Source: Sphingobium indicum BiD32
GTDB taxonomy: Bacteria; Pseudomonadota; Alphaproteobacteria; Sphingomonadales; Sphingomonadaceae
Direction: 5' to 3'
Assembly (NCBI RefSeq): GCF_000382885.1
Contig: NZ_CAVK010000141.1
Coordinates: 1 to 64,000, forward strand
Length of the DNA stretch: 64,000 nucleotides
Below are positions 1 through 64,000 of the stretch, in pieces; the first letter of the stretch is position 1; every line of letters starts with the position of its first letter. The notes below the pieces were generated by a model. That model was given only the letters and a program-made list of their open reading frames with translations. It was not told the origin of the DNA and did no database searches. The translations under genes were made by a program, and so were the position numbers.

Positions 1-38
1 CGCGAACGGTCCCCCTCCCCCGCTGGGGGAGGAACCCA
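1..38. repeat. Partial copy of interspersed repeat family A (right end)
   Basis: The first bases of the window match the right-hand end of the repeats at 2690-2806 and 3464-3594: a G/C-rich lead, then a hairpin made of CCCTCCCCC and GGGGGAGG arms. Only the end of the unit lies inside the window. Function is unknown. Confidence 0.6.
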
Positions 39-67
39 TTTAGGCAATATCTCACCACCCTCCGCCA

Positions 68-96
68 TTGACTTCCCCCCCCCATTTGCCTATCGG
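68..96 (+). promoter_or_regulatory. Candidate sigma70-type promoter before rpmH
   Basis: TTGACT at 68-73 is followed after 17 bases by TATCGG at 91-96. The -35 box is good and the -10 box is weak. It lies upstream of a terminator-like hairpin at 113-139, so if real it would drive a transcript that meets a hairpin before rpmH. Inference from sequence only. Confidence 0.3.
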
Positions 97-112
97 ACGC
101 CCCCTGAACATG

Positions 113-139
113 CGGCCGCTGCTTTGGCGGCCCTTTTTT
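113..139 (+). terminator. Hairpin plus T-run upstream of rpmH
   Basis: GGCCGC (113-118) pairs with GCGGCC (127-132) and is followed by a run of six T (134-139). It may end transcription entering from the left, or act as an attenuator in the rpmH leader. Confidence 0.5.
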
Positions 140-179
140 GTCACGCCCGATTCTCTAGTTGTTTTTTGAGGAATGAACG

Positions 180-314
180 ATGAAGCGCACTTTTCAGCCG
201 AGCAATCTGGTTCGGAAGCGCCGTCACGGTTATCGCGCCCGCATGGCGACCCCCGGCGGCCGCAACATCATCCGCGCCCGTCGTGCGCGCGGCCGCAAGA
301 GCCTGAGCGCCTGA
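180..314 (+). CDS. rpmH: Ribosomal protein L34 (bL34)
   Basis: This 44-residue gene encodes the large-subunit protein bL34. The product begins [15 protein letters not shown] and ends with the Arg/Lys-rich GRKSLSA, which is diagnostic for the family, and the length is normal. The ATG at 180 has a GAGG at 168-171. It sits directly before rnpA, the usual bacterial pairing. A second reading frame starting at 173 covers the same bases but is only an upstream extension of rnpA. Confidence 0.97.
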
Positions 315-346
315 TCGAAGGGCCGCCTTCGGCCGCGCCTGCCATT

Positions 347-742
347 ATGGGCAAGCGGGCCGATTTCCTGGCGGCCAATCGCGGCAAGCGCGCACCCATG
401 CCGGGATTCGTCCTGCTGGTGCGTGACCGCGAAGATGGCGATCCGGCGATGCGATTCGGCATCACGGTCACGAAAAAGATTGGCGGCGCCGTCATCCGTA
501 ACCGGATGAAGCGCCGCTTTCGCGTTCTCGCGCGCGAATTGCTGCCGCTGCATGGCTATGCCGGTGCCGATCATGTGCTGATCGGCCGTGACGGCGGCAA
601 GGAACGCGACTTCGCCCTGCTGCGGACCGAGCTGGAAAAGGCGCTACGCAAGATTGCGCGCGCCCCCCAACCCGGCGACGCGCCGCCGCGCAACCACGCG
701 CGGGCCGGTCATGGCCGGGGCAAAGGGACTGGCGGCACATGA
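347..742 (+). CDS. rnpA: Ribonuclease P protein component
   Basis: RnpA is the basic protein subunit of RNase P, which trims 5' leaders from pre-tRNAs together with the rnpB RNA. The 131-residue product starts MGKRADFLAA, contains the RNR box (IRNRMKRRFR, about residues 49-58) and has a Gly/His/Arg-rich tail. I take the ATG at 347 as start because KRADFL normally lies close to the N terminus. An in-frame CTG at 311 overlapping the rpmH stop would give a longer form. The stop overlaps the yidD start as ATGA. Confidence 0.93.
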   Translation: MGKRADFLAANRGKRAPMPGFVLLVRDREDGDPAMRFGITVTKKIGGAVIRNRMKRRFRVLARELLPLHGYAGADHVLIGRDGGKERDFALLRTELEKALRKIARAPQPGDAPPRNHARAGHGRGKGTGGT

Positions 743-951
743 TCGCCCGCATCCTCATCCTCATCGCGCGCTTCTGGCAGATCGGCCCTTCGCGCATCCT
801 GCCCCCTTCCTGCCGCTATGCCCCGTCCTGTTCGGAATATGCGATCCAGGCGGTGCGCAAATATGGCGCGATCAAGGGTAGCTGGTTGGCAGGGAAGCGG
901 CTAATGCGATGCCATCCATGGGGCGGTTCGGGCTATGACCCGGTTCCCTGA
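739..951 (+). CDS. yidD: Membrane protein insertion efficiency factor YidD
   Basis: YidD is a small membrane-associated protein thought to assist YidC in inserting inner-membrane proteins. The 70-residue product carries the family signature: CRYAPSCSEYA in the middle and RLMRCHPWGGSGYDPVP at the C terminus, with the conserved cysteines. Its start overlaps the rnpA stop (ATGA), and yidC follows after 30 bases, the canonical rpmH-rnpA-yidD-yidC order. Confidence 0.96.
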   Translation: MIARILILIARFWQIGPSRILPPSCRYAPSCSEYAIQAVRKYGAIKGSWLAGKRLMRCHPWGGSGYDPVP

Positions 952-981
952 CACAGATATAAGACGGCGGAGCCGAACAAA

Positions 982-2685
982 GTGGACGACAAGAAGAATA
1001 TCATTCTGGCGGTGCTGCTGACCGCAGCGATCCTGTTCGGCTGGCCCTATGTTTCGACCTATTTCTTCCCGGCGGCCAATCCGCCCGCGACGAAGATAGA
1101 GGGTGGCAAGACCACGCCGGTCGCCAACCCCGCAGCGGACCCTGCCGCCGACAGCGTGACCGCGATTCGCGACCGCGCGCTGGTGCTGAAGGAAAGCCCG
1201 CGCATCCCGATCCGCACGCCCAAGCTGGACGGGTCGATCAACCTGAAGGGCGCGCGCATCGATGACATCGTGCTGCCGACCTATAGCGAGACGATCGCCA
1301 AGGATTCGCCCGCCGTGCGGCTCTATAGCCCCGCTGGCACGCAGGACGCCTATTTTGCCGGTTTCGGCTGGCAGGGCGAAGGGCTGAAAACGCCGGGCAA
1401 GGATACGGTCTGGACCGCGCAGGGCAGCGCACTGACCCCGACCAGCCCCGTTACGCTGACATGGAATAATGGCGCGGGCCAGACGTTCGAGATCCGCCTG
1501 TCGGTCGATGAAAATTACATGATTTCCGCCGCGCAGAAGGTGTCGAACAGCGGCACCGGCACGGTCGGCGTAAAGCCCTATGGCTATATCAGCCGCAGCA
1601 GCGTGCCCAAGGACCCCGATACCTGGACCATCCATATCGGCCCGATGGGCGTGTTCAACAACGCGGCCAATTATGACGTGAATTATGCGGATCTGGATGA
1701 AGGTCCGTCCACCCGCGATTTCCAGTCCAAGGGCGGCTGGATCGGCTTCACCGACAAATATTGGCTGTCGGCGCTGGTGCCGGGCAAGGATGCCGATGTC
1801 GCGGCGCAGTTCCGCAAAGGCGCTGGCACGCAATATCAGGCCGATGTCGCGCTGGCGTCCACCATGTTGGCACCGGGCAAGGCCGTCACGCAGACGCAGC
1901 GGCTGTTCGTCGGGGCCAAGGAGGTCAAGACGCTTCAGGCCTATGAACGCGATGGTGTGAAGCTGTTCGACCGCGCGATCGACTGGGGCTGGTTCTACTG
2001 GTTCGAGCAGCCGATCTTTGCGCTGCTGCACTGGCTGTTCGAGACGCTGGGCAATTTCGGCGTGGCGATCATCTGCCTGACCTTCGTGGTGCGCGGCCTG
2101 ATGTTCCCGGTCGCCCAGCGCCAGTTCGCCAGCATGGCGGCGATGCGCGCGGTGCAGCCCAAGATGAAGGCGCTGCAGGAGAAATATAAGGACGACAAGC
2201 CCAAGCTCCAGCAGGAGATGATGGCGCTGTACAAGACGGAGAAGGTCAATCCGCTGGCCGGATGCCTGCCGATCTTCATCCAGATCCCGATCTTCTTCGC
2301 GCTCTACAAGGTGCTGATGCTGACGATCGAAATGCGGCATCAGCCGTTCGTGCTGTGGATCAAGGATCTGTCCGCGCCCGATCCGCTGCATATCCTGAAC
2401 CTGTTTGGCCTGCTGCCCTTCACCCCGCCCGCCTTCCTGGCGATCGGCGTGCTGGCGGTGCTGCTGGGCATTTCGATGTGGTTGCAGTTCAAGCTGAACC
2501 CCGCGCAGATGGACCCGATGCAGCAGCAGATTTTCGCGATCATGCCGTGGATGATGATGTTCATCATGGCGCCGTTCGCGGCGGGCCTGCTGGTTTACTG
2601 GATCACCAACAACTGCCTGTCGATGGCGCAGCAATGGTGGCTGTACCGGCGCCACCCCGTGCTGAGCACGGCGGTCGCGAAGTAG
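982..2685 (+). CDS. yidC: Membrane protein insertase YidC
   Basis: YidC inserts and folds inner-membrane proteins, alone or with SecYEG. The 567-residue product has an N-terminal membrane segment (about residues 7-25), a long periplasmic beta-rich domain, and from about residue 350 the conserved five-helix core including RQFASMAAMRAVQPKMK and NPLAGCLPIFIQIPIFFALY. This is the long Gram-negative form. Start is GTG at 982 with GGAG about 9 bases upstream. Confidence 0.96.
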   Translation: MDDKKNIILAVLLTAAILFGWPYVSTYFFPAANPPATKIEGGKTTPVANPAADPAADSVTAIRDRALVLKESPRIPIRTPKLDGSINLKGARIDDIVLPTYSETIAKDSPAVRLYSPAGTQDAYFAGFGWQGEGLKTPGKDTVWTAQGSALTPTSPVTLTWNNGAGQTFEIRLSVDENYMISAAQKVSNSGTGTVGVKPYGYISRSSVPKDPDTWTIHIGPMGVFNNAANYDVNYADLDEGPSTRDFQSKGGWIGFTDKYWLSALVPGKDADVAAQFRKGAGTQYQADVALASTMLAPGKAVTQTQRLFVGAKEVKTLQAYERDGVKLFDRAIDWGWFYWFEQPIFALLHWLFETLGNFGVAIICLTFVVRGLMFPVAQRQFASMAAMRAVQPKMKALQEKYKDDKPKLQQEMMALYKTEKVNPLAGCLPIFIQIPIFFALYKVLMLTIEMRHQPFVLWIKDLSAPDPLHILNLFGLLPFTPPAFLAIGVLAVLLGISMWLQFKLNPAQMDPMQQQIFAIMPWMMMFIMAPFAAGLLVYWITNNCLSMAQQWWLYRRHPVLSTAVAK

Positions 2686-2689
2686 GTAT

Positions 2690-2806
2690 CATCCCCCCCT
2701 GCAAGGGGAGTTGAAGGCCAGACGGAGGGGTATCGCGCTATCTAGAGGGCGAGACCCCTCCACCACGCCCTTCGGGCGCGGTCCCCCTCCCCCGGTGGGG
2801 GAGGAT
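2690..2806. repeat. Interspersed repeat family A, full copy between yidC and yihA
   Basis: The unit contains GGCCAGACGGAGGGGT, a central segment GCTATC..GAGGG, the complement ACCCCTCC, and a terminal hairpin CCCTCCCCC/GGGGGAGG. The copy at 3464-3594 shares the same order of blocks in the same orientation. The spacing resembles dispersed palindromic elements of sphingomonad intergenic regions; no coding potential was seen. Confidence 0.75.
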
Positions 2807-2813
2807 TTGAAAG

Positions 2814-3461
2814 GTGAACGACATGGACTCCCCTGACCTGACCGAAGAAGCGCGCAAGGTTTTTTCCGGGCCGATCACCTTCCTCAAATCCGCGCCGACG
2901 CTGGAATATCTGCCCGACATGGCGGTCAATGAAGTCGCCTTTGCGGGACGCTCCAATGTCGGCAAATCATCGCTGCTCAATGCGCTGACCAACCGCAACA
3001 ATCTGGCGCGCACGTCCAACACGCCGGGGCGGACGCAGGAGCTGAACTTCTTTGAAGTGGGGGAACCGCTCCGCTTCCGCCTCGTCGACATGCCCGGCTA
3101 TGGCTATGCCAAGGCACCCAAGGATGTGGTGCGCAAATGGAAATTCCTGGTGAACGACTATCTGCGCGGGCGCGCGGCATTGAAGCGCGCACTGGTGCTG
3201 ATCGACAGCCGCCATGGCATCAAGGAGGTCGACACCGACATGCTGGACATGCTGGACGGCGCGGCGGTCAGCTATCGCATCATCCTGACCAAGGCGGACA
3301 AGATCAAGGCAAGCGAACTGGCAGCCGTGACCGAACAGACCGCGCTGGCGATCCGCAAGCGTCCCGCAGCCCACCCCGACATCATCGCCACGTCGAGCGA
3401 GAAGGGCATGGGCCTGCCCGAACTGCGGACGGCAGTGCTGGAAGCGGTGACGATCGGTTGA
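2814..3461 (+). CDS. yihA: Ribosome biogenesis GTPase YihA/YsxC
   Basis: This Era-like GTPase (EngB) takes part in assembly of the large ribosomal subunit. The 215-residue product shows the P-loop GRSNVGKSSLLNAL (about residues 46-59), TPGRTQ switch I, DMPGYGYA (G3) and TKAD (G4). Start may be the GTG at 2814 (GAGG 9 bases upstream) or the ATG at 2823; the difference is three residues. Repeat copies lie on both sides, separating it from yidC. Confidence 0.95.
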   Translation: MNDMDSPDLTEEARKVFSGPITFLKSAPTLEYLPDMAVNEVAFAGRSNVGKSSLLNALTNRNNLARTSNTPGRTQELNFFEVGEPLRFRLVDMPGYGYAKAPKDVVRKWKFLVNDYLRGRAALKRALVLIDSRHGIKEVDTDMLDMLDGAAVSYRIILTKADKIKASELAAVTEQTALAIRKRPAAHPDIIATSSEKGMGLPELRTAVLEAVTIG

Positions 3462-3463
3462 AA

Positions 3464-3594
3464 ATCCTCCCCTTTAAGGGAAGGTGGATGGCCCCAGGCC
3501 AGACGGAGGGGTGTCGTGCTATCGAGAGGGTGATACCCCTCCGTCAGGGCTACGCCCTGCCACCTCCCCCCACAGGGGGAGGAACCATATTGTG
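3464..3594. repeat. Interspersed repeat family A, copy between yihA and the YjdM homolog
   Basis: Same block order as the 2690-2806 copy: TCCTCCCC lead, GGCCAGACGGAGGGGT, GCTATCGAGAGGGTGAT, ACCCCTCC, a short CAGGGC/GCCCTG hairpin, and the terminal CCTCCCCC/GGGGGAGG hairpin. The hairpin ends 16 bases before the next start codon, so its GGGGAGGA could supply a ribosome binding site. Confidence 0.75.
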
Positions 3595-3610
3595 CGTTGA
3601 GGAACCGACC

Positions 3611-3913
3611 ATGGCTGACGACGATTATGTCTATGACGAAGCGACCGGCGAATGGATCAGCGCTGCCGACGCCACCGCCAACAGCGCTGCTACCGACACG
3701 GTCGAAGTGCGCGATTCGGTGGGTAACCTGCTGGCCGATGGCGACCAGGTAACGCTGATCAAGGATCTGACGGTCAAGGGCGCGGGCCAGACGTTGAAGC
3801 GCGGGACGCTGATCAAGTCGATCCGGCTGACCGGTGACGCGCAGGAAATCGACTGCAAGTTTGACGGGATCAAGGGACTGGTGCTGCGCGCCGAGTTCGT
3901 CCGCAAGCGGTGA
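3611..3913 (+). CDS. YjdM/PhnA-family protein lacking the zinc ribbon
   Basis: The C-terminal 70 residues match the YjdM (formerly PhnA) domain: VEVRDSVGNLLADGDQVTLI and DLTVKGAGQTLKRGT and IDCKFDGIKGLVLRAEFVRK. E. coli YjdM has an N-terminal four-cysteine zinc ribbon; here the equivalent stretch is YVYDEATGEWISA with no cysteine, so metal binding there is lost. The only cysteine is in IDCK. True function of the family is unclear; a role in phosphonate use is historical naming. The stop overlaps the next start (GTGA). Confidence 0.85.
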   Translation: MADDDYVYDEATGEWISAADATANSAATDTVEVRDSVGNLLADGDQVTLIKDLTVKGAGQTLKRGTLIKSIRLTGDAQEIDCKFDGIKGLVLRAEFVRKR

Positions 3914-4314
3914 TCGAGAGCCACACCCGGCGGGTCGCGCGGTGGGTGCTGGCACTGGCTTATCTGGCTGCGGGGGTGGCGCATCTGCGATCGCCCGGCG
4001 GCTTCATTGCGATCACGCCGGGCTGGGTTCCCTTCCCTGCCACGGTGATTTTCCTGACGGGTCTGGCGGAGATAGCCGGCGCGGCCGGGCTGATGGTGCC
4101 GCGCCTGCGCAAGGCGGCGGGTGTTGGACTTGCGCTCTATGCTCTGTGCGTGTGGCCTGCCAATATCAACCATTCTTTCAATGACATAGCGATTGGCGGT
4201 ACCCATCTGGGCTGGACCTATCATGGCCCGCGTCTGGCGTTGCAGCCGGTTATCATCTGGTGGGCCTTATGGGCGGCCCATGTCATCGACTGGCCCTTTG
4301 CCCGACGGCATTAG
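3910..4314 (+). CDS. DoxX-like membrane protein
   Basis: The 134-residue product has four hydrophobic segments (roughly residues 8-25, 45-62, 70-88, 112-128) and resembles DoxX/DoxD-like small membrane proteins, with the motif GLAEIAGAAGLMVPRLRKAAG. The family is linked to redox-related membrane functions in other organisms, but the role here is not known. GTG start overlaps the stop of the YjdM-like gene, which implies co-transcription. Confidence 0.75.
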   Translation: MIESHTRRVARWVLALAYLAAGVAHLRSPGGFIAITPGWVPFPATVIFLTGLAEIAGAAGLMVPRLRKAAGVGLALYALCVWPANINHSFNDIAIGGTHLGWTYHGPRLALQPVIIWWALWAAHVIDWPFARRH

Positions 4315-4381
4315 CCAGAGATTGTCTTTCCGGTCCAGCGCCCTACTGTACGCCCTTTCCTACAGATGAGCGTGAGAGAGC

Positions 4382-6433
4382 ATGATGACCCGGCATCTTC
4401 CCTGGATAGCGATCGCTATGATCGGCGCTGTGGCGCTGGGCGTTGTCGCGGTGTCGCGGGGCGAGGCGGTCAATGCGCTGTGGATCGTGGTGGCGGCGGT
4501 CAGCTGCTTTCTGGTCGCCTATCGCTATTATGCCCTGTTCATCGCGACCAGGGTGATGCGGCTCGACCCGTCGCGGCCAACCCCGGCGCTGCGCCGCGCC
4601 GATGGGCTGGACTATGTCGCGACCGACCGGACCGTGCTGTTCGGCCATCATTTCGCCGCCATTGCGGGCGCGGGGCCGCTGGTCGGCCCGGTGCTGGCGG
4701 CGCAGATGGGCTATCTGCCCGGCACATTGTGGATCATCGTCGGCGTCGTGCTGGCGGGCGCGGTGCAGGATTTCATGATCCTGTTCATTTCCATGCGCCG
4801 CGACGGCAAGTCGCTGGGCGAACTGATCCGCATGGAAATGGGGCAATGGGCCGGGACCATCGCGCTGTTCGGTGCCTTCATGATCATGGTCATCATCCTT
4901 GCCGTACTGGCGCTGATCGTGGTCAAGGCGCTGGCCGAAAGTCCCTGGGGCATGTTCACGGTCGCCGCGACCGTGCCGCTGGCGATGATCATGGGAGCGT
5001 ACACCCGCTGGATCAGGCCGGGGCGGATTGGCGAAGTGTCCTTGCTGGGGCTGGTCGGCTTGCTGGCTGCGATCGTCTATGGGCAGGCGGTGGCGGCATC
5101 GCCCTTCTGGGGACCGCTATTCACCTTCACACCGCTCACCCTGTGCTGGATATTGATCGGCTATGGCGCTGTGGCTTCGGTGCTGCCGGTGTGGCTGCTG
5201 CTGGCCCCGCGCGACTATTTGTCGACCTTCCTCAAGATCGGGGCGATCGCGGCGCTGGCAGTCGGCATCGTCATCATGGCGCCGCCGCTCAAAATGCCAG
5301 CGCTGACCCAGTTCGTCGATGGCGGCGGGCCGGTATGGGCCGGTGGACTGTTCCCGTTCCTGTTCATCACCATCGCCTGCGGCGCGGTGTCGGGTTTCCA
5401 TGCGCTGATTTCGAGCGGCACCACGCCCAAGCTGATCGCCAGCGAAGCCCATGCCCCGGTGATCGGCTATGGCGCGATGCTGATGGAAGCGTTCGTGGCG
5501 ATCATGGCGCTGGTCGGCGCGTCGATCCTCGACCCCGGCATCTATTTCACGATGAACAGCCCCGCCGCGCTGATCGGCACCGATGCGGCCAGCGCGTCCG
5601 CCGCCGTCACCGCCATGGGCTTTCCGATTTCGCCAGACCTCATCACCCAGACCGCCAAGGATGTAGGCGAACATAGCATCATCAGCCGCGCGGGCGGCGC
5701 ACCGACGCTGGCGGTGGCGATGGCGGAGATATTCAGCCATGTCGTCGGCGGCCCGGCGATGAAGGCCTTCTGGTATCATTTCGCGATATTGTTCGAGGCT
5801 TTGTTCATCCTGACGGCGGTGGACGCAGGGACGCGCGCCGGGCGCTTCATGTTGCAGGATCTGATCGCACTGGCCGTGCCAAGCTTCAAGGAGAGCAAGA
5901 GCCATATGCCGGGCATCGTCGCCACCGCGCTGACGGTCGCGGCCTGGGGCTTTTTCCTGCATCAGGGGGTCACCGATCCGCTCGGCGGGGTGAATACGCT
6001 GTGGCCGGTGTTCGGCATTTCCAACCAGATGCTGGCCGCGATCGCGCTGATGCTGGGGACAGCGGTGTTGTTCCGCATGAAGCGCGACCGCTATGCGTGG
6101 GTTACGATGATCCCGACCGCCTGGCTGCTGGTCTGCACCTTGTCGGCGGGGTGGCTCAAACTGTTTTCGGCCGATGCCAAGCTTGGTTTCCTGGCCCATG
6201 CCGCGAAATTCAGCGCTGCGGCAGACGCGGGCACTGTGCTGGCCCCGGCCAAGTCCATGGCGGAAATGGAGCGCATCATCTTCAACGACCGGGTCGATGC
6301 AGCGCTGGTCGCGCTGTTCCTGTCGGTAGTGCTGGCCCTGCTGGTCTTTACCATCCGCACCTGCATCGCCGCCCGGAGAATCGCAGCGCCGACGGCGCGC
6401 GAAATTCCGGCGCAACTGGTGCCTGCCGAATGA
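4382..6433 (+). CDS. cstA: CstA-family carbon starvation / peptide-pyruvate transporter
   Basis: CstA proteins are large inner-membrane transporters induced by carbon limitation; E. coli members import peptides or pyruvate. The 683-residue product has many membrane helices and the conserved N-terminal block DRTVLFGHHFAAIAGAGPL (about residues 80-98), plus GFHALISSGTTPK near the middle. The length is normal. The stop overlaps the ybdD-type gene by ATGA, and the CstA-YbdD pairing supports the assignment. Confidence 0.94.
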   Translation: MMTRHLPWIAIAMIGAVALGVVAVSRGEAVNALWIVVAAVSCFLVAYRYYALFIATRVMRLDPSRPTPALRRADGLDYVATDRTVLFGHHFAAIAGAGPLVGPVLAAQMGYLPGTLWIIVGVVLAGAVQDFMILFISMRRDGKSLGELIRMEMGQWAGTIALFGAFMIMVIILAVLALIVVKALAESPWGMFTVAATVPLAMIMGAYTRWIRPGRIGEVSLLGLVGLLAAIVYGQAVAASPFWGPLFTFTPLTLCWILIGYGAVASVLPVWLLLAPRDYLSTFLKIGAIAALAVGIVIMAPPLKMPALTQFVDGGGPVWAGGLFPFLFITIACGAVSGFHALISSGTTPKLIASEAHAPVIGYGAMLMEAFVAIMALVGASILDPGIYFTMNSPAALIGTDAASASAAVTAMGFPISPDLITQTAKDVGEHSIISRAGGAPTLAVAMAEIFSHVVGGPAMKAFWYHFAILFEALFILTAVDAGTRAGRFMLQDLIALAVPSFKESKSHMPGIVATALTVAAWGFFLHQGVTDPLGGVNTLWPVFGISNQMLAAIALMLGTAVLFRMKRDRYAWVTMIPTAWLLVCTLSAGWLKLFSADAKLGFLAHAAKFSAAADAGTVLAPAKSMAEMERIIFNDRVDAALVALFLSVVLALLVFTIRTCIAARRIAAPTAREIPAQLVPAE

Positions 6434-6615
6434 GCGGGTTTCTGGCGACGTTGCGGCAGACCGCACGGCTGATGGTCGGGATGCCCGACTATGACGCCTA
6501 TTTGCGGCATATGCTGCTCCATCATCCCGACCAGCCCGCGATGGACCGGACGCAGTTTTTTCGTGATCGGCAGGAAGCGCGCTATGGCGGCAAAAATGGC
6601 GGAAAATGCTGCTGA
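6430..6615 (+). CDS. YbdD/YjiX family small protein
   Basis: The 61-residue product has the family features: MVGMPDYDAYLRHMLLHHPDQPAMDRTQFFRDRQ region, acidic/basic alternation, and a Cys-Cys C terminus. These small proteins are regularly encoded right after cstA or btsT and are thought to support the transporter. Translation starts at an ATG overlapping the cstA stop, which indicates translational coupling. Confidence 0.9.
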   Translation: MSGFLATLRQTARLMVGMPDYDAYLRHMLLHHPDQPAMDRTQFFRDRQEARYGGKNGGKCC

Positions 6616-6786
6616 TGCGGGTAATATTGCAGCTGTAAAATATCAATTTGGGACAGAAAATTACGGATTTGTCGCATAACGGGATTGATCTGTGCGGTCA
6701 TCTTGGTAGTGGGCAGCGTCCTTTTTGCCCGACAGCGTGAGGGATGTGCCCCCTGCCCCATCCCTTGCGGCAGGGGACAGTTCATT

Positions 6787-7704
6787 TCAGCGCCTGGCGT
6801 TGAACCCTGCGACCATCCCTGCCGTAATCGACAGCGCGATTTCCGCCGCGCCGATCGCGCCGATATCCAGCCCCGCCGGGCCGTCGATTCGCGCCAGATC
6901 GTCGGCATCGAAGCCCTTCGCCGCCAATCGCTCCAATCGCGCGGCATGGCTCTTGCGTGATCCCAGCGCAGCAACATAGCCGGTCGGGGCGCGCAGCGCG
7001 GCCTCCAGCGCCGGATCGTCAATCTTTATGTCATGGCTGAGCGTCACGATGGCGGTCGATTCGCCGGGGAAGCGCGCGGCGATCGCTTCATCGGGCCAGC
7101 GATCGTCCAGTTCGACGCCAGGGAAGCGTTCGGCGGTCAGAAATCGCCCGCGCGGGTCGATCACCACCGGGGTCACGCCGATCGCCTGCGCCAGCGGGAC
7201 CAGCGACTGGGCGATCTGGACTGCGCCGACGATCAGCAGGCGGCGCGGCGGGTCATAGCGGTTGAGGAAATCGCCCGCCTCCGCCTGTTCGCGCGTGATC
7301 CCGCTGGTCAGGTCGGTCGCCAGCGTCAGCGCCCGTCCCCGCGCGCTGGCTGCCTCGATGCGGTCGAACAGGTCCGGGGCAAAACCACCCTCCCCCACCG
7401 GCTGGACGAGGACGGCGATTTCCCCGCCGCAGGGCAGGCCGACCTCCCACGCATCGCCATCGGCCACGCCATAGGTGGCGACATGCGCCTCCCGCCCCGC
7501 AATCACTTCGGCTGCGCGATGCAGCACATCGCTTTCGACGCAGCCGCCCGAAATACTGCCTTCAAAGCGCCCGTCCTGATGTACGATCATATGGCTGCCG
7601 CGCGGGCGCGGGGCTGAACCCCAGGTCGATACCACCGTCGCCAGCGCCAGCTTTGCGCCACGCCACTCCACAGCCTTGCGGATCACCGCGCCATTATCGT
7701 TCAA
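6787..7704 (-). CDS. XdhC/CoxI family protein
   Basis: XdhC-type proteins help insert or sulfurate the molybdenum cofactor of xanthine-dehydrogenase-family enzymes. The 305-residue product has the N-terminal XdhC_CoxI block (TVVSTWGSAPRPRGSHM, SISGGCVESDV, GLPCGGEI) and a C-terminal Rossmann-like half (LLIVGAVQIAQSL, YVAALGSRKSHAARL). The start is an unusual TTG at 7704, supported by AAGGAG 8 bases upstream. No molybdoenzyme large subunit lies in the window. Confidence 0.88.
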   Translation of the reverse strand: MNDNGAVIRKAVEWRGAKLALATVVSTWGSAPRPRGSHMIVHQDGRFEGSISGGCVESDVLHRAAEVIAGREAHVATYGVADGDAWEVGLPCGGEIAVLVQPVGEGGFAPDLFDRIEAASARGRALTLATDLTSGITREQAEAGDFLNRYDPPRRLLIVGAVQIAQSLVPLAQAIGVTPVVIDPRGRFLTAERFPGVELDDRWPDEAIAARFPGESTAIVTLSHDIKIDDPALEAALRAPTGYVAALGSRKSHAARLERLAAKGFDADDLARIDGPAGLDIGAIGAAEIALSITAGMVAGFNARR

Positions 7705-7723
7705 ATCGGGACTCCTTTGGCGC

Positions 7724-7798
7724 CTAGTGGATTGATTTTGACATTTGCATCCCCTGGCGGCTGGGATGGGTCTGCAAATGTCAAAATCGGACCACTAG
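7724..7798. repeat. Long inverted repeat (family B), 26-bp arms
   Basis: The left arm 7724-7749 (CTAGTGG...GACATTTGCA) and right arm 7773-7798 (TGCAAATGTC...CCACTAG) are reverse complements except for three adjacent positions, with a 23-base loop. The unit lies between the divergent xdhC-like gene and the end of the S24 repressor gene. It looks like a mobile palindromic element rather than a terminator. Confidence 0.85.
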
Positions 7799-7816
7799 AT
7801 AGGAACGCCCCTCGCG

Positions 7817-8485
7817 TTAGACCAGACGCCTGCCGGTCCAGACGACCCGGCCAACAATATCCACCAACGTCGGATCAATATCGGTCCAGTCGGGATAGTG
7901 CAGGTTATCGCTGACCACGCTGAAGCGCCCCCGCAATGGTCCCATCGCGATCCGCTTGACCATCAGCACTCCGTCGAGCCGCAACACATAGACGCCGTCG
8001 CGCAACCGGGTGGCGTCATCGTCATGATCGACCATGATGTCGTCACCGTCGCTGAGCGTCGGCGCCATTGATTCGCCATCGACCCGGATGATCGAGACGC
8101 GCTGCGGCCGCACCCCCAGATGCCGCAGCCAATGGGCGTCGAACGCCATCACCCCGGCGGCGCGCTCATCATCGTCCAGCGTGCCGACGCCCGCCGATGC
8201 GCCCAGCGCCAGGCGGGGCACCGCCACGACGGCGGGCATACCGCGCGTGCGGGCGGGGATTGCCATGGGCGCGGCGCTCCCCCCCAGCATCTGTTCAGCC
8301 ACGCCGAAATAGCGGGCCAGCACATGACGGTCCGCCTCATCCAGCTTGCGTGGCGTGCCGCGTTTGATGAACTGCTGGATGTAAGCGGGGTTGCGGCCGA
8401 TCAGCCGGGACAGATCGGCATAATTTTCCCCCCGTTCGGCAATCAGCCGATCCAGCGCGATCCGGGCGTTCTGCGATTCATCCAT
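7817..8485 (-). CDS. S24-peptidase CI-like transcriptional repressor
   Basis: The 222-residue product joins an N-terminal XRE-like helix-turn-helix (about residues 20-62, NYADLSRLIGRNPAYIQQFI) to a C-terminal LexA/CI-type S24 peptidase domain. The catalytic pair is visible: Ser139 in VDGESMAPTL and Lys177 in LMVKRIA. A possible Ala98-Gly99 autocleavage bond lies in the linker. Such proteins dimerise on palindromic operators and are inactivated by RecA-stimulated self-cleavage. It is divergent from a tiny Cro-like gene, with palindromes between them that suggest autoregulation. Confidence 0.85.
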   Translation of the reverse strand: MDESQNARIALDRLIAERGENYADLSRLIGRNPAYIQQFIKRGTPRKLDEADRHVLARYFGVAEQMLGGSAAPMAIPARTRGMPAVVAVPRLALGASAGVGTLDDDERAAGVMAFDAHWLRHLGVRPQRVSIIRVDGESMAPTLSDGDDIMVDHDDDATRLRDGVYVLRLDGVLMVKRIAMGPLRGRFSVVSDNLHYPDWTDIDPTLVDIVGRVVWTGRRLV

Positions 8486-8501
8486 ATCCAGTCCATAATG
8501 A

Positions 8502-8515
8502 TAGGAATTTTCCTA
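8502..8515. promoter_or_regulatory. Operator-like palindrome 1 of the CI/Cro-like intergenic region
   Basis: TAGGAA-TT-TTCCTA is an exact dyad of 6-bp arms with a 2-base centre. It lies 17 bases upstream of the repressor start codon and inside the spacer of a possible minus-strand promoter (TTGTCT as -35). This placement would fit autorepression. Confidence 0.55.
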
Positions 8516-8521
8516 GACAAG

Positions 8522-8536
8522 TAGGATATTGGCTTA
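8522..8536. promoter_or_regulatory. Operator-like half site 2 (degenerate)
   Basis: TAGGAT followed by a poorly matching right half (CTTA) sits 20 bases from site 1 and 19 from site 3. Only the left half resembles the other two sites, so this call rests mainly on spacing. Confidence 0.3.
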
Positions 8537-8540
8537 GAGA

Positions 8541-8554
8541 TAGGAATATGCCTA
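8541..8554. promoter_or_regulatory. Operator-like palindrome 3 of the CI/Cro-like intergenic region
   Basis: GATAGGAATATGCCTATC (8539-8556) is a near-perfect dyad with the same TAGGAA half site as site 1. It overlaps the spacer of a weak plus-strand promoter candidate (TTGGCT at 8529, TATCGA at 8553). Confidence 0.5.
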
Positions 8555-8600
8555 TCGACTTGCAGCGGGTGAGTCGGACCAACAAGGGAGAAAATTGCCG

Positions 8601-8786
8601 ATGCTGTTGCAAGCGATCGAACGATTCCTTCGCCAATATGACATGCCGCCAACTACCTTCGGCCGCGCCAGCACGCGCGATCCACGGCTGGTTTTCGACC
8701 TGCGCCAAGGGCGCGAGCCGGGGGACCGCGTAAGGAGACGAATAGAACATTTCATGAACACATATCGCAGGAGCATCAGCCAATGA
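8601..8786 (+). CDS. Small Cro-like helix-turn-helix protein
   Basis: The 61-residue product (MLLQAIERFLRQYDMPPTTF..) is all-helical in appearance, with a helix-turn-helix-like stretch PPTTFGRASTRDPRLVFDLRQG at about residues 16-37 followed by a basic helix. I recognise it as a sphingomonad-type conserved hypothetical; DNA binding is inference. ATG at 8601 has GGGAG about 10 bases upstream; a TTG at 8595 is an alternative. Its stop overlaps the next start (ATGA), so the two genes form an operon divergent from the S24 repressor. Confidence 0.7.
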   Translation: MLLQAIERFLRQYDMPPTTFGRASTRDPRLVFDLRQGREPGDRVRRRIEHFMNTYRRSISQ

Positions 8787-9154
8787 CAAGCATGCATCAT
8801 GGATTCAGGCCTGAAAATCTGGTCCAAAACAAACCGATAGGAAAAACCCAGCGCGACCCGCTGCCCCGCTTGCTGGAGCAGTTGCTCAAGCGGGCGGGCG
8901 CACCCGCGATGATCGAGCGCGCGGTGAGTCGCCCCTGGGCGAGCGCCCTGTTCGAGGGACGTCGCCATGTCATCGCGCTGCGCTTGTCCGGCGCGCGTCT
9001 GGCGACGCGCTTCTGCGACTTTGCCGAAGATATCGGGAGCGCCGAATGGTCGCTGCCGGGCCACTTCGTCGCCGACATCATCATCGACAATGTGCGGGAC
9101 GAAGGGACCGAATTCTGGCTGGAACTGTCCGCGCTGACGATCGAGGACTGGTAA
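8783..9154 (+). CDS. Conserved protein of unknown function
   Basis: The 123-residue product was not recognised. It has a basic N-terminal half (RDPLPRLLEQLLKRAG, about residues 24-39) and a C-terminal half rich in beta-type residues ending in a hydrophobic/acidic patch (ADIIIDNVRD, TIEDW). No signal peptide or membrane segment is seen. It is translationally coupled to the Cro-like gene, so it is the likely output of the CI/Cro-like module. Confidence 0.7.
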   Translation: MTSMHHGFRPENLVQNKPIGKTQRDPLPRLLEQLLKRAGAPAMIERAVSRPWASALFEGRRHVIALRLSGARLATRFCDFAEDIGSAEWSLPGHFVADIIIDNVRDEGTEFWLELSALTIEDW

Positions 9155-9158
9155 GAGG

Positions 9159-10046
9159 TTAGCGCCCCCGGCCAGCCATGTTGCGGAGCGCGCCCAGGGC
9201 CGCGCGCAGGGCGTCGTCGGCGTCCTGCGCCACCATGTCGCGCACCGGCACGGCGGGTGTGACCGGCATGTCGGCGATGACCCGCACTGTGCCAGCATCC
9301 GCCGCGGGGGCGCGGCTGCGCTGGGCAAGGCCGCGCTCCAGCCGCTGGGTCAATTCGGTGATCGACAGACCCTGAGTCGGGATGGGATCGAGCGGCGCGA
9401 CTGGGGCCGCTGCTTCCTGCCCTGCTTCCGGTTCAGCAACAGGGGCGGCCGGGCGCAGGAAGGTCGGCTGGGGCAATTCTTCCTCTGCGATCGGCAAGGG
9501 CGCGCTGGGCATGACCAGGCCGGCGGACGGGACGATGGCGTCCTGCTCCGGTTCGGGATGGATCGCCAGCGGCCTGCGTATTGCGTCAGGGCGGGCAAAA
9601 ATGTCGAGACCGTTGAAATCGCGGCTGGCAAAGATAGGCGCGCGCGCGGGTGCATCGGGATGCGCGTCAGCGCGGCGCAGCGATGGAATGGCATCATCGA
9701 CAGGGGCAGCACGTCCCCGCGCCAGCGCGGTCAGTTTTGAAAAAGCGAAACCCATTTTTCTTGCTCCCTGGACGCGCAACCTGCGTCCCTCTTGTTCATC
9801 TGCCTGGTCCTGCCGGCGCGTCAGCCCCATCAGTCCCACCGCCATCAGCGCGACGAAGCCCGCCAGCAACAGCCGGGCTTTCAACCCCAGCGGCGGGGCA
9901 GCGGCAGGCAAACTCTCCGACAGGCCACTCGACGCCACGACCATTTCGATCAGCCCGACCGGAATCCACAATATCAGCAACGCTGCGGCCAGGCCGCCCA
10001 GCGCCATGATGGCGATCCCTCTTGTCTGTGCTGCCTTGATGGCCAC
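9159..10046 (-). CDS. Membrane-anchored Ala/Pro-rich protein of unknown function
   Basis: The product (295 residues from a GTG at 10046) has a basic start (VAIKAAQTRG), two membrane segments (about residues 13-35 and 57-75), then a long Ala/Pro/Arg-rich soluble tail to about residue 295. An ATG at 10007 with GAGGG upstream would give 282 residues; I prefer the GTG because it puts positive charge before the first helix. It starts 19 bases after the glycosyltransferase gene, so it probably belongs to that transcription unit. Function not recognised. Confidence 0.65.
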   Translation of the reverse strand: MAIKAAQTRGIAIMALGGLAAALLILWIPVGLIEMVVASSGLSESLPAAAPPLGLKARLLLAGFVALMAVGLMGLTRRQDQADEQEGRRLRVQGARKMGFAFSKLTALARGRAAPVDDAIPSLRRADAHPDAPARAPIFASRDFNGLDIFARPDAIRRPLAIHPEPEQDAIVPSAGLVMPSAPLPIAEEELPQPTFLRPAAPVAEPEAGQEAAAPVAPLDPIPTQGLSITELTQRLERGLAQRSRAPAADAGTVRVIADMPVTPAVPVRDMVAQDADDALRAALGALRNMAGRGR

Positions 10047-10065
10047 TTTGCCTGTCCAACCTTGC

Positions 10066-11292
10066 TCAGGCGGCCGCGCGCGTGCCGGTAGGACGCGCCA
10101 GCAGCCGCTGGTAAACGGGTTCGTAACGCAAAATGTTTGACGACCAGTTACGCTCCCGCTCGACAAAGGCGCGGGCGACGGCGCGCCGTTCGTCCCAGAT
10201 GCTGCGATCGGCGAACAGGCCCGCCAGCGCGGCGGCCATGCCTGCCGGATCGTCGGGCGGGAAAAGCGTGCCGGTGACGCCATCCTCGATCAACTCGCGA
10301 TGGCCGCCGACACTGGACGCGGCAACCAGTTGCCCCTGCGCCATCGCTTCGAGCGGCTTTAGCGGGGTGACCAGATCGGTCAGTCGCATCGCCTTGCGCG
10401 GATAGGCCAATATGTCGATCTGGGCATAATAATGTTCGACCTGGTCGTGCGGCACCCGGCCGACAAAGACGATATGGTCGGCGAAAGGAGACGCAAGCGC
10501 CTGATCGCGCAACGCCTGCTCACGCGGGCCGCCACCGACCAGCAGCAGCTTTGCCTTGGGCCGGGCGCGGACGAGTCGCGGCATGGCGGCGATCAGATCG
10601 TCCAGCCCTTCATAATCATAGAAGCTGCCGATGAAGCCGACGACATCGGCCCCTTCAAGGCCGAGTTTCGCGGTCAGCGCAGGATCGCGTGGCACGGGGC
10701 TGCCGAACTGGTCCATATCGACGCCATTGGGCGACACGATGATCTTGGCCGGGTCGATGCCGCGCGCGGCAAGATCAGCGCGCAGACCTTCGCAGATGAC
10801 GGCGACCGCATCGGCATTGCGCACCGCATGGGTTTCGAGCTGCCGGGTCAGCCAGTAGCGCGGGCTGCCCTCCGTGCCCGTGCCGTTGCCGACCGCTGCA
10901 TCTTCCCAGAAGGCGCGGATTTCATAGACGATCGGTATGCCGTGCCGTTTGGCCACGCGCTGCGCGGCGATGGCGTTCAGCACCGGCGAATGGGCGTGGA
11001 TGATGTCGGGCCGCCACTGCTGCACCAGCGCCTCGATCGCGTCGGCATGGGCGGAAATGTCGCGCCATTCGCGCAGCACCGGATTGCCGGTCGCGGGCGT
11101 ACCGGGGGTGCGGTGGAAATGGAGACCGTCGACCAGTTCCTCCAGCGGTCCCTGCGCGCTGTGGCGGTGCCCGGTGATCCCGCGCACCTCCCAGCCCCTG
11201 GCCATCTGCGCGCGCAATATGGCGCGGGTGCGGAAGGTGTAGCCGCTGTGCAATGGCAGGCTGTGATCCAGCACATGAAGAATATGGGTCAT
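10066..11292 (-). CDS. Exosortase A-associated glycosyltransferase (GT4 type)
   Basis: The 408-residue product starts ILHVLDHSLPLHSGYTFRTR, the hallmark of the PEP-CTERM/exosortase-A-associated glycosyltransferase group, and has the GT-B/GT4 fold features: a central VGFIGSFYDYEGLDDLI donor-domain entry (about residue 217) and a PLKPLEAMAQGQLVAAS motif near residue 314. It should transfer sugars during extracellular polysaccharide synthesis. It is divergent from the O-ligase gene at 11498, and both are marker genes of exosortase systems. Confidence 0.85.
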   Translation of the reverse strand: MTHILHVLDHSLPLHSGYTFRTRAILRAQMARGWEVRGITGHRHSAQGPLEELVDGLHFHRTPGTPATGNPVLREWRDISAHADAIEALVQQWRPDIIHAHSPVLNAIAAQRVAKRHGIPIVYEIRAFWEDAAVGNGTGTEGSPRYWLTRQLETHAVRNADAVAVICEGLRADLAARGIDPAKIIVSPNGVDMDQFGSPVPRDPALTAKLGLEGADVVGFIGSFYDYEGLDDLIAAMPRLVRARPKAKLLLVGGGPREQALRDQALASPFADHIVFVGRVPHDQVEHYYAQIDILAYPRKAMRLTDLVTPLKPLEAMAQGQLVAASSVGGHRELIEDGVTGTLFPPDDPAGMAAALAGLFADRSIWDERRAVARAFVERERNWSSNILRYEPVYQRLLARPTGTRAAA

Positions 11293-11382
11293 AGCCCATG
11301 GACTTAGCCAAAAAGGTTTAACGGCCCGTCAACTGTGTCGCGTTAGGGAGGAGCGGTTAGCCAGTGGAACCACCAAGACGCA

Positions 11383-11505
11383 ATGATCGACACCCTGTCC
11401 CTGCTGATCAGCCATGGCGTGATCCTGATCGCCGCCTGGCGGCTGTTGCCGCGCGCCGATCTGGATCGCGATCCGCCGGCAGAGGAGAGCGCGCGCGATG
11501 CGTGA
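11383..11505 (+). CDS. Possible 40-residue membrane peptide before the O-ligase gene
   Basis: An open frame from ATG 11383 encodes MIDTLSLLISHGVILIAAWR and a charged tail, i.e. one hydrophobic helix plus a short soluble end. Its TGA (11503-11505) overlaps the ATG of the O-ligase gene (11498), which favours coupling. No strong ribosome binding site is visible, so it could be non-coding leader. Confidence 0.45.
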   Translation: MIDTLSLLISHGVILIAAWRLLPRADLDRDPPAEESARDA

Positions 11506-12865
11506 CCTGTTCTTCCTCGCCTTCCTGGGCGTCTTTTTCCTGATGGGGCTGCGGCGGCCGTTCCTGCTGGTCGCGGTCTATGCCTATATCGACATCGTTT
11601 CGCCCCAGCGACTGTCCTATTTCCTGCTCAATAGCATCCCCATTTCCGCCATCGCCTTTGCCGCCATGGTGGGCACCTGGCTGGTCATCGACGACAAGAA
11701 GGATTGCCGTTTTTCCTCGCGGCAGGCGCTGCTACTGATCCTGCTGGTCTGGTGCGGCTATACCACCGCGACAGCCGATTTCCCCGCCGAGGCGCTGACC
11801 AAATGGAACTGGGTGTGGAAAGCGATCATCGCGGGCATCTTCCTGCCGCTGACGCTGCGCACCCGGTTGCGAATCGAGGCGATGACGGTTTTCATGATCC
11901 TGTGCGCCAGCACGATCATCATCAATGGCGGCATGAAAACCGCGCTGTCGGGCGGCGGCTATGGCGTGCTGAACCTGATGGTGGACAATAATAGCGGCCT
12001 GTATGAAGGGTCGATCATCAGCTGCGTCGCCATTTCGCTGATCCCGCTGATCCTGTGGCTGTCGAAACATGGCACCATCTTCGCGCCGGACGACTGGCGG
12101 GTGAAGGCCTTTTGCTACTGTCTGTGCCTCGCCTGCCTGCTGATGCCGATCGGCACCGAAGCGCGCACGGGCCTGGTCTGCATCGTCATCCTGGCCGGGC
12201 TGATGCTGGTGCGGTCGCCGCGCCGTTTCGTCTATGGGCCGCTGATGCTGGTGGCGGCGCTCGTCTCCATCCCCTTCCTGCCCGCCAGCTTCACCCAGCG
12301 GATGCAGACGATCGAGAATCATCAGGGCGACGAAAGCGCCTCCACCCGCGTGGCGGTGTGGATGTGGACGCTGGACTATGTGAAAACCCATCCGGGCGGC
12401 GGCGGCTTCGACAATTATCTCCAGAACAGCTTTACCTATTTCGCCCAGAGCGAAGTGGGCGACGGCGATACCAAGCGAATTGAGCGGCGGCTGGTGACCG
12501 ACAAGGGCCGCGCCTATCACAGCGCCTATTTCGAGATGCTGGGCGAACAGGGCTATTTCGGTTTCCTGCTATGGGCGCTGATCCACGGCATCTGCTTCAT
12601 CCGCACCGAAATGATCCGCCGCCTGTATCGCAAACGGGCGGGACCGGACGAAGCGTGGGTCGCGCCCTTCGCGCTGGCGCTGCAACAGGGCCATATCATC
12701 TATATGATCGGATCATTGTTCGTGGGCATCGCCTATCAGCCCTTCATCTTCATGATGCTGGCGCTCCAGATCGGCCTGGACACCTATCTGACGCGGCGGC
12801 GCAAGGCGGCGGCACGGCTTGACCTGAATGCGGCGATGAGCCGGCCGCGCGGGGTGCTGGCATGA
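11498..12865 (+). CDS. Putative O-glycosylation ligase, exosortase A-associated
   Basis: The 455-residue product is a polytopic membrane protein (about ten hydrophobic segments) of the Wzy/O-antigen-ligase superfamily. The start RDLFFLAFLGVFFLMGLRRP and AYIDIVSPQRLSYF are typical of the exosortase-A-associated ligase-like group, and the large loop with GEQGYFGFLLW (about residue 348) fits the ligase domain. Probable role is polymerising or attaching polysaccharide at the periplasmic face. Its stop overlaps the next start (ATGA). Confidence 0.83.
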   Translation: MRDLFFLAFLGVFFLMGLRRPFLLVAVYAYIDIVSPQRLSYFLLNSIPISAIAFAAMVGTWLVIDDKKDCRFSSRQALLLILLVWCGYTTATADFPAEALTKWNWVWKAIIAGIFLPLTLRTRLRIEAMTVFMILCASTIIINGGMKTALSGGGYGVLNLMVDNNSGLYEGSIISCVAISLIPLILWLSKHGTIFAPDDWRVKAFCYCLCLACLLMPIGTEARTGLVCIVILAGLMLVRSPRRFVYGPLMLVAALVSIPFLPASFTQRMQTIENHQGDESASTRVAVWMWTLDYVKTHPGGGGFDNYLQNSFTYFAQSEVGDGDTKRIERRLVTDKGRAYHSAYFEMLGEQGYFGFLLWALIHGICFIRTEMIRRLYRKRAGPDEAWVAPFALALQQGHIIYMIGSLFVGIAYQPFIFMMLALQIGLDTYLTRRRKAAARLDLNAAMSRPRGVLA

Positions 12866-13542
12866 GCGGCGAGTTGCGCGCGCTGGGGCTGGTCCATGGC
12901 CTGCTGCTGGGACTGCTGCTGGCGTCACCGCTGATCGCACCCGGCCTGCTGCCCTGGGGAGTGGAGGCGCTGTTCATCATCGGCGCTTTCCAGTTGCGGC
13001 TGGCCGACCGGCGATGGGACATGCGCGATGGCTGGCGCAGCTGGATCAGCCATATCCGCATGGCCCCGCTGCGCTTGATCCCCTGGGGAGCGGCGGCGAC
13101 CGTGGCGCTGATCGCTGGCAATAGCGCGCGGGCGCAGGCGATTCTGATCGCCGCATCGCTATGCGAATTGCTGGTCTATCCTGTGTGCACCCATGTCCTG
13201 GCGCGGATGTCGCGGCGGGTTGTGGCCGTTGTGCTGCTGCTGTTGATCCTGATCGGCGTGAGCGCCGTGGGTGAGGCGATCCGTTACATCATAGGCTTCA
13301 TGACCGGGATGAGCGCCTGCCTGTTCTGGCTACGCGGTCCCGATGGCGAAGCCCATGCACTGGGGCTGGCGCTGGCCGGGCTGGTCGTGGCCGCCATCGC
13401 GCCGCTGCTGCTCCCCGCCGCGCTGCCCGTTGCCTTCCCGGCTGCGATCGTCTGCGGGACGCTGGCGCTGGCGCATGTCTCTACATTGCGCCGCCGCCCG
13501 GTCCCATGGCGGGCGGGCGGCGGCACACAGATCAAGCCGTAA
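12862..13542 (+). CDS. Polytopic membrane protein, unknown
   Basis: The 226-residue product has about six hydrophobic segments, short loops and a basic tail (LRRRPVPWRAGGGTQIKP). No enzymatic motif is visible. It overlaps the O-ligase gene by ATGA and so is almost certainly co-expressed with it; a role in polysaccharide export or assembly is inference from context only. Confidence 0.7.
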   Translation: MSGELRALGLVHGLLLGLLLASPLIAPGLLPWGVEALFIIGAFQLRLADRRWDMRDGWRSWISHIRMAPLRLIPWGAAATVALIAGNSARAQAILIAASLCELLVYPVCTHVLARMSRRVVAVVLLLLILIGVSAVGEAIRYIIGFMTGMSACLFWLRGPDGEAHALGLALAGLVVAAIAPLLLPAALPVAFPAAIVCGTLALAHVSTLRRRPVPWRAGGGTQIKP

Positions 13543-14086
13543 CCGTTCCGGTTTGCACCACGGCCTTGCTAAAGGCATCGATGAAGGCCGGGATGTCGTC
13601 GGGCTTGCGGCTAGTAATGATGTTACCGTCCACGGCGACGGCTTGATCCACCACTTTGGCACCAGCATTGCGAAGGTCCGTGCGGACCGAAGGCCAGCCA
13701 GTGACCGTCCGGCCATCCACGACGTCAGCCTCCACCAATAGCCATGGGCCATGGCAGATCGCCGCGACCGGCTTTCCCGTGGTCACGAAGGCGCGCACCA
13801 GCGACACAGCAGTGGCATTGGTGCGCAGCGTATCGGGATTGGCGACGCCGCCCGGCAGGATCAGGCCATCATATCCTTCGATCCTGACGGCATCGAGCGG
13901 CATGTCCGGGGTGATCGTGTCGCCTTTCTCATCATGTTTCATCCCTTGGATCGGTTTGACGTCGGGCGAAGCGAGCGTCACTTTGGCACCGGCCTCGATC
14001 AGGGCTTCACGCGGGTCGAACAGTTCTGACTGCTCGAATCCGTCGGTCGCGATGATGAGGATGCGGCTGTTGTTAAGGGCGGGCAT
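13532..14086 (-). CDS. DJ-1/PfpI family protein (glyoxalase/deglycase-type)
   Basis: The 184-residue product has the class I glutamine-amidotransferase-like fold of PfpI/YhbO proteins, with the nucleophile elbow AAICHGPWLL (Cys about residue 110) and an early glutamate in DGFEQSEL. Members act on methylglyoxal-derived damage or as proteases; the exact activity here is not shown. ATG at 14086 has AAGGAGA 7 bases upstream; the longer frame running to 14437 has no support. It overlaps the 3' end of the 12862 gene by 11 bases on the opposite strand. Confidence 0.88.
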   Translation of the reverse strand: MPALNNSRILIIATDGFEQSELFDPREALIEAGAKVTLASPDVKPIQGMKHDEKGDTITPDMPLDAVRIEGYDGLILPGGVANPDTLRTNATAVSLVRAFVTTGKPVAAICHGPWLLVEADVVDGRTVTGWPSVRTDLRNAGAKVVDQAVAVDGNIITSRKPDDIPAFIDAFSKAVVQTGTVTA

Positions 14087-14191
14087 CGGGCTTCTCCTTG
14101 CGGCTGTTCGGAGACAGGCCAACGGACCACCGCCTGACCCGTTGCGGAACGAAGCGATGAAAGGTGGGTTTTTGGCCATGAGAAGGAAAAT

Positions 14192-15172
14192 ATGGCCACC
14201 CAACCCCTCATCCATGTGGATGACAGCATCCCCGGCATTTCGCGACGCGCGCTCAAGAGCGGCTGGGGCTATTACCAGCCCGATGGCGGACGCATTGCCG
14301 ACCGGGACGAGATTGGTCGGCTGAACGCCATCGCCCTGCCACCCGCCTATCGGGACTGCTGGTTCTGCCCGATGCCCCACGGCCACATATTGGCGACTGG
14401 GCATGACGAGCGGGGCCGCAAACAATATCGTTACCACCCCGATTTCCGTGCCGGGCGGGAGGCGCAGAAATATGAAGGCTGTGCCGGGTTTGGGCGCGCC
14501 CTGCCGAAATTGCGCGCGCAGTTGGAAGCGGATCTGTCACGGCGCGGACTGCGCAAGGAACGGACGATCGCGGCTGTCGTGCGGCTGCTGGATCTGGGCC
14601 GGTTGCGCATAGGCAATGAACATTATGCCACGACCAACAAGAGTTTCGGCGCGACGACGCTGCGCCGCCGCCATATGGACCTGAACGGCAAGGCGCTGAC
14701 GCTGCGCTATCGCGCGAAGTCGGGCCAGCAGCATCAGGTGACGCTGACCGACAAACGGCTGCTGCGTTTCGTGCGGCAGGTGCAGGATTTGCCGGGCCAG
14801 CATCTGTTCCAATATCTGGACGAGGATGGCGACGCGCGGCCAATCACGTCGAGCGATGTGAACGCCTATATCGCGCAGGCCATGGGCGGCCCCTTCACTG
14901 CCAAGCATTTCCGCACCTGGGGCGCATCGACCATCGCCTTCGCCACGCTGGCGGCGGGTCATGTGTCGATGAAGGACATGTTGGAGCCGGTGGCGGCTGC
15001 GCTGGGCAATACGCCCGCGATCAGCCGCAAAAGCTATATCCACCCTGCCCTCATCACCCTGTGCAAGGATGGGCAGGACGCATGGCGCGCGGGGCTTCGC
15101 CTGCCGCGCCGGACACGCTATCTGTCCCGCGAGGAACGCGGACTCATCGCATTTCTCGACACTCTCGCCTGA
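14192..15172 (+). CDS. DNA topoisomerase IB (poxvirus-like)
   Basis: Type IB topoisomerases relax supercoils through a 3'-phosphotyrosyl intermediate. The 326-residue product has the conserved catalytic set: Arg131 (RLLDLGRLRIGNE), Lys176 (RAKSGQ), Arg241 (KHFRTWGA) and Tyr282 (SRKSYIHP). The length matches bacterial members of the poxvirus-like group. ATG at 14192 follows AAGGAA. Single standalone gene. Confidence 0.93.
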   Translation: MATQPLIHVDDSIPGISRRALKSGWGYYQPDGGRIADRDEIGRLNAIALPPAYRDCWFCPMPHGHILATGHDERGRKQYRYHPDFRAGREAQKYEGCAGFGRALPKLRAQLEADLSRRGLRKERTIAAVVRLLDLGRLRIGNEHYATTNKSFGATTLRRRHMDLNGKALTLRYRAKSGQQHQVTLTDKRLLRFVRQVQDLPGQHLFQYLDEDGDARPITSSDVNAYIAQAMGGPFTAKHFRTWGASTIAFATLAAGHVSMKDMLEPVAAALGNTPAISRKSYIHPALITLCKDGQDAWRAGLRLPRRTRYLSREERGLIAFLDTLA

Positions 15173-15192
15173 TACAGGCTAACGGGACCAGC

Positions 15193-16347
15193 ATGGCCAA
15201 CAAGACTGAACCTGCCGCAACCGCCGCAACAGTGCGCGCCCCCGATTTCGTCGAGATGTGGCGATCGACCAGCGAATGGCTGGCGGTCCATTATGTCCAG
15301 ATCGCTGTCGCCATCGGCGCAGGCGTTCTGATCTACCTCGCCCTGGCGGCGCTGCGTTCCTTCGGCAAAAGGTGGCGCGGCGCCTATGGCGATCCGCTGG
15401 GCTATGCCAATGTGCTGGGCCGGGCGGTCGCCCGAACGTCCCATTTTTTCATGGTTATGGTCGCGGCCAAACTGGTCGCGGGCTATGCCGATCCGCCTGC
15501 TGCGCTGTTCAAGACCATCGCCTTTCTCTTCACCATTGCCGCCGTGTTGCAGGGCGCGATCTGGGCGCGGGAGATCATCCTGGGGCTGATCGAGCGCAAG
15601 ACGCTTGCCGAAGATGGCCAGGGCGAGACGCTGGCCAACGCCATGGGCCTGATCCGCATATTGGTGACCTTTGCCCTGTTCGCGATTGCCACCATCGTCG
15701 TGCTGGACAATCTGGGCGTCAACGTCACCGGCCTGGTCGCGGGTCTGGGGATTGGCGGCATCGCCATTGGTCTGGCCGCGCAGGGGATATTTTCCGACCT
15801 GTTCGCCGCGCTCTCCATCATCTTCGACAAGCCGTTCCGGCGGGGCGAGATCATCACCTATGACCAGACGACGGCGCGGGTCGAGAAGATCGGCCTCAAA
15901 AGCACGCGGCTGCGCGCGATGAGCGGGGAGAAAAAGGTCATCTCCAACGCCAATCTCCTGCAGAAGGAAATTACCAGCCTGCAAACGCTGATCCAGCGTC
16001 GCGTGACCTTCGCCATCGGCATCATATACCAGACGCCGGAGGAGAAAGCCGAAGCGATACCGGAAATGCTGCAGGAGATTGTCGAGGCGGAAGGCTTCAT
16101 CTTCGTCAATGCGGGCCTTGTTCGTTTCGGCGCAAGTTCGCTGGACTATGAGGTCAATTTCGACGTGCCGGACCCGGACAAGCACGACTATTTCCTGGCG
16201 CGGCACCGCATGGGGCTGGCGATCTGGAAACGGTTCAATGCCGAAGGAATCGAGTTCGCCTATCCGACCCAGACCAGCTTCACCGCTGCGCCGGATGGGC
16301 GCACAATCATGCCCTACCCCGATGTGCAGCCGGTGCGCCAGGCCTGA
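15193..16347 (+). CDS. MscS-family mechanosensitive ion channel
   Basis: Small-conductance channels release solutes on hypo-osmotic shock. The 384-residue product has three to four membrane helices, the pore-lining Gly/Ala-rich TM3 (VAGLGIGGIAIGLAAQGIFSDLFA, around residues 180-203), and the following beta domain with FDKPFRRGEII. I place the start at the ATG 15193 (MANKTEP); a longer in-frame reading from 15061 lies within the topoisomerase gene and is rejected. Confidence 0.92.
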   Translation: MANKTEPAATAATVRAPDFVEMWRSTSEWLAVHYVQIAVAIGAGVLIYLALAALRSFGKRWRGAYGDPLGYANVLGRAVARTSHFFMVMVAAKLVAGYADPPAALFKTIAFLFTIAAVLQGAIWAREIILGLIERKTLAEDGQGETLANAMGLIRILVTFALFAIATIVVLDNLGVNVTGLVAGLGIGGIAIGLAAQGIFSDLFAALSIIFDKPFRRGEIITYDQTTARVEKIGLKSTRLRAMSGEKKVISNANLLQKEITSLQTLIQRRVTFAIGIIYQTPEEKAEAIPEMLQEIVEAEGFIFVNAGLVRFGASSLDYEVNFDVPDPDKHDYFLARHRMGLAIWKRFNAEGIEFAYPTQTSFTAAPDGRTIMPYPDVQPVRQA

Positions 16348-16353
16348 CGCCGC

Positions 16354-17331
16354 TCATTCGCCCATGCCCCACAGGTTGCCGGGCTGGAGCAGCCCATCGT
16401 CCAGCGCCAGAGCGCCGTCGCGATCCCGCGCCAGCAGGAGCGCGCCGTCAAGGTCGATCCAGTCGGCACCCTGCGCCACCAGCGCGGCCGGGGCGATGCC
16501 CAGCGAGGTGCCGAGCATACAGCCGACCATGACCCGGAACCCCCGCTCCCGCGCTGCCTGACGCAGTACCAGCGCCTCGGTCAGGCCGCCTGCCTTGTCC
16601 AGCTTGATGTTCACCGCATCAAAGTCACCAAGCCGATCAAGGTCCGCGCTGGTGTGGCAGCTTTCGTCGGCACAAAGCGGCAGCGGCGCGCGCACCCCGG
16701 CCAGCGCCGCCTCCCGGCCATGGATAACCGGTTGCTCGACCATTTCGACACCAAGGTCCGCCAGCGCCTGCGCCTCTGCCGCAATATCCAGATCATGCCA
16801 GCTTTCATTGGCATCGACGATCAGTCGCGCGTCGGGCGCACCCGCGCGCACGGCGGCGATGCGCGCCCGGTCACCCTCCCCGGTCAGTTTGCATTTGAGC
16901 AGGGCAAAACCGCGCCCGGCCGCCGTACGGGCGGCCGCCTCCATGGTCGCGGGATCGCCCAGGCTGATGGTGAAGGCAGTGGGCAACGGCGCGGGCGCAC
17001 TCAGCCCGGCGAGTTGCCAGACCGGCACGTCTGCGCGCTTCGCCTCCAGATCCCAGAGCGCACAGTCGAGCGCATTGCGCGCCGCGCCGCGCGGCATCTG
17101 CGTCAGCAGCGCCTGCCGGTCGAGCGGCCCGGCATAGGCGCGGATCGCCGCCGCGCAGCCTTCCGCCGTCTCGCCCTCATAATAGATCGCCGTCCCCTCG
17201 CCCCGGCCGACATGGGTGCCATCGCCCACGGTGCAGACCACCACGTCCACGTCCGTCTTGGCCCCGCGACTGATGATGAACGCGCCGGCAACCGGCCAGC
17301 GTTCGACGGTTGCGGACAGAAGATGGATCAT
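16354..17331 (-). CDS. Dipeptide epimerase (L-Ala-D/L-Glu epimerase type), enolase superfamily
   Basis: The 325-residue product belongs to the muconate-lactonising subgroup of the enolase superfamily. Seen in sequence: the Lys-x-Lys base (LLKCKLTGEG), metal ligands in DANESW, VEQP and CADES, and the opposite base in NIKLDKAGG. Family members racemise the glutamate of L-Ala-D-Glu from murein recycling. Start is ATG 17331 with GGAG 6 bases upstream; the TTG at 17343 is too far. Convergent with mscS. Confidence 0.88.
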   Translation of the reverse strand: MIHLLSATVERWPVAGAFIISRGAKTDVDVVVCTVGDGTHVGRGEGTAIYYEGETAEGCAAAIRAYAGPLDRQALLTQMPRGAARNALDCALWDLEAKRADVPVWQLAGLSAPAPLPTAFTISLGDPATMEAAARTAAGRGFALLKCKLTGEGDRARIAAVRAGAPDARLIVDANESWHDLDIAAEAQALADLGVEMVEQPVIHGREAALAGVRAPLPLCADESCHTSADLDRLGDFDAVNIKLDKAGGLTEALVLRQAARERGFRVMVGCMLGTSLGIAPAALVAQGADWIDLDGALLLARDRDGALALDDGLLQPGNLWGMGE

Positions 17332-17439
17332 CACTGGCTCCAATGGCGTGAAACGATCGACCGCCTATGCGCGAAAGTCGCGCGTGCCACCAGTCCCCGC
17401 CCCATTGAGGCTTGGCGGGCAGCCTGCTAAGCGCCGCGC

Positions 17440-19227
17440 ATGGAGGACAACCCCACCCCGTCGCCGCGCGCCAGCGCCCGTCCCGCGCTTGGCAGCCTCG
17501 CCATGTTGTGGATGTTCGCCAAACGCTATCCGGGGCGGATCGCGGGCGCGCTGGCCGCGCTGATCGTGTCGTCGATGGCGACGCTGGGCATCCCCAGCGG
17601 CTTCCGGCTGGTGATCGACCGGGGCTTCATGGGCGGGGGCGATATCAGCCGCTGGTTTGAATATCTGCTGCTGATCGTCATCATATTGGCGATCGCGAGT
17701 GCGCTGCGCTTTTACTTCGTATCCTGGCTGGGCGAGCGGGTCGTTGCCGATATTCGCAGCGCGACCCAGGCCAATCTGCTGCGGCAGGCGCCCCGTTTCT
17801 TCGAGGAAAACCGCCCGTCCGAGATCGCGTCGCGGATGACCGCCGATACCGCTGTGGTCGAACAGGTGGTCGGATCGACCGTGTCGATCGCGCTGCGCAA
17901 TCTGGTGACCGGGGTTGGTGGCCTCATCTATCTCTTTGCGCTGGCCCCCAAGCTGGCGGCGATGCTGCTGCTGGGCATCCCGATCATCCTGCTGGTGCTG
18001 GTCAGCCTGGGCCGCAAGGTGCGCAGCCTGTCGCGCGCGAGTCAGGACCGGCTCGCCGATGTCGGCAGCGTCACCAACGAAGTGCTGGCGGCGATGAAGA
18101 TCGTCCAGGCGTTCGGGCAGGAAGCGCGGGAGGCGGCGCGCTTCGACGCGACGGTCGAAAGCGGGTTCGGCACCGCGCGGCGGCGCATCCGGCTGCGCGC
18201 GATCATGACGGCGGTGGTGATATCACTGGTGTTCGGATCGATCACCGCGGTGATGTGGCAGGGCGCGCTCGATGTAGCGGCAGGCGAGCTGTCGGGGGGG
18301 AGCATTGCGGCGTTCGTGCTGACCGGCGGGCTGGTTGCGGGGGCATTCGGGTCGCTCTCCGAAAGCTGGGGCGATCTGCTGCGCGGCGCAGGCGCGGCAA
18401 GCCGTTTGCAAGAGTTGATGACGGCCACGCCGGATATTTTGCCGCCCGTCAGTCCCAAGGTCATTCCGCCCGCGGCGCATGGCGCGCGGCTGACATTTGA
18501 GGATGTGCATTTTCATTACCCAACGCGGCCCGATCAGGCCGCGCTCAATGGCGTGTCGATCGACGTTGCGCCGGGTGAGACGGTTGCGGTCGTCGGGCCT
18601 TCGGGCGCGGGCAAATCGACGCTGATCCAGCTGGCGTTGCGATTCTACGATCCCGCATCGGGCACGATCCGGCTGAACGGTGTGCCCTTGCCGCAGGCGG
18701 ATCCGGCCGCTTTGCGCGCGATGATGGCGATGGTGCCGCAGGACAGTGTGATCTTCGCCGCGTCGGCTCGCGACAATCTGCGCTATGGCCGGTGGGACGC
18801 GACCGACGATCAGATTTGGGACGCGGCCCGTGCCGCCAATGCCGAAGCTTTTCTGCGCGCCCTGCCGCAGGGGTTGGACAGTCCGATGGGGGAAGCGGGA
18901 ACGCGCCTGTCGGGCGGACAACGGCAAAGGCTCTCGATCGCACGGGCGCTGTTACGCGATGCGCCGATCCTGCTGCTGGATGAGGCGACATCGGCGCTCG
19001 ACGCGGAATCTGAACGGCTGGTGCAGGATGCGCTTGGCCGACTGATGCAGGGGCGCACCACAATCGTCATCGCCCACCGGCTGGCGACGGTGCGCGCCGC
19101 AGGCCGGATCATCGTGCTGGACGAAGGGCGGATCGTGGAACAGGGCGATCATGCCGCCCTGGTCGCGCAGGGTGGTCTCTATGCTCGCCTGGCAAGCCTG
19201 CAATTTCAGGACGCGCCGCTAGCCTGA
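17440..19227 (+). CDS. ABC transporter, fused permease-ATPase (MsbA/LmrA-like exporter)
   Basis: The 595-residue half-transporter has six N-terminal membrane helices (about residues 25-310) and a C-terminal ATPase with Walker A GPSGAGKST (near residue 387), Q-loop MVPQDS, signature LSGGQRQR (near 489), Walker B ILLLDEATSALD and the H-loop IAHRL. It would act as a homodimer exporting lipids or hydrophobic substrates. Substrate cannot be inferred. Single gene, divergent from the epimerase. Confidence 0.93.
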   Translation: MEDNPTPSPRASARPALGSLAMLWMFAKRYPGRIAGALAALIVSSMATLGIPSGFRLVIDRGFMGGGDISRWFEYLLLIVIILAIASALRFYFVSWLGERVVADIRSATQANLLRQAPRFFEENRPSEIASRMTADTAVVEQVVGSTVSIALRNLVTGVGGLIYLFALAPKLAAMLLLGIPIILLVLVSLGRKVRSLSRASQDRLADVGSVTNEVLAAMKIVQAFGQEAREAARFDATVESGFGTARRRIRLRAIMTAVVISLVFGSITAVMWQGALDVAAGELSGGSIAAFVLTGGLVAGAFGSLSESWGDLLRGAGAASRLQELMTATPDILPPVSPKVIPPAAHGARLTFEDVHFHYPTRPDQAALNGVSIDVAPGETVAVVGPSGAGKSTLIQLALRFYDPASGTIRLNGVPLPQADPAALRAMMAMVPQDSVIFAASARDNLRYGRWDATDDQIWDAARAANAEAFLRALPQGLDSPMGEAGTRLSGGQRQRLSIARALLRDAPILLLDEATSALDAESERLVQDALGRLMQGRTTIVIAHRLATVRAAGRIIVLDEGRIVEQGDHAALVAQGGLYARLASLQFQDAPLA

Positions 19228-19244
19228 CCTTTGGGCATTGCCGC

Positions 19245-19574
19245 TCAGACGAACGCCGATCCGCTGCTCAGCTTGATGATATGATCAAGAATCGCGGGAT
19301 GGAGCGGGCGCTCGAAGGCGCAGCCTGCCTCATGCGCGCGCGACCACAGGACGCGGGCGCGACGCCCCTCGAAGCCGGGGAGCATGACCCATAATTCACT
19401 GCCGCTGGTCAGCTTCATGAAGCTCTGAAGGCGAAAGCCGGTGACCGACACGTCGGCGATGCGGCTGTTGAACCAGGTTTCGCCGGGACGACGCACACGC
19501 ACGCTGATCTGCACATAGCTGCGCTCGGCGAGCCGTGCCTTTCGATCCAAATCAGTCTGTCGTTCGGCGCTCAT
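19245..19574 (-). CDS. PilZ domain protein
   Basis: The 109-residue product consists of one PilZ domain. It shows the second c-di-GMP motif in the form ADVSVTGFRL (D/N-x-S-x-x-G) at about residues 40-49 and basic residues before it (RKARLAERSYVQISVRVRR). PilZ proteins relay c-di-GMP levels to motility or polysaccharide machinery; binding has to be shown because some members are degenerate. Convergent with the ABC exporter gene. Confidence 0.83.
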   Translation of the reverse strand: MSAERQTDLDRKARLAERSYVQISVRVRRPGETWFNSRIADVSVTGFRLQSFMKLTSGSELWVMLPGFEGRRARVLWSRAHEAGCAFERPLHPAILDHIIKLSSGSAFV

Positions 19575-19693
19575 CGCTCGCTATCGCCCGTCCTTCATTG
19601 GCAATATCGGCGATCGACGTAAGCAAAGGGTTAAGAGTCCTTCTCGAAATGCAAGAATGTGCGGATTTCAGTTGCCGCACCAGCGGCGCGGAC

Positions 19694-19720
19694 AAAAAAA
19701 GGGCCGCCCGAAGGCGACCC
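19694..19720 (-). terminator. Rho-independent terminator after the exbD genes
   Basis: On the minus strand GGGTCGCC pairs with GGCGGCCC (one G-T pair) around a TTCG tetraloop, followed by seven T. It lies about 100 bases downstream of the last exbD gene and would end the tonB operon. Confidence 0.8.
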
Positions 19721-19816
19721 TGGAAAAATCGGCAATATCGAAATTCCGATCCCGCCCTGCCCGCCTGAAAAAACGGGAAGTCCTGACACAAACCGGCAGG
19801 CGCGGGCAATCAGCGT

Positions 19817-20239
19817 TTAGAAATTGCCATATTGTTCGTTGCCGACGAAGCCCAGCTTCGTCACGCCCGCACGCTTGATCTCCGCCAGCACCTCATCAAC
19901 GGTGACATAACGGGTCTGCGCGTTCGGCTGGAACTGAAGTTCCGGCTCGACCGGCAGACGCAGCGACTGCTGCAGATATTGACGCAGGGTCAGCAGATCG
20001 ATTGCCGAACCGTTCCAGGTGATGATCCCGGCCTGGTCGATGGCAACCTTGTTCTTCACCGGATCGATCGGGCTATCCGTCGGCGGTGCGCTCTGCGGCA
20101 GGTCGATCTTGACCGCGTGGGTCTGGATCGGAATCGTGATGATGAACATGATGAGGAGAACGAGCATGACGTCGATCAACGGCGTCGTGTTCATTTCCAT
20201 CATCGGTTCGCCTTCATCGGAACCCATGCTCATGGCCAT
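19817..20239 (-). CDS. exbD: ExbD/TolR family biopolymer transport protein (second copy)
   Basis: ExbD works with ExbB as a proton-driven motor that energises TonB. The 140-residue product has a short cytoplasmic start, the single membrane helix with the essential Asp (NTTPLIDVMLVLLIMFI, Asp about residue 23) and a periplasmic domain ending in AEIKRAGVTKLGFVGNEQ. Start ATG 20239 has AAGGAG 8 bases upstream. Last gene of the tonB-exbB-exbD-exbD unit. Confidence 0.93.
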   Translation of the reverse strand: MAMSMGSDEGEPMMEMNTTPLIDVMLVLLIMFIITIPIQTHAVKIDLPQSAPPTDSPIDPVKNKVAIDQAGIITWNGSAIDLLTLRQYLQQSLRLPVEPELQFQPNAQTRYVTVDEVLAEIKRAGVTKLGFVGNEQYGNF

Positions 20240-20263
20240 AGCGAAATCTCCTTAATCAGCCGG

Positions 20264-20752
20264 TCAGAGGCGCTGCGTCGTCGAGCCGGGTTCCGGCTCG
20301 GAGATGAAGCCCACCTTGGGGAAACCGGCGCGCTGCATCGTGTAGATCGTACCACCGATGCACCGGTAGGGGGTGTTGATGTCGCCACGGATATGCACTT
20401 CGGGCATGTCTTCCGGCGTCATATTCTCGACACCGCCTGCCTTTTTGATATCCGCTTCCAGCTTCGCAACGGCCCGGTTGAGCAGATCGCTGGAATCGAC
20501 CTGGGTCATGTTCCAGAAAACAGCGCAGCTGCCATCCGACCCGGTCGTGACCGAGAGAGAGACATTTTCGGGCTTCGTCGTGGTCGGCTCGAACGCCACC
20601 TTGGGAAGTTGCAGATCGACCGTCTGGACGACGACCGGGACCGCGATGAGAAAGATGATGAGCAACACCAGCATGACGTCGACGAGCGGCGTCGTGTTGA
20701 TGTCGGACAACGGTTTGTCGTCACCGCCGCCGGGGCCAACACTCATTGCCAT
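20264..20752 (-). CDS. exbD: ExbD/TolR family biopolymer transport protein (first copy)
   Basis: The 162-residue product has the same architecture as its neighbour: NTTPLVDVMLVLLIIFL membrane helix with the conserved Asp, then a periplasmic domain. It differs by an insertion of about 20 residues in the periplasmic part containing Cys (GSCAVFWNM) and PYRCIGG. Two different ExbD paralogs in one operon suggest a heteromeric motor. 24 bases separate it from the second copy. Confidence 0.93.
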   Translation of the reverse strand: MAMSVGPGGGDDKPLSDINTTPLVDVMLVLLIIFLIAVPVVVQTVDLQLPKVAFEPTTTKPENVSLSVTTGSDGSCAVFWNMTQVDSSDLLNRAVAKLEADIKKAGGVENMTPEDMPEVHIRGDINTPYRCIGGTIYTMQRAGFPKVGFISEPEPGSTTQRL

Positions 20753-20867
20753 TGATAATATCCTAACATTGGTGTCGATGGCGCCTCAGCATCGCGAGGC
20801 CCATGGTCGGCGGGGAACCGGGAGGTCGCAGCGGCCACCCGGTTCCCGCGCCGGCATCTCAAGACAA

Positions 20868-21623
20868 TCAGGCCTTGGTCGGCGCAGCAACCGGCTTGGC
20901 AGCAGGTGCGGCGGGAGCCGAAGCAACGCTGGGCTTAACCGCGCCGTTCGACACCAGATAGGCCAGCAGATCGACCGTGAAGCCGTTAAGCTGTTCGGCG
21001 ATCGACTTGTTGCGGCGCTGAAGGAAGTTGTAGGCGAGCACTGCGGGAACGGCCACGGCCAGACCCAGGGCGGTCATGATGAGCGCTTCACCGACGGGAC
21101 CGGCGACCGCGTCGATCGAAGCCTGACCGGCTGCACCGATCTTGATCAGCGCGCGATAGATGCCGATAACCGTACCGAACAGACCGATGAACGGCGAGGT
21201 CGAACCCACGGTTGCGAGGAAAGCGAGACCACCGCCGAGCGACGAGTTGATCGCAGCTTCCGAACGGCCCAGCGAACCGTGCAGCCAGTCATGCGCTTCG
21301 ACCGGATCGGTCAGCTTGGTATGTTCTTCCTGCGCCTTGATGCCGTCATCGACGATCTGCTTGTAGGCGGAGTTCTTTTCCAGCTTGGCCGCGCCTTCCT
21401 TGATGTTGGCAGCGCGCCAGAAGGTCGCACGGACCTTTTTACCCTGGTTGATCACCTTCTGCTGTTCGATCAGCTTGGTGAACAGGACATAGAAAGTGCC
21501 GACCGACATGCCGCACAGGATGAGGAACACGGTCCAGGCGATCGTGCCGCCCTGTTCCAGAGCTTCCATAAGGCCATAGGGGTTTTCCGGCTTCGGCGCC
21601 GCAGCTGCGAGATACATCAACAT
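20868..21623 (-). CDS. exbB: ExbB/TolQ/MotA-type proton channel protein
   Basis: ExbB forms the pentameric membrane scaffold of the TonB motor. The 251-residue product has three membrane segments (about residues 22-45, 135-160, 170-195), the conserved GSTSPFIGLFGTVIGIYRAL and VGEALIMTALGLAVAVPAVLAYN. ATG at 21623 is preferred over the TTG at 21629; AGAGGGAAG lies upstream. The C-terminal 15 residues are Ala/Pro-rich. Confidence 0.94.
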   Translation of the reverse strand: MLMYLAAAAPKPENPYGLMEALEQGGTIAWTVFLILCGMSVGTFYVLFTKLIEQQKVINQGKKVRATFWRAANIKEGAAKLEKNSAYKQIVDDGIKAQEEHTKLTDPVEAHDWLHGSLGRSEAAINSSLGGGLAFLATVGSTSPFIGLFGTVIGIYRALIKIGAAGQASIDAVAGPVGEALIMTALGLAVAVPAVLAYNFLQRRNKSIAEQLNGFTVDLLAYLVSNGAVKPSVASAPAAPAAKPVAAPTKA

Positions 21624-21695
21624 GTTCAAGACTTCCCTCTCAATGAGATCAAGCTAGAGCAAGGCGGCGCCGGGCGCGCACCTTGCCCGTTTGGA

Positions 21696-22355
21696 TTATT
21701 CCGGCAGACGCCAGGTGATACGGCCATTGTAGGTATCGGGCATTTCCGCACCATCAGAACCCTTGGCCGGCTTGAACCGCGCACGGCGCGGCAGCAGGCG
21801 GCAGGTCGCCTCATCGAGATCCGAGTGACCGGTCGAGGAGGTGATGGTGCAGTCGGTCACCCGACCATCGGCACCGATTTGCAGGCGGAACCCTGCCGTA
21901 CCAGAACGTTCTTCACGCTGGGCGCGGCTCGGATAATCCGCGTCGCTGAGCCAGCTGCCAGGCGAACTGCGCGGGGTAGCGCGGCTTGCGGCGACAGGCG
22001 GCGGCGGTGGGGCCGGGGGCGGCGGCGGAGCAGCGACCGGAACCGGGTTGAACACCGGAGGTGGCGTCCGAACAACGGTCATGGTCGGCGCAGGCGCCGG
22101 GGTCTGCACGATCGGCGGCGGGGCAACGACCGGTGGCGGCTCGACCGGCTGGTCTGGCGGCGGCGGTGGCGGCTCCTCGTCCGGTGGTGGTGGCTCTTCC
22201 TTCACGTCGATCACGTTCAGCTGTTCTGCCGCCTTTTTGACATATTTCATGCCAAGACCGGTGACGAAGGCATAGCCGAGAACAGCGTGAATCAGGGCGA
22301 CGATGATGATCGAGACAGTCCGACTCGATCCTTGCGAGTGGTCAGCATAGGCCAT
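21696..22355 (-). CDS. tonB: TonB energy transducer
   Basis: TonB spans the periplasm and couples ExbB/ExbD to outer-membrane receptors for siderophores, vitamin B12 and plant-derived sugars. The 219-residue product has one N-terminal membrane helix (about residues 14-35), a proline-rich spacer with PPPPDE/PPPPPP runs, and the C-terminal TonB domain (DYPSRAQREERSGTAGFRLQ). First gene of the operon; start ATG 22355 has GGAG upstream. Confidence 0.93.
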   Translation of the reverse strand: MAYADHSQGSSRTVSIIIVALIHAVLGYAFVTGLGMKYVKKAAEQLNVIDVKEEPPPPDEEPPPPPPDQPVEPPPVVAPPPIVQTPAPAPTMTVVRTPPPVFNPVPVAAPPPPPAPPPPPVAASRATPRSSPGSWLSDADYPSRAQREERSGTAGFRLQIGADGRVTDCTITSSTGHSDLDEATCRLLPRRARFKPAKGSDGAEMPDTYNGRITWRLPE

Positions 22356-22608
22356 TCGGCAACGACACTCCTTAACTCATCTTACCAGTGGTTTATACAA
22401 ATCAGCCAAAAACGACCCAAGCCGACCGGGCTACCCCGGCCACCTTCGGCCCCTGTCCGTCCAATTGCTACCGTGCAAACTCCTATCGCGGCACATCGTG
22501 GCACGCAAACGCTTTATCGATATGTTCATTTGCGGTTACCATTTCATAGCGGAATGACTTGCCTGTGACATCCTTGCCACGAGCCGAAAACATAGGACGA
22601 AGCTGATC

Positions 22609-23481
22609 ATGAAATCCACCACCCTGCTGCAACGGCTCGCACTGCCATGCCTCATTTCAGCCGCAAATATCCCGGTTTTCCCTGCTTTAGCGCAACAATC
22701 GCCCGTGGCAGCGCAATCGCGGGCCGCGACTGCGGGCCTGTCCTATGCCGACATTGTCGACCTAGCGGACAATGCGCCGCTCGTGGCCCATGTGCGAATC
22801 CGCAACATCATTGTTTTGAAGCCCGAACAGGCCGGGGACGTCCCGACTGGCCATAAACGGCTGTTTCTGGAGGGCGATGTGACGGGGCTGATTCGCGGAG
22901 ACGCGGGCATCAGCCCCCTTGTCAGCTGGCTGTACGACGCCCCGATCGATGCGCGCGGCAAATTGCCCAAGCTAAAGAAAGCACAGCTCATCCTGTTCGC
23001 GCGGCCCGGCAGCCGCCCTGGCCAGATCCAGCTGGTAGCCCGCGACGCGCAAATCCCCGCCACAGCTATCGAAATTGACAGGGTGAAGGGGATATTGTCC
23101 GCTCTGGTCGCGCGCGACGCCCCGCCGCGCATCCTGGGGCTGGGCGATGCCTTCCATGTCGCGGGCACGGTGGCGGGCGAAGGGGAGACGCAGATTTTTC
23201 TGCGGACGGAGAATGGCGATCCGGTGTCGCTCTCGATTCTCCGGCGACCGGGCCAGGCACCCCGCTGGGCGGTGGCACTGGGCGAAATCGTCGATGAAGC
23301 GGCGCGTCCGCCCGTTCCGGGCAGCCTTTTATGGTATCGCCTTGCCTGCACGCTGCCCCCTGCCCTGCCCGCCCGCGCGGTGCGCACGCTATCGGTACAA
23401 GATGCCGAAGCCGCACGCGCCGACTATCGGGTGGTGATCGATGCACTGGGACCGTGCGGTCGGACGCGGACGCCCGCCTGA
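22609..23481 (+). CDS. Secreted protein of unknown function
   Basis: The 290-residue product begins with a Sec-type signal peptide ending near ALA|QQ (about residue 29). The remainder is soluble with one Cys pair near the C terminus (LACTLPP and LGPCGRT). I do not recognise a domain. It is divergent from tonB and precedes hom without obvious operon linkage (84 bases to the hom start). Confidence 0.7.
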   Translation: MKSTTLLQRLALPCLISAANIPVFPALAQQSPVAAQSRAATAGLSYADIVDLADNAPLVAHVRIRNIIVLKPEQAGDVPTGHKRLFLEGDVTGLIRGDAGISPLVSWLYDAPIDARGKLPKLKKAQLILFARPGSRPGQIQLVARDAQIPATAIEIDRVKGILSALVARDAPPRILGLGDAFHVAGTVAGEGETQIFLRTENGDPVSLSILRRPGQAPRWAVALGEIVDEAARPPVPGSLLWYRLACTLPPALPARAVRTLSVQDAEAARADYRVVIDALGPCGRTRTPA

Positions 23482-23565
23482 TACAGCTTTTGCTTGGACG
23501 GGGGCGCACCTGTCGCTATCAGCGCGGGCTTCATCATCTGCGCCGATTATAGAGAAAGACGTCCC

Positions 23566-24870
23566 ATGACCAATCTGCACCGCCATGCCCCGCTGCGCGT
23601 CGCGCTCGTCGGCCTCGGCACGGTGGGCGGGGGCGTCATCCGACTGCTCAACACCAATGGCGACCTGATCGCCCGACGCGCGGGTTGCCCGATCCAGGTC
23701 GTCGCCATTTCCGCGCGCGACCGGAACAAGGATCGCGGTGTCGATCTGTCCCCCTATGAATGGGTGGATGATATGAACAGCCTGGCCACCCGCGACGACA
23801 TTGACGTGGTGGTCGAACTGATCGGCGGATCGGACGGCCCGGCGCTGACGCTGGCGCGGCAATGCCTGAATGCTGGCAAGCCCTTCGTCACCGCGAACAA
23901 GGCGATGCTGGCCCATCATGGCCTCGACCTTGCCCGCCTGGCCGAAAAGGGCGGCATCGCGCTCAAATATGAAGCCGCCGTCGCGGGCGGCATCCCCGTG
24001 ATCAAGGGGATGCGCGAAGGCGCCGCCGCCAACGAGATTTCGCGCGTCTATGGCATCCTCAACGGCACCTGCAATTACATCCTGACGACGATGGAGAAGG
24101 AAGGCCGGGGCTTTGACGAAGTGCTGAAGGAAGCACAGGAGCTGGGCTATGCCGAGGCCGATCCGAGTTTCGACATTGACGGCGTGGATGCAGCCCACAA
24201 GCTGACCATTCTTGCAAGCCTTGCGTTCGGCACCGAACTGGATTTCGCCGCAGTCGCGACCACCGGCATCCGCCACGTCATCGCTGCCGACATTGCCGAG
24301 GCAGCCGCGCTGGGTTTCCGCATCCGGCTGGTCGGCATGGCGCAAAATAGCGCGGATGGGCTGTTCCAGCGGGTCCACCCGATGCTGGTGCCGCTCGACC
24401 ACCCCCTCGCCCATGTCGATGGATCGCTGAACGCCGTCGTGGCGGAAGGCAATTTCGTCGGCCGCCTCTTCTTCCAGGGGCGCGGTGCAGGTGATGGCCC
24501 GACGGCTTCGGCGGTGGTCGCCGACCTGATCGACGTGGCGCGTGACGAATATGGCGACGCCTTCGCGATGCCGGTCGCGGCGCTGACGCCGCAGAACACC
24601 GCCGACGCGGGCGCGCGGGTGGGCCGCACCTATCTGCGCTTCATGGTGCAGGACCGCCCCGGCGTGCTGGCCGAGATCGCCGCTGCCACCCGCGACGCGG
24701 GCGTATCGATCGAAAGCATGATCCAGCGCGGCGCGCATCAGGAGGATGGCGTGCTGGTCGCGATTGTCACCCATGCAGGGGAGGAGCGCTGCATCCGCGA
24801 CACGCTGGAGCGACTCGCCGGATCGGAAAGCCTGCTTGGCACGCCTATGGTGATGCATATTCTGGATTGA
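23566..24870 (+). CDS. hom: Homoserine dehydrogenase
   Basis: This enzyme reduces aspartate semialdehyde to homoserine for threonine and methionine synthesis. The 434-residue product has the NAD(P)-binding start VALVGLGTVGGGV, the catalytic-domain signature (GILNGTCNYIL, ELGYAEADPSFDIDGVDAAHK) and a C-terminal ACT domain (RFMVQDRPGVLAEIAAATRD, from about residue 355) for feedback control. ATG at 23566 is chosen; the upstream extension is unsupported. Confidence 0.95.
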   Translation: MTNLHRHAPLRVALVGLGTVGGGVIRLLNTNGDLIARRAGCPIQVVAISARDRNKDRGVDLSPYEWVDDMNSLATRDDIDVVVELIGGSDGPALTLARQCLNAGKPFVTANKAMLAHHGLDLARLAEKGGIALKYEAAVAGGIPVIKGMREGAAANEISRVYGILNGTCNYILTTMEKEGRGFDEVLKEAQELGYAEADPSFDIDGVDAAHKLTILASLAFGTELDFAAVATTGIRHVIAADIAEAAALGFRIRLVGMAQNSADGLFQRVHPMLVPLDHPLAHVDGSLNAVVAEGNFVGRLFFQGRGAGDGPTASAVVADLIDVARDEYGDAFAMPVAALTPQNTADAGARVGRTYLRFMVQDRPGVLAEIAAATRDAGVSIESMIQRGAHQEDGVLVAIVTHAGEERCIRDTLERLAGSESLLGTPMVMHILD

Positions 24871-24876
24871 GCGGCG

Positions 24877-25302
24877 CTAATGCTGCCCAGCGGCCTGAAA
24901 GCGATCGGGCAGCGGCGGTGGCGGGGCAAGGTCGGCGTCGGGATCGATGATCGCGGTCACGCTCTTGCCCACAACATCCGCCACCTTGAACACGGACAGG
25001 CCGCCGACGCACCCTGTCCCCTGCCCGCCAATCACGCCGCAACTGCCCTGCCGTACTGCCGCCGCCGAAGCGCGCGGCGCATCCCCCCGCACGATCCCGT
25101 TGTTTTGCGCCGGGTCGCGCGGCAAGGGTAGGCGTTCGCGGGCATTGCGTTCGGCCCGATTGCCGCACACGACAATCGCATTGCCGCTGCGGTCGCACGG
25201 TTTAACCACCTGCGTCTTGGCACGATAGGCAGTCATCAGTTCATCTTCGGCGGCGCGCGCTGTTCCAGGCAGTAGCAGGAGGAGGCTGGCCAAGGCTTTC
25301 AT
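24877..25302 (-). CDS. Small secreted protein, unknown
   Basis: The 141-residue product has a signal peptide (LASLLLLLPGTARA, cleavage near residue 18), four cysteines in two pairs (KPCDRSGNAIVVCGN and GSCGVIGGQGTGCVGG) and a proline-rich tail. I do not recognise it. It is convergent with hom and divergent from glpX, with a dyad (25316-25341) close to its start. Confidence 0.65.
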   Translation of the reverse strand: MKALASLLLLLPGTARAAEDELMTAYRAKTQVVKPCDRSGNAIVVCGNRAERNARERLPLPRDPAQNNGIVRGDAPRASAAAVRQGSCGVIGGQGTGCVGGLSVFKVADVVGKSVTAIIDPDADLAPPPPLPDRFQAAGQH

Positions 25303-25315
25303 TGCTTTGCCTATC

Positions 25316-25341
25316 CATCATGCAATCATGGCTGCATGATG
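25316..25341. promoter_or_regulatory. Perfect 9-bp dyad between divergent genes
   Basis: CATCATGCA (25316-25324) and TGCATGATG (25333-25341) are exact reverse complements with an 8-base spacer. The dyad is 14-39 bases upstream of the secreted-protein start and about 80 bases upstream of glpX. It may be an operator; no regulator is assigned. Confidence 0.45.
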
Positions 25342-25420
25342 ACCAACGACCTTCCCCGCTCGACAAGGACGGGGCAACGGCCTATCCGCTCTGCCCATAA
25401 GAAAAGGCAGAGGAATGAAG

Positions 25421-26404
<984 letters not shown>

Positions 26405-26430
26405 GCGACAGCGAGCTGGACATAATGAAA

Positions 26431-26455
26431 GGGAGCCAACTGGCTCCCTTTTTTT
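26431..26455 (+). terminator. Rho-independent terminator after glpX
   Basis: GGGAGCCA (26431-26438) pairs exactly with TGGCTCCC (26441-26448) around AC, followed by seven T. Confidence 0.88.
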
Positions 26456-26461
26456 GTGGGC

Positions 26462-26839
26462 CTAGCGCCCGGCGCGGTGGTTGAGATCATGCCCCAGCGC
26501 CAGGATGCCAACGCCGATCAGCGTATAGACGCTTTCCTGCCAGCCATGGTCCATGGTCAGTGCGCCCGCCATCACGCCCAGCCCCAGCGATCCGATCGCG
26601 GCCGGCATCATGAAGCGGTGGACCATCGCGCCATGGCCGAGCGCGATCGCGCCGAGCAGGATGGCCAGCACCAGTCCCGCCTCATGGAAGATCGGGCTTT
26701 CAAAGATGCCACCGGCTGTTGCCAGCAGACCCAGCACGACGGCGGTGACGAAGCAGTGCGCCAGACACAGGCCCGACAGCGCGATCGCAAAGCGATCGAG
26801 GCGGCCGGACAACAGAAAGTGGCGAAGGGACTGCGACAT
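26462..26839 (-). CDS. MerC-domain membrane protein
   Basis: The 125-residue product has four hydrophobic segments and an early LSGLCLAHCF motif (about residues 21-30), the cysteine pair typical of MerC-type proteins. MerC itself transports mercury, but chromosomal homologs without a mer operon are common and may handle other metals; no merR/merA is nearby. It ends just past the glpX terminator. Confidence 0.8.
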   Translation of the reverse strand: MSQSLRHFLLSGRLDRFAIALSGLCLAHCFVTAVVLGLLATAGGIFESPIFHEAGLVLAILLGAIALGHGAMVHRFMMPAAIGSLGLGVMAGALTMDHGWQESVYTLIGVGILALGHDLNHRAGR

Positions 26840-26928
26840 GCTGGCTGCTACATAGGCCAGCCGATCATAAGTTACAACATATCATGAGATGTTTTTGTGG
26901 ACGGGCACCAACCTGCCCTCCATTGCGC

Positions 26929-28716
26929 CTAAGCCGCCAGACGCAGGCAGTTGCGGCCGCTATGCTTGGCGCGATAGAGCGCCTTGTCCGCCGCTTCGAG
27001 CATCGCCGATCGTGTCGATTCGCCGTCCAGTTTGACCAGACCCGCGCTGAACGTGACGGATATCGCTTCGCCCCCCGCCTCCCCCACCGGGATCGGATCG
27101 ACCATGCGGGCGCGCAGCCGTTCGCAGATCATGCTGGCACGATCAATGTCGCTGTCGACGAGCAATATTGCAAATTCCTCGCCACCCAGGCGACCAATGC
27201 TGTCGATATTCCGCAGCCCCGGCCGCAACCGTTCGACAAAGGCGCTGAGCACCCGGTCGCCCGCGCCATGGCCGTACCGGTCGTTCACCGCCTTGAAATG
27301 GTCGATGTCGATCAAAAGCAGGCAGGACCGCGCGCCCTGACGCGCGCGCAGGATTTCTGCTTCCAACTTGTCGAGGAAGGCACGGCGACTGTCCGCGCCG
27401 GTCAGCGAATCGCGCGCGGCGACCTGTTGCAGCGCCTGCTGGCGCGCCTTGTGCCGTGACATGTCGCGAATCATGCTGACGACGCCGCTGGGAATGCCGC
27501 GTTCGTCCACCACGGCGCGGCTTACCATTTCGCACCATTGCAGGTCGCCATCGGACACAAGGGAGCGGAATTCCACGGTGTGACTTACACCGGGATGTGT
27601 CAGCGCGCGGCGGTGGGTGGCGATGACGAGCGCACGGTCCTGCGGATCGACCAGATTGGCGGCGGACTGGCCGATCAGCAGTTCCGGCGCGCAGCCAATC
27701 TGTTCGGCGGCCGAGGGTGAAGCATAATGGATGATACCGTCCACGCTGATGTTGAGGACCACATCGCCGCTATGTTCGGCAATGGCGCGATAGCGCGCCT
27801 CGCTATCCTGCAACATCAGGAACAGGCGGCGGCGGCTATTCAGTTCCGCCGCGACCAACATGCTCATCAGGAAGCTGAGGGCGAGGTAGAACTGAAAATA
27901 TTGGACCCGCATACCCGTCGAGCCGGACAGCATGGTCATCGGGCCAACGCCTTGCAGGGTCGCCACCCCGCCGATGACCGCCAGAATGATGATGGAGGCC
28001 GCCGCCCCCATCTGCCCAGTGCGGAAAGCGATCAGGACCAGCGGCAAGAGCGACGCGAACAGCAACGGATAGCGCGCCCAGAAGAAGATATGGACGATAA
28101 CCAGCGCGAACAGCGTCAGCAGCACGACCATCTCGACCTTCGCCCGCACCGGCGTATCGCGTAGCCAGCGGCCACATTCGCCCTGCAAGAACAGGATCAG
28201 GATCGGCGCGAAGGTCAGTCCGCCCAGCACATGGCCGCTATACCATTGCAGCCAGGACGAACCAAAGGGCACCGGCGTCAGGAACGACGCGACCGTCGCC
28301 GCCATGGCGCCGGCGATCACATTGGCAACGCCGCACAGGGCGATGATGAACACCACAAGCGGGCGAATCGCCCCGATGATCCGGCGATCCGGCACGAATC
28401 GGCGGCAGATGATCGCCACGATCAGCGATTCGACGATATTGATCGCAGCCATGGGGATGGCGGCGAGCGGCCCCATGCCGAACAAGGCGGTGGCCACAGC
28501 GCTGGCTATGGCGCAGGCGATGATGGCGCGCGGCCAGTCGCGGGTGCGTGACGTGAGTAGTTCAGCCATCAGGAAGGCGTTGGCGCACCAGATGAAGGCC
28601 AGTCCCCCTTCAAAGCGGGAGAGCAGCAGCGCCAGCGTCGCCACGACGAAGTAAACGCTGCCGGTGATGACCGGCGCGAATATCGAGGAGGAGTGACGAA
28701 GAGCGGACCGCTGCAT
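26929..28716 (-). CDS. Diguanylate cyclase with MASE1 and PAS domains
   Basis: The enzyme makes c-di-GMP from two GTP. The 595-residue product has an N-terminal MASE1-like sensor with about eight membrane helices (residues 15-295), a PAS domain (about 305-420) and a GGDEF domain with an intact GGEEF active site. The RNID sequence five residues before it matches the RxxD inhibitory site, so product feedback is likely. No EAL domain. The two PilZ proteins in the window are possible effectors (inference). Confidence 0.92.
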   Translation of the reverse strand: MQRSALRHSSSIFAPVITGSVYFVVATLALLLSRFEGGLAFIWCANAFLMAELLTSRTRDWPRAIIACAIASAVATALFGMGPLAAIPMAAINIVESLIVAIICRRFVPDRRIIGAIRPLVVFIIALCGVANVIAGAMAATVASFLTPVPFGSSWLQWYSGHVLGGLTFAPILILFLQGECGRWLRDTPVRAKVEMVVLLTLFALVIVHIFFWARYPLLFASLLPLVLIAFRTGQMGAAASIIILAVIGGVATLQGVGPMTMLSGSTGMRVQYFQFYLALSFLMSMLVAAELNSRRRLFLMLQDSEARYRAIAEHSGDVVLNISVDGIIHYASPSAAEQIGCAPELLIGQSAANLVDPQDRALVIATHRRALTHPGVSHTVEFRSLVSDGDLQWCEMVSRAVVDERGIPSGVVSMIRDMSRHKARQQALQQVAARDSLTGADSRRAFLDKLEAEILRARQGARSCLLLIDIDHFKAVNDRYGHGAGDRVLSAFVERLRPGLRNIDSIGRLGGEEFAILLVDSDIDRASMICERLRARMVDPIPVGEAGGEAISVTFSAGLVKLDGESTRSAMLEAADKALYRAKHSGRNCLRLAA

Positions 28717-28789
28717 GTTGGCAAGGATGCTAGCGCGGCATCCTTAATATTTGCTCACCATCCATCCGCAATGGATGGAAAAGTCATGC

Positions 28790-28818
28790 AAAAACCCCGG
28801 CGCCTGAACGCCGGGGTT
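28790..28818 (-). terminator. Terminator after the catalase gene
   Basis: On the minus strand AACCCCGGCG pairs exactly with CGCCGGGGTT around a 6-base loop and continues into a T-run of five. Confidence 0.85.
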
Positions 28819-28844
28819 AAGTCCCGCAAACCTTAGCCTAAACG

Positions 28845-30344
28845 TCAGGCCGAGGCGTCCGAGAGCAGTTGGTCGGTAGGCGCGGAGATGGATGGATTGC
28901 GATCCTTGACCGTCGCACGCGCGGCCCGCACGCCCGCGCCATAATCGGGATGGACCTGATCGAAGAGCTTGCACTGACGTTCCTCGATAAAGTCGGGAAT
29001 ATCGCCCATGGCCGCGGCGATATTGGCAAAAAGCCGCTGCCTTTCGCCAGGGTCGAACAGCTCGAACAGGGCGCGGGGCTGGCTGAAATCGTCATTACCC
29101 TCGCGATGGTTCCACCGGTCCGCATCGCCCGAAATTCTAAGAGGCGGCTCAAGGAACTTGTTGTCCTCTACCGGACCGCCAAAGCTGTTCGGTTCATAAT
29201 AGGCCGCCGGGTTGGGATTGTTGGGGGTGAAGCGCATCGCCCCGTCCTTGTGATAATGGTGGACCGGGCATTTGGGGGCATTGACCGGCAGCGCTTCATA
29301 ATGGGTGCCGATGCGGTGGCGGTGCGCGTCGGCATAGCTGAAGATGCGCGCCTGGAGCATCTTGTCGGGCGAAAAGCCGATGCCCGGCACGATGTTCGAC
29401 GGCGACGTCGCCAATTGCTCGATCTCCGCGAAATAATTGTCGGCGTTGCGGTTCAACTCCATCACGCCGATGTCGATCGGCGGATAGTCTGCATGCGGCC
29501 ACACCTTTGTCAGGTCGAAGGGATTGTAGGGCGTCTTGTCGGCTTCCAGCTCCGGCATGATCTGGACCTGCACCTTCCATTTGGGGAAGTCGCCCTGCTC
29601 GATTGCCTCGAACAGATCCTCCTGCGTCGATTCGCGGGTGCGGCCCACGACCTGTGCCGCTTCCTCGTTGGTCCAGTGCTTGTGACCCTGCATCGTCTTG
29701 AAGTGGAATTTGACCCAGAAACGCTCATTGGCGTCGTTGATCAGGCTGAACGTGTGACTGCCATAGCCGTTGATGTGGCGCACGTCGGTGGGCAGGCCGC
29801 GGTCGGACATCAGGATCGTCACCTGATGCAGCGATTCAGGGCTGAGCGACCAGAAGTCCCACATCGCCGTGGGCGAACGCAAATTGGTGCGCGGGTGGCG
29901 CTTTTGCGTGTGAATGAAATCGGGGAATTTCAGCGGATCGCGCACGAAAAAGACCGGGGTGTTGTTGCCGACCAGATCCCAATTGCCTTCGGGCGTGTAG
30001 AATTTCATGGCAAAGCCGCGCACGTCGCGTTCGGCATCGGCCGCGCCCGCTTCGCCAGCGACGGTGGAAAAGCGCAGGATCATCGGCGTCTGCGCGCCCG
30101 GTTGCAGTACCTTCGCCTTGGTATAGGCGCTGATATCGCCGGTGATGGTCAGCGTGCCATGCGCCCCCCAGCCCTTGGCATGGACGACGCGCTCCGGGAT
30201 GCGTTCGCGATTCTGGTGGGCCAGCTTTTCGAGCAGCTGATAATCCTGCAACAGCAGCGGGCCGCGCGGGCCAGCGCTCAGGCTGTTCTGATTGTCAGCG
30301 ATCGGTGCTCCGCCGCTGGTCGTCATTATCGGCTTATCAGCCAT
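28845..30344 (-). CDS. katA: Monofunctional heme catalase
   Basis: Catalase dismutates hydrogen peroxide. The 499-residue product is a small-subunit clade catalase with the distal His motif ([16 protein letters not shown]), the substrate-channel region FIHTQKRHP and the proximal heme Tyr ([14 protein letters not shown], about residue 336). Start ATG 30344 has GAGGAGG 6 bases upstream; the ATG at 30350 abuts the SD and is less likely. Single gene between a terminator and clpS. Confidence 0.93.
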
Positions 30345-30410
30345 GATCATCCTCCTCGTCTTGCGAATGGAGAAAGGATAGGCCGCAATCTTGTTCCGGT
30401 GAAATTAATT

Positions 30411-30443
30411 AAAACATGCTGACTGATCGAATTTTACAGTCAG
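30411..30443 (-). terminator. Possible terminator after clpS
   Basis: CTGACTG (30419-30425) and CAGTCAG (30437-30443) form a 7-bp stem with an AT-rich loop, followed on the minus strand by CATG and four T. It could equally be an operator dyad for the catalase gene, which starts 67 bases further on. Confidence 0.4.
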
Positions 30444-30459
30444 TCCGCCACTGTGATGG

Positions 30460-30867
30460 TCAAGCCTTTTCCAGCGTGCATTGTAGCGGATGCTGGTTTT
30501 GCCGGGCGAAATCCATCACCTGATTGACCTTGGTTTCCGCCACTTCATAACTGAAAATGCCACACACGCCCACGCCGCGCTGGTGGACGTGGAGCATCAC
30601 GCGAGTCGCCTGCTCCATGTCCATGCGGAAGAATTGCTGGAGAACGTGCACGACGAATTCCATCGGCGTGTAATCGTCATTGAGCATCAGCACCTTGTAG
30701 AGCGACGGCTTTTTAGTGCGCGTGCGGGTGCGCGTGGCGATGCCGACGCTGGGACCGGTGCCATCGCCCGGATCGTCGCGATCCTCCCCCGTCATCGTCA
30801 CGGGGATCATCGATGCTGTCAAAATGCTGGTCATGATGGTCGAGAATATGGCGATTTGTCGGCGCAT
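30460..30867 (-). CDS. clpS: ATP-dependent Clp protease adapter ClpS
   Basis: ClpS hands N-degron substrates to ClpAP. The conserved core runs from [20 protein letters not shown] to the C-terminal [11 protein letters not shown], with the substrate pocket residues ([16 protein letters not shown]). The frame allows 135 residues, but the first 25-45 are not conserved-looking and no clear SD marks any ATG; starts at 30834, 30810 or 30795 are possible. clpA is not in the window. Confidence 0.9.
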
Positions 30868-30921
30868 GGCAAGGGGTCGGCCAAGGCTTGGTGCGTGGTA
30901 ACCATCTATTTTGCGGACAGC

Positions 30922-30956
30922 AAAAGGGCGCGCCCTCCGATATGGAGAGCGCGCCC
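30922..30956 (-). terminator. Terminator after the phasin gene
   Basis: GGGCGCGC (30926-30933) and GCGCGCCC (30949-30956) are exact complements, extended inside by CTCC/GGAG, with four T on the minus-strand 3' side. Confidence 0.75.
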
Positions 30957-30978
30957 CTGATGCAGTGCGTCCGATCGC

Positions 30979-31860
30979 TCAGGCGGCGAGCGACTTCACC
31001 TTGTCGGTGACCAGGGTCACGCGGGCGGTCAGTGGGCTGGCGACGTCACCGGCCAGCTTCATCATCGCTTCGCTGCTCTTGGCGGCTTCCTTGGTGAAAT
31101 CGTCGAAGCTGCTCGAAAACAGCTGGCTCTGCAGCTGGAAGAATTCGGTCGGCGTCTTGATGGTCGAGAAGGTCTTGAACGAGGCAGTCGCCTTCTCGAA
31201 GCTCTTGCGGCTGTAATCGACGGCTTCCTGACCCAGCGTTTCCATGCCCTTGGCCGCAATCTTGCCGGATTCGACGAGCGCTTCGACATTGCCCTTGGCC
31301 AGGTCGCTCAGCTCTTCGATCGCCTTGGTCGACTTTTCGACGCCGACCTTCGCCTTCTCGTTAAAGTCGGCATAGACGGTTTCCATCTTGGCCTTGGCGT
31401 CTTCAGCGAATTTTTTGCCGGTTTCGATCACGTCGTTCATCGTCTTGGTTCCTTCTATGGCGGACAGCGTCTTGATTGCGAACGATTCGGCCTGCTTGGG
31501 CAGGCTCTTTGTCATTTCGGGTTCGGGCGAAGATTCCTGTGGCGCAGCGGCGACAGGCTCCTCCACCATGGGCGCGGGCACCACGGGTTCGGGTGTCGTG
31601 ACAGGCGCGACTTCGGCGACCGGTTCGGGCACCAGTTCAGGTTCCGGCGCGGCATCGACAGCGGTGGTGGCCGCAACGATCGCCGCCGGGTTCGCATCAA
31701 TCGCCTTCACGCTTGATGCCGTCGCCTTGCGCGCGGTCGGTTTCTTGGCAGGCGGCGCGATCGCCGCTTCGGAAGCCTTGAGCACTTCACTGGCCGACAG
31801 GGTCGTCGACGCGCTTTTGGTGCGCGGTGCGCTGCGTCCGGTCTTGGGTGTAACGGCCAT
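30979..31860 (-). CDS. Phasin family protein
   Basis: Phasins coat polyhydroxyalkanoate granules. The 293-residue product has an Ala/Pro/Glu-rich N-terminal half (to about residue 115) and a C-terminal helical phasin domain (MNDVIETGKKFAEDAKAK, GVEKSTKAIEELSDLAKGN, KTPTEFFQLQSQLF). ATG 31860 has GGAG upstream; a start ten codons earlier is less likely. It lies downstream of phaC on the same strand, separated by a large inverted repeat that probably controls it. Confidence 0.9.
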   Translation of the reverse strand: MAVTPKTGRSAPRTKSASTTLSASEVLKASEAAIAPPAKKPTARKATASSVKAIDANPAAIVAATTAVDAAPEPELVPEPVAEVAPVTTPEPVVPAPMVEEPVAAAPQESSPEPEMTKSLPKQAESFAIKTLSAIEGTKTMNDVIETGKKFAEDAKAKMETVYADFNEKAKVGVEKSTKAIEELSDLAKGNVEALVESGKIAAKGMETLGQEAVDYSRKSFEKATASFKTFSTIKTPTEFFQLQSQLFSSSFDDFTKEAAKSSEAMMKLAGDVASPLTARVTLVTDKVKSLAA

Positions 31861-31873
31861 GGACTTTTCTCCA

Positions 31874-31938
31874 TTTGTTGCACTGCACAATAATCATTTC
31901 GCAATCGGATTGCAAGACTTATTGTGCAGTGCAACAAA
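31874..31938. promoter_or_regulatory. Perfect 20-bp inverted repeat in front of the phasin gene (candidate PhaR site)
   Basis: Arms 31874-31893 and 31919-31938 are exact reverse complements with a 25-base spacer. Each arm contains TTGCACTGCA, itself nearly symmetric. TGC-rich sites of this kind are described for the PHA-responsive repressor PhaR in alphaproteobacteria. The left arm is 14 bases upstream of the phasin start codon. Regulator identity is inference. Confidence 0.7.
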
Positions 31939-31988
31939 ATCGTCACAGGGCCGGACGTGGAGAATCGCAAGGGCTAGAAAAGGCAGGA

Positions 31989-33734
31989 TTAACGCCCCTT
32001 TACGTAGCGTCCTGGAGCATCTTCTATTGCCTTGAGCCGACCTTTGCCCGGCTGGCGCGCGCCCTTTGCCGGGACGGTGCGCGAATCGAGTCGCTCAATC
32101 CAGGCGCGCCAGTCCGGCCACCAGCTGCCCTTGGTTTCCTGCGCGGCGGCAAGGAAAGCGTCGAGCGTCGGCTGACTGTCGTCACAAGCCCAATATTGAT
32201 ATTTTTGCGCCGCCGGAGGATTGATGACCCCGGCGATATGCCCCGATCCTGCGAGCAGGAAGCGGATCGGCCCCGACAGATTTTCGGTCAGCTTCCACAC
32301 GCTTTCCAGCGGGGCGATATGGTCCTCCCGCCCGGCCTGGACATAGGCGGGGGTCATGATCCTTTTGAGATCAATCGGCGTGCCATCGACCGTGATCGCG
32401 CCCGGCACCACCAGCAGATTGTCGCGATAGAGCTGGGTCAGATAATCCTTGTGCCAGCGCGCGGGCAGGTTGGTGGTGTCGCCATTCCAGTAAAGCAGGT
32501 CGAACGGCGGATAATCCTGTCCCAACAGGTAATTATTGACGACATAGCTCCAGATCAGGTCGCGGCCGCGCAACAGGTTGAAGGTCAGCGCCATGTAGCG
32601 CCCGTCCAGAAACCCCTTGGACGACAGCTGGTCGACCAGCTTCATCTGTTCATCGTCGATGAACAGGGTCAGGTCGCCCGCCTTGCTGAAATCGACCTGG
32701 GCGGTGAAGAAGGTCGCGCTCGCCACCTTGTCCGCCTGTCCCCGCGCCGCCAGCAGTGCCAGCGTCGCCGCCAGCGTGGTGCCCGCGACGCAATAGCCGA
32801 TCGTGTGGACGCTCGGCACCTTGAGCAGATCGCGCACCGTGTCGATCGCGTCGATCTGCCCACGCAGGATATAATCGTCCCAGACCAGATCCTTCATCGT
32901 GGCGTCAGCCGACTTCCATGAGACCAGAAACACGCTGATTCCCTGATCCACCGCCCATTTGACGAAGCTTTTCTGCGGCGACAGGTCGAGGATGTAGAAG
33001 CGGTTGATCCATGGCGGAAAGATGATCAGCGGGGTCGCCAGCACATCGGGCGTCGATGGCGTATAATGGATCAGCTGGTAGAGCGGGGTTTCGTGAATCA
33101 CCTTGCCCGGCGTCGCGGCGATGTTTCGCCCCAGCTCGAACTGGGTGCCGTCAGTATGGGTAAGCTGGCCCTTTTCCAGATCGGCCAGCATATGTTGCAA
33201 GCCCTTGACCAGATTTTCGCCACCGCTCTGGATCGTCTTTTCCATAACCGTCGGGTTGGTCAGCGGGAAGTTGGAGGGCGAGAGCGCATCGAGCATTCCG
33301 CTGGTCGCAAAGCGCAGCTTGGCCTTCTGCTTGGGGTCCACGCCATCGACCGCATCGGCCAGTTGCAGCATATAGTCCGAGACGAGCAGATAGGACTGCC
33401 GGATCAGGTCGTAAAAGGGGTGCTGGGTCCAGGCCGGATCGGCAAAGCGCCTGTCCTTGCGCGCAGCCGGGCTGTCAGCGGGGGCCGGTTCGGGATGATC
33501 GCGGAACATGCCGCCCGAATCGAGGAATCGCTGCCACATCGCCAGCCCTTCGTCGGCAAAGCCCGACTGGATGCGCGCCACCGCTTCGGGTGAGAAAGGC
33601 AAGGTCTGGCCCGCCGCGCCCGCCGCCTGCTCCAGCATCAGTTGCTGGGCCTGGCCTATCGCCTGCGTCCATTGCTGCATCTGTTCCAGCGTGGGCAGAT
33701 GTGGCTCCATGATGTCGCTATTTTCCATGGCCAC
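31989..33734 (-). CDS. phaC: Class I polyhydroxyalkanoate synthase (PhaC)
   Basis: PhaC polymerises 3-hydroxyacyl-CoA into storage polyester on granules. The 581-residue product has the lipase-like box with the catalytic cysteine (GYCVAGTT, Cys315), the conserved PPWINRFYILDL block and the C-terminal His in AGSGHIAGVINPP. The start is a GTG at 33734 with GGAGG 6 bases upstream. phaA/phaB are not adjacent; the phasin gene follows downstream. Confidence 0.95.
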   Translation of the reverse strand: MAMENSDIMEPHLPTLEQMQQWTQAIGQAQQLMLEQAAGAAGQTLPFSPEAVARIQSGFADEGLAMWQRFLDSGGMFRDHPEPAPADSPAARKDRRFADPAWTQHPFYDLIRQSYLLVSDYMLQLADAVDGVDPKQKAKLRFATSGMLDALSPSNFPLTNPTVMEKTIQSGGENLVKGLQHMLADLEKGQLTHTDGTQFELGRNIAATPGKVIHETPLYQLIHYTPSTPDVLATPLIIFPPWINRFYILDLSPQKSFVKWAVDQGISVFLVSWKSADATMKDLVWDDYILRGQIDAIDTVRDLLKVPSVHTIGYCVAGTTLAATLALLAARGQADKVASATFFTAQVDFSKAGDLTLFIDDEQMKLVDQLSSKGFLDGRYMALTFNLLRGRDLIWSYVVNNYLLGQDYPPFDLLYWNGDTTNLPARWHKDYLTQLYRDNLLVVPGAITVDGTPIDLKRIMTPAYVQAGREDHIAPLESVWKLTENLSGPIRFLLAGSGHIAGVINPPAAQKYQYWACDDSQPTLDAFLAAAQETKGSWWPDWRAWIERLDSRTVPAKGARQPGKGRLKAIEDAPGRYVKGR

Positions 33735-33871
33735 CCTGCTCCTCCTGGCATTGTTTCTATGCGCCGCTTTCTCTGGCGCGTCGCCATCGGGCCGGTTATA
33801 GCCAGATTGTGACGCGGTAACGGCGCGTCGCGCACTATTCCCTACCGCGAGCTTTCAGGAAAGCCCCGAAA

Positions 33872-35080
33872 ATGTCTGAAGAATTCTACCGCATGAAACG
33901 CCTGCCCCCCTATGTCATCGCCGAAGTGAACGCGATGCGGGCGGCCGCGCGCGCGGCGGGAGAGGATATTATCGATCTGGGCATGGGCAATCCCGACCTG
34001 CCGCCGCCGCCGCATGTCATCGACAAGCTGGTCGAAGTGGCGCGCAAGCCCGACGCGCATGGCTATTCCCAGTCCAAGGGGATTCCCGGCCTTCGCAAGG
34101 CGCAGGCCAATTATTATGGCCGCCGTTTCGGCGTCGACGTCGACCCGGAAACCGAAGTCGTCGTGACCATGGGGTCCAAGGAAGGCCTGGCCAGCCTTGC
34201 CACCGCCATCACCGCGCCGGGCGATGTCGTTCTGGCGCCCAACCCCAGCTACCCGATCCATATGTTCGGCTTCATTCTGGCAGGCGCGACGATCCGGTCG
34301 GTGCCGACCACGCCCGACGACAATTATTTCCGCTCGCTCGACCGCGCCATGGCCTTCACCGTGCCGCGCCCGTCGATCCTGGTGGTCAATTATCCGTCCA
34401 ACCCGACGGCCGAGACGGTCGATCTGGCCTTTTACGAGCGGCTGGTCGCCTGGGCGAAGGAGAATAAGGTCTGGGTTCTGTCCGACCTTGCCTATTCCGA
34501 GCTTTATTATGACGGCAACCCAACCCCCTCCATTTTGCAGGTGCCGGGCGCGAAGGATATTGCGATCGAGTTCACCTCGCTCAGCAAGACCTATTCGATG
34601 GCGGGCTGGCGGATCGGTTTTGCGGTCGGCAACAAGCAATTGATCGCGGCGATGAGCCGGGTGAAATCCTATCTGGATTATGGCGCGTTCACGCCGATTC
34701 AGGCGGCCGCCTGCGCCGCGCTCAACGGGCCGCAGGACATCGTCGCGAAGAACCGCGAACTGTATCACAAGCGCCGCGACGTGCTGGTGGAGAGTTTCGG
34801 CCGCGCTGGGTGGGACATTCCCGCCCCGCCCGCGTCCATGTTCGCCTGGGCACCGTTGCCGCCCGCGCTCAAGGAGATGGGCAGTCTGGAATTTTCCAAG
34901 CAATTGCTGACCCATGCCAAGGTCGCGGTCGCGCCGGGCGTGGGCTATGGCGAGGATGGCGAAGGCTATGTCCGCATCGCCATGGTGGAGAATGAGCAGC
35001 GATTGCGGCAGGCAGCCCGCAACGTGAAGAAATATCTCCAGTCGATGGGCGTCAATACGCCGGCCAAGGGTGCGGCCTGA
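33872..35080 (+). CDS. alaC: Class I/II aminotransferase, AlaC-like
   Basis: PLP enzyme probably interconverting pyruvate/glutamate and alanine/2-oxoglutarate. The 402-residue product has the substrate-binding start (DLGMGNPDLPPP), the NYPSNPTAETV block, and the PLP lysine K239 in SLSKTYSMAGWR. It resembles E. coli AlaC/YfdZ; LL-diaminopimelate aminotransferase is a less likely alternative. Its TGA overlaps the apparent start of the small gene at 35077. Confidence 0.88.
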   Translation: MSEEFYRMKRLPPYVIAEVNAMRAAARAAGEDIIDLGMGNPDLPPPPHVIDKLVEVARKPDAHGYSQSKGIPGLRKAQANYYGRRFGVDVDPETEVVVTMGSKEGLASLATAITAPGDVVLAPNPSYPIHMFGFILAGATIRSVPTTPDDNYFRSLDRAMAFTVPRPSILVVNYPSNPTAETVDLAFYERLVAWAKENKVWVLSDLAYSELYYDGNPTPSILQVPGAKDIAIEFTSLSKTYSMAGWRIGFAVGNKQLIAAMSRVKSYLDYGAFTPIQAAACAALNGPQDIVAKNRELYHKRRDVLVESFGRAGWDIPAPPASMFAWAPLPPALKEMGSLEFSKQLLTHAKVAVAPGVGYGEDGEGYVRIAMVENEQRLRQAARNVKKYLQSMGVNTPAKGAA

Positions 35081-35313
35081 GTTATCGACCGGATCAGGCG
35101 GGCGGGCGCTGGGGCTGTGTCGCAGCGCTGCCCGTAATTCTCTTGATGCTCGCGCTGTTCGTGGCTTTCGCCATCGGCGATTGTCATATTGATGCCAGCG
35201 ACAGCCAGTGCGGCGCTGGCGAACGGCGTGCTTTCATTATACTCATCCTCACACCTTTCTCCGGCATCGCGGTTTTCTTTCTTGTAAACTGGTTGGTAAG
35301 AAGGCGGAAATGA
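35077..35313 (+). CDS. Small two-helix membrane protein with apparent CTG start
   Basis: An uninterrupted frame encodes about 78 residues: a polar start (SYRPDQAGGRWG), a hydrophobic helix (PVILLMLALFVAFAIG), a loop with three Cys residues, then a second helix (FIILILTPFSGIAVFFLVNW) and a basic end (LVRRRK). The upstream limit is a CTG overlapping the alaC stop; TTG 35143 or ATG 35146 would give a short form lacking part of helix 1. Its TGA overlaps the next start (ATGA), which argues that it is real and co-translated. Family unknown. Confidence 0.6.
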   Translation: MSYRPDQAGGRWGCVAALPVILLMLALFVAFAIGDCHIDASDSQCGAGERRAFIILILTPFSGIAVFFLVNWLVRRRK

Positions 35314-35795
35314 CCATGATACCGCTGCCGCAAGTCTCTCAGGTCGCGCAGACCATTCAGCTTGCCCTTGCGCCGGTGTTCCTGCTCGCGGGCATCGGCG
35401 CGTTCCTCAATGTCTGCGTCAGCCGTCTTGCCCGGATCATCGACCGGGCGCGGACGGTGGAGGCCGCGATCCTGACCACGCGGGGTCGCGAGCATGACCG
35501 GTTGGTGAACGAAATCCGCGTCCTCGACAAACGGATGAGCGTGGTCAACATCGCGATCTTCCTGTCGGTCGCGTCGGCCTGCGCCGTCTGTCTGGTCGTC
35601 ATCCTGTTGTTTGCGGGCAATTTGTTCGGCGCGCATCTGGGGACGCCGATCGCCATATTGTTCAGCCTGGCGATGCTGTTGCAGGCGGGCGGCTTTGCGA
35701 CCTTCATTCAGGAAATCCGGCTGGGATCGAAGATCATCCATATCCGCAACGAAGTTCTCTATCATCAGGCCGAGACGGAGGATGACGCGGCGTGA
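35310..35795 (+). CDS. DUF2721 family membrane protein
   Basis: The 161-residue product has three hydrophobic segments (about residues 15-35, 80-102, 108-128) and the family features LAPVFLLAGIGAFLNVCVSRLARIIDRAR near the start. Function is unknown. ATG at 35310 overlaps the preceding stop; the longer in-frame reading from 35208 is rejected. The stop overlaps the next gene's GTG. Confidence 0.82.
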   Translation: MTMIPLPQVSQVAQTIQLALAPVFLLAGIGAFLNVCVSRLARIIDRARTVEAAILTTRGREHDRLVNEIRVLDKRMSVVNIAIFLSVASACAVCLVVILLFAGNLFGAHLGTPIAILFSLAMLLQAGGFATFIQEIRLGSKIIHIRNEVLYHQAETEDDAA

Positions 35796-36361
35796 CCCGC
35801 TTCACCGTCAACGACCGGCCGGTGCAATATCGGATGGACCCGGACACGCCCCTGCTATGGGCGTTACGCGATGCATCGAACCTGACCGGCACCAAATATG
35901 GCTGCGGCACCGGCGACTGCGGCGCCTGCACCGTGGACATAGACGGGGAAGCGGTGCGATCCTGCCAGGTGACGATCGGCAAGACCGAAGGGCGTTTCGT
36001 CACCACGATCGAGGCGCTGTCGCCCGATCGCGGCCATCCGGTGCAACAGGCGTTCGCCGCCGACAATGTGTCGCAATGCGGCTATTGCATCCCTGGCATG
36101 ATCATGGCCGCGTCGGTGCTGCTGCGCCGGACCAATGATCCAAGCGATGGGGAGATTGACGCGGCGATCACCAATATCTGCCGCTGTGGCATCTATCCCC
36201 GGCTCCGCGGCGCGATCCGCCGGGCTGGCCGGATCATGCGCGGCGAGGATACGGGCATCGGCGAACAGGGGGCCGCCGCCCCGCCGCCGGGCATCACGCC
36301 GGAAGAGGCGGCGCGCACCGTCCCGGCACTCGGCCGACCTGCGCCTCAGCCGAAACGATAG
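35792..36361 (+). CDS. [2Fe-2S] subunit of a molybdenum hydroxylase (IorA-like), orphan
   Basis: The 189-residue product has the plant-type ferredoxin cluster motif (YGCGTGDCGACTVDIDGE, with a fourth Cys in RSCQV) and the second cluster motif (QCGYCIPGM, ICRCGIYPRLRGA), as in isoquinoline 1-oxidoreductase alpha subunits. These proteins pass electrons from a Mo-containing large subunit, but no such gene lies beside it. GTG start overlaps the DUF2721 stop. The tail from about residue 150 is Ala/Pro-rich. It overlaps the dioxygenase gene by 16 bases, tail to tail. Confidence 0.87.
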   Translation: MTRFTVNDRPVQYRMDPDTPLLWALRDASNLTGTKYGCGTGDCGACTVDIDGEAVRSCQVTIGKTEGRFVTTIEALSPDRGHPVQQAFAADNVSQCGYCIPGMIMAASVLLRRTNDPSDGEIDAAITNICRCGIYPRLRGAIRRAGRIMRGEDTGIGEQGAAAPPPGITPEEAARTVPALGRPAPQPKR

Positions 36362-37155
36362 CCCGACACCGCCCAGCCTATCACGTTGCTGTGATGGTCC
36401 CGCACCGCCGGGTCATCGCCGCCAGCCCCCAGCGCCACCATCAACGGCAGCAGATGCTCCTCACGCGGGTGGGCGAAATGAGCATGGGGCAGGCTGTCCC
36501 AGGCGATGACCCGGGCGGTACGGCGGACTGGATCGGGATCAGTCACCGCCGCCGTCAGCGCATCGTCCCACGCCTGCGACGGCGGTGTCGCCTGCGCCCC
36601 GCGCACGCGCAGATTGTGGAAACTCATGCCCGATCCGACGATCAGCACGCCTTCGTCGCGCAGCACGGCGAGCGCGCGCCCGGCCGCCACATGGGCGGCG
36701 GGGTCCAGATCCTGGCGCAATGACAGCTGGACCAGCGGGATGTCGGCATCGGGCAGCGCCACTTTCATCGGGATGAACACGCCATGGTCCCAGCCGCGCG
36801 AGTCCTCCTGCGCGGTCGCAAAGCCCGCCCCTGCCAGCAACGCCGCGACGCGCGCGGCCACATCCGGCGCGCCCGGCGCGTCCCAGCGCAGCGTATAAGT
36901 GTGCGGGGGGAAGCCATAATAGTCGAACAGCAAAGCGGGCCGATCGCCGACATGGACCGTGAAGGCCGCTTCCTCCCAATGGCCCGACACCAGCAGGATC
37001 GCGCGGGGGCGTTCGGGCAGGCTGGCGATCAACCCGGCCAGATAGTCCTGCATCGGTTGCCACATCGGGTCGCTGTGCGGATGCTGGGGATCGGCGGGGT
37101 CCATGAAGAAGCAGGGACCGCCGCCATGGGGGATGAAGAGGCTGGGCTGTGTCAT
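36346..37155 (-). CDS. DODA-type (LigB-family) extradiol dioxygenase
   Basis: The 269-residue product belongs to the class III extradiol dioxygenase family that includes plant and E. coli (YgiD) 4,5-DOPA dioxygenase. Metal-ligand histidines are visible in FIPHGGGP, VSGHWEE and DHHSN. Substrate in bacteria is uncertain. I start at ATG 37155 (MTQPSLF); the GTG at 37164 is weaker. Confidence 0.87.
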   Translation of the reverse strand: MTQPSLFIPHGGGPCFFMDPADPQHPHSDPMWQPMQDYLAGLIASLPERPRAILLVSGHWEEAAFTVHVGDRPALLFDYYGFPPHTYTLRWDAPGAPDVAARVAALLAGAGFATAQEDSRGWDHGVFIPMKVALPDADIPLVQLSLRQDLDPAAHVAAGRALAVLRDEGVLIVGSGMSFHNLRVRGAQATPPSQAWDDALTAAVTDPDPVRRTARVIAWDSLPHAHFAHPREEHLLPLMVALGAGGDDPAVRDHHSNVIGWAVSGYRFG

Positions 37156-37216
37156 GCGCCACACATTGGCGCAGAGGCGACCAATCGCAATCCGCCAGCG
37201 CGAAACAATGTGTTTC

Positions 37217-37321
37217 TAGAGCATCGTGCGGAAAAGTGGGGACCGGTTTTTCCACTAAAAACGATGCGAAAACAAAAAACTAGAGCGCGCGTCTTGCGTC
37301 CGATTAAACGCAGCGCTCTAG
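37217..37321. repeat. Palindromic repeat (family C) overlapping the end of bphP
   Basis: The block contains AGAGCATCGTGCGGAAAAGT, the complement ACGATGC, GGAAAA/TTTTTCC inner arms, and a second hairpin CTAGAGCGC (37280-37288)/GCGCTCTAG (37313-37321). Similar AGAGCATCG..AAACGATGC elements are widespread in alphaproteobacterial intergenic DNA. The right arm contains the TAG stop of bphP. Confidence 0.75.
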
Positions 37322-39879
37322 CCGTTCCGATCGACCAGCGGCGTCATCGCCTGCGCCAGCGTCGCGCCGGAATAGGGCTTTTTGACCAGTGTGACCCCGG
37401 CAAAGCGATCCGGCAGTTCCAGCCCGTCGCCATAGCCGGTGGCAAACAGGAAGGGGATGTCCTGTTCTGCCAACAGGTCCGCCACCGGCATACTGGTTTC
37501 CGCGCCCAGGTTGAAATCCAGCACCGCCAGGTCGATTGGATGGAGCAGGATCGCCTCCCGCGCCCGCGCGACGCTGGCGGCGGTGGTTACGTCCGCGCCC
37601 AGATCGCGCAGTGCATCCTCGCCATCCATGGCGATGATCATATTATCCTCGACCAGCAGGACATGGCGGCCTTTCAGCAGTTCGGGCGTCGGCGAAGCGA
37701 CCGGCAGCGCGCGTTCCGTGCAGACGGCGTCGGGCAGCACCGACACGACATGCGCGGACGGAATGCAGAAATGCGCCACTATCCCCGCCAGCCGGTAATG
37801 AATTTCAGCATGACCGCCCAGATCATAGGGAATGGACCGTTCGACCACGGTAGAGCCGAAGCCCCGCCGCGTCGGCGCGACCACCGCAGGGCCGCCGCTT
37901 TCGGTCCAATCGATCATCAGGCTGCCATCCTGATCCACCCGCCAGTCGATCGCGACCGTGCCATTGTCCGACAGCGCGCCATATTTGGCGGCATTGGTCA
38001 GCATTTCGTGGATCACCAGCGCCATGACGGTGAAGCATCCCGGCGTCAGCAACACATTGGGACCGGACAGGCGCACCCGGTCGCGACGCTCGCCCAGATA
38101 AGCGCCAGCCTCCACTTCGATGAGGTCATAGAGCCGCGCAGGACTCCAGCGGTCGGCGGTGATCTGGTCATGGGCGCGGGCCAGCGCGTGGATGCGGCTT
38201 TCCAGCGTGCCGATAAACTCTTCGACCGTACCGGTGCTGCTGCGCGTCTGCGACAAAAGGCCACGGATCAGCGCCAATATGTTGCGCACCCGATGGTTGA
38301 GTTCCGCGATCAGCAATTCCTGCTTCTCATGCGCGCGCTGCCGTTCCGCATCCGCCGAATCGGACAGGCGCAGCACGACTTCCAGCAAGGCGGTGCGCAG
38401 CGCTTCGGCGACGCGCATTTGCGCGGGCGCGAACGGCAGTGCCGTGCCTTTCACCAGTTCCGACCATTCCTCAAAACTTTTGCGGGGGGTCAGGCGCGGG
38501 CCGTTGGGGCCATATTCGATATGCTTTTCCTGATTGCCCGCCCAGCGCACCGCGCGCAGCTGTTCGGCGCGGAACAGCACGACATAATCGCGCGGTCGGC
38601 GTGACAAAGGAATGGCGAGCAGCCCGGCGGCCCGATCGGCATAGGTCGCCGCTTCGGGCAGAACGCGGCTGAGCGTATCGGTGGTATAAACCTGGCTGGC
38701 GGCGACGCGGTTGAGCATCGAGACGATGCCGGCAAAGGCTGCCTCGTCAGGCGTCAGGCCCGAAAAGCTGATCTGCCCGTCAATATAGACGCCAACGCCA
38801 TCGGCCGGAATCGTGTCGAAGATGATGTCGCCCAGCCAGCGCGCGTTGGACAGCAGATCATGGTCCTGCGCCACCGCCGACATAAGCCGGTCCGCCACCT
38901 GCCGCGCCTTGCCTTCATAGGCGGCGGTTTCGGCGCGCTCGCGGCTTTCCAGCATCATCGAGAAAATCTGGCCGAACAGTTCCGCCGCGCTGCGCTGGGC
39001 AAAGGTCGGCAGGCGCGGGGCATAATGGTGGCAGGCGAACAGCCCCCACAGCCGCCCTTCGACAATGATCGAGATGGAGAGCGACGCCCCCACCCCCATG
39101 TTGTGCAGATATTCGATATGGATCGGCGAGACGGCGCGGGTGAGACACAGCGACATGTCGAGCGCCGCCCCGGTCGGATCGAGCGTGGGGACGACCGGCA
39201 CGGGCACCGCCTGCACATCGGCAATGACGCGGAATATGTTGCGCAGATAGAGCGCGCGCGCCTGCACCGGAATGTCGGACGCGGGATAGTGCAGCCCGAA
39301 AAAGCTGTCGATGCCGGGCCGCAGCGCTTCGGCGACCACCTCGCCATCGCCGCCATCGGCGAAGCGATAGACCATCACCCGATCGAACCCGGTCAGCGCC
39401 CGCACCTGCCGCGCGCCATCGCGCAGGAAGGCGGTCATGCCATCGGCCTGCGCCAGCCGCGCGACCATGGCACGGACGGTGCTGCTCGCTTCCATCTCGT
39501 CGGCGCTGGCCGGTTCGGCCTCGATCACGACAAGCTGGCCGGAAAAATGGACGGCGACGTCGAACGGCGTGCCGCCTGCCATCAGTGGCAGCGAGAAGAT
39601 GCGCTCGACCGAATCGGGGCCACGCAACAGGGTGATGCGGTTGCGCAGCGTGTGGATGGCTTCGCCGTCAAACAGCGCGCTGACCGGCTTGCCCAGCATG
39701 TCGTCAGGGGACAGGCCAATGAACGCGGCGCTATTGTCCGACACGCGCGACACCAGCCAGTCGGCGGTCAGCGCAATCAGGAAGCCGAATGGCTGGACGG
39801 TGCCCAGCACATGGATCGGCTCGCGATCGCAATTGGTCAGGTTGACGGCGAAATCCGCGCCGCTGCCGCCGTCAGCCAT
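37318..39879 (-). CDS. bphP: Bacteriophytochrome hybrid HWE-type histidine kinase with receiver
   Basis: Red/far-red photoreceptor. The 853-residue product has the biliverdin-binding Cys17 before the PAS domain (CDREPIHVLGTVQPFG), GAF with the YPASDIPVQARALY signature, PHY, an HWE-family kinase (His529 in ELNHRVRN, N-box HEMLTNAAKY) and a C-terminal receiver (LLVEDN, Asp788 in VLDFNLG). ATG 39879 is chosen because the next 5' frame lies in bphO. It overlaps bphO by 8 bases, so chromophore and receptor are co-translated. Confidence 0.93.
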   Translation of the reverse strand: MADGGSGADFAVNLTNCDREPIHVLGTVQPFGFLIALTADWLVSRVSDNSAAFIGLSPDDMLGKPVSALFDGEAIHTLRNRITLLRGPDSVERIFSLPLMAGGTPFDVAVHFSGQLVVIEAEPASADEMEASSTVRAMVARLAQADGMTAFLRDGARQVRALTGFDRVMVYRFADGGDGEVVAEALRPGIDSFFGLHYPASDIPVQARALYLRNIFRVIADVQAVPVPVVPTLDPTGAALDMSLCLTRAVSPIHIEYLHNMGVGASLSISIIVEGRLWGLFACHHYAPRLPTFAQRSAAELFGQIFSMMLESRERAETAAYEGKARQVADRLMSAVAQDHDLLSNARWLGDIIFDTIPADGVGVYIDGQISFSGLTPDEAAFAGIVSMLNRVAASQVYTTDTLSRVLPEAATYADRAAGLLAIPLSRRPRDYVVLFRAEQLRAVRWAGNQEKHIEYGPNGPRLTPRKSFEEWSELVKGTALPFAPAQMRVAEALRTALLEVVLRLSDSADAERQRAHEKQELLIAELNHRVRNILALIRGLLSQTRSSTGTVEEFIGTLESRIHALARAHDQITADRWSPARLYDLIEVEAGAYLGERRDRVRLSGPNVLLTPGCFTVMALVIHEMLTNAAKYGALSDNGTVAIDWRVDQDGSLMIDWTESGGPAVVAPTRRGFGSTVVERSIPYDLGGHAEIHYRLAGIVAHFCIPSAHVVSVLPDAVCTERALPVASPTPELLKGRHVLLVEDNMIIAMDGEDALRDLGADVTTAASVARAREAILLHPIDLAVLDFNLGAETSMPVADLLAEQDIPFLFATGYGDGLELPDRFAGVTLVKKPYSGATLAQAMTPLVDRNG

Positions 39880-40411
39880 GGGCGGCGACCTTTTCGGGCC
39901 GGGCTGCTGCGGCAAAAAGGGCGAAGGCAGCCTGTGCGCCCTGCACGGCGTCGTCCAGCCAGCCTTCGCCCCCGTCAGCAGCCGCCTGATCAAGCGCCTG
40001 CTGAAATGCGACCCAGCCGCCCTTGCCATGGACCGCCGACAGATAAGCGCGTGGCAGGCCGGGCGCGACTTGGCGCGCGAGCATCGCGCCGCCCAGGCGC
40101 GACCCCTCCAGCGCATAGAGCAGCCCCCAGCGATAGCCGTCCCGGTCGGGATCAACGAGCGACAAATGCGCTGGCATGGCCAGATCCATCGCCGCCAGAT
40201 CCGCCGCGATCAACGGCAGCCGTGGCGATGCGGGACGCGCGACCGATTCGAGCGCGCCCAGCGCGCGGGCATGGGCGGTCAGGAAGGCGCCGTAATGGCT
40301 TTCTGAATCAAGTCGATAGCTCGAAAACAACGCATCCACACGGTGATGACTGTCGCTCGTCGCTTCGCGCAGAGCCACACGGACGCCGCTGACATTGGGA
40401 GATTTCTTCAC
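39872..40411 (-). CDS. bphO: Biliverdin-producing heme oxygenase
   Basis: BphO cleaves heme to biliverdin, the chromophore of the adjacent phytochrome. The 179-residue product shows the proximal-His region (REATSDSHHRVDALFSS) and the YALEGSRLGGAMLARQ helix typical of bacterial heme oxygenases. Start is GTG 40411 with AGGA about 8 bases upstream. First gene of the bphO-bphP operon; an FNR/FixK-like dyad lies 35 bases upstream. Confidence 0.9.
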   Translation of the reverse strand: MKKSPNVSGVRVALREATSDSHHRVDALFSSYRLDSESHYGAFLTAHARALGALESVARPASPRLPLIAADLAAMDLAMPAHLSLVDPDRDGYRWGLLYALEGSRLGGAMLARQVAPGLPRAYLSAVHGKGGWVAFQQALDQAAADGGEGWLDDAVQGAQAAFALFAAAARPEKVAAHG

Positions 40412-40445
40412 TCGGCAGTCCTATAGAGAGGGCACGCATCCTGCA

Positions 40446-40459
40446 CTGATCTGGATCAG
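40446..40459. promoter_or_regulatory. FNR/FixK-like palindrome upstream of bphO
   Basis: CTGATCTGGATCAG is a perfect dyad and matches the alphaproteobacterial FnrL/FixK consensus TTGAT-N4-ATCAA in 12 of 14 positions. A second dyad GGATCA-N5-TGATCC overlaps it (40453-40469). Located 35 bases upstream of the bphO start. Confidence 0.5.
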
Positions 40460-40654
40460 CTTTTGATCCCGTTCGGGCCATTTTTAACAGGCAGAAGGAT
40501 GCGAACATTAAATAACGCGCGAGGCCCAGATTGGGTTCATTACGCCCGCCGATTCTTTCAAATGGCTGACGGACGGGTTCAGAATTGCGACATCGCGCGC
40601 CGTCTAGAAGGGCGGCATGAGGGGACAGAAGGTTCCCGCAAGAAGAAAGTCACG

Positions 40655-41515
40655 ATGATGTTCAGGAAGATGATGCTGACGGGACTGATGGCCGCAACGA
40701 TCATGAGCGGCGTGGCACCAGCCTATGCCCAGAGCAATGAGAATGGTCGCGGCAATCGCGGTGAGCGCGCAGAACGTGGCGGGGCAGACCGCCAGTCCTA
40801 TCAGTGGCGCGGTAATGGACAGCGTCCATTGGGCGGTGACAGGCAGCAGCAGGCGCAACGCTGGCAACAGCGGCAGGACCGCCCGGTCGCGCAGGCACCG
40901 GCGCAGCAACCGCGCGCCGATCGGCCACGGCCTAACCCCGCCATAGCCCCAGCACCCGCACGACAGGATTGGCGCAACGACAGGCGCGATGATCGCCGCA
41001 ATGACCGGCAGGATTATCGCCAGGACCGGCGCACGGATCGGCAGGACTGGCGCAACGATCGTCGCGACGACCGGCAGGATTGGCGGCAGGACCGTCGTGA
41101 CGACCGGCGTGACGATCGCCGCTGGAACGACAATCGCGGCTCGGTCGGCAACTGGAACAACGGCCGCCGCTATGATGACCGCACCCGCTGGAGCAACCAG
41201 CAGCGCTGGAATAATGGCTGGCGGCAGGACCGGCGCTATGATTGGCAGAGCTATCGCAACCGCTATGGCAACCAGTATCGCATGGGTCGCTATATGGCGC
41301 CGCGCGGCTGGGACTATGGCTATCGCCGTTTTTCGGTCGGGATCATGCTCAGCAGCATCCTTTATTCCAACAGCTATTGGCTGAACGATCCCTATGCCTA
41401 TCGCCTGCCGCCCGCTTACGGCACGCTGCGCTGGGTCCGCTATTATGACGACGCCATGCTTGTGGACATTCGCGACGGCTATGTCGTCGACGTGATACAC
41501 GATTTTTTCTGGTAA
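40655..41515 (+). CDS. RcnB-like secreted protein with Asp/Arg-rich repeats
   Basis: The product (286 residues) has a signal peptide (cleavage near AYA|QS, residue 25), a middle region dominated by degenerate repeats of DRRDDR/DRQDWR type (about residues 105-185) and a C-terminal RcnB domain (YRLPPAYGTLRWVRYYDDAM, DGYVVDVIHDFFW). RcnB proteins are periplasmic and linked to nickel/cobalt homeostasis in E. coli. The start at 40655 is the first ATG of the signal peptide; upstream frame is rejected. Confidence 0.83.
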   Translation: MMFRKMMLTGLMAATIMSGVAPAYAQSNENGRGNRGERAERGGADRQSYQWRGNGQRPLGGDRQQQAQRWQQRQDRPVAQAPAQQPRADRPRPNPAIAPAPARQDWRNDRRDDRRNDRQDYRQDRRTDRQDWRNDRRDDRQDWRQDRRDDRRDDRRWNDNRGSVGNWNNGRRYDDRTRWSNQQRWNNGWRQDRRYDWQSYRNRYGNQYRMGRYMAPRGWDYGYRRFSVGIMLSSILYSNSYWLNDPYAYRLPPAYGTLRWVRYYDDAMLVDIRDGYVVDVIHDFFW

Positions 41516-41549
41516 CACGCCTCCCTGAAGTGGCCTTCAGGAATACTGG

Positions 41550-41579
41550 CCCCGGTGCGGTGGCGCGCCGGGGTCTTTT
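41550..41579 (+). terminator. Terminator after the RcnB-like gene
   Basis: CCCCGG (41550-41555) pairs with CCGGGG (41568-41573), followed by TCTTTT. A second small hairpin CCTGAAG/CTTCAGG precedes it. Confidence 0.55.
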
Positions 41580-41611
41580 CATGACACCGGCCGCTGTGGC
41601 AGGAGGGCGGC

Positions 41612-42295
41612 ATGACAGACTTGGACGACGACGGCGGTACCGCCTCCCCCGCCCGCGCGGCCATCGGCGCGCAGGTGCAGGCGCGGCTGGAACGCAACCC
41701 GATGGTCAGCCGGATCGACGCGCCAGACCTTGCCATCTATGGACGGCAGGATTTCCTCAATCCGCAAGAATGTGCCGACCTGCGCGCGATCATCGACGCG
41801 GGCGCGCAGCCATCGACATTGTTTTCCGGCAGCGCGAACGCCGATTATCGCACCAGCCATAGCTGCAATCTCGATCCGTTCGATCCGCTGATCAAGGCGG
41901 TGAGCGACCGCATCTGCGCGCTCACGGGCCTGCCTGCCGACCATGGCGAGACGTTGCAGGGGCAGCGCTATACCAGCGGCCAGGAATATCGGCTGCATTG
42001 CGATTATTTCCCGGTCACCGCCGACTATTGGCCCGCCATGCGCGTGACCGGCGGGCAGCGCAGCTGGACGACGATGGTCTATCTCTCCCCGGTCGAGGCG
42101 GGGGGCGAAACGCATTTTCCCCATTGCGAATTCATGGTGCCGCCGGTCGAGGGGATGATCCTGATCTGGAACAATATGACCGCTGACGGCACCCCCAACC
42201 GCTTCAGCCTGCACGCCGCCCGGCCGGTCGAGCAAGGCACCAAATATGTCGTCACCAAATGGTTTCGGGAGCGGCCTTGGACGCCCAGAGCGTAG
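41612..42295 (+). CDS. 2OG-Fe(II) oxygenase, prolyl 4-hydroxylase-like
   Basis: The 227-residue product has the double-stranded beta-helix iron site: His129 and Asp131 (RLHCDYF) and distal His201 (FSLHAARPV), with Lys211 (GTKYVVTKW) placed to bind 2-oxoglutarate. It resembles bacterial prolyl-4-hydroxylase alpha-subunit domains. The substrate is unknown; the flanking genes encode secreted RcnB-like proteins. ATG 41612 has AGGAGGG upstream. Confidence 0.87.
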   Translation: MTDLDDDGGTASPARAAIGAQVQARLERNPMVSRIDAPDLAIYGRQDFLNPQECADLRAIIDAGAQPSTLFSGSANADYRTSHSCNLDPFDPLIKAVSDRICALTGLPADHGETLQGQRYTSGQEYRLHCDYFPVTADYWPAMRVTGGQRSWTTMVYLSPVEAGGETHFPHCEFMVPPVEGMILIWNNMTADGTPNRFSLHAARPVEQGTKYVVTKWFRERPWTPRA

Positions 42296-42449
42296 AGCAA
42301 AGATACACTTTGCGACATAAATGACTGGAAACTGACAGCTTCATTCGCCGGTCGTTCAGGCGCGCTGCCCCATATCTCCCTGTGTTGGCGACAGGGAACC
42401 CGATCCAGCCGGACCGGGTTCAGCCGCCAGAGAGAATGGGAGATATGCT

Positions 42450-42920
42450 ATGCGTAAACTGATCATCCTGGGCCTGCTGGCCGCAACGGTGGCGCCCAGT
42501 GTTGCGTCCGCCCAGTCCTATGGCGAGGCCCGCCGCAGCGAGCGCAACCTGCGCGAAGAGCAGCGCGATCTGCGTCAGGCCCAGCGCTATGGCGACCGGC
42601 GCGACGTGCGCGAGGAACGGCGCGAGGTGCGCGATGCCCGTCAGGAGGCCCGCGAGGACTGGCGCGATTATCGCCGCAGCCATCGCAACGTCTATCGCGG
42701 CGGCAACTGGCGCGCACCGTTTCGCTACAGCCAGTGGAACGCCGGGGTACAGCTTCGCCCGGCCTATTATAACTCGCGCTATTATATCGCCGACCCCTAT
42801 CGCTATCGCCTGCCCCGTCCGGGCGTGAACCAGCGCTGGGTGCGCCATTATAACGACGTGCTGCTGGTCAATGTCCGCAACGGGCGCGTGATCCAGGTCC
42901 ATCGTGGCTTCTTCTGGTAA
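42450..42920 (+). CDS. RcnB-like secreted protein (short form)
   Basis: The 156-residue product has a signal peptide (cleavage near ASA|QS, residue 22), a strongly charged Arg/Glu/Asp helix (residues 27-75) and the RcnB C terminus (YRYRLPRPGVNQRWVRHYND, VIQVHRGFFW). It is a shorter paralog of the protein at 40655. A strong terminator follows 16 bases downstream. Confidence 0.84.
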   Translation: MRKLIILGLLAATVAPSVASAQSYGEARRSERNLREEQRDLRQAQRYGDRRDVREERREVRDARQEAREDWRDYRRSHRNVYRGGNWRAPFRYSQWNAGVQLRPAYYNSRYYIADPYRYRLPRPGVNQRWVRHYNDVLLVNVRNGRVIQVHRGFFW

Positions 42921-42936
42921 GCGAGACACCCCGTAA

Positions 42937-42973
42937 AAAACGGCCCCGGACAGTCACTGTCCGGGGCCGTTTT
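42937..42973. terminator. Strong bidirectional terminator
   Basis: An exact 18-bp stem, AAAACGGCCCCGGACAGT with its complement, around a single-base loop. T-runs on both strands let it serve the RcnB-like gene (+) and lysK (-). Confidence 0.88.
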
Positions 42974-43130
42974 CATGAATATGTCCCCCAACTTGGCCGC
43001 GCCGCCCGTTGCCGGGCGGGCGCGGCCGATGGCACGCAAAACGCACCATCAGTCCGAAAGGGGGGTGGACCGTTGCGCAGAACGCGCATCCGCCCGAAAA
43101 GTTCCCGTTTTCTGCCGAAAATTCGGCGAT

Positions 43131-44711
43131 TCAGGCGGCCAGCGCCTGCGCGATCAAGGTACGGCTGTTATCAATGCCATAGAGGGCGATGAAGCTGCCC
43201 ATGCGCGGTCCCTGATCCGCGCCCAGCAACGTCTGGTAGAGCGCCTTGAACCAGTCGCGCAGCTCGGCGAAACCGAACGCCTCATCCTTGCCGATGGCAT
43301 AGACGATATTCTGGATATCCTCCGCCGTGGCGTCCACCGGCAGCGCGGCCAGTTCCGCGTCGAGCCTGCGCAAGGCTGCGGCCTCATTGGCATCGGGGGC
43401 GCGACGCTGGAGGGTGGGCGCGACGAAATCGCGATGATAGGCCAGCGCATGGCCGATCAGCGCGTCCAGTTCAGGATAGGTCTGCGGGGATGCATCGGCG
43501 ACATAGTTGGTGAGATAGCCCCATACCTGATCGCGGCTGGCATCCCCCATCACCCCGACCAGATTGAGCAGTAGCCCAAAGGTCACCGGCAGCCGGCCTT
43601 CGGGCAGCTTGCCGTCATGGACATGGTGGACCGGATTGCCCAATTGCTGTTCGATCGCCTGGTTGGGGTAGTTGACCCGGAACTGCCAATATTCGTCCAC
43701 CGCGCGCGGGATGACGCCCATGTGCAACTGCTTGGCCTTTTTCGGTTCGCGATAGGCGTAGAAGGCCAGACTTTCCTGTGGGCCATAGGTCAGCCATTGT
43801 TCGAGGCTGAGACCATTGCCCTTGGACTTGGAGATTTTCTCGCCCTTTTCGTCGAGGAACATCTCGTAATTAAAGCCTTCGGGCGGACGGGCGCCCAGCG
43901 CGCGGCAGATTTTCGACGACTGGGTCACCGAATCGATCAGATCCTTGCCCGCCATCTCATAATCGACGCCCAGCGCGACCCAGCGCATCGCCCAGTCGAC
44001 CTTCCATTGCAGCTTGGCCCCGCCCGACAGGATCGACTGTTCGATCATCTCGCCCTCATCCTCGAAGCGGATCAGGCCAGCCTCGGCGTCGATCACCTCG
44101 ACCGGCACCTGCAACACGATGCCGCTTTTGGGGCTGATCGGCAGGACGGGCGAATAGGTCGCCTGCCGTTCCTTGCGCAGGGTCGGCAGCATGATGTCGA
44201 GAATCGCCTGATTACAACGCAATACCTGCCGCAGCGCATCGTCGAAGGCGCCCGCCTGATAGCGTTCGGTCGCGGACACAAATTCATAATCGAAGCCGAA
44301 GCGGTCGAGAAATTCGCGCAGCATCGCATTATTGTGATGCGCGAAACTTTCAAACTTGCCGAACGGATCGGGCACCTGCGTCAATGGCTTGCCCAGATGC
44401 TCCGTCAACATCGCCTGATTGGGGACATTGTCGGGCACCTTGCGCAACCCGTCCATATCGTCGCTGAACGCCACCAGCCGCGTAGGGATATCCGACAGCG
44501 CATGATAGGCGTTGCGTACCATCGTCGTGCGCAGCACTTCGTTGAACGTGCCGATATGCGGCAGGCCTGATGGGCCATAGCCAGTCTCGAACAGGATATG
44601 GCCCTTGTCCGGCGCGCCATTGGGATAGCGCTTGAGCAGCTTGCGCGCTTCTTCATAGGGCCAGGCCTTGGCCGCCAGCGCGGCGGTGCGGATAATGTCG
44701 GTCGCGGTCAT
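43131..44711 (-). CDS. lysK: Lysyl-tRNA synthetase, class I
   Basis: Charges tRNA-Lys using the archaeal-type class I enzyme, which is found in alphaproteobacteria instead of LysS. The 526-residue product has the HIGH-type motif (GPSGLPHIGTF, about residues 47-57) and the KMSKS-type motif (EKISKSKGN, about residue 297). Length and both motifs are intact. Confidence 0.95.
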   Translation of the reverse strand: MTATDIIRTAALAAKAWPYEEARKLLKRYPNGAPDKGHILFETGYGPSGLPHIGTFNEVLRTTMVRNAYHALSDIPTRLVAFSDDMDGLRKVPDNVPNQAMLTEHLGKPLTQVPDPFGKFESFAHHNNAMLREFLDRFGFDYEFVSATERYQAGAFDDALRQVLRCNQAILDIMLPTLRKERQATYSPVLPISPKSGIVLQVPVEVIDAEAGLIRFEDEGEMIEQSILSGGAKLQWKVDWAMRWVALGVDYEMAGKDLIDSVTQSSKICRALGARPPEGFNYEMFLDEKGEKISKSKGNGLSLEQWLTYGPQESLAFYAYREPKKAKQLHMGVIPRAVDEYWQFRVNYPNQAIEQQLGNPVHHVHDGKLPEGRLPVTFGLLLNLVGVMGDASRDQVWGYLTNYVADASPQTYPELDALIGHALAYHRDFVAPTLQRRAPDANEAAALRRLDAELAALPVDATAEDIQNIVYAIGKDEAFGFAELRDWFKALYQTLLGADQGPRMGSFIALYGIDNSRTLIAQALAA

Positions 44712-44839
44712 GGCTACGCCCCCTAACCTCTGCCCTGCCGAAAAGAAACGTCCTTTGGTGGCAAATCTGCGTTAAGAATCGTTCGCACATTAGGGTTTCA
44801 TTAACCCTATCCGTCGATAATCAGGCTTCTGGAGGCACC

Positions 44840-45202
44840 ATGCACAGCTTGCGTACCCGCGAACGCATCGTGGTCGAGATCGCTATTGTCGTCACGACCG
44901 TACTCGACAGCCTGGAAGGCACGATCGTCGACCTGAGCGAGGGCGGCGCACAAGTAGTCGGCTGTACCCTGCCGGCCGGATCGTCATGCCAGATCGATCT
45001 GGACGGCCATATCACTTTCGGCACGGTGCGCTGGTCGGAAGAGGATCGCATGGGCATCCGCTTCCCCTATGATCTGAACGAAGGCCCGCTCTACGATCAG
45101 CTCGATCTGGCCCGCGCTGCCCTGCGCACGCCTGTGGCGTTCCAGCCGCGCCTGCGCCCGACCACGATGGCCGGTGGCGGTTTTGGTCGCCGGACGAGCT
45201 GA
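44840..45202 (+). CDS. PilZ domain protein
   Basis: The 120-residue product is a single PilZ-like domain: RTRERIVVEIAIVV start, D-L-S-E-G-G (VDLSEGGAQVVG) as the second c-di-GMP motif, and WSEEDRMGIRFPYDL. ATG 44840 has GGAGG 5 bases upstream. A small dyad TAGGGTT/AACCCTA lies 30-50 bases before it. Role and ligand unverified. Confidence 0.83.
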   Translation: MHSLRTRERIVVEIAIVVTTVLDSLEGTIVDLSEGGAQVVGCTLPAGSSCQIDLDGHITFGTVRWSEEDRMGIRFPYDLNEGPLYDQLDLARAALRTPVAFQPRLRPTTMAGGGFGRRTS

Positions 45203-45243
45203 AACAGGTTTTCCTTTTGTTCCCACTCGCTTAAACGGGGCGG

Positions 45244-47997
45244 GTGATTGACCCCGCTTCCCTGCCCGCCCTCCACGCCAGCCATGGCGGCATCTGGTTG
45301 CGCGAGGGCGGCCGGACCCAGGGTCTGGCGAAGGGGCAGGCGATCGGCCGGGCGGCGGAAACGCCGGTTCTGCTGCTCAATGCCCCGCTGACTGGCCAGC
45401 GGCTGGGCTATCCCGATCTCAACGGTCTCGACCTGCTCGAACTCTGGGCCTTCCTCCACCCTGCCCGTTTCCTCGTCCCCACGCCCAAGGGGCTGGCGCA
45501 GGCGCTTGGCCTGCCGGTGCCGAATGCGGAAGCAGACATTCCCGCCCTGCTCCAGAGCGCGGCGCAGGCGTTGCTCGACCGGCTGGAATCGCCTGATTGG
45601 CGCGAGCGGGAAGGCGGCTGGACGTCTGCACAGACATTGCACCGGCTGCGCTGGCCCTGGTCGCTGCTGGTCGCGCCGCGCATCGCCAAGCCCAAGGAAG
45701 CCGAGCGCTGGCTCTTTTCCAAGCTGCCCGAATGGGAGGAAGCGCAGCCCCGCCCCGCCCCGCGCACTGTGGTGCTGGATGAAGCACAAGTGCTGGCTCG
45801 GCTCGATACGCTGACCGGTGCCGGGGCAGAAGCCCGTCCCGGCCAGCGCGCCTATGCAACCGCCGCGATCAACGCTTTTCGCCCGCGCGCGCATCGCGAC
45901 CAGCCCAATATGCTGCTGGCGGAAGCGGGCACCGGCATCGGCAAGACATTGGGCTATCTGGCTCCGGCCTCGCTCTGGGCCGGGGAAGCGCAGGGGACGG
46001 TATGGGTGTCCACCTATACCAAGGCGCTGCAACGCCAGCTCGACCGCGAATCGCTGCGTCTGTTCCCCGATCCGACGATCGCGGCGAAGCGGGTGGTGGT
46101 GCGCAAGGGGCGGGAAAATTATCTCTGCCTGCTCAATCTGGAGGATGCGTTGCAGGGCGGCTTTACCGGCCGCGCGGCGATATTGGCGCAACTGGTCGCC
46201 CGCTGGGCGGCGTTCAGCAAGGATGGCGACATGGTCGGCGGCGACCTGCCCGGCTGGCTGCCGACCCTGTTCCGCCGCAACGGCTCCACCGCGCTGACCG
46301 ACCGGCGTGGCGAGTGCATCTATGCCGGCTGCCCCCATTATCGCAAATGTTTCATCGAACGGTCGGCCCGCGCGTCCGCCGACGCCGACATCGTCATCGC
46401 CAACCATGCGCTGGTGATGATCAACGCCGCGCGCGGCCGCGAGACCGGGCAGCGACCGCAACGTATCGTCTTTGACGAGGGCCATCATCTGTTCGACGCG
46501 GCCGATTCGACCTTCTCCGTCGCCCTGTCCGGGCAGGAGGCGATCGAACTGCGCCGCTGGATCATGGGACCGGAGGGTGGATCGCGCGGGCGGCGGCGCG
46601 GCCTGTCGGCGCGCCTGTCGGATCTGGCCAGTTATGACGTCGAAGGCGGAGAAGCGATCCGCGCCGCCGCCGACGCCGCGCTCGCTTTGCCCGCCGATGA
46701 ATGGTTGAAGCGCGTCGTGACGGGCGAGCCGTTCGGGCCGCTCGAAGCGCTGTTCGGTGCGGTGCGCGGCACCGTCTTTGCCCGCGCCGCCGACACGGGC
46801 GAAGCGGATGCGGGCTATGGGCTGGAAACCGAACTGGCCGCGCCCGATGGTCCATTGGTGGAGGCGGCGCAGGAAGCTGCATTGGCGCTCGATGCGCTGC
46901 TGCGCCCGCTGACGCACCTGTCGCGGCGGCTGGAAGCGGTGATAGAGGATGCGCCCGACTGGCTGGACGGCGCGGCGCGGGCGCGGATCGAGGGGGCAGT
47001 GGCGTCGCTCGGCTGGCGGCGCGATCTGATCAGCGCCTGGCTGGCGCTGCTGGCGCGGATCGGCGGCCCCGCTGACCCGGACTATGTGGACTGGATGACG
47101 GTCGACCGGGTCGAGGGCCGCGAATATGATATCGGCATCCACCGCCACTGGCTCGACCCCAGCCGCCCGCTCGCCGAAACCGTCTTGAAGCCTGCGCAGG
47201 GGGTGATCGTCACCTCTGCAACGCTAAAAGGCGGCGGCGACTGGGGCAATGCGGAGAGCCGGAGCGGCGCGACCCACCTGCCCCATGGTGCAGGACGGTT
47301 CGAGGCGAACAGCCCGTTCGATTATGCCGCCCGTGCGGAAGTGCTGATCGTCACCGACATCAAGCGGGGTGATCTGGCGGCGCTGTCGGGTGCCTATGGC
47401 CGATTGATCGAGGCGGCGGGCGGCGGCACGCTGGGGCTGTTCACCGCCATCCGGCGATTGCGCGCGGTCCATGCCCGCATCGCCGACCGGCTGGCGCGGG
47501 CGGGCCTGCCGCTCTATGCGCAGCATGTCGATCCGATCGACACCGGCACATTGGTCGATATTTTCCGCGACGATCCGCGCGCATCGCTGCTGGGCACCGA
47601 TGCGCTGCGCGACGGCGTGGACGTGCCGGGCCATTCACTGCGGCTGGTGGTGATGGAGGGGGTGCCATGGTCCAAGCCGACCGTGCTGCACGCCGCGCGG
47701 CGGCTGGCAAATGGCGGCAATGCCTATGACGACCGGCTGATCCGCGCGCGGCTGGCACAGGCGTTCGGCCGCCTCATCCGCCGCGCGGAGGACAAGGGCA
47801 GTTTCGTCATCCTGTCCGCCGCGATGCCGAGCCGCCTGCTCAGCGCCTTTCCGACCGGCACGCCGATCCGCCGGGTGACGCTGGACGAGGCGATCATTGC
47901 GGTCAGTGTCGCTTCACGGCGCGAAACTCTTGGCGAAAGTCCATCCTTAGGGCATCAGGGACACGAATCCGGCCACAGCCATCTGGAGAGAGAATGA
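45244..47997 (+). CDS. ATP-dependent DNA helicase, DinG/Rad3-like
   Basis: The 917-residue product is a superfamily 2 helicase with Walker A AEAGTGIGKTLGYL (about residue 226), a DEGHH box (DEAH-like), a cysteine-containing insert (CIYAGCPHYRKCF) that fits an iron-sulfur cluster domain, and a C-terminal helicase half (GTDALRDGVDVPGHSLRLVV). Such enzymes unwind structured DNA. GTG start at 45244. The stop overlaps the phosphatase start (ATGA). Confidence 0.92.
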   Translation: MIDPASLPALHASHGGIWLREGGRTQGLAKGQAIGRAAETPVLLLNAPLTGQRLGYPDLNGLDLLELWAFLHPARFLVPTPKGLAQALGLPVPNAEADIPALLQSAAQALLDRLESPDWREREGGWTSAQTLHRLRWPWSLLVAPRIAKPKEAERWLFSKLPEWEEAQPRPAPRTVVLDEAQVLARLDTLTGAGAEARPGQRAYATAAINAFRPRAHRDQPNMLLAEAGTGIGKTLGYLAPASLWAGEAQGTVWVSTYTKALQRQLDRESLRLFPDPTIAAKRVVVRKGRENYLCLLNLEDALQGGFTGRAAILAQLVARWAAFSKDGDMVGGDLPGWLPTLFRRNGSTALTDRRGECIYAGCPHYRKCFIERSARASADADIVIANHALVMINAARGRETGQRPQRIVFDEGHHLFDAADSTFSVALSGQEAIELRRWIMGPEGGSRGRRRGLSARLSDLASYDVEGGEAIRAAADAALALPADEWLKRVVTGEPFGPLEALFGAVRGTVFARAADTGEADAGYGLETELAAPDGPLVEAAQEAALALDALLRPLTHLSRRLEAVIEDAPDWLDGAARARIEGAVASLGWRRDLISAWLALLARIGGPADPDYVDWMTVDRVEGREYDIGIHRHWLDPSRPLAETVLKPAQGVIVTSATLKGGGDWGNAESRSGATHLPHGAGRFEANSPFDYAARAEVLIVTDIKRGDLAALSGAYGRLIEAAGGGTLGLFTAIRRLRAVHARIADRLARAGLPLYAQHVDPIDTGTLVDIFRDDPRASLLGTDALRDGVDVPGHSLRLVVMEGVPWSKPTVLHAARRLANGGNAYDDRLIRARLAQAFGRLIRRAEDKGSFVILSAAMPSRLLSAFPTGTPIRRVTLDEAIIAVSVASRRETLGESPSLGHQGHESGHSHLERE

Positions 47998-48536
47998 AGC
48001 GGCTGACCCTGTTGCGCCACGCCAAGTCCGATTGGGACGATCCGGTGGCCCGCGACTTCGACCGGCCCCTGAACCATCGGGGCGAGAAGGCGGCGCTGTT
48101 GATGGGGCAATTTGCCGCCCGGCGGCAGATGCAGTTCGACATGCTCGTGGCATCGCCTGCGGTGCGGGTGGTGCAGACACTGGAGACGTTTTTTACAGGT
48201 TTTGGCGAAACGCTCGATGCGCGCTGGGACCGGCGCATCTACCTCGCTTCCTCTCCGACCCTGTTCGATGTCATCCGCGACCTGCCCGACAGTGCCGACA
48301 GCGCGCTGTTGACCGGGCATAATCCGGGGCTGGAAGAATTGATCCTCGATCTCGTCCCTGATGACGGGGCGAACCCGCTGCGCGAGGATGTGGAAGTCAA
48401 ATTCCCGACCGCCAGCATCGCTGTGCTGGACCTGGCCATCGACCGGTGGGATCAGGCGCAGGAGAATATCGCTACGCTGGTCAGTTTCACCCGCCCGCGC
48501 GATCTGGACCCGGCGCTGGGGCCAGGGACGCGCTGA
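47994..48536 (+). CDS. SixA-like histidine phosphatase
   Basis: The 180-residue product has the phosphoglycerate-mutase-like RHG motif in the form LLRHAKSDW (catalytic His9) and the second conserved stretch LTGHNPGLEEL. SixA removes phosphate from histidine phosphotransfer proteins. The exact target here is unknown. Start overlaps the helicase stop (ATGA), so the two are coupled. Confidence 0.9.
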   Translation: MKRLTLLRHAKSDWDDPVARDFDRPLNHRGEKAALLMGQFAARRQMQFDMLVASPAVRVVQTLETFFTGFGETLDARWDRRIYLASSPTLFDVIRDLPDSADSALLTGHNPGLEELILDLVPDDGANPLREDVEVKFPTASIAVLDLAIDRWDQAQENIATLVSFTRPRDLDPALGPGTR

Positions 48537-48542
48537 CGCGGC

Positions 48543-48881
48543 CTATTCGCCGATCGCGCGAGCCAGCGTCGAACGGATTGCCTGCAACCGGCTCAGCACA
48601 TTATCGGCCGGTTGGGCAGCTGCGTCAGGCACGGTCGCGCCAACGCCATCGACCAATATCTTTTGCGCACCCTTGACGGTGAAGCCTTCGACATTGAGCA
48701 GGTCGTGGATGCGTCGGGCCAGGGCCACGTCGGCGGGACGATAATAGCGGCGATTGCCGGAGCGCTGGAGCGGGCGCAGTTGCGGGAAGCGGGTTTCCCA
48801 ATAGCGCAATATATGTTGGGGCAGACCCAGCTCATCCGCCAGTTCGCTGATGGTCAGCAATGCACCCTCTGCCTTTTTCAT
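48543..48881 (-). CDS. MerR family transcriptional regulator
   Basis: The 112-residue product has the MerR N-terminal winged helix-turn-helix (LTISELADELGLPQHILRYWE, RSGNRRYYRPADVALARRI) and a short C-terminal segment without the metal-binding cysteines. This is the short, ligand-less type. Convergent with the SixA-like gene. A palindrome TCAACCATGGTTAA (48915-48928) lies just upstream. Confidence 0.9.
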   Translation of the reverse strand: MKKAEGALLTISELADELGLPQHILRYWETRFPQLRPLQRSGNRRYYRPADVALARRIHDLLNVEGFTVKGAQKILVDGVGATVPDAAAQPADNVLSRLQAIRSTLARAIGE

Positions 48882-48914
48882 GACAGCGATGTTGCACCCT
48901 TAGACCCGCGCAGG

Positions 48915-48928
48915 TCAACCATGGTTAA
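48915..48928. promoter_or_regulatory. Palindrome upstream of the MerR gene
   Basis: TCAACCATGGTTAA is symmetric except for one pair. MerR proteins bind dyads between widely spaced promoter elements, so this could be an autoregulatory site. Weak evidence. Confidence 0.3.
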
Positions 48929-48998
48929 TCAGGACTTCTGGGGGAACAGGACCGGTGCCGACAATGCTTGCTGCACAAAGCGGCAGCGCTTCAGATTA

Positions 48999-49073
48999 TG
49001 GTGATCCCAACGGGATTCGAACCCGTATCGCTGCCGTGAAAGGGCAGTGTCCTAACCGTTAGACGATGGGACC
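48999..49073 (-). tRNA. tRNA-Glu (TTC)
   Basis: On the minus strand the sequence begins GGTCCCATCGTCTAACGG, has an anticodon loop CTTTCAC with anticodon TTC (complement of 49038-49040), a T-loop GGGTTCGAATCCC and the acceptor TGGGATC pairing with GGTCCCA (one G-T). CCA is encoded (48999-49001). No integrase is beside it. Confidence 0.96.
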
Positions 49074-49173
49074 ATATGCAACTGCCGACCAGCGGCGCTG
49101 CGAAGCGAAGGCGGCATTAGGAGGCGACTTGCCCCCGGTCAACCCCTTTTGCATCAGAAAATCGCGACGGGCC

Positions 49174-50940
49174 TCAATCGGCCCAGGCTGCGTCCTCCAG
49201 ATGGAGTTCGGCGGCCGGACGGCTGCCCCAGTCGTCTATCTTGGCCCGGCCTGCGACCCACAAGCGCCGGTCGCGCGGCGCACCCAATATCGCCTGCCCC
49301 AGATCGGTTTGCGCCTGACGGAAAGCGATGGTCTTGAACGATCGACCATCCTCCCCGCCCATGATCGCGCGCAAATGGCCGTTGCCCACGATGTCAGCCT
49401 TGATGACGCGCATCGGCCCGGCGGCGATGCGCGGGGCAGGCCAGCCTGCGCCATAGGGACCGCCCGCTTCGATCGCGGCGATGAAGTCGGGATTGACGCC
49501 AGCGGGTGCCAGCACCGCGTCGATCAGCAAAGCCCGGTCGTCACGCGCCCGCGCCACGGCGGCGGACAGGCGATCGTCGAGGAAATCGGCCAGCGCTTCC
49601 ACCCGGTCCGCCGCCACGGTCAGCCCCGCCGCCATCGCATGACCGCCGCCCGCGACCAGCAGGCCGCTATCCTTGGCCGCCATCACCGCCGCGCCCAGAT
49701 CAACGCCGCTGATCGACCGGCCCGACCCCTTGCCCACGCCATCTTCGTCCAGCGCGATGACAATGGCGGGCCGTCCCGCCTTTTCCTTGATCCGTCCGGC
49801 GACGATGCCGATGACGCCGGGGTGCCAGCCCTGCCCGGCAATCACCGCGACGGCGCGATTGCCCTGCGCGGCGAGCAACGCCTCGGCCTGTTCCTGCACG
49901 CTCGATTCGATCGCGCGCCGTTCCTCATTATACTGGTTGAGCTGCTCGGCGATGCGCGCGGCCTCGGCGGGATCGTCGGTGGTCAGCAGCCGCACCCCCA
50001 GATCCGCCTGCCCGACGCGCCCGCCCGCATTGATGCGCGGTCCCAGCGCAAAGCCCAGATCATGGCATAGCGGCGCGCGAGTCAGGCGGCTGGCGTCGAT
50101 CAGGGCCGCGAGGCCAATATTGCGGCGCTTCGCCATCACCTTCAATCCCTGCGCCACGAAGGCGCGGTTCAGCCCCTTCAATTGCGCGACATCGGCCACG
50201 GTCCCCAGCGCGACGATGTCGAGCAATTCCATCAGCGCCGGTTCGGCCCGCGTCGCAAACCATCTCCGCCCCCGCAACACCCGCACCAGCGCCGCGCCCA
50301 GCAGGAAGGCGACGCCGACCGCGGCGAGATGGCCGTGGGTCGCGGCCTCGTCCCCCTCGTCCAGCCGGTTGGGGTTGACCAGCGCCAGCGCCAACGGAAG
50401 CGCCGCGCTGCATTTATGATGATCGACCACAACGACATCGACCCCGGTTTCGCGCGCCATGGCCAGCGCCTCGAACGCCTGCGCGCCGCAATCGACCGTG
50501 ACGATCAGGGTCGCGCCCTCGCCCGCCAGCCGCACCAGCGCCTCGCCCGACGGACCATAGCCTTCCATCAGCCGGTCGGGGATATAGGGCTTCGCCGCCA
50601 GCCCCAGATCGCGCAGCAGGCGGATGAGCAGCGCGGCGCTGGTCGCGCCATCGACGTCATAATCGCCAAAGATGCGCACATCCTCGCCGCGCTGCACCGC
50701 GTCGGCCAGCCGCTCGGCGGCGGCGTCCATGTCGCGGAACAGGCTGGGATCGGGCATGAAGGCACGGATAGTAGGGTTGCGGTGCGCCTCCAGCGCGTCG
50801 CGCGGACAGCCGCGCGCCAGCAGCAATTGCGTTACCAGATCGTCGGGCAGGTAGCCCGGTTCGCGCGCATCCGCCCCCTCCCCCCGCCATTTCCAGGGCT
50901 GGCCAGTGATGGAGCGGGATATGTTGAGCGCAAATGTCAT
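49174..50940 (-). CDS. recJ: Single-stranded-DNA-specific exonuclease RecJ
   Basis: RecJ degrades single-stranded DNA 5'-3' in recombination and repair. The 588-residue product is a DHH-family enzyme with GDYDVDGATSAALL (motif I, near residue 91), VVVDHHKCS (motif III), ALGPRINAGGRVG and the DHHA1 motif GGGHAMAAG. Length is as expected. Divergent from tamA. Confidence 0.95.
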   Translation of the reverse strand: MTFALNISRSITGQPWKWRGEGADAREPGYLPDDLVTQLLLARGCPRDALEAHRNPTIRAFMPDPSLFRDMDAAAERLADAVQRGEDVRIFGDYDVDGATSAALLIRLLRDLGLAAKPYIPDRLMEGYGPSGEALVRLAGEGATLIVTVDCGAQAFEALAMARETGVDVVVVDHHKCSAALPLALALVNPNRLDEGDEAATHGHLAAVGVAFLLGAALVRVLRGRRWFATRAEPALMELLDIVALGTVADVAQLKGLNRAFVAQGLKVMAKRRNIGLAALIDASRLTRAPLCHDLGFALGPRINAGGRVGQADLGVRLLTTDDPAEAARIAEQLNQYNEERRAIESSVQEQAEALLAAQGNRAVAVIAGQGWHPGVIGIVAGRIKEKAGRPAIVIALDEDGVGKGSGRSISGVDLGAAVMAAKDSGLLVAGGGHAMAAGLTVAADRVEALADFLDDRLSAAVARARDDRALLIDAVLAPAGVNPDFIAAIEAGGPYGAGWPAPRIAAGPMRVIKADIVGNGHLRAIMGGEDGRSFKTIAFRQAQTDLGQAILGAPRDRRLWVAGRAKIDDWGSRPAAELHLEDAAWAD

Positions 50941-51089
50941 GCGACCGCTCTAGACTCTGGAAAGCATGGAGGGAAGCGCAGGCCGGAGCGGCTAATCGCC
51001 CCTTGGACGGAACCTGCGCAACCCCTTGGGCGTATTGCAGGTTTGTCGGCCTCCTGTATGGCTGGCGACCAAAGGGGCATGACGGACAT

Positions 51090-53177
51090 ATGATCAGACG
51101 ACAGGCGCATCATGTCCGGCACATGTTGGGCCTGCTTATCGCGACCGCATCCCCCCTGCCGCTGATGGCGCAGACCGCGACACCGCCCGCAGCCGAAGCG
51201 CCGATCCTGCCGGACGACCAGTTCGAGGCGCGCCTGCCCAAGGTAGAGGGAAGCGATCCCGCCGCGCCGCTACCCTCCATCGACAGCTGGATCGACCAGC
51301 AGATGCCGCAAAGTGGTGCGACGGCAGAGCTGCCCCCCGCCATCGAACCCGCGCAGGAACAGGAACTGGCGCAACCTTTGCCCTCGCTCGACAGCGTGAC
51401 CGTGCCCGCCAATGTCGCGGCCGACACTGACCCGAACACACAGACGCCCGACATCCGCTATGCCACCCGGATCGAGGGTTTCGGCAAGACGGGACTTGAG
51501 GACGAATTTCGCGACGCATCCGCGCTGATCGACGGCGATGGCAGGGCGGAGACCGCCGCCATGGTGCAGGCGCGGGCGCAGGAGGATGAGAAGCTGGCGG
51601 TTCGGCTTTTCTATTCCGAGGGCTATTATGACGCGACCGCGCTCGCCAGCCTCGATCAGACCGGAGATGGCACGCTGACCGCCATCGTCTCGGTAACGCC
51701 CGGCCGGCGATACAGGCTGGGCGATATCGTGGTGACGGCCGGGGCGACGGTGCCGCCGGGGCTGGCGCGTGACAGCCTGCCGCTCAAAAGTGGGGACCAT
51801 ATCGTCGCCGCTACGGTCGAGGGGGCTGAAGCCAATATCGCGCTGCGGCTGCCCGAACAGGGCTATGCCTTTGCCAAGGTGGGCGAGCGCGATATATTGC
51901 TCGATCCCGCAACCGTGACGGGCGACTATACGCTTCCAGTGGACACCGGCCCGCGCGGCGCTTTCCGCAAGATCACCACCAGCGGCGACAAACAGGCGTT
52001 CGGTGCCGATCATATGGAGGTGATCCGCCGCTACAAGCCAGGCGAGATTTACGACAGCCGCAAGGTGGACGATCTTCGCAAGGCACTGGTCGCGACCGGG
52101 CTGTTTTCCAGCGTCGCGGTCGATCCCGTCCGGACCAATGAGGCCGGGCCGGATGGCACCGAATATGTCGACCTTCATGTCGAGCAGGAGGCAGGGCCAC
52201 CGCGCACGCTGGCGGGCGAACTGGGCTATGGCACAGGGCAAGGTTTCCGGGCGGAGGGGACATGGACCCACCGCAACCTCTTCCCGCCCGAAGGCGCGCT
52301 GATCGCGGGTGTGGTCGCGGGTACGCAGGAACAGGGCGTATCGGGCACGTTCCGCCGCTCCAACGCGGGCAGGCGCGACAAGACGTTTCAGGCCGGCGCG
52401 CTGATCAACCACCAGAAATATGACGCCTATGAAGCCTTTACGGCGGGCCTGAACATCAGCTGGGCGCGGCAATCCACGCCGATCTTCCAGAAGCGCTGGA
52501 CTTACAGCTATGGCGCGGAAATATTGCTGTCGAACGAACAGACAACGATCGACCCGGTCACGGCGCAGAACAAGCGGCTGACCTATTTCATCGGCGCATT
52601 GCCGGTGCAGGTCGGCTATGACCGGTCCAACGATCTGCTGAACCCCACCAAAGGCTTCCGCGCCAGCGTGCGCGTGTCGCCCGAAGCCTCGTTGCAGGGC
52701 AATGTATCGCCCTATGTGCGCGGGACGTTCGACCTGACGGGCTATTATCCGGTGTCGGATTCGCTGGTCATCGCCGCACGCACCCGGCTTGGCACCATCA
52801 GCGGCGTGTCACGCGACGATGTCGCGCCGTCGCGACGCATCTATGCGGGCGGGGGCGGATCGGTGCGGGGCTATGGCTATCAGGAGCTTGGCCCCAAGGA
52901 CGCGAACAACGATCCCGTCGGTGGCCGGTCGGTCAATGAATTTGCGGTCGAGGGCCGCTATCGCTTCGGCAATTATGGCGCAGTCGCCTTTGTCGATGCG
53001 GGTCAGGTCTATAACAGTGCCATCCCCAAATTTTCCGACATGCGCTATGGCGTGGGCATTGGCGGACGCTTCTATACCAATTTCGGTCCGTTCCGCGCCG
53101 ACATTGCGATGCCGATCAACCGGCAGCCGGGCGAATCCAAATTCGCCCTCTATATCGGCATCGGGCAGGCTTTCTAA
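51090..53177 (+). CDS. tamA: Outer membrane translocation module TamA (BamA/Omp85 family)
   Basis: TamA inserts or helps fold outer-membrane proteins together with TamB. The product (695 residues from ATG 51090) starts with a signal peptide (about residues 12-30), has POTRA-type repeats in the middle and a C-terminal beta barrel with VRGYGYQELGP (the lid-lock motif of Omp85 proteins) and a terminal Phe. Its stop TAA shares a base with the tamB ATG. Confidence 0.92.
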   Translation: MIRRQAHHVRHMLGLLIATASPLPLMAQTATPPAAEAPILPDDQFEARLPKVEGSDPAAPLPSIDSWIDQQMPQSGATAELPPAIEPAQEQELAQPLPSLDSVTVPANVAADTDPNTQTPDIRYATRIEGFGKTGLEDEFRDASALIDGDGRAETAAMVQARAQEDEKLAVRLFYSEGYYDATALASLDQTGDGTLTAIVSVTPGRRYRLGDIVVTAGATVPPGLARDSLPLKSGDHIVAATVEGAEANIALRLPEQGYAFAKVGERDILLDPATVTGDYTLPVDTGPRGAFRKITTSGDKQAFGADHMEVIRRYKPGEIYDSRKVDDLRKALVATGLFSSVAVDPVRTNEAGPDGTEYVDLHVEQEAGPPRTLAGELGYGTGQGFRAEGTWTHRNLFPPEGALIAGVVAGTQEQGVSGTFRRSNAGRRDKTFQAGALINHQKYDAYEAFTAGLNISWARQSTPIFQKRWTYSYGAEILLSNEQTTIDPVTAQNKRLTYFIGALPVQVGYDRSNDLLNPTKGFRASVRVSPEASLQGNVSPYVRGTFDLTGYYPVSDSLVIAARTRLGTISGVSRDDVAPSRRIYAGGGGSVRGYGYQELGPKDANNDPVGGRSVNEFAVEGRYRFGNYGAVAFVDAGQVYNSAIPKFSDMRYGVGIGGRFYTNFGPFRADIAMPINRQPGESKFALYIGIGQAF

Positions 53178-56100
53178 TGGCGCAGGATGACACCCCTACC
53201 GACACGATCGTGATCCGCGAGGGTCGCCCGCTGTGGCAGAAGATCGCGATCGGGGTCGTCAGCCTGCTCGTCGCGCTGGTCGTGCTGGCGGCGGGGTTGC
53301 TGCTGGGTCTCAATACCCAGCCGGGCAAGAAATTCCTGATCCAGCAGATTGCTGCGCTGAAACTGGAATCGGGCATGGCGATCGAGGTCGGGCGGATCGA
53401 CGGGTCGATCTATAGCGACATGGTGATTCACGATCTGATCCTGCGCGATCCCAAGGGCGTGTTCGCGGTGTCGCCGCGCGTTCATATGGTGTGGAAGCCG
53501 TTTCGCTATGTGAACAACCATATCTCGGTCAGCCTGCTCGAAACGCCGCTGGTCGTGCTGGCGCGCAGTCCGCAGTTCAACGTCACCCCGACCGATCCCA
53601 ACGCGCCCATCCTGCCCGACCTGGACATTGACGTCGACCGGATGAAGATCGCCAAGTTCATCCTCGCAAAGCCGGTGATCGGCCAGAAGCGCGAGATCGC
53701 GATCGACGGCGTGACCCATATCGCCGATGGCCGCGCGATCCTGTCCGCCGACGCCATTGTGGACAGCGGCGACCGGTTGCAGGCGAAGCTGGATGCGGTT
53801 CCGGCGCAAAATCGCCTGGCGATGAGCGGCACGCTGACCGCGCCCAAGGGCGGCGTGATTGCGTCCATGTCCGGCCTGACCGACGGGATGACCGCGACGC
53901 TGGACGGCAAGGGAACGTGGCAGGCGTGGGACGGGCGCATTATCGCCATCAGTCCCAAGGGGCAGCTCGCCAATATCGCGATCGCCGCGCGTGACGGTGC
54001 GTTCACCGCCAAGGGGCCGGTTCGCCCCGGCCTGATCATGGCAGGCACGGTCGATCGCCTGACCGGGCCGCAGCTGGACGTCGATCTGTTTGCCGGTCTC
54101 AACGAACGGCGGGTGAACCTGAAAGGGACTGTGCGGTCGCCAGCGCTGTCCGCCGATGCTCAGGGCATCATCGACCTTGGCACCAGCCGGTTCAGCGCGC
54201 TGAAAATCAACGCCGCGCTGCTGACCCCCGGCGCAATCATGGAGAAGGTGAAGGGCCGCGATGTGCGCGCCGCGATCATCCTCGACGGGCCGATGGCGAC
54301 GCCGTTCATCGACTATGACATCAGCGCCAAATATCTGGCGTTCGACGCAACCGGCATCGAGAATCTGAAAGCCAGCGGTCGCGCGGTGATCGACAGCGAC
54401 CGCATCCGCATTCCGGTCAACGCTACCGCCAGCCGTGTGACTGGCCTTAACGCCGCGGCGGGTGGGCTGATGAACAATCTGCGGGTGAAGGGCGATTTCG
54501 CCTATGCGGGCGGCAAGCTGATCAGCGACAATCTCAAGATCGACAGCGATCGGGTCGATGCGACCGCCATCATCCTCGCCGATCTCGACAACGCCCTCTA
54601 TCGCGGCGCGCTCAAAGGCCGGGTCAATGATTATCGGATCGACGGCGTCGGCATCGTCAACCTGAACACCGATGTCGAGCTGGTCCCCGGCCCCAAAGGC
54701 GGCTTTGGCCTGTCGGGTCGCTTTGGCGTGCGGACGGCGCGCTGGGACAATGCGTCCGTGCGCGATTTTCTGGGCGGCAATGCGGTTGCCACCGGGCGCA
54801 TCGGCATGACGCCGGAGGGCAAATTCACGCTGGCAGGGCTGAAGGGTGCCGCGCCCAATTTCACCATCCAGTCGGGATCGGGCAGCTATGACACGGACGG
54901 TCAGATCGCCTTCGACGTGACGGCTTCCTCGCGCCAATATGGCCCGCTGGCGCTGACCGTGCGCGGGACGATGGAGCGGCCGCAGGCGGTGCTGCGCGCG
55001 GCCCGGCCCAATGTCGGCGTGCAATTGTCCGATGTTGTGGCGAAGCTGAATGGCGAGGCGGCAGGCTATCGGCTCGAAGCGACCGGCGGATCGCCCTATG
55101 GTCCCTTCTTCGCCAATGTGCTGATACGCACCGCCAAGGGGCCATTGACGATCGACATTGCCAAGGCCCGCTTTGCCGGGGTCGATATGGCCGGGACGGT
55201 GCAGCAGAGCGCAGCCGGTCCGTTCGCCGGGCGACTCAGCATGAACGGGTCGGGCATCACCGGCGCGGTGCGGCTGGCCGCGGCCGGCAAGGCGCAAGGG
55301 GTGGACGTCAACGCCACCGCCAGCAACGCCAAGCTGCCGGGCGACGCGGAGGTCATGATCGGCCGCGCGATCGTGACCGCCTCCATGGTCCTGACCGACC
55401 AGCCGCGCATCGTCGCCGACGTGCAAATCGCCAACGCCGCCTATGGCGATTATGTCGTGCGTACCGGCCGGGCGAAGATCGACTATCAGGGCGGGCGCGG
55501 CAAGGCTCAGCTGGTGGCCGACGGCTCCAGCGGCGTGCCCTTCTCCATAGCCGCCAACGCGGCATTGCGGCCCAACCTCTATGCCGTGGCGTTGCAGGGG
55601 AAGGCGAGCAACATCCCCTTCCGCCTCGCCAACCCGGCGATCATCCGCACCGAACCGGCAGGCTATCGGCTGGAACCAGCGACGCTGGTGCTGCCGCAGG
55701 GCAAGGTCGATCTGGCCGGGCGTTTCGGCGACAGCACAGCGATGCAGGCGCGGTTCAAGGATTTTGACCTGGCCATCATCAACATCGCTGCGCCGGGGCT
55801 GGGCATTGGCGGCAAGGCGACCGGGACGCTCGATTTCGCGCAGACCGGCAACGCCTTCCCGACCGCGAGCACCCGCCTTTCCATTGCGAATTTCCGCCGC
55901 TCCAGCCTGACCGCCGTGTCCGATCCGGTGTCGATGAGCATGGAGGGCAAGCTGTCGGGCGCGGGGGGCGACCTGCGCGGGCTGATCCGGCGCGGCACAT
56001 CCACGCTGGGGCGGTTCGTCGCCACCCTTGCCCCGCCGGGACCGGGGACCAGCTGGAGCGAACAATTGCAGGCGGCACCCTTGGGCGGTGGCATCCGCTA

Positions 56101-57379
56101 TGCCGGGCCTGCCGATGTTCTTTTCTCCTTCGCGGGGTTGGCTGATCAGCAATTGACCGGCGGCCTCGCCCTCGCGGCGGATTTCAGCGGGCGGCTGACC
56201 GACCCGCGCGTCAACGGGATCGTCCGCGCCAATGCGCTGACCTATGAGAATGAGACGTTCGGCACCCGCGTCACCCAGATGAAGCTCGATGGCCGCTTCA
56301 CCAACGACCGACTGGAGATACGCGATTTCTCCGGACGGGCGGGTGACGGTACCGTCAAGGCGTCGGGTACCGTTGGCCTTGCCGCCGACAGCGGTTTCCC
56401 GATGAATATCGCCATTGCGCTGGACCGCGCGCGCCTTGCCCGCAGCGAAGCGATCACGAGCGTGGTCAGCGGCACGATGGCGATCACCAACAGCCCGGCC
56501 AGTGGCGGCCTGATCAAGGGCGACCTGACCCTGCCCGAAACCCGTTACAAGGTGGCCTGGCAGGGCGGCACCGACATTCGTCAGTTGCAGGGCGTTCGGC
56601 GCAAGGGCGAGGGCGTCGATATTCTCGACCAGCGCATGGCCGCGCGGCAGGCCGCCGCCAAGCCCGCCGACTGGAAACTCGACATCAGGCTGCGTGCTGA
56701 CAATGAAATCTACGTCACCGGCATGGGGCTGGATTCGGAATGGAAAACCGCGATGCGCGTGACCGGCACCACCGCCAATCCGCGCGTCGTCGGCAGGCTG
56801 GAAGTGCTGCGCGGGCGCTACAGTTTTTCGGGCAAGCAGTTCGATCTGGAACAGGGGGTCATCACTTTCAACGGGCCGATGCTGAACCCGGTGCTGGCGA
56901 TCAGGGCGCAGACCCGGATCGACACGGTGACGGCGGGCATCCAGGTGAGCGGATCGGCGCAGCAGCCCGACATCGCCTTCATCTCCACCCCCACCCTGCC
57001 GCAGGACGAAATCCTCTCGCGCATATTATTCGGCGACAATGTCGCGAATCTGTCGGCGATGCAGGCGGTGCAACTGGCGGCTGCGCTCAACGGCCTGCGC
57101 GGCGGCAGCGGCGGGCTGAACCCGATGGGCAAGTTGCAAGGCGCATCGGGCGTCGACCGGATCGGCATTGTCGGCGGCGATGAGGCGACCGGGCGCGGCA
57201 CGTCTCTCGCGGTCGGGCAGCATATCTCGAACAATGTCTATGTTGAGGTGATCACCGATTCCAAGGGCTTTACCGCCACCCAGTTGGAGATCGCCCTGTC
57301 CAAGACGCTCAGCCTGTTGTCCAAGACGGGGACCAACGCAGGATCGTCCGCGAACCTGCGCTATTCCAAGGATTATTGA
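53177..57379 (+). CDS. tamB: Translocation and assembly module TamB
   Basis: TamB is a long inner-membrane-anchored periplasmic protein (AsmA-like/DUF490) bridging to TamA; family members are linked to phospholipid transport and beta-barrel assembly. The 1400-residue product has one N-terminal membrane helix (about residues 26-48), long beta-rich repeats, and the conserved C-terminal DUF490 region with PDIAFISTPTLPQDEILSRI and a final ANLRYSKDY. TAATG overlap with tamA shows coupling. Confidence 0.94.
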   Translation: MAQDDTPTDTIVIREGRPLWQKIAIGVVSLLVALVVLAAGLLLGLNTQPGKKFLIQQIAALKLESGMAIEVGRIDGSIYSDMVIHDLILRDPKGVFAVSPRVHMVWKPFRYVNNHISVSLLETPLVVLARSPQFNVTPTDPNAPILPDLDIDVDRMKIAKFILAKPVIGQKREIAIDGVTHIADGRAILSADAIVDSGDRLQAKLDAVPAQNRLAMSGTLTAPKGGVIASMSGLTDGMTATLDGKGTWQAWDGRIIAISPKGQLANIAIAARDGAFTAKGPVRPGLIMAGTVDRLTGPQLDVDLFAGLNERRVNLKGTVRSPALSADAQGIIDLGTSRFSALKINAALLTPGAIMEKVKGRDVRAAIILDGPMATPFIDYDISAKYLAFDATGIENLKASGRAVIDSDRIRIPVNATASRVTGLNAAAGGLMNNLRVKGDFAYAGGKLISDNLKIDSDRVDATAIILADLDNALYRGALKGRVNDYRIDGVGIVNLNTDVELVPGPKGGFGLSGRFGVRTARWDNASVRDFLGGNAVATGRIGMTPEGKFTLAGLKGAAPNFTIQSGSGSYDTDGQIAFDVTASSRQYGPLALTVRGTMERPQAVLRAARPNVGVQLSDVVAKLNGEAAGYRLEATGGSPYGPFFANVLIRTAKGPLTIDIAKARFAGVDMAGTVQQSAAGPFAGRLSMNGSGITGAVRLAAAGKAQGVDVNATASNAKLPGDAEVMIGRAIVTASMVLTDQPRIVADVQIANAAYGDYVVRTGRAKIDYQGGRGKAQLVADGSSGVPFSIAANAALRPNLYAVALQGKASNIPFRLANPAIIRTEPAGYRLEPATLVLPQGKVDLAGRFGDSTAMQARFKDFDLAIINIAAPGLGIGGKATGTLDFAQTGNAFPTASTRLSIANFRRSSLTAVSDPVSMSMEGKLSGAGGDLRGLIRRGTSTLGRFVATLAPPGPGTSWSEQLQAAPLGGGIRYAGPADVLFSFAGLADQQLTGGLALAADFSGRLTDPRVNGIVRANALTYENETFGTRVTQMKLDGRFTNDRLEIRDFSGRAGDGTVKASGTVGLAADSGFPMNIAIALDRARLARSEAITSVVSGTMAITNSPASGGLIKGDLTLPETRYKVAWQGGTDIRQLQGVRRKGEGVDILDQRMAARQAAAKPADWKLDIRLRADNEIYVTGMGLDSEWKTAMRVTGTTANPRVVGRLEVLRGRYSFSGKQFDLEQGVITFNGPMLNPVLAIRAQTRIDTVTAGIQVSGSAQQPDIAFISTPTLPQDEILSRILFGDNVANLSAMQAVQLAAALNGLRGGSGGLNPMGKLQGASGVDRIGIVGGDEATGRGTSLAVGQHISNNVYVEVITDSKGFTATQLEIALSKTLSLLSKTGTNAGSSANLRYSKDY

Positions 57380-57407
57380 GGGGCGGGCAGCCGGTTCATT
57401 ACATTAC

Positions 57408-57484
57408 CCGTTCGGGCTGAGCCTGTCGAAGCCTCGTCCTTCCCTTCAAGAAGAACTGCCCTTCGACAGGCTCAGGGCGAACGG
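57408..57484. repeat. Inverted repeat (family D) after tamB
   Basis: Left arm 57408-57433 (CCGTTCGGGCTGAGCCTGTC..) and right arm 57459-57484 (..CAGGCTCAGGGCGAACGG) are 26-base complements with four mismatches in two symmetric pairs. The core CTGAGCCTGTCGAAG is a very common dispersed element in sphingomonads. It may also terminate tamB. Confidence 0.8.
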
Positions 57485-57506
57485 AGGTGGGGTGCTTGCC
57501 CCTGCC

Positions 57507-58292
57507 CTATCCCTCCACGCGCGAGACCAGGATCGACTGGGCGTTCATCATCGCATTGCCGAAAGCGGTCATGAAGGCGATGTCGGTGGCGTCGCGACCC
57601 ACGGCGATGCGGACCATGGTTTCGGGCGGCGCAAGGCCGGTCGAATCGACGATGTGCCAGGCACCGTCGAGCCAGACTTCGACCACGGCGTGGAAATCCG
57701 GCGGATCGAGGCCGAGCGCATAGACCGATACCAGCCGCGCGGGAATGTCGCGTGAGCGGATCAGCGCGGCGGTCAGATGGGCATAGTCGCGGCAGACGCC
57801 CTGCTGCGCGACGAAGGTGTCGGCGGCGGTGGTCGCGCCGTCCGAACTGCCCGGCACATAGAGGAGATTGTCATGAACCCAGTCGCGCAACGCTGCGACC
57901 AGCGCGCCGCCCTCCAGATCGGGGAAATGGCCGCAGACGAAGCTGACGAAACGGTCGGCCTCGCAATAGCGGCTGGGCCAGATGAAGGGCAGCACATCCT
58001 CTGGCAAGCTGGCCAGCGGGCTTTTGGCCAGGCTGGCGAGATCGACCACGGGGCGTTCGACATCCACCGTGGCGCGGTAGGTGCTGAGCATTCGGCCGGT
58101 GCCGGTACGGGTCCAGGTGCGCCGACCGACGCCGCTGCCGCCGACCTTGTTGGTCAGCGGCCCGGCATTGTTGATGATATGCGACTGGCTGACGATATGC
58201 TGGTCGGGCAGCGCAGCGGCCTCCACAGCCAGCAGCACGTCGGTCGGTTCGGCGAAGTCATAATCCAGTATCGCCTCGATCGCGACGCGCAT
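57507..58292 (-). CDS. Transglutaminase-like family protein
   Basis: The 261-residue product has the Cys-His-Asp triad of the transglutaminase/protease-like superfamily: QQGVCRDYAHL (Cys), DPPDFHAVVEVW (His) and HIVDSTG (Asp), all in the C-terminal half (about residues 165-228). The N-terminal half is beta-rich, as in bacterial transglutaminase-like proteins. Substrate unknown. Single gene between repeat elements. Confidence 0.86.
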   Translation of the reverse strand: MRVAIEAILDYDFAEPTDVLLAVEAAALPDQHIVSQSHIINNAGPLTNKVGGSGVGRRTWTRTGTGRMLSTYRATVDVERPVVDLASLAKSPLASLPEDVLPFIWPSRYCEADRFVSFVCGHFPDLEGGALVAALRDWVHDNLLYVPGSSDGATTAADTFVAQQGVCRDYAHLTAALIRSRDIPARLVSVYALGLDPPDFHAVVEVWLDGAWHIVDSTGLAPPETMVRIAVGRDATDIAFMTAFGNAMMNAQSILVSRVEG

Positions 58293-58441
58293 CAGGGGAG
58301 CCTTTCAGGTTTGGGCAAGGAGACGCGGTAACGCGCGGATGGGAATTAAGTCGCAGAGCATTGCGATGCCGCAGGCAGAGCGCAAGCCGCCAATAGTTTC
58401 AGCCACTCGGAGCGTCACAATTTTGAGATGGCAACCGCCCT

Positions 58442-58508
58442 CCGTTCGTTTCGAGCGCAGTCGAGAAACCAGTGGGGCAGGTTTCTCGACTTCGCTCGAA
58501 ATGAACGG
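58442..58508. repeat. Inverted repeat (family E), 29-bp arms
   Basis: Arms 58442-58470 (CCGTTCGTTTCGAGCGCAGT..) and 58480-58508 (..TTCGCTCGAAATGAACGG) are complementary except at two positions, around a 9-base loop AGTGGGGCA. TTTCGAGCGNAGTCGAGAAAC is typical of dispersed sphingomonad repeats. Confidence 0.82.
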
Positions 58509-58617
58509 ATCAAGCTGACACAATCACGCTTAACTTCGCATATTTCCCGGTAAATCGGACATAATATTGCGCGGGCCTGATCCTATCGGAAAGTCAGCGC
58601 CGCTGGATCAGGACGGT

Positions 58618-58656
58618 AAAAGGCCCGCTGCGCAAGGGATACGCGGCGGGCCTTTT
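58618..58656. terminator. Terminator downstream of recA
   Basis: AAAAGGCCCGC (58618-58628) and GCGGGCCTTTT (58646-58656) form an 11-bp stem; T-runs exist on both strands. It ends recA transcription from the minus strand. Confidence 0.82.
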
Positions 58657-58731
58657 CAGTGCGTGAAGCGAGAGGCGGACGAGCCGCGTCGGAGGTTGTT
58701 CCGGCTGATCCGGCCGGAGCGCCATCCGCGC

Positions 58732-59805
58732 TTATTCGTCATCATCCTCCGCTTCGGGTCCGGCCATCAACGCTTCGGCGACCACGTCGGTCTTGCCCCG
58801 GATCGCCTTTTCCAGACGGTCCGCCATTTCAGGATGCGTTTTCAGAAATGTCTTGGCGTTCTCGCGACCCTGGCCGATGCGAACCGAGTCGTAGGAGAAC
58901 CAGGCGCCCGATTTCTCGACAATCCCGGCCTTGACGCCCAGGTCGAGAATCTCGCCGATCTTGGAGATGCCCTCGCCATACATGATGTCGAATTCGACCT
59001 GCTTGAACGGCGGGGCGACCTTGTTCTTGACCACCTTCACGCGGGTCGCGTTGCCGACAATATCCTCGCGATCCTTGATCTGGCCGGTGCGGCGAATGTC
59101 GAGACGGACCGAGGCGTAGAATTTGAGCGCATTGCCGCCAGTCGTGGTTTCGGGGTTACCGTACATCACGCCGATCTTCATGCGCACCTGGTTGATGAAG
59201 ATCACCATGCATTTGGAGCGCGAGATCGAGCCGGTCAGCTTGCGCAGCGCCTGGCTCATGAGGCGCGCCTGAAGGCCGACATGGCTGTCGCCCATTTCGC
59301 CCTCGATTTCCGCACGCGGCACCAAGGCGGCGACCGAGTCGATCACCAGCACGTCGATGGCGTTGGAGCGCACCAGCGTGTCGACGATTTCCAGTGCCTG
59401 TTCGCCGGTGTCGGGCTGCGACACGATCAGTTCGTCAATGTCGACGCCCAGTTTCTTGGCATAGCCCGGATCGAGCGCATGTTCGGCGTCCACGAACGCG
59501 GCCGTGCCGCCGCCCTTCTGCGCTTCGGCGATGACGTGGAGCGCGAGCGTCGTCTTGCCGGAGCTTTCCGGGCCATAAATCTCGATAATCCGCCCCTTGG
59601 GCAGGCCGCCAATGCCAAGCGCAATGTCCAGGCCCAGCGAACCGCTGGAGATGGCTTCAATCTCCAGCTTCTCCCGGCTGCCCAGCTTCATCGCGGAGCC
59701 TTTACCAAATGCCCGATCGATCTGGGCGAGCGCGGCGTCCAATGCTTTTTGTCTGTCCATAGTCCCGTTCTTCTTGGAATCGATGAGTGTGAGCATAGCG
59801 GACAT
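58732..59805 (-). CDS. recA: Recombinase RecA
   Basis: RecA drives homologous recombination and LexA self-cleavage in the SOS response. The 357-residue product contains [10 protein letters not shown], Walker [10 protein letters not shown], the L1/L2 loop regions ([29 protein letters not shown]) and an acidic tail ending EAEDDDE. ATG 59805 (MSAMLTL) has AGGGAA about 8 bases upstream. A GTTC-N7-GTTC SOS box lies 76 bases before it. Confidence 0.96.
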
Positions 59806-59880
59806 CGGCCTATTCCCTGTCAAGCGGACTGCGCCGATTCTCTCGACGCCTGGCGATGATGTATCCTGTTTGTTCCTGTA

Positions 59881-59895
59881 GAACAAGGGGGGAAC
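59881..59895 (-). promoter_or_regulatory. LexA (SOS) box of recA
   Basis: On the minus strand GTTC-CCCCCTT-GTTC fits the alphaproteobacterial LexA motif GTTC-N7-GTTC exactly. A dyad TTGTTC-N5-GAACAA overlaps its downstream half. The position upstream of recA supports function. Confidence 0.75.
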
Positions 59896-59904
59896 GGAAA
59901 TTTC

Positions 59905-60261
59905 CTATTCGCCCAATATTTTCCCCAAGGCCCGCTCGACCGCGCCAATGGTGAAGGGCTTGGCGAGCGTCGGCCGGTCGGCATGATGGGACGGCAAATC
60001 GTCGGCCATACCGCCGGTCGCAAAGACGAAAGGCACGCCCTTCTGGACCAATATGTCGGCGACGGACCAGCTTTTCTCACCCTGCAAATTGCAGTCGAGC
60101 AGGGCCGCGTCAAAGCCGCCGTCCCGCGCATGGGCGCAGGCTTCGTCGACCGACGCGGCGACCGCGTGCAAGCGGTAACCCAGCGCGTCGAGATAATCCT
60201 CCAGCATCATGCCGATCATCGCTTCATCTTCGACGATCAAAATGCTCTTAGCCGCCGACAT
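59905..60261 (-). CDS. Receiver-only response regulator
   Basis: The 118-residue product is a single receiver domain: acidic pair in ILIVEDEAM, phosphoacceptor Asp56 (AALLDCNLQGE) and the conserved Lys in LAKPFTIG. It has no output domain. Its position between cckA and recA on the same strand suggests a role in a phosphorelay, but the partner kinase is not shown. The sequence is most like the receivers linked to HWE kinases (inference). Confidence 0.87.
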   Translation of the reverse strand: MSAAKSILIVEDEAMIGMMLEDYLDALGYRLHAVAASVDEACAHARDGGFDAALLDCNLQGEKSWSVADILVQKGVPFVFATGGMADDLPSHHADRPTLAKPFTIGAVERALGKILGE

Positions 60262-60357
60262 GCCTTCGCAATCCCCTGTTGATACGCCTTTGCGCTAACC
60301 CATCGTTACGGGAATAGACAGGATAATCACCTTGATCGAGCGCAAGTTATTGAGGGG

Positions 60358-62793
60358 TCATTCCGCGACCGGCCGCATCGCCAGCGCGTCGCGCGCCGCT
60401 TCGGCCAACTGGTTGACCGAGAAGGGCTTGGGCAAGAAGGCGACGTTGGCGATGTCGATCGACTTGCGCAACTGCTCCTCGGCATAGCCGGACATGAACA
60501 GGACCGGCAGATCGGGGAAAGCGCGACGCGCCTGCGCCACCATGGCGGGACCATCCATATTGGGCATCACAACGTCGGAGATCAGCAGGTCGATGGTCAC
60601 ATTCCCGGCAAGCACCTCCAGCCCCTGTTCCCCGTCGCTGGCGGTCAGCACGGTATAGCCCTGCCGCACCAGCGCCCGTTCGGCGACGGCGCGGACCATA
60701 TCTTCGTCCTCCACCAGCAACACCGTGCCGGTGCCCCATGTCTCGCTGCGCTTGACCGGCACCTTGACCGGGGCGACATCCTTGGCATCGGACCCGGCAT
60801 AGACCGGCAGATAGATGACGAAGCTCGCCCCGCGTCCCAATTCGGATTCGGCAAAGATATAGCCACCCGATTGCTTGACGATGCCATAGACGGTGGAAAG
60901 GCCCAGCCCTGTCCCCTTGCCCAGTTCCTTGGTGGTAAAGAAAGGCTCGAAAATCTTGGCCAATATGTCGGGTGGGATGCCCAGCCCCGTGTCCGACACG
61001 CGCAGCGCGGTATAATCGCCCACGGGCAATATCTGCTGGCGCATCTCCCGCACCTTGATCGCGGGGACGCCATAGGTCTGGATATTGAGCGTACCGCCTT
61101 CGGGCATCGCGTCGCGCGCATTGACCGCCAGATTGACGATCACCTGCTCCAGCTGGCCCGGATCGGCGCGCACCGCGCCCAGATTGCGACCATGGCTGAC
61201 GTCCAGCTTCACATTTTCACCCAGCAGGCGTTTCAGCAGATTGGAGACGTCCGCAACGATATCGGGCAATTGCAATATCTGCGGCCGCAATGTCTGCTGG
61301 CGCGAGAAAGCGAGCAATTGCCGGGTCAGACCCGCCGCGCGATTGCTGTTCGACTTGATCTGCTGAATATCGTCATAATCGCTGTCGCCGGGCGTATGGC
61401 GCATCAGCATCAGGTCGCAATGGCCGATAATCGCGGTCAGAATGTTGTTGAAATCATGCGCAACGCCGCCCGCCAGCTGGCCGATCGCCTGCATCTTGGT
61501 CGCCTGCGCCACCTGCCGCTTGAGCTTGCTCTCCTCGCTATTATCCTTGAGGGAAAGCAGCACAGCCGCCTCGCCAAGGCCGCGCACACCAGCCAGGCTC
61601 AATGCAATCGGCTCGTCGGGCTGGTCGCGCATCCTGACCGCTATGTCGCCCGACATTTGCGGCCCGACGGCAAAGCGCCGCACCGCGTCGGCCACCGCCG
61701 CCTGATCCTCCCGCACCACCAGATCGCCGGGATAGCTGGGCTTGTCGCCCGGCTTCAACCCGGCCACCCGCGCAAAGGCATTGTTGACGAACAGCACCCG
61801 CCCATCACGGTCGGCCATCGCCAGGCCAAAGGGCAGCAGCGACAGCAGGGTTTCGATATAGGAAAGCGCCGATGTGCCGCCCCCGCCCGCCGGCTCGTCG
61901 ATCAGCAGCAGCAGCATCGGGCCATCCTGCGCACTGGCCTGCGCCGATGCCGACACGCCGTTGCCTTGCCCCGCGCGCTTCAAGGGCACCTGCAACAGGC
62001 GCAGCGGCAGGCCGCCCTGCTCCTCGCGCGCCAGAAACAACCGCCCCTTGTCATCCACCCGCATATGGCTGGCGAAATCGCGGCCAGTGATGTTCGCGTC
62101 GATCCGACCCGCAGCGCGCAGCAGGAAGGCACCATTGGCGGCGCGAATGCGGCCTTCGCCGCCGATCATCACCGCCATGACGCCCGCCTCGCCCATCTGG
62201 CGGCCCGCTTCGCCGGTCAGGAAGCGATTGACGTCGTCCAGCGCGCTGGGCTGGCGCACGGGGGTGAAGCGCCAGAGCAGATAATCCTCCGCACGGCCGG
62301 TCCGCACCACCTCCACGTCCAGCCGCAGCGCGCCCTGCACCACGCCAGCCACCTTCGCCTCGCCATCGCGCCAGGCGGCACGGGCAGCAGTGGACAGGCT
62401 TTCGGTGAGCGCCGCATCGCCGGTGATGCCGGGCGGGGTCGGGTAGCCGGGGAACCATTCGCCAAAGAGGTCGCTCGCGCAGACCAGCCGTCCGGCGCGA
62501 TCGGTGACGGCAATCGCCATGCTGGAAGCGTCAGCCGCCGCGCGTGCGACGGTCCAGTCGGGAATCGCTTCCTTGTCAGATAGTTGCGGCGGATAGAGGC
62601 GGCGATACCAGGACATCAACGCCGCGATCGTCAGGATCGTCGCGGCGAACCCGGCGGCCAGCAGCCAGCTGCCAATGGCGTAAAATACAAGGCCAGCCGA
62701 CAGGGCAGCCGCCAGCAGCAACAGCGGCAGGACCAGCCCCGATCGCGACTGGGTCAGCCACGCATCCCCATTGCTGTTCACCCGCGCGGCCAT
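60358..62793 (-). CDS. cckA: Hybrid histidine kinase CckA
   Basis: CckA phosphorylates CtrA and CpdR through ChpT in alphaproteobacterial cell-cycle control. The 811-residue product has two N-terminal membrane helices (about residues 18-62), PAS domains, the kinase with GQLAGGVAHDFNN (His446), DTGLGIPP and GKGTGLGLSTVYG ATP-binding motifs, and a C-terminal receiver (LLVEDED, Asp740 in LLISDVVMPNMDG). Architecture and the HDFNN box are those of CckA. Confidence 0.92.
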   Translation of the reverse strand: MAARVNSNGDAWLTQSRSGLVLPLLLLAAALSAGLVFYAIGSWLLAAGFAATILTIAALMSWYRRLYPPQLSDKEAIPDWTVARAAADASSMAIAVTDRAGRLVCASDLFGEWFPGYPTPPGITGDAALTESLSTAARAAWRDGEAKVAGVVQGALRLDVEVVRTGRAEDYLLWRFTPVRQPSALDDVNRFLTGEAGRQMGEAGVMAVMIGGEGRIRAANGAFLLRAAGRIDANITGRDFASHMRVDDKGRLFLAREEQGGLPLRLLQVPLKRAGQGNGVSASAQASAQDGPMLLLLIDEPAGGGGTSALSYIETLLSLLPFGLAMADRDGRVLFVNNAFARVAGLKPGDKPSYPGDLVVREDQAAVADAVRRFAVGPQMSGDIAVRMRDQPDEPIALSLAGVRGLGEAAVLLSLKDNSEESKLKRQVAQATKMQAIGQLAGGVAHDFNNILTAIIGHCDLMLMRHTPGDSDYDDIQQIKSNSNRAAGLTRQLLAFSRQQTLRPQILQLPDIVADVSNLLKRLLGENVKLDVSHGRNLGAVRADPGQLEQVIVNLAVNARDAMPEGGTLNIQTYGVPAIKVREMRQQILPVGDYTALRVSDTGLGIPPDILAKIFEPFFTTKELGKGTGLGLSTVYGIVKQSGGYIFAESELGRGASFVIYLPVYAGSDAKDVAPVKVPVKRSETWGTGTVLLVEDEDMVRAVAERALVRQGYTVLTASDGEQGLEVLAGNVTIDLLISDVVMPNMDGPAMVAQARRAFPDLPVLFMSGYAEEQLRKSIDIANVAFLPKPFSVNQLAEAARDALAMRPVAE

Positions 62794-62838
62794 GGACGGC
62801 CCTTCCCCTGCATCGACACTGAATAAACCTCCCCTGCC

Positions 62839-63435
62839 TCAGAGGACAGAAGCGGCTTTCTCCAATGCGCTGCTTTCATGGACCTTGCCAATCCTCAATT
62901 TGCGCGCCTGCCATTTACGGCCCATGCGGTGGCGCCAGAACCAGTCGGCAATGACATAGCCGATAATCGCCGCCCCGACCGATATGATCGAGAGGCCGAG
63001 CAGCATGGCGGGCGCGGCTTCGGACACCAGCCAGGCGGTCCACTGGCCGATCGTCGCATGATGATCAACCAGCGCCATGAAGCCCGAAGCATCCGCGCTG
63101 CGTCCCAGCATCCAGTTGCCGATATAGACCGACAGCCACAGAATCAGCGGGGTGGTGGCCGGGTTGGAGAGGAATGTCATGGCCGCCGCGACCGGAATAT
63201 TGGCGCGGAAGGGCAGCGCCAGCAGCGCGGCTCCTGCGATCTGGATGCCGGGGATCAGCAGGAAAATGCCGACCAGCAACCCCAGCGCCACGCCGCGCGG
63301 CACCGACCGGCGGGTAAAACGCCACAGCGACGGTTCCAGCACGCGGTGCGCGACGGGGGCGAGGAATTTGTTATGCTCCAGGCTTTCGCGCGTCGGCGCA
63401 TTGGCGTGCCACCAGCGACTGAGGCGGTTGTCCAT
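62839..63435 (-). CDS. DUF2062 domain membrane protein
   Basis: The 198-residue product has three membrane segments (about residues 45-80, 95-115, 145-175) and the family motifs PRGVALGLLVGIFLLIPG and FLSNPATTPLILW. Function unknown. The start shares one base with the smpB stop (TGATG), so it is coupled to smpB. Confidence 0.87.
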   Translation of the reverse strand: MDNRLSRWWHANAPTRESLEHNKFLAPVAHRVLEPSLWRFTRRSVPRGVALGLLVGIFLLIPGIQIAGAALLALPFRANIPVAAAMTFLSNPATTPLILWLSVYIGNWMLGRSADASGFMALVDHHATIGQWTAWLVSEAAPAMLLGLSIISVGAAIIGYVIADWFWRHRMGRKWQARKLRIGKVHESSALEKAASVL

Positions 63436-63917
63436 CAGCCCTTGTCCCGCATGATGCGCTGCTGGTCGCGCTTCCAGTCGCGATCCTTGATCGTCTCGCG
63501 CTTGTCGTGATTCTGCTTGCCCTTGGCCAGCGCCAGCTCGATCTTGGCGCGGCCCTGGCTGTTGAAATAGACCATCAGCGGCACCAGCGTCATGCCCTGC
63601 CGCGACACGGCGCTGTGCATCTTGTGGATCTCGCGCTCATGCAGCAACAGCTTGCGGGGGCGTTTGGGTTCGTGATTTTCGCGATTGCCATGGCTATATT
63701 CGGGAATGTTGCTGTTCACCAGAAACACCTGATTGCCCTTCACCTCGGCATAGCTTTCCGCGATCGACCCTTCGCCGCCACGCAGCGCCTTCACCTCTGT
63801 CCCCTGCAGGGCGATGCCTGCCTCGAACACATCTTCGATAAAATAGTCGAAGCGCGCGCGCCGGTTCTCGGCGACGATCTTTTTCTTGTCGAAGGTAACG
63901 GGACGGGGGCGGGCCAT
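63435..63917 (-). CDS. smpB: SsrA-binding protein SmpB
   Basis: SmpB binds tmRNA and is required for trans-translation on stalled ribosomes. The 160-residue product shows [32 protein letters not shown], and the basic tail ([16 protein letters not shown]). Length is normal. The ssrA RNA gene is not in this window. Confidence 0.96.
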
Positions 63918-63961
63918 GGTTCCTGAACTAACTCACTTCACTATATAGGAACGGCGGACCG

Positions 63962-64000
63962 TTAAACGAGACCCGCAATTTCCAGCGCGCGATCGACCGC
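63962..64000 (-). CDS. dapA: 3' end of a gene, probably dapA (4-hydroxy-tetrahydrodipicolinate synthase)
   Basis: Only the last 12 codons and stop are inside the window, reading AVDRALEIAGLV. This fits the C terminus of DapA, and dapA-smpB is a frequent order in alphaproteobacteria. The call is from context and a short tail only. Confidence 0.45.
   Translation of the reverse strand, partial: AVDRALEIAGLV

Follow-up and report, generated by a model that had tools for sequence, protein, structure and literature searches.

We report that Mu-like prophages lie, in relatives of Sphingobium indicum BiD32, within a small operon that encodes a Cro-like protein and a 123-residue protein and is divergent from an S24-family repressor gene. 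The locus was analyzed in a window of 64,000 nucleotides from S. indicum BiD32 (Table 1), and in a sample of 61 genomes, 37 from the genus (Sphingobium) and 24 from other families of the order. Literature searches directed at a phage landing site of this kind returned no account of the operon, and nothing relevant was listed for DUF3168 proteins associated with a repressor or for terminator decoys. The most probable explanation, in our opinion, is that the locus is a host-owned, phage-derived switch, in which a repressor would act on O1-O3, would be released by the SOS response, and would control a tail-completion output, and which would also serve certain Mu-like phages as a preferred landing site. 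The architecture of the locus, its conservation, the family and fold assigned to the 123-residue protein, and the insertions are all read from sequence.

Table 1. Positions of the features of the S24/Cro-like/123-aa locus in the window.
Feature	Start	End	Strand	Basis
S24-family (LexA/CI-like) repressor gene, 222 aa	7817	8485	-	Pfam and PHROG matches, alignment
Putative operator O1, TAGGAATTTTCCTA	8502	8515		Sequence
Half-site TAGGAT (TAGGAA in most relatives)	8522	8527	+	Sequence comparison
Putative operator O3, GATAGGAATATGCCTATC	8539	8556		Sequence
Cro-like protein, 61 aa	8601	8786	+	Helix-turn-helix from sequence pattern alone
Predicted diverged tail-completion/terminator-fold protein, 123 aa, PF11367/DUF3168 relative	8783	9154	+	Profile comparison, predicted structure
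Position corresponding to the Mu-like phage insertions in related Sphingobium, AATCTG^GTCCGAA^A (123-aa gene, codons 13-16)	8821	8828		

The repressor matched Pfam Peptidase_S24 (E 6.5e-16, above the curated cut-off) and PHROG 4, described as "transcriptional repressor" (E 1.4e-36), and the S24 profile gave no match at 1e-5 when compared with PDB sequences. The first-pass annotation had proposed a repressor of the self-cleaving type, and its gene position and its Ser/Lys dyad (S139 and K177) both held, together with a candidate cleavage site in the sequence GASAG (A98-G99). In an alignment of 23 S24 repressors, K177 was found in every row and S139 in 22, and A98-G99 was nearly invariant. The domain, the dyad, and the Ala-Gly site suggest that this protein is a self-cleavage-type repressor, the cleavage of which would be stimulated by RecA. 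The single exception at S139 was found in a member of the genus (L012, G001) whose repressor is otherwise conserved; inducibility may have been lost in this species because Leu replaces the catalytic Ser139.

The repressor of the nearest named relatives, which belong to Sphingobium, is 99% identical. The same genome contains a second S24/Cro-like pair (L092, G000:C30:9000-18832; L093), with a repressor that is 52% identical, near a large relaxase-like gene (named by eye), perhaps as part of a conjugative element. Five S24 paralogues of the genus (L240, L242, L252, L255, and L266) are devoid of the Cro-like gene, the 123-aa gene, and the operator core described below. On the other side of the repressor gene, a long inverted repeat (TGATTTTGACATTTGCA ... 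TGCAAATGTCAAAATC, window 7725-7800) separates it from an xdhC-like gene.

The repressor and the divergent Cro-like gene are separated by 115 bp (8486-8600). Two palindromes and a weak half-site had been noticed in this gap at a spacing of about 20 bp, and this arrangement was recovered, with half-sites starting at 8502, 8522, and 8541. Four near-palindromes (7-bp arms, a gap of at most 2, one mismatch) were counted, whereas 5000 first-order Markov sequences averaged 0.44, and 0.44% of them contained at least four; under the same arm and gap definition, no perfect palindrome was present in the gap. A 15-mer operator core, TCCTAGACAAGTAGG (window 8511-8525), was found without any change upstream of the S24 gene in 61 of 80 named loci, and with one or two different bases in several others, as would be expected of the conserved operators anticipated by the first-pass annotation. 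The exact sequence TAGGAANNTTCCTA occurs a single time in the assembly, at O1, and 25 of its 27 sites across the genus are located at an S24 locus, whereas a reversed control pattern gave four sites. The spacer of O1 corresponds to GGAA-N2-TTCC, with a wider consensus AGGA-N4-TCCT. A sigma-70 consensus scan of the region 8400-9250 did not find a promoter.

These half-sites resemble the targets of RogA from Caulobacter crescentus, an alphaproteobacterial S24-like repressor with an N-terminal HTH, which controls the GTA activators gafYZ and binds two GGAA-N4-TTCC repeats in its target promoter (PMC9632790). As far as the available part of that report describes it, RogA (CCNA_00080) may be the nearest described relative of the window repressor, likened by description and not by sequence, as both combine an N-terminal HTH with an S24-like domain, GGAA/TTCC inverted repeats, and a link with phage-like particles. 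The window repressor could then be the sphingomonad form of RogA, with the repression of gafYZ-type GTA activators elsewhere in the genome as its main task. DUF6456 (GafY-type) genes were indeed found in 49 of the 61 genomes, and a near relative (L181, G009:C23) contains a GTA-like cluster (terminase, portal, capsid, and tail, identified by eye) that includes a PF11367 gene. However, the spacer of O1 is N2 instead of N4, and the window repressor keeps its dyad, whereas RogA is reported, in the same available part, to be without catalytic residues. Furthermore, the conserved target of the window repressor appears to be its own divergent operon and not gafYZ; TAGGAANNTTCCTA has no other site in the genome, and an inspection of 1.5 kb on each side of 30 DUF6456 genes returned one motif match, GGAA-N2-TTCC in L134. 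A RogA-type main role is thus unlikely. The GTA_TIM profile gave no match in the 61 genomes, and the Caulobacter control was matched.

The 61-residue protein has no family match in Pfam, NCBIfam, or PHROG. The divergent gene described in the first-pass annotation is present, and its helix-turn-helix is a matter of sequence pattern. In genomes of other families, an HTH gene occupies the middle position (small HTH proteins were named by eye), and two candidate identities for it were not supported, namely a relative of the 61-aa Cro-like protein (hhalign 1.5) and a relative of GafY/DUF6456 (hhalign 0.3). The start of the 123-aa gene overlaps the stop of the Cro-like gene (ATGA), in agreement with the earlier proposal that the former is coupled to the latter as the output of the switch.

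The S24 protein was detected in all 37 genomes of the genus, and all three genes in 36 of them, the Cro-like and 123-aa genes being missing only from G025, a genome that is 60% complete; the proposed three-gene module is thus conserved. Of the 80 named loci, 75 contain the Cro-like gene and 73 the 123-aa gene, and the five loci with neither gene are S24 paralogues. The dN/dS values calculated for 13 pairs ranged from 0.01 to 0.26 for the S24 gene, from 0.05 to 0.37 for the Cro-like gene, and from 0.11 to 0.37 for the 123-aa gene, all below 0.4. The glycosyltransferase gene of the window was located within the 6-kb flank in 64 of the 80 named loci, and an xdhC-like gene was found in the flank on the other side in 38 of them, so that the neighbours look like ordinary chromosomal genes and not, as had been envisaged as a refutation, like a decayed prophage. 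Because of the conservation of the genes, of the operator core, and of the chromosomal neighbours, and because of the low dN/dS, sequence comparison identifies the three genes as a maintained host locus rather than a decayed prophage. An ancient prophage immunity region that survives as a functionless remnant would account for the phage-type relatives of all three genes, and the second S24/Cro pair of this genome does lie beside a relaxase-like gene. Nevertheless, the three genes are under purifying selection among conserved chromosomal neighbours, and the repressor, the operator, and a PF11367 gene recur across the order, which makes this origin without function very unlikely; a lambda-like prophage remnant was rejected on the same grounds of synteny, purifying selection, and order-wide recurrence.

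Analyzed alone, the 123-aa protein of the window matched no family in Pfam, NCBIfam, or PHROG, and no match at E 0.1 was obtained against 50,697 phage records. Its relationship emerged from the genomes of other families, since in 9 of these 24 genomes a PF11367 (Tail_completion_gp17/DUF3168) gene is encoded on the strand opposite to the S24 gene and at most 0.9 kb from it. In six of the nine, the two genes are separated by an AGGA-N4-TCCT palindrome. Three of these S24-linked PF11367 genes were scanned singly and gave E values of 1.8e-21, 2.8e-11, and 8.8e-14. When the 123-aa family was compared with the S24-linked PF11367 proteins, the hhalign probability was 97.3 (E 2.6e-11), and 96.5 (E 7.7e-10) in a repeat with 52 sequences; four unrelated controls gave 0.09-0.26, and the comparison with PF11367 proteins of GTA clusters, located elsewhere in the genomes, reached only 25.5. 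Among the 52 family members taken individually, three showed a weak contact with PF11367 (best E 0.0038) and nine with Phage_Bbp19 (best 0.0025).

The AlphaFold model of the 123-aa protein (pLDDT 85.7) has a helix-strand-strand-helix-strand-strand order. Its Z scores were 10.7 with a monocin cap, 10.5 with a terminator-type chain of the native GTA particle (6tba_4A), 9.2 with the T5 p142 terminator, 8.2 with the Mu terminator, and 8.1 with lambda gpU, on a scale where collagenase and PilO domains, which have unrelated folds, reach 8.5-9.0 against the same model. A Foldseek search against the PDB gave no match at E 0.001 or better (best 2.7e-3), and the best matches among predicted viral structures were named DUF3168 or tail completion proteins. 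Taken together, the profile comparisons and the predicted fold identify the 123-aa protein as a diverged member of the tail-completion/terminator proteins (PF11367/DUF3168). In one genus locus listed as L009 (G004), the 123-aa gene is split over two frames.

The operon of the window itself contains no insertion. In G007, by contrast with this uninterrupted arrangement, the Cro-like and 123-aa genes are separated by 39.7 kb, corresponding to a transposable prophage of the Mu-like kind that encodes an S24 repressor of its own and an HTH_35 protein. Its gene set includes a Mu transposase, a MuB-like ATPase, gp27, a Mu portal, and gpF, with the domains PF09299, PF02316, AAA/TniB, PF06074, PF04233, and PF11985. 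A similar phage interrupts the operon in Sphingobium faniae (L235, G460), G181, G315, and G086, and a more distant one does so in G087. Both sides of the insertion were seen in all these genomes except G087, where one side was seen, and the insertion of G086 runs across the end of a circular-type contig. The statement of the first-pass annotation that no phage genes are present has therefore to be revised, as the output belongs to a tail-terminator family and the operon of relatives is a recurrent landing site for Mu-like phages.

The junctions were examined at 21 loci, of which 16 were resolved, and after removal of three that repeated another, 13 distinct junctions were retained. Their distances from the operator core, in the downstream direction, are 60, 72, 74, 95, 97, 104, 110, 278, 296, 297, 301, 303, and 303 bp, and thus form two groups (60-110 and 278-303 bp). 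No resolved junction lies outside the stretch that runs from the promoter side to codon 16 of the 123-aa gene; in the other genera of this family, the resolved insertions extend from just before the start of the Cro-like gene to about codon 24, or lie near the end of the Cro-like gene. A 5-bp target duplication, CCGAA, was found at the S. faniae insertion, and CAGCG and AACGG fit such duplications in two metagenomic cases, AACGG being pieced together from two contigs; no 5-bp duplication was visible at the G007 junctions. The insertions are independent, because their positions, their flanks, and the phage sequences differ. As read from the sequences, they separate the 123-aa gene from its promoter, while the host repressor and the putative operators are intact in these lysogens.

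Several other features of the G007 prophage were recorded. The tail protein of this phage had no match at 1e-10 in the phage records. A single open frame (L193:207-2318) encodes both its Mu-type portal and an Acb1 anti-CBASS domain (PF06074 and PF23474, E 1.7e-40), and similar Acb1 stretches were detected in nine other genomes of the family. Another protein of the prophage (L391:13638-13976) shows weak homology to the Cro-like protein of the host (17.4 bits in a single-sequence search) and is a candidate targeting or cross-regulating factor.

The frequency of the operon as a landing site was estimated in 397 genomes of the family, chosen regardless of location, with the G007 portal as the query. 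The portal was found in 21 genomes, but nine of these matched the C-terminal Acb1 part alone and were not counted as Mu-type phages. Four of the 12 remaining matches are located in the module, or three of six at 50% identity or above; the other eight were not seen in the module, some being on separate contigs, with an uncertain position in G116 and for the remainder of the G365 contig. Were insertion random across about 4.5 Mb, each event would have a probability of about 7e-5 of falling within a 310-bp zone, and the probability of three such hits in six would be of the order of 1e-11. In a survey of the genus, the tail protein matched in 8 of 94 genomes, four of them strongly. Of these four matches, those of G007 and G460 are in the module, that of G028 is elsewhere, and that of G497 is a fragment at the edge of a contig. 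Pieces of the module were also found at the phage end in 11 of 17 viral contigs retrieved with the G007 tail protein, and none in six, a proportion that may be biased because the trimming of provirus contigs in the viral collection may favour S24 flanks over others.

The best account of these insertions is guidance by a conserved landmark, and we infer that the phages were guided to this position rather than kept there by selection. Alternatively, the switch could be a small and ancient host locus of unrelated function, the conserved and almost unique operator region of which provides an address for non-damaging Mu-like integration, much as Tn7 uses attTn7 as its integration address, and the loss of the 123-aa gene would then be a by-product of integration. 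The position of all 13 distinct junctions on the Cro side, 60-303 bp from the operator, the exact core in 61 of the 80 loci, and the weak Cro-like homologue of the G007 phage are consistent with this idea. It also agrees with phiA, a Mu-like phage of the sphingomonad Citromicrobium, for which the available text reports that 24 of 24 lysogens carry the phage in a hypothetical gene, within a zone of 40 bp, despite lytic, replicative transposition throughout the chromosome (PMC12486242). Nevertheless, the distances from the operator to the junctions vary and form two groups, the G007 phage pieces contain none of the operator motifs searched, and no targeting protein was identified. We consider a mere integration address to be a serious, if doubtful, alternative.

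In the switch that we favour, binding of the S24 repressor to O1-O3 would keep the divergent operon silent. DNA damage would cause the loss of the repressor, most likely through RecA-stimulated self-cleavage at ASA/G, and the operon would be expressed; the Cro-like protein would then tip the switch, and the 123-aa protein might act on the way in which a resident gene transfer agent or prophage completes its tails. For certain Mu-like phages, the operon would be the preferred landing site, and in their lysogens the insertion severs the 123-aa gene from its promoter. A bolder alternative, which we find rather improbable, would be an SOS-released anti-phage device, in which a mimic of a tail terminator prevents tailed phages, whether induced or incoming, from finishing their tails properly, and Mu-like phages respond by operator-guided integration at the point where the mimic loses its promoter, which disarms the host. 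The recurrent landing of Mu-like phages in the operon is a hint that host and phage have been in conflict for a long time. If the favoured interpretation is right, a CI/Cro-type switch has been retained throughout a bacterial order to control one tail-terminator-like protein that is not part of a prophage, and phages of a kind regarded as inserting at random have acquired the ability to locate it. The use of stand-alone tail proteins to their hosts, and the way in which a Mu-type transposase that is unspecific in lytic growth is steered to one address for lysogeny, would become testable in sphingomonads.

In lambda-type immunity regions, a CI repressor of the self-cleavage type is divergent from a small Cro gene, with two strong operators and one weak. 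The likeness drawn by the first-pass annotation to this geometry was borne out on the chromosome, as the repressor is divergent from a Cro-like gene, with conserved putative operators about two helical turns apart. Unlike lambda, however, the locus is chromosomal and syntenic, with ordinary flanks and no replication or structural phage genes adjoining, and its single output gene would encode a stand-alone terminator-fold protein. This protein resembles PF11367/DUF3168 and the GTA, Mu, and lambda terminators (6tba, 9lj8, and 3fz2) by its predicted fold, and in sequence through the S24-linked PF11367 genes. It differs from them by a diverged N-terminal part, a location outside a structural gene cluster, probable control by a CI-like repressor, and translational coupling to a Cro-like gene. 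Finally, as far as the available part of its description goes, phiA shares with the insertions reported here a transposable sphingomonad phage and one integration spot, and it has 5-bp target duplications (PMC12486242) such as the one at the S. faniae insertion. The host gene is unnamed in that text, and we predict that the 40-bp zone of phiA may be located in the operon described here.
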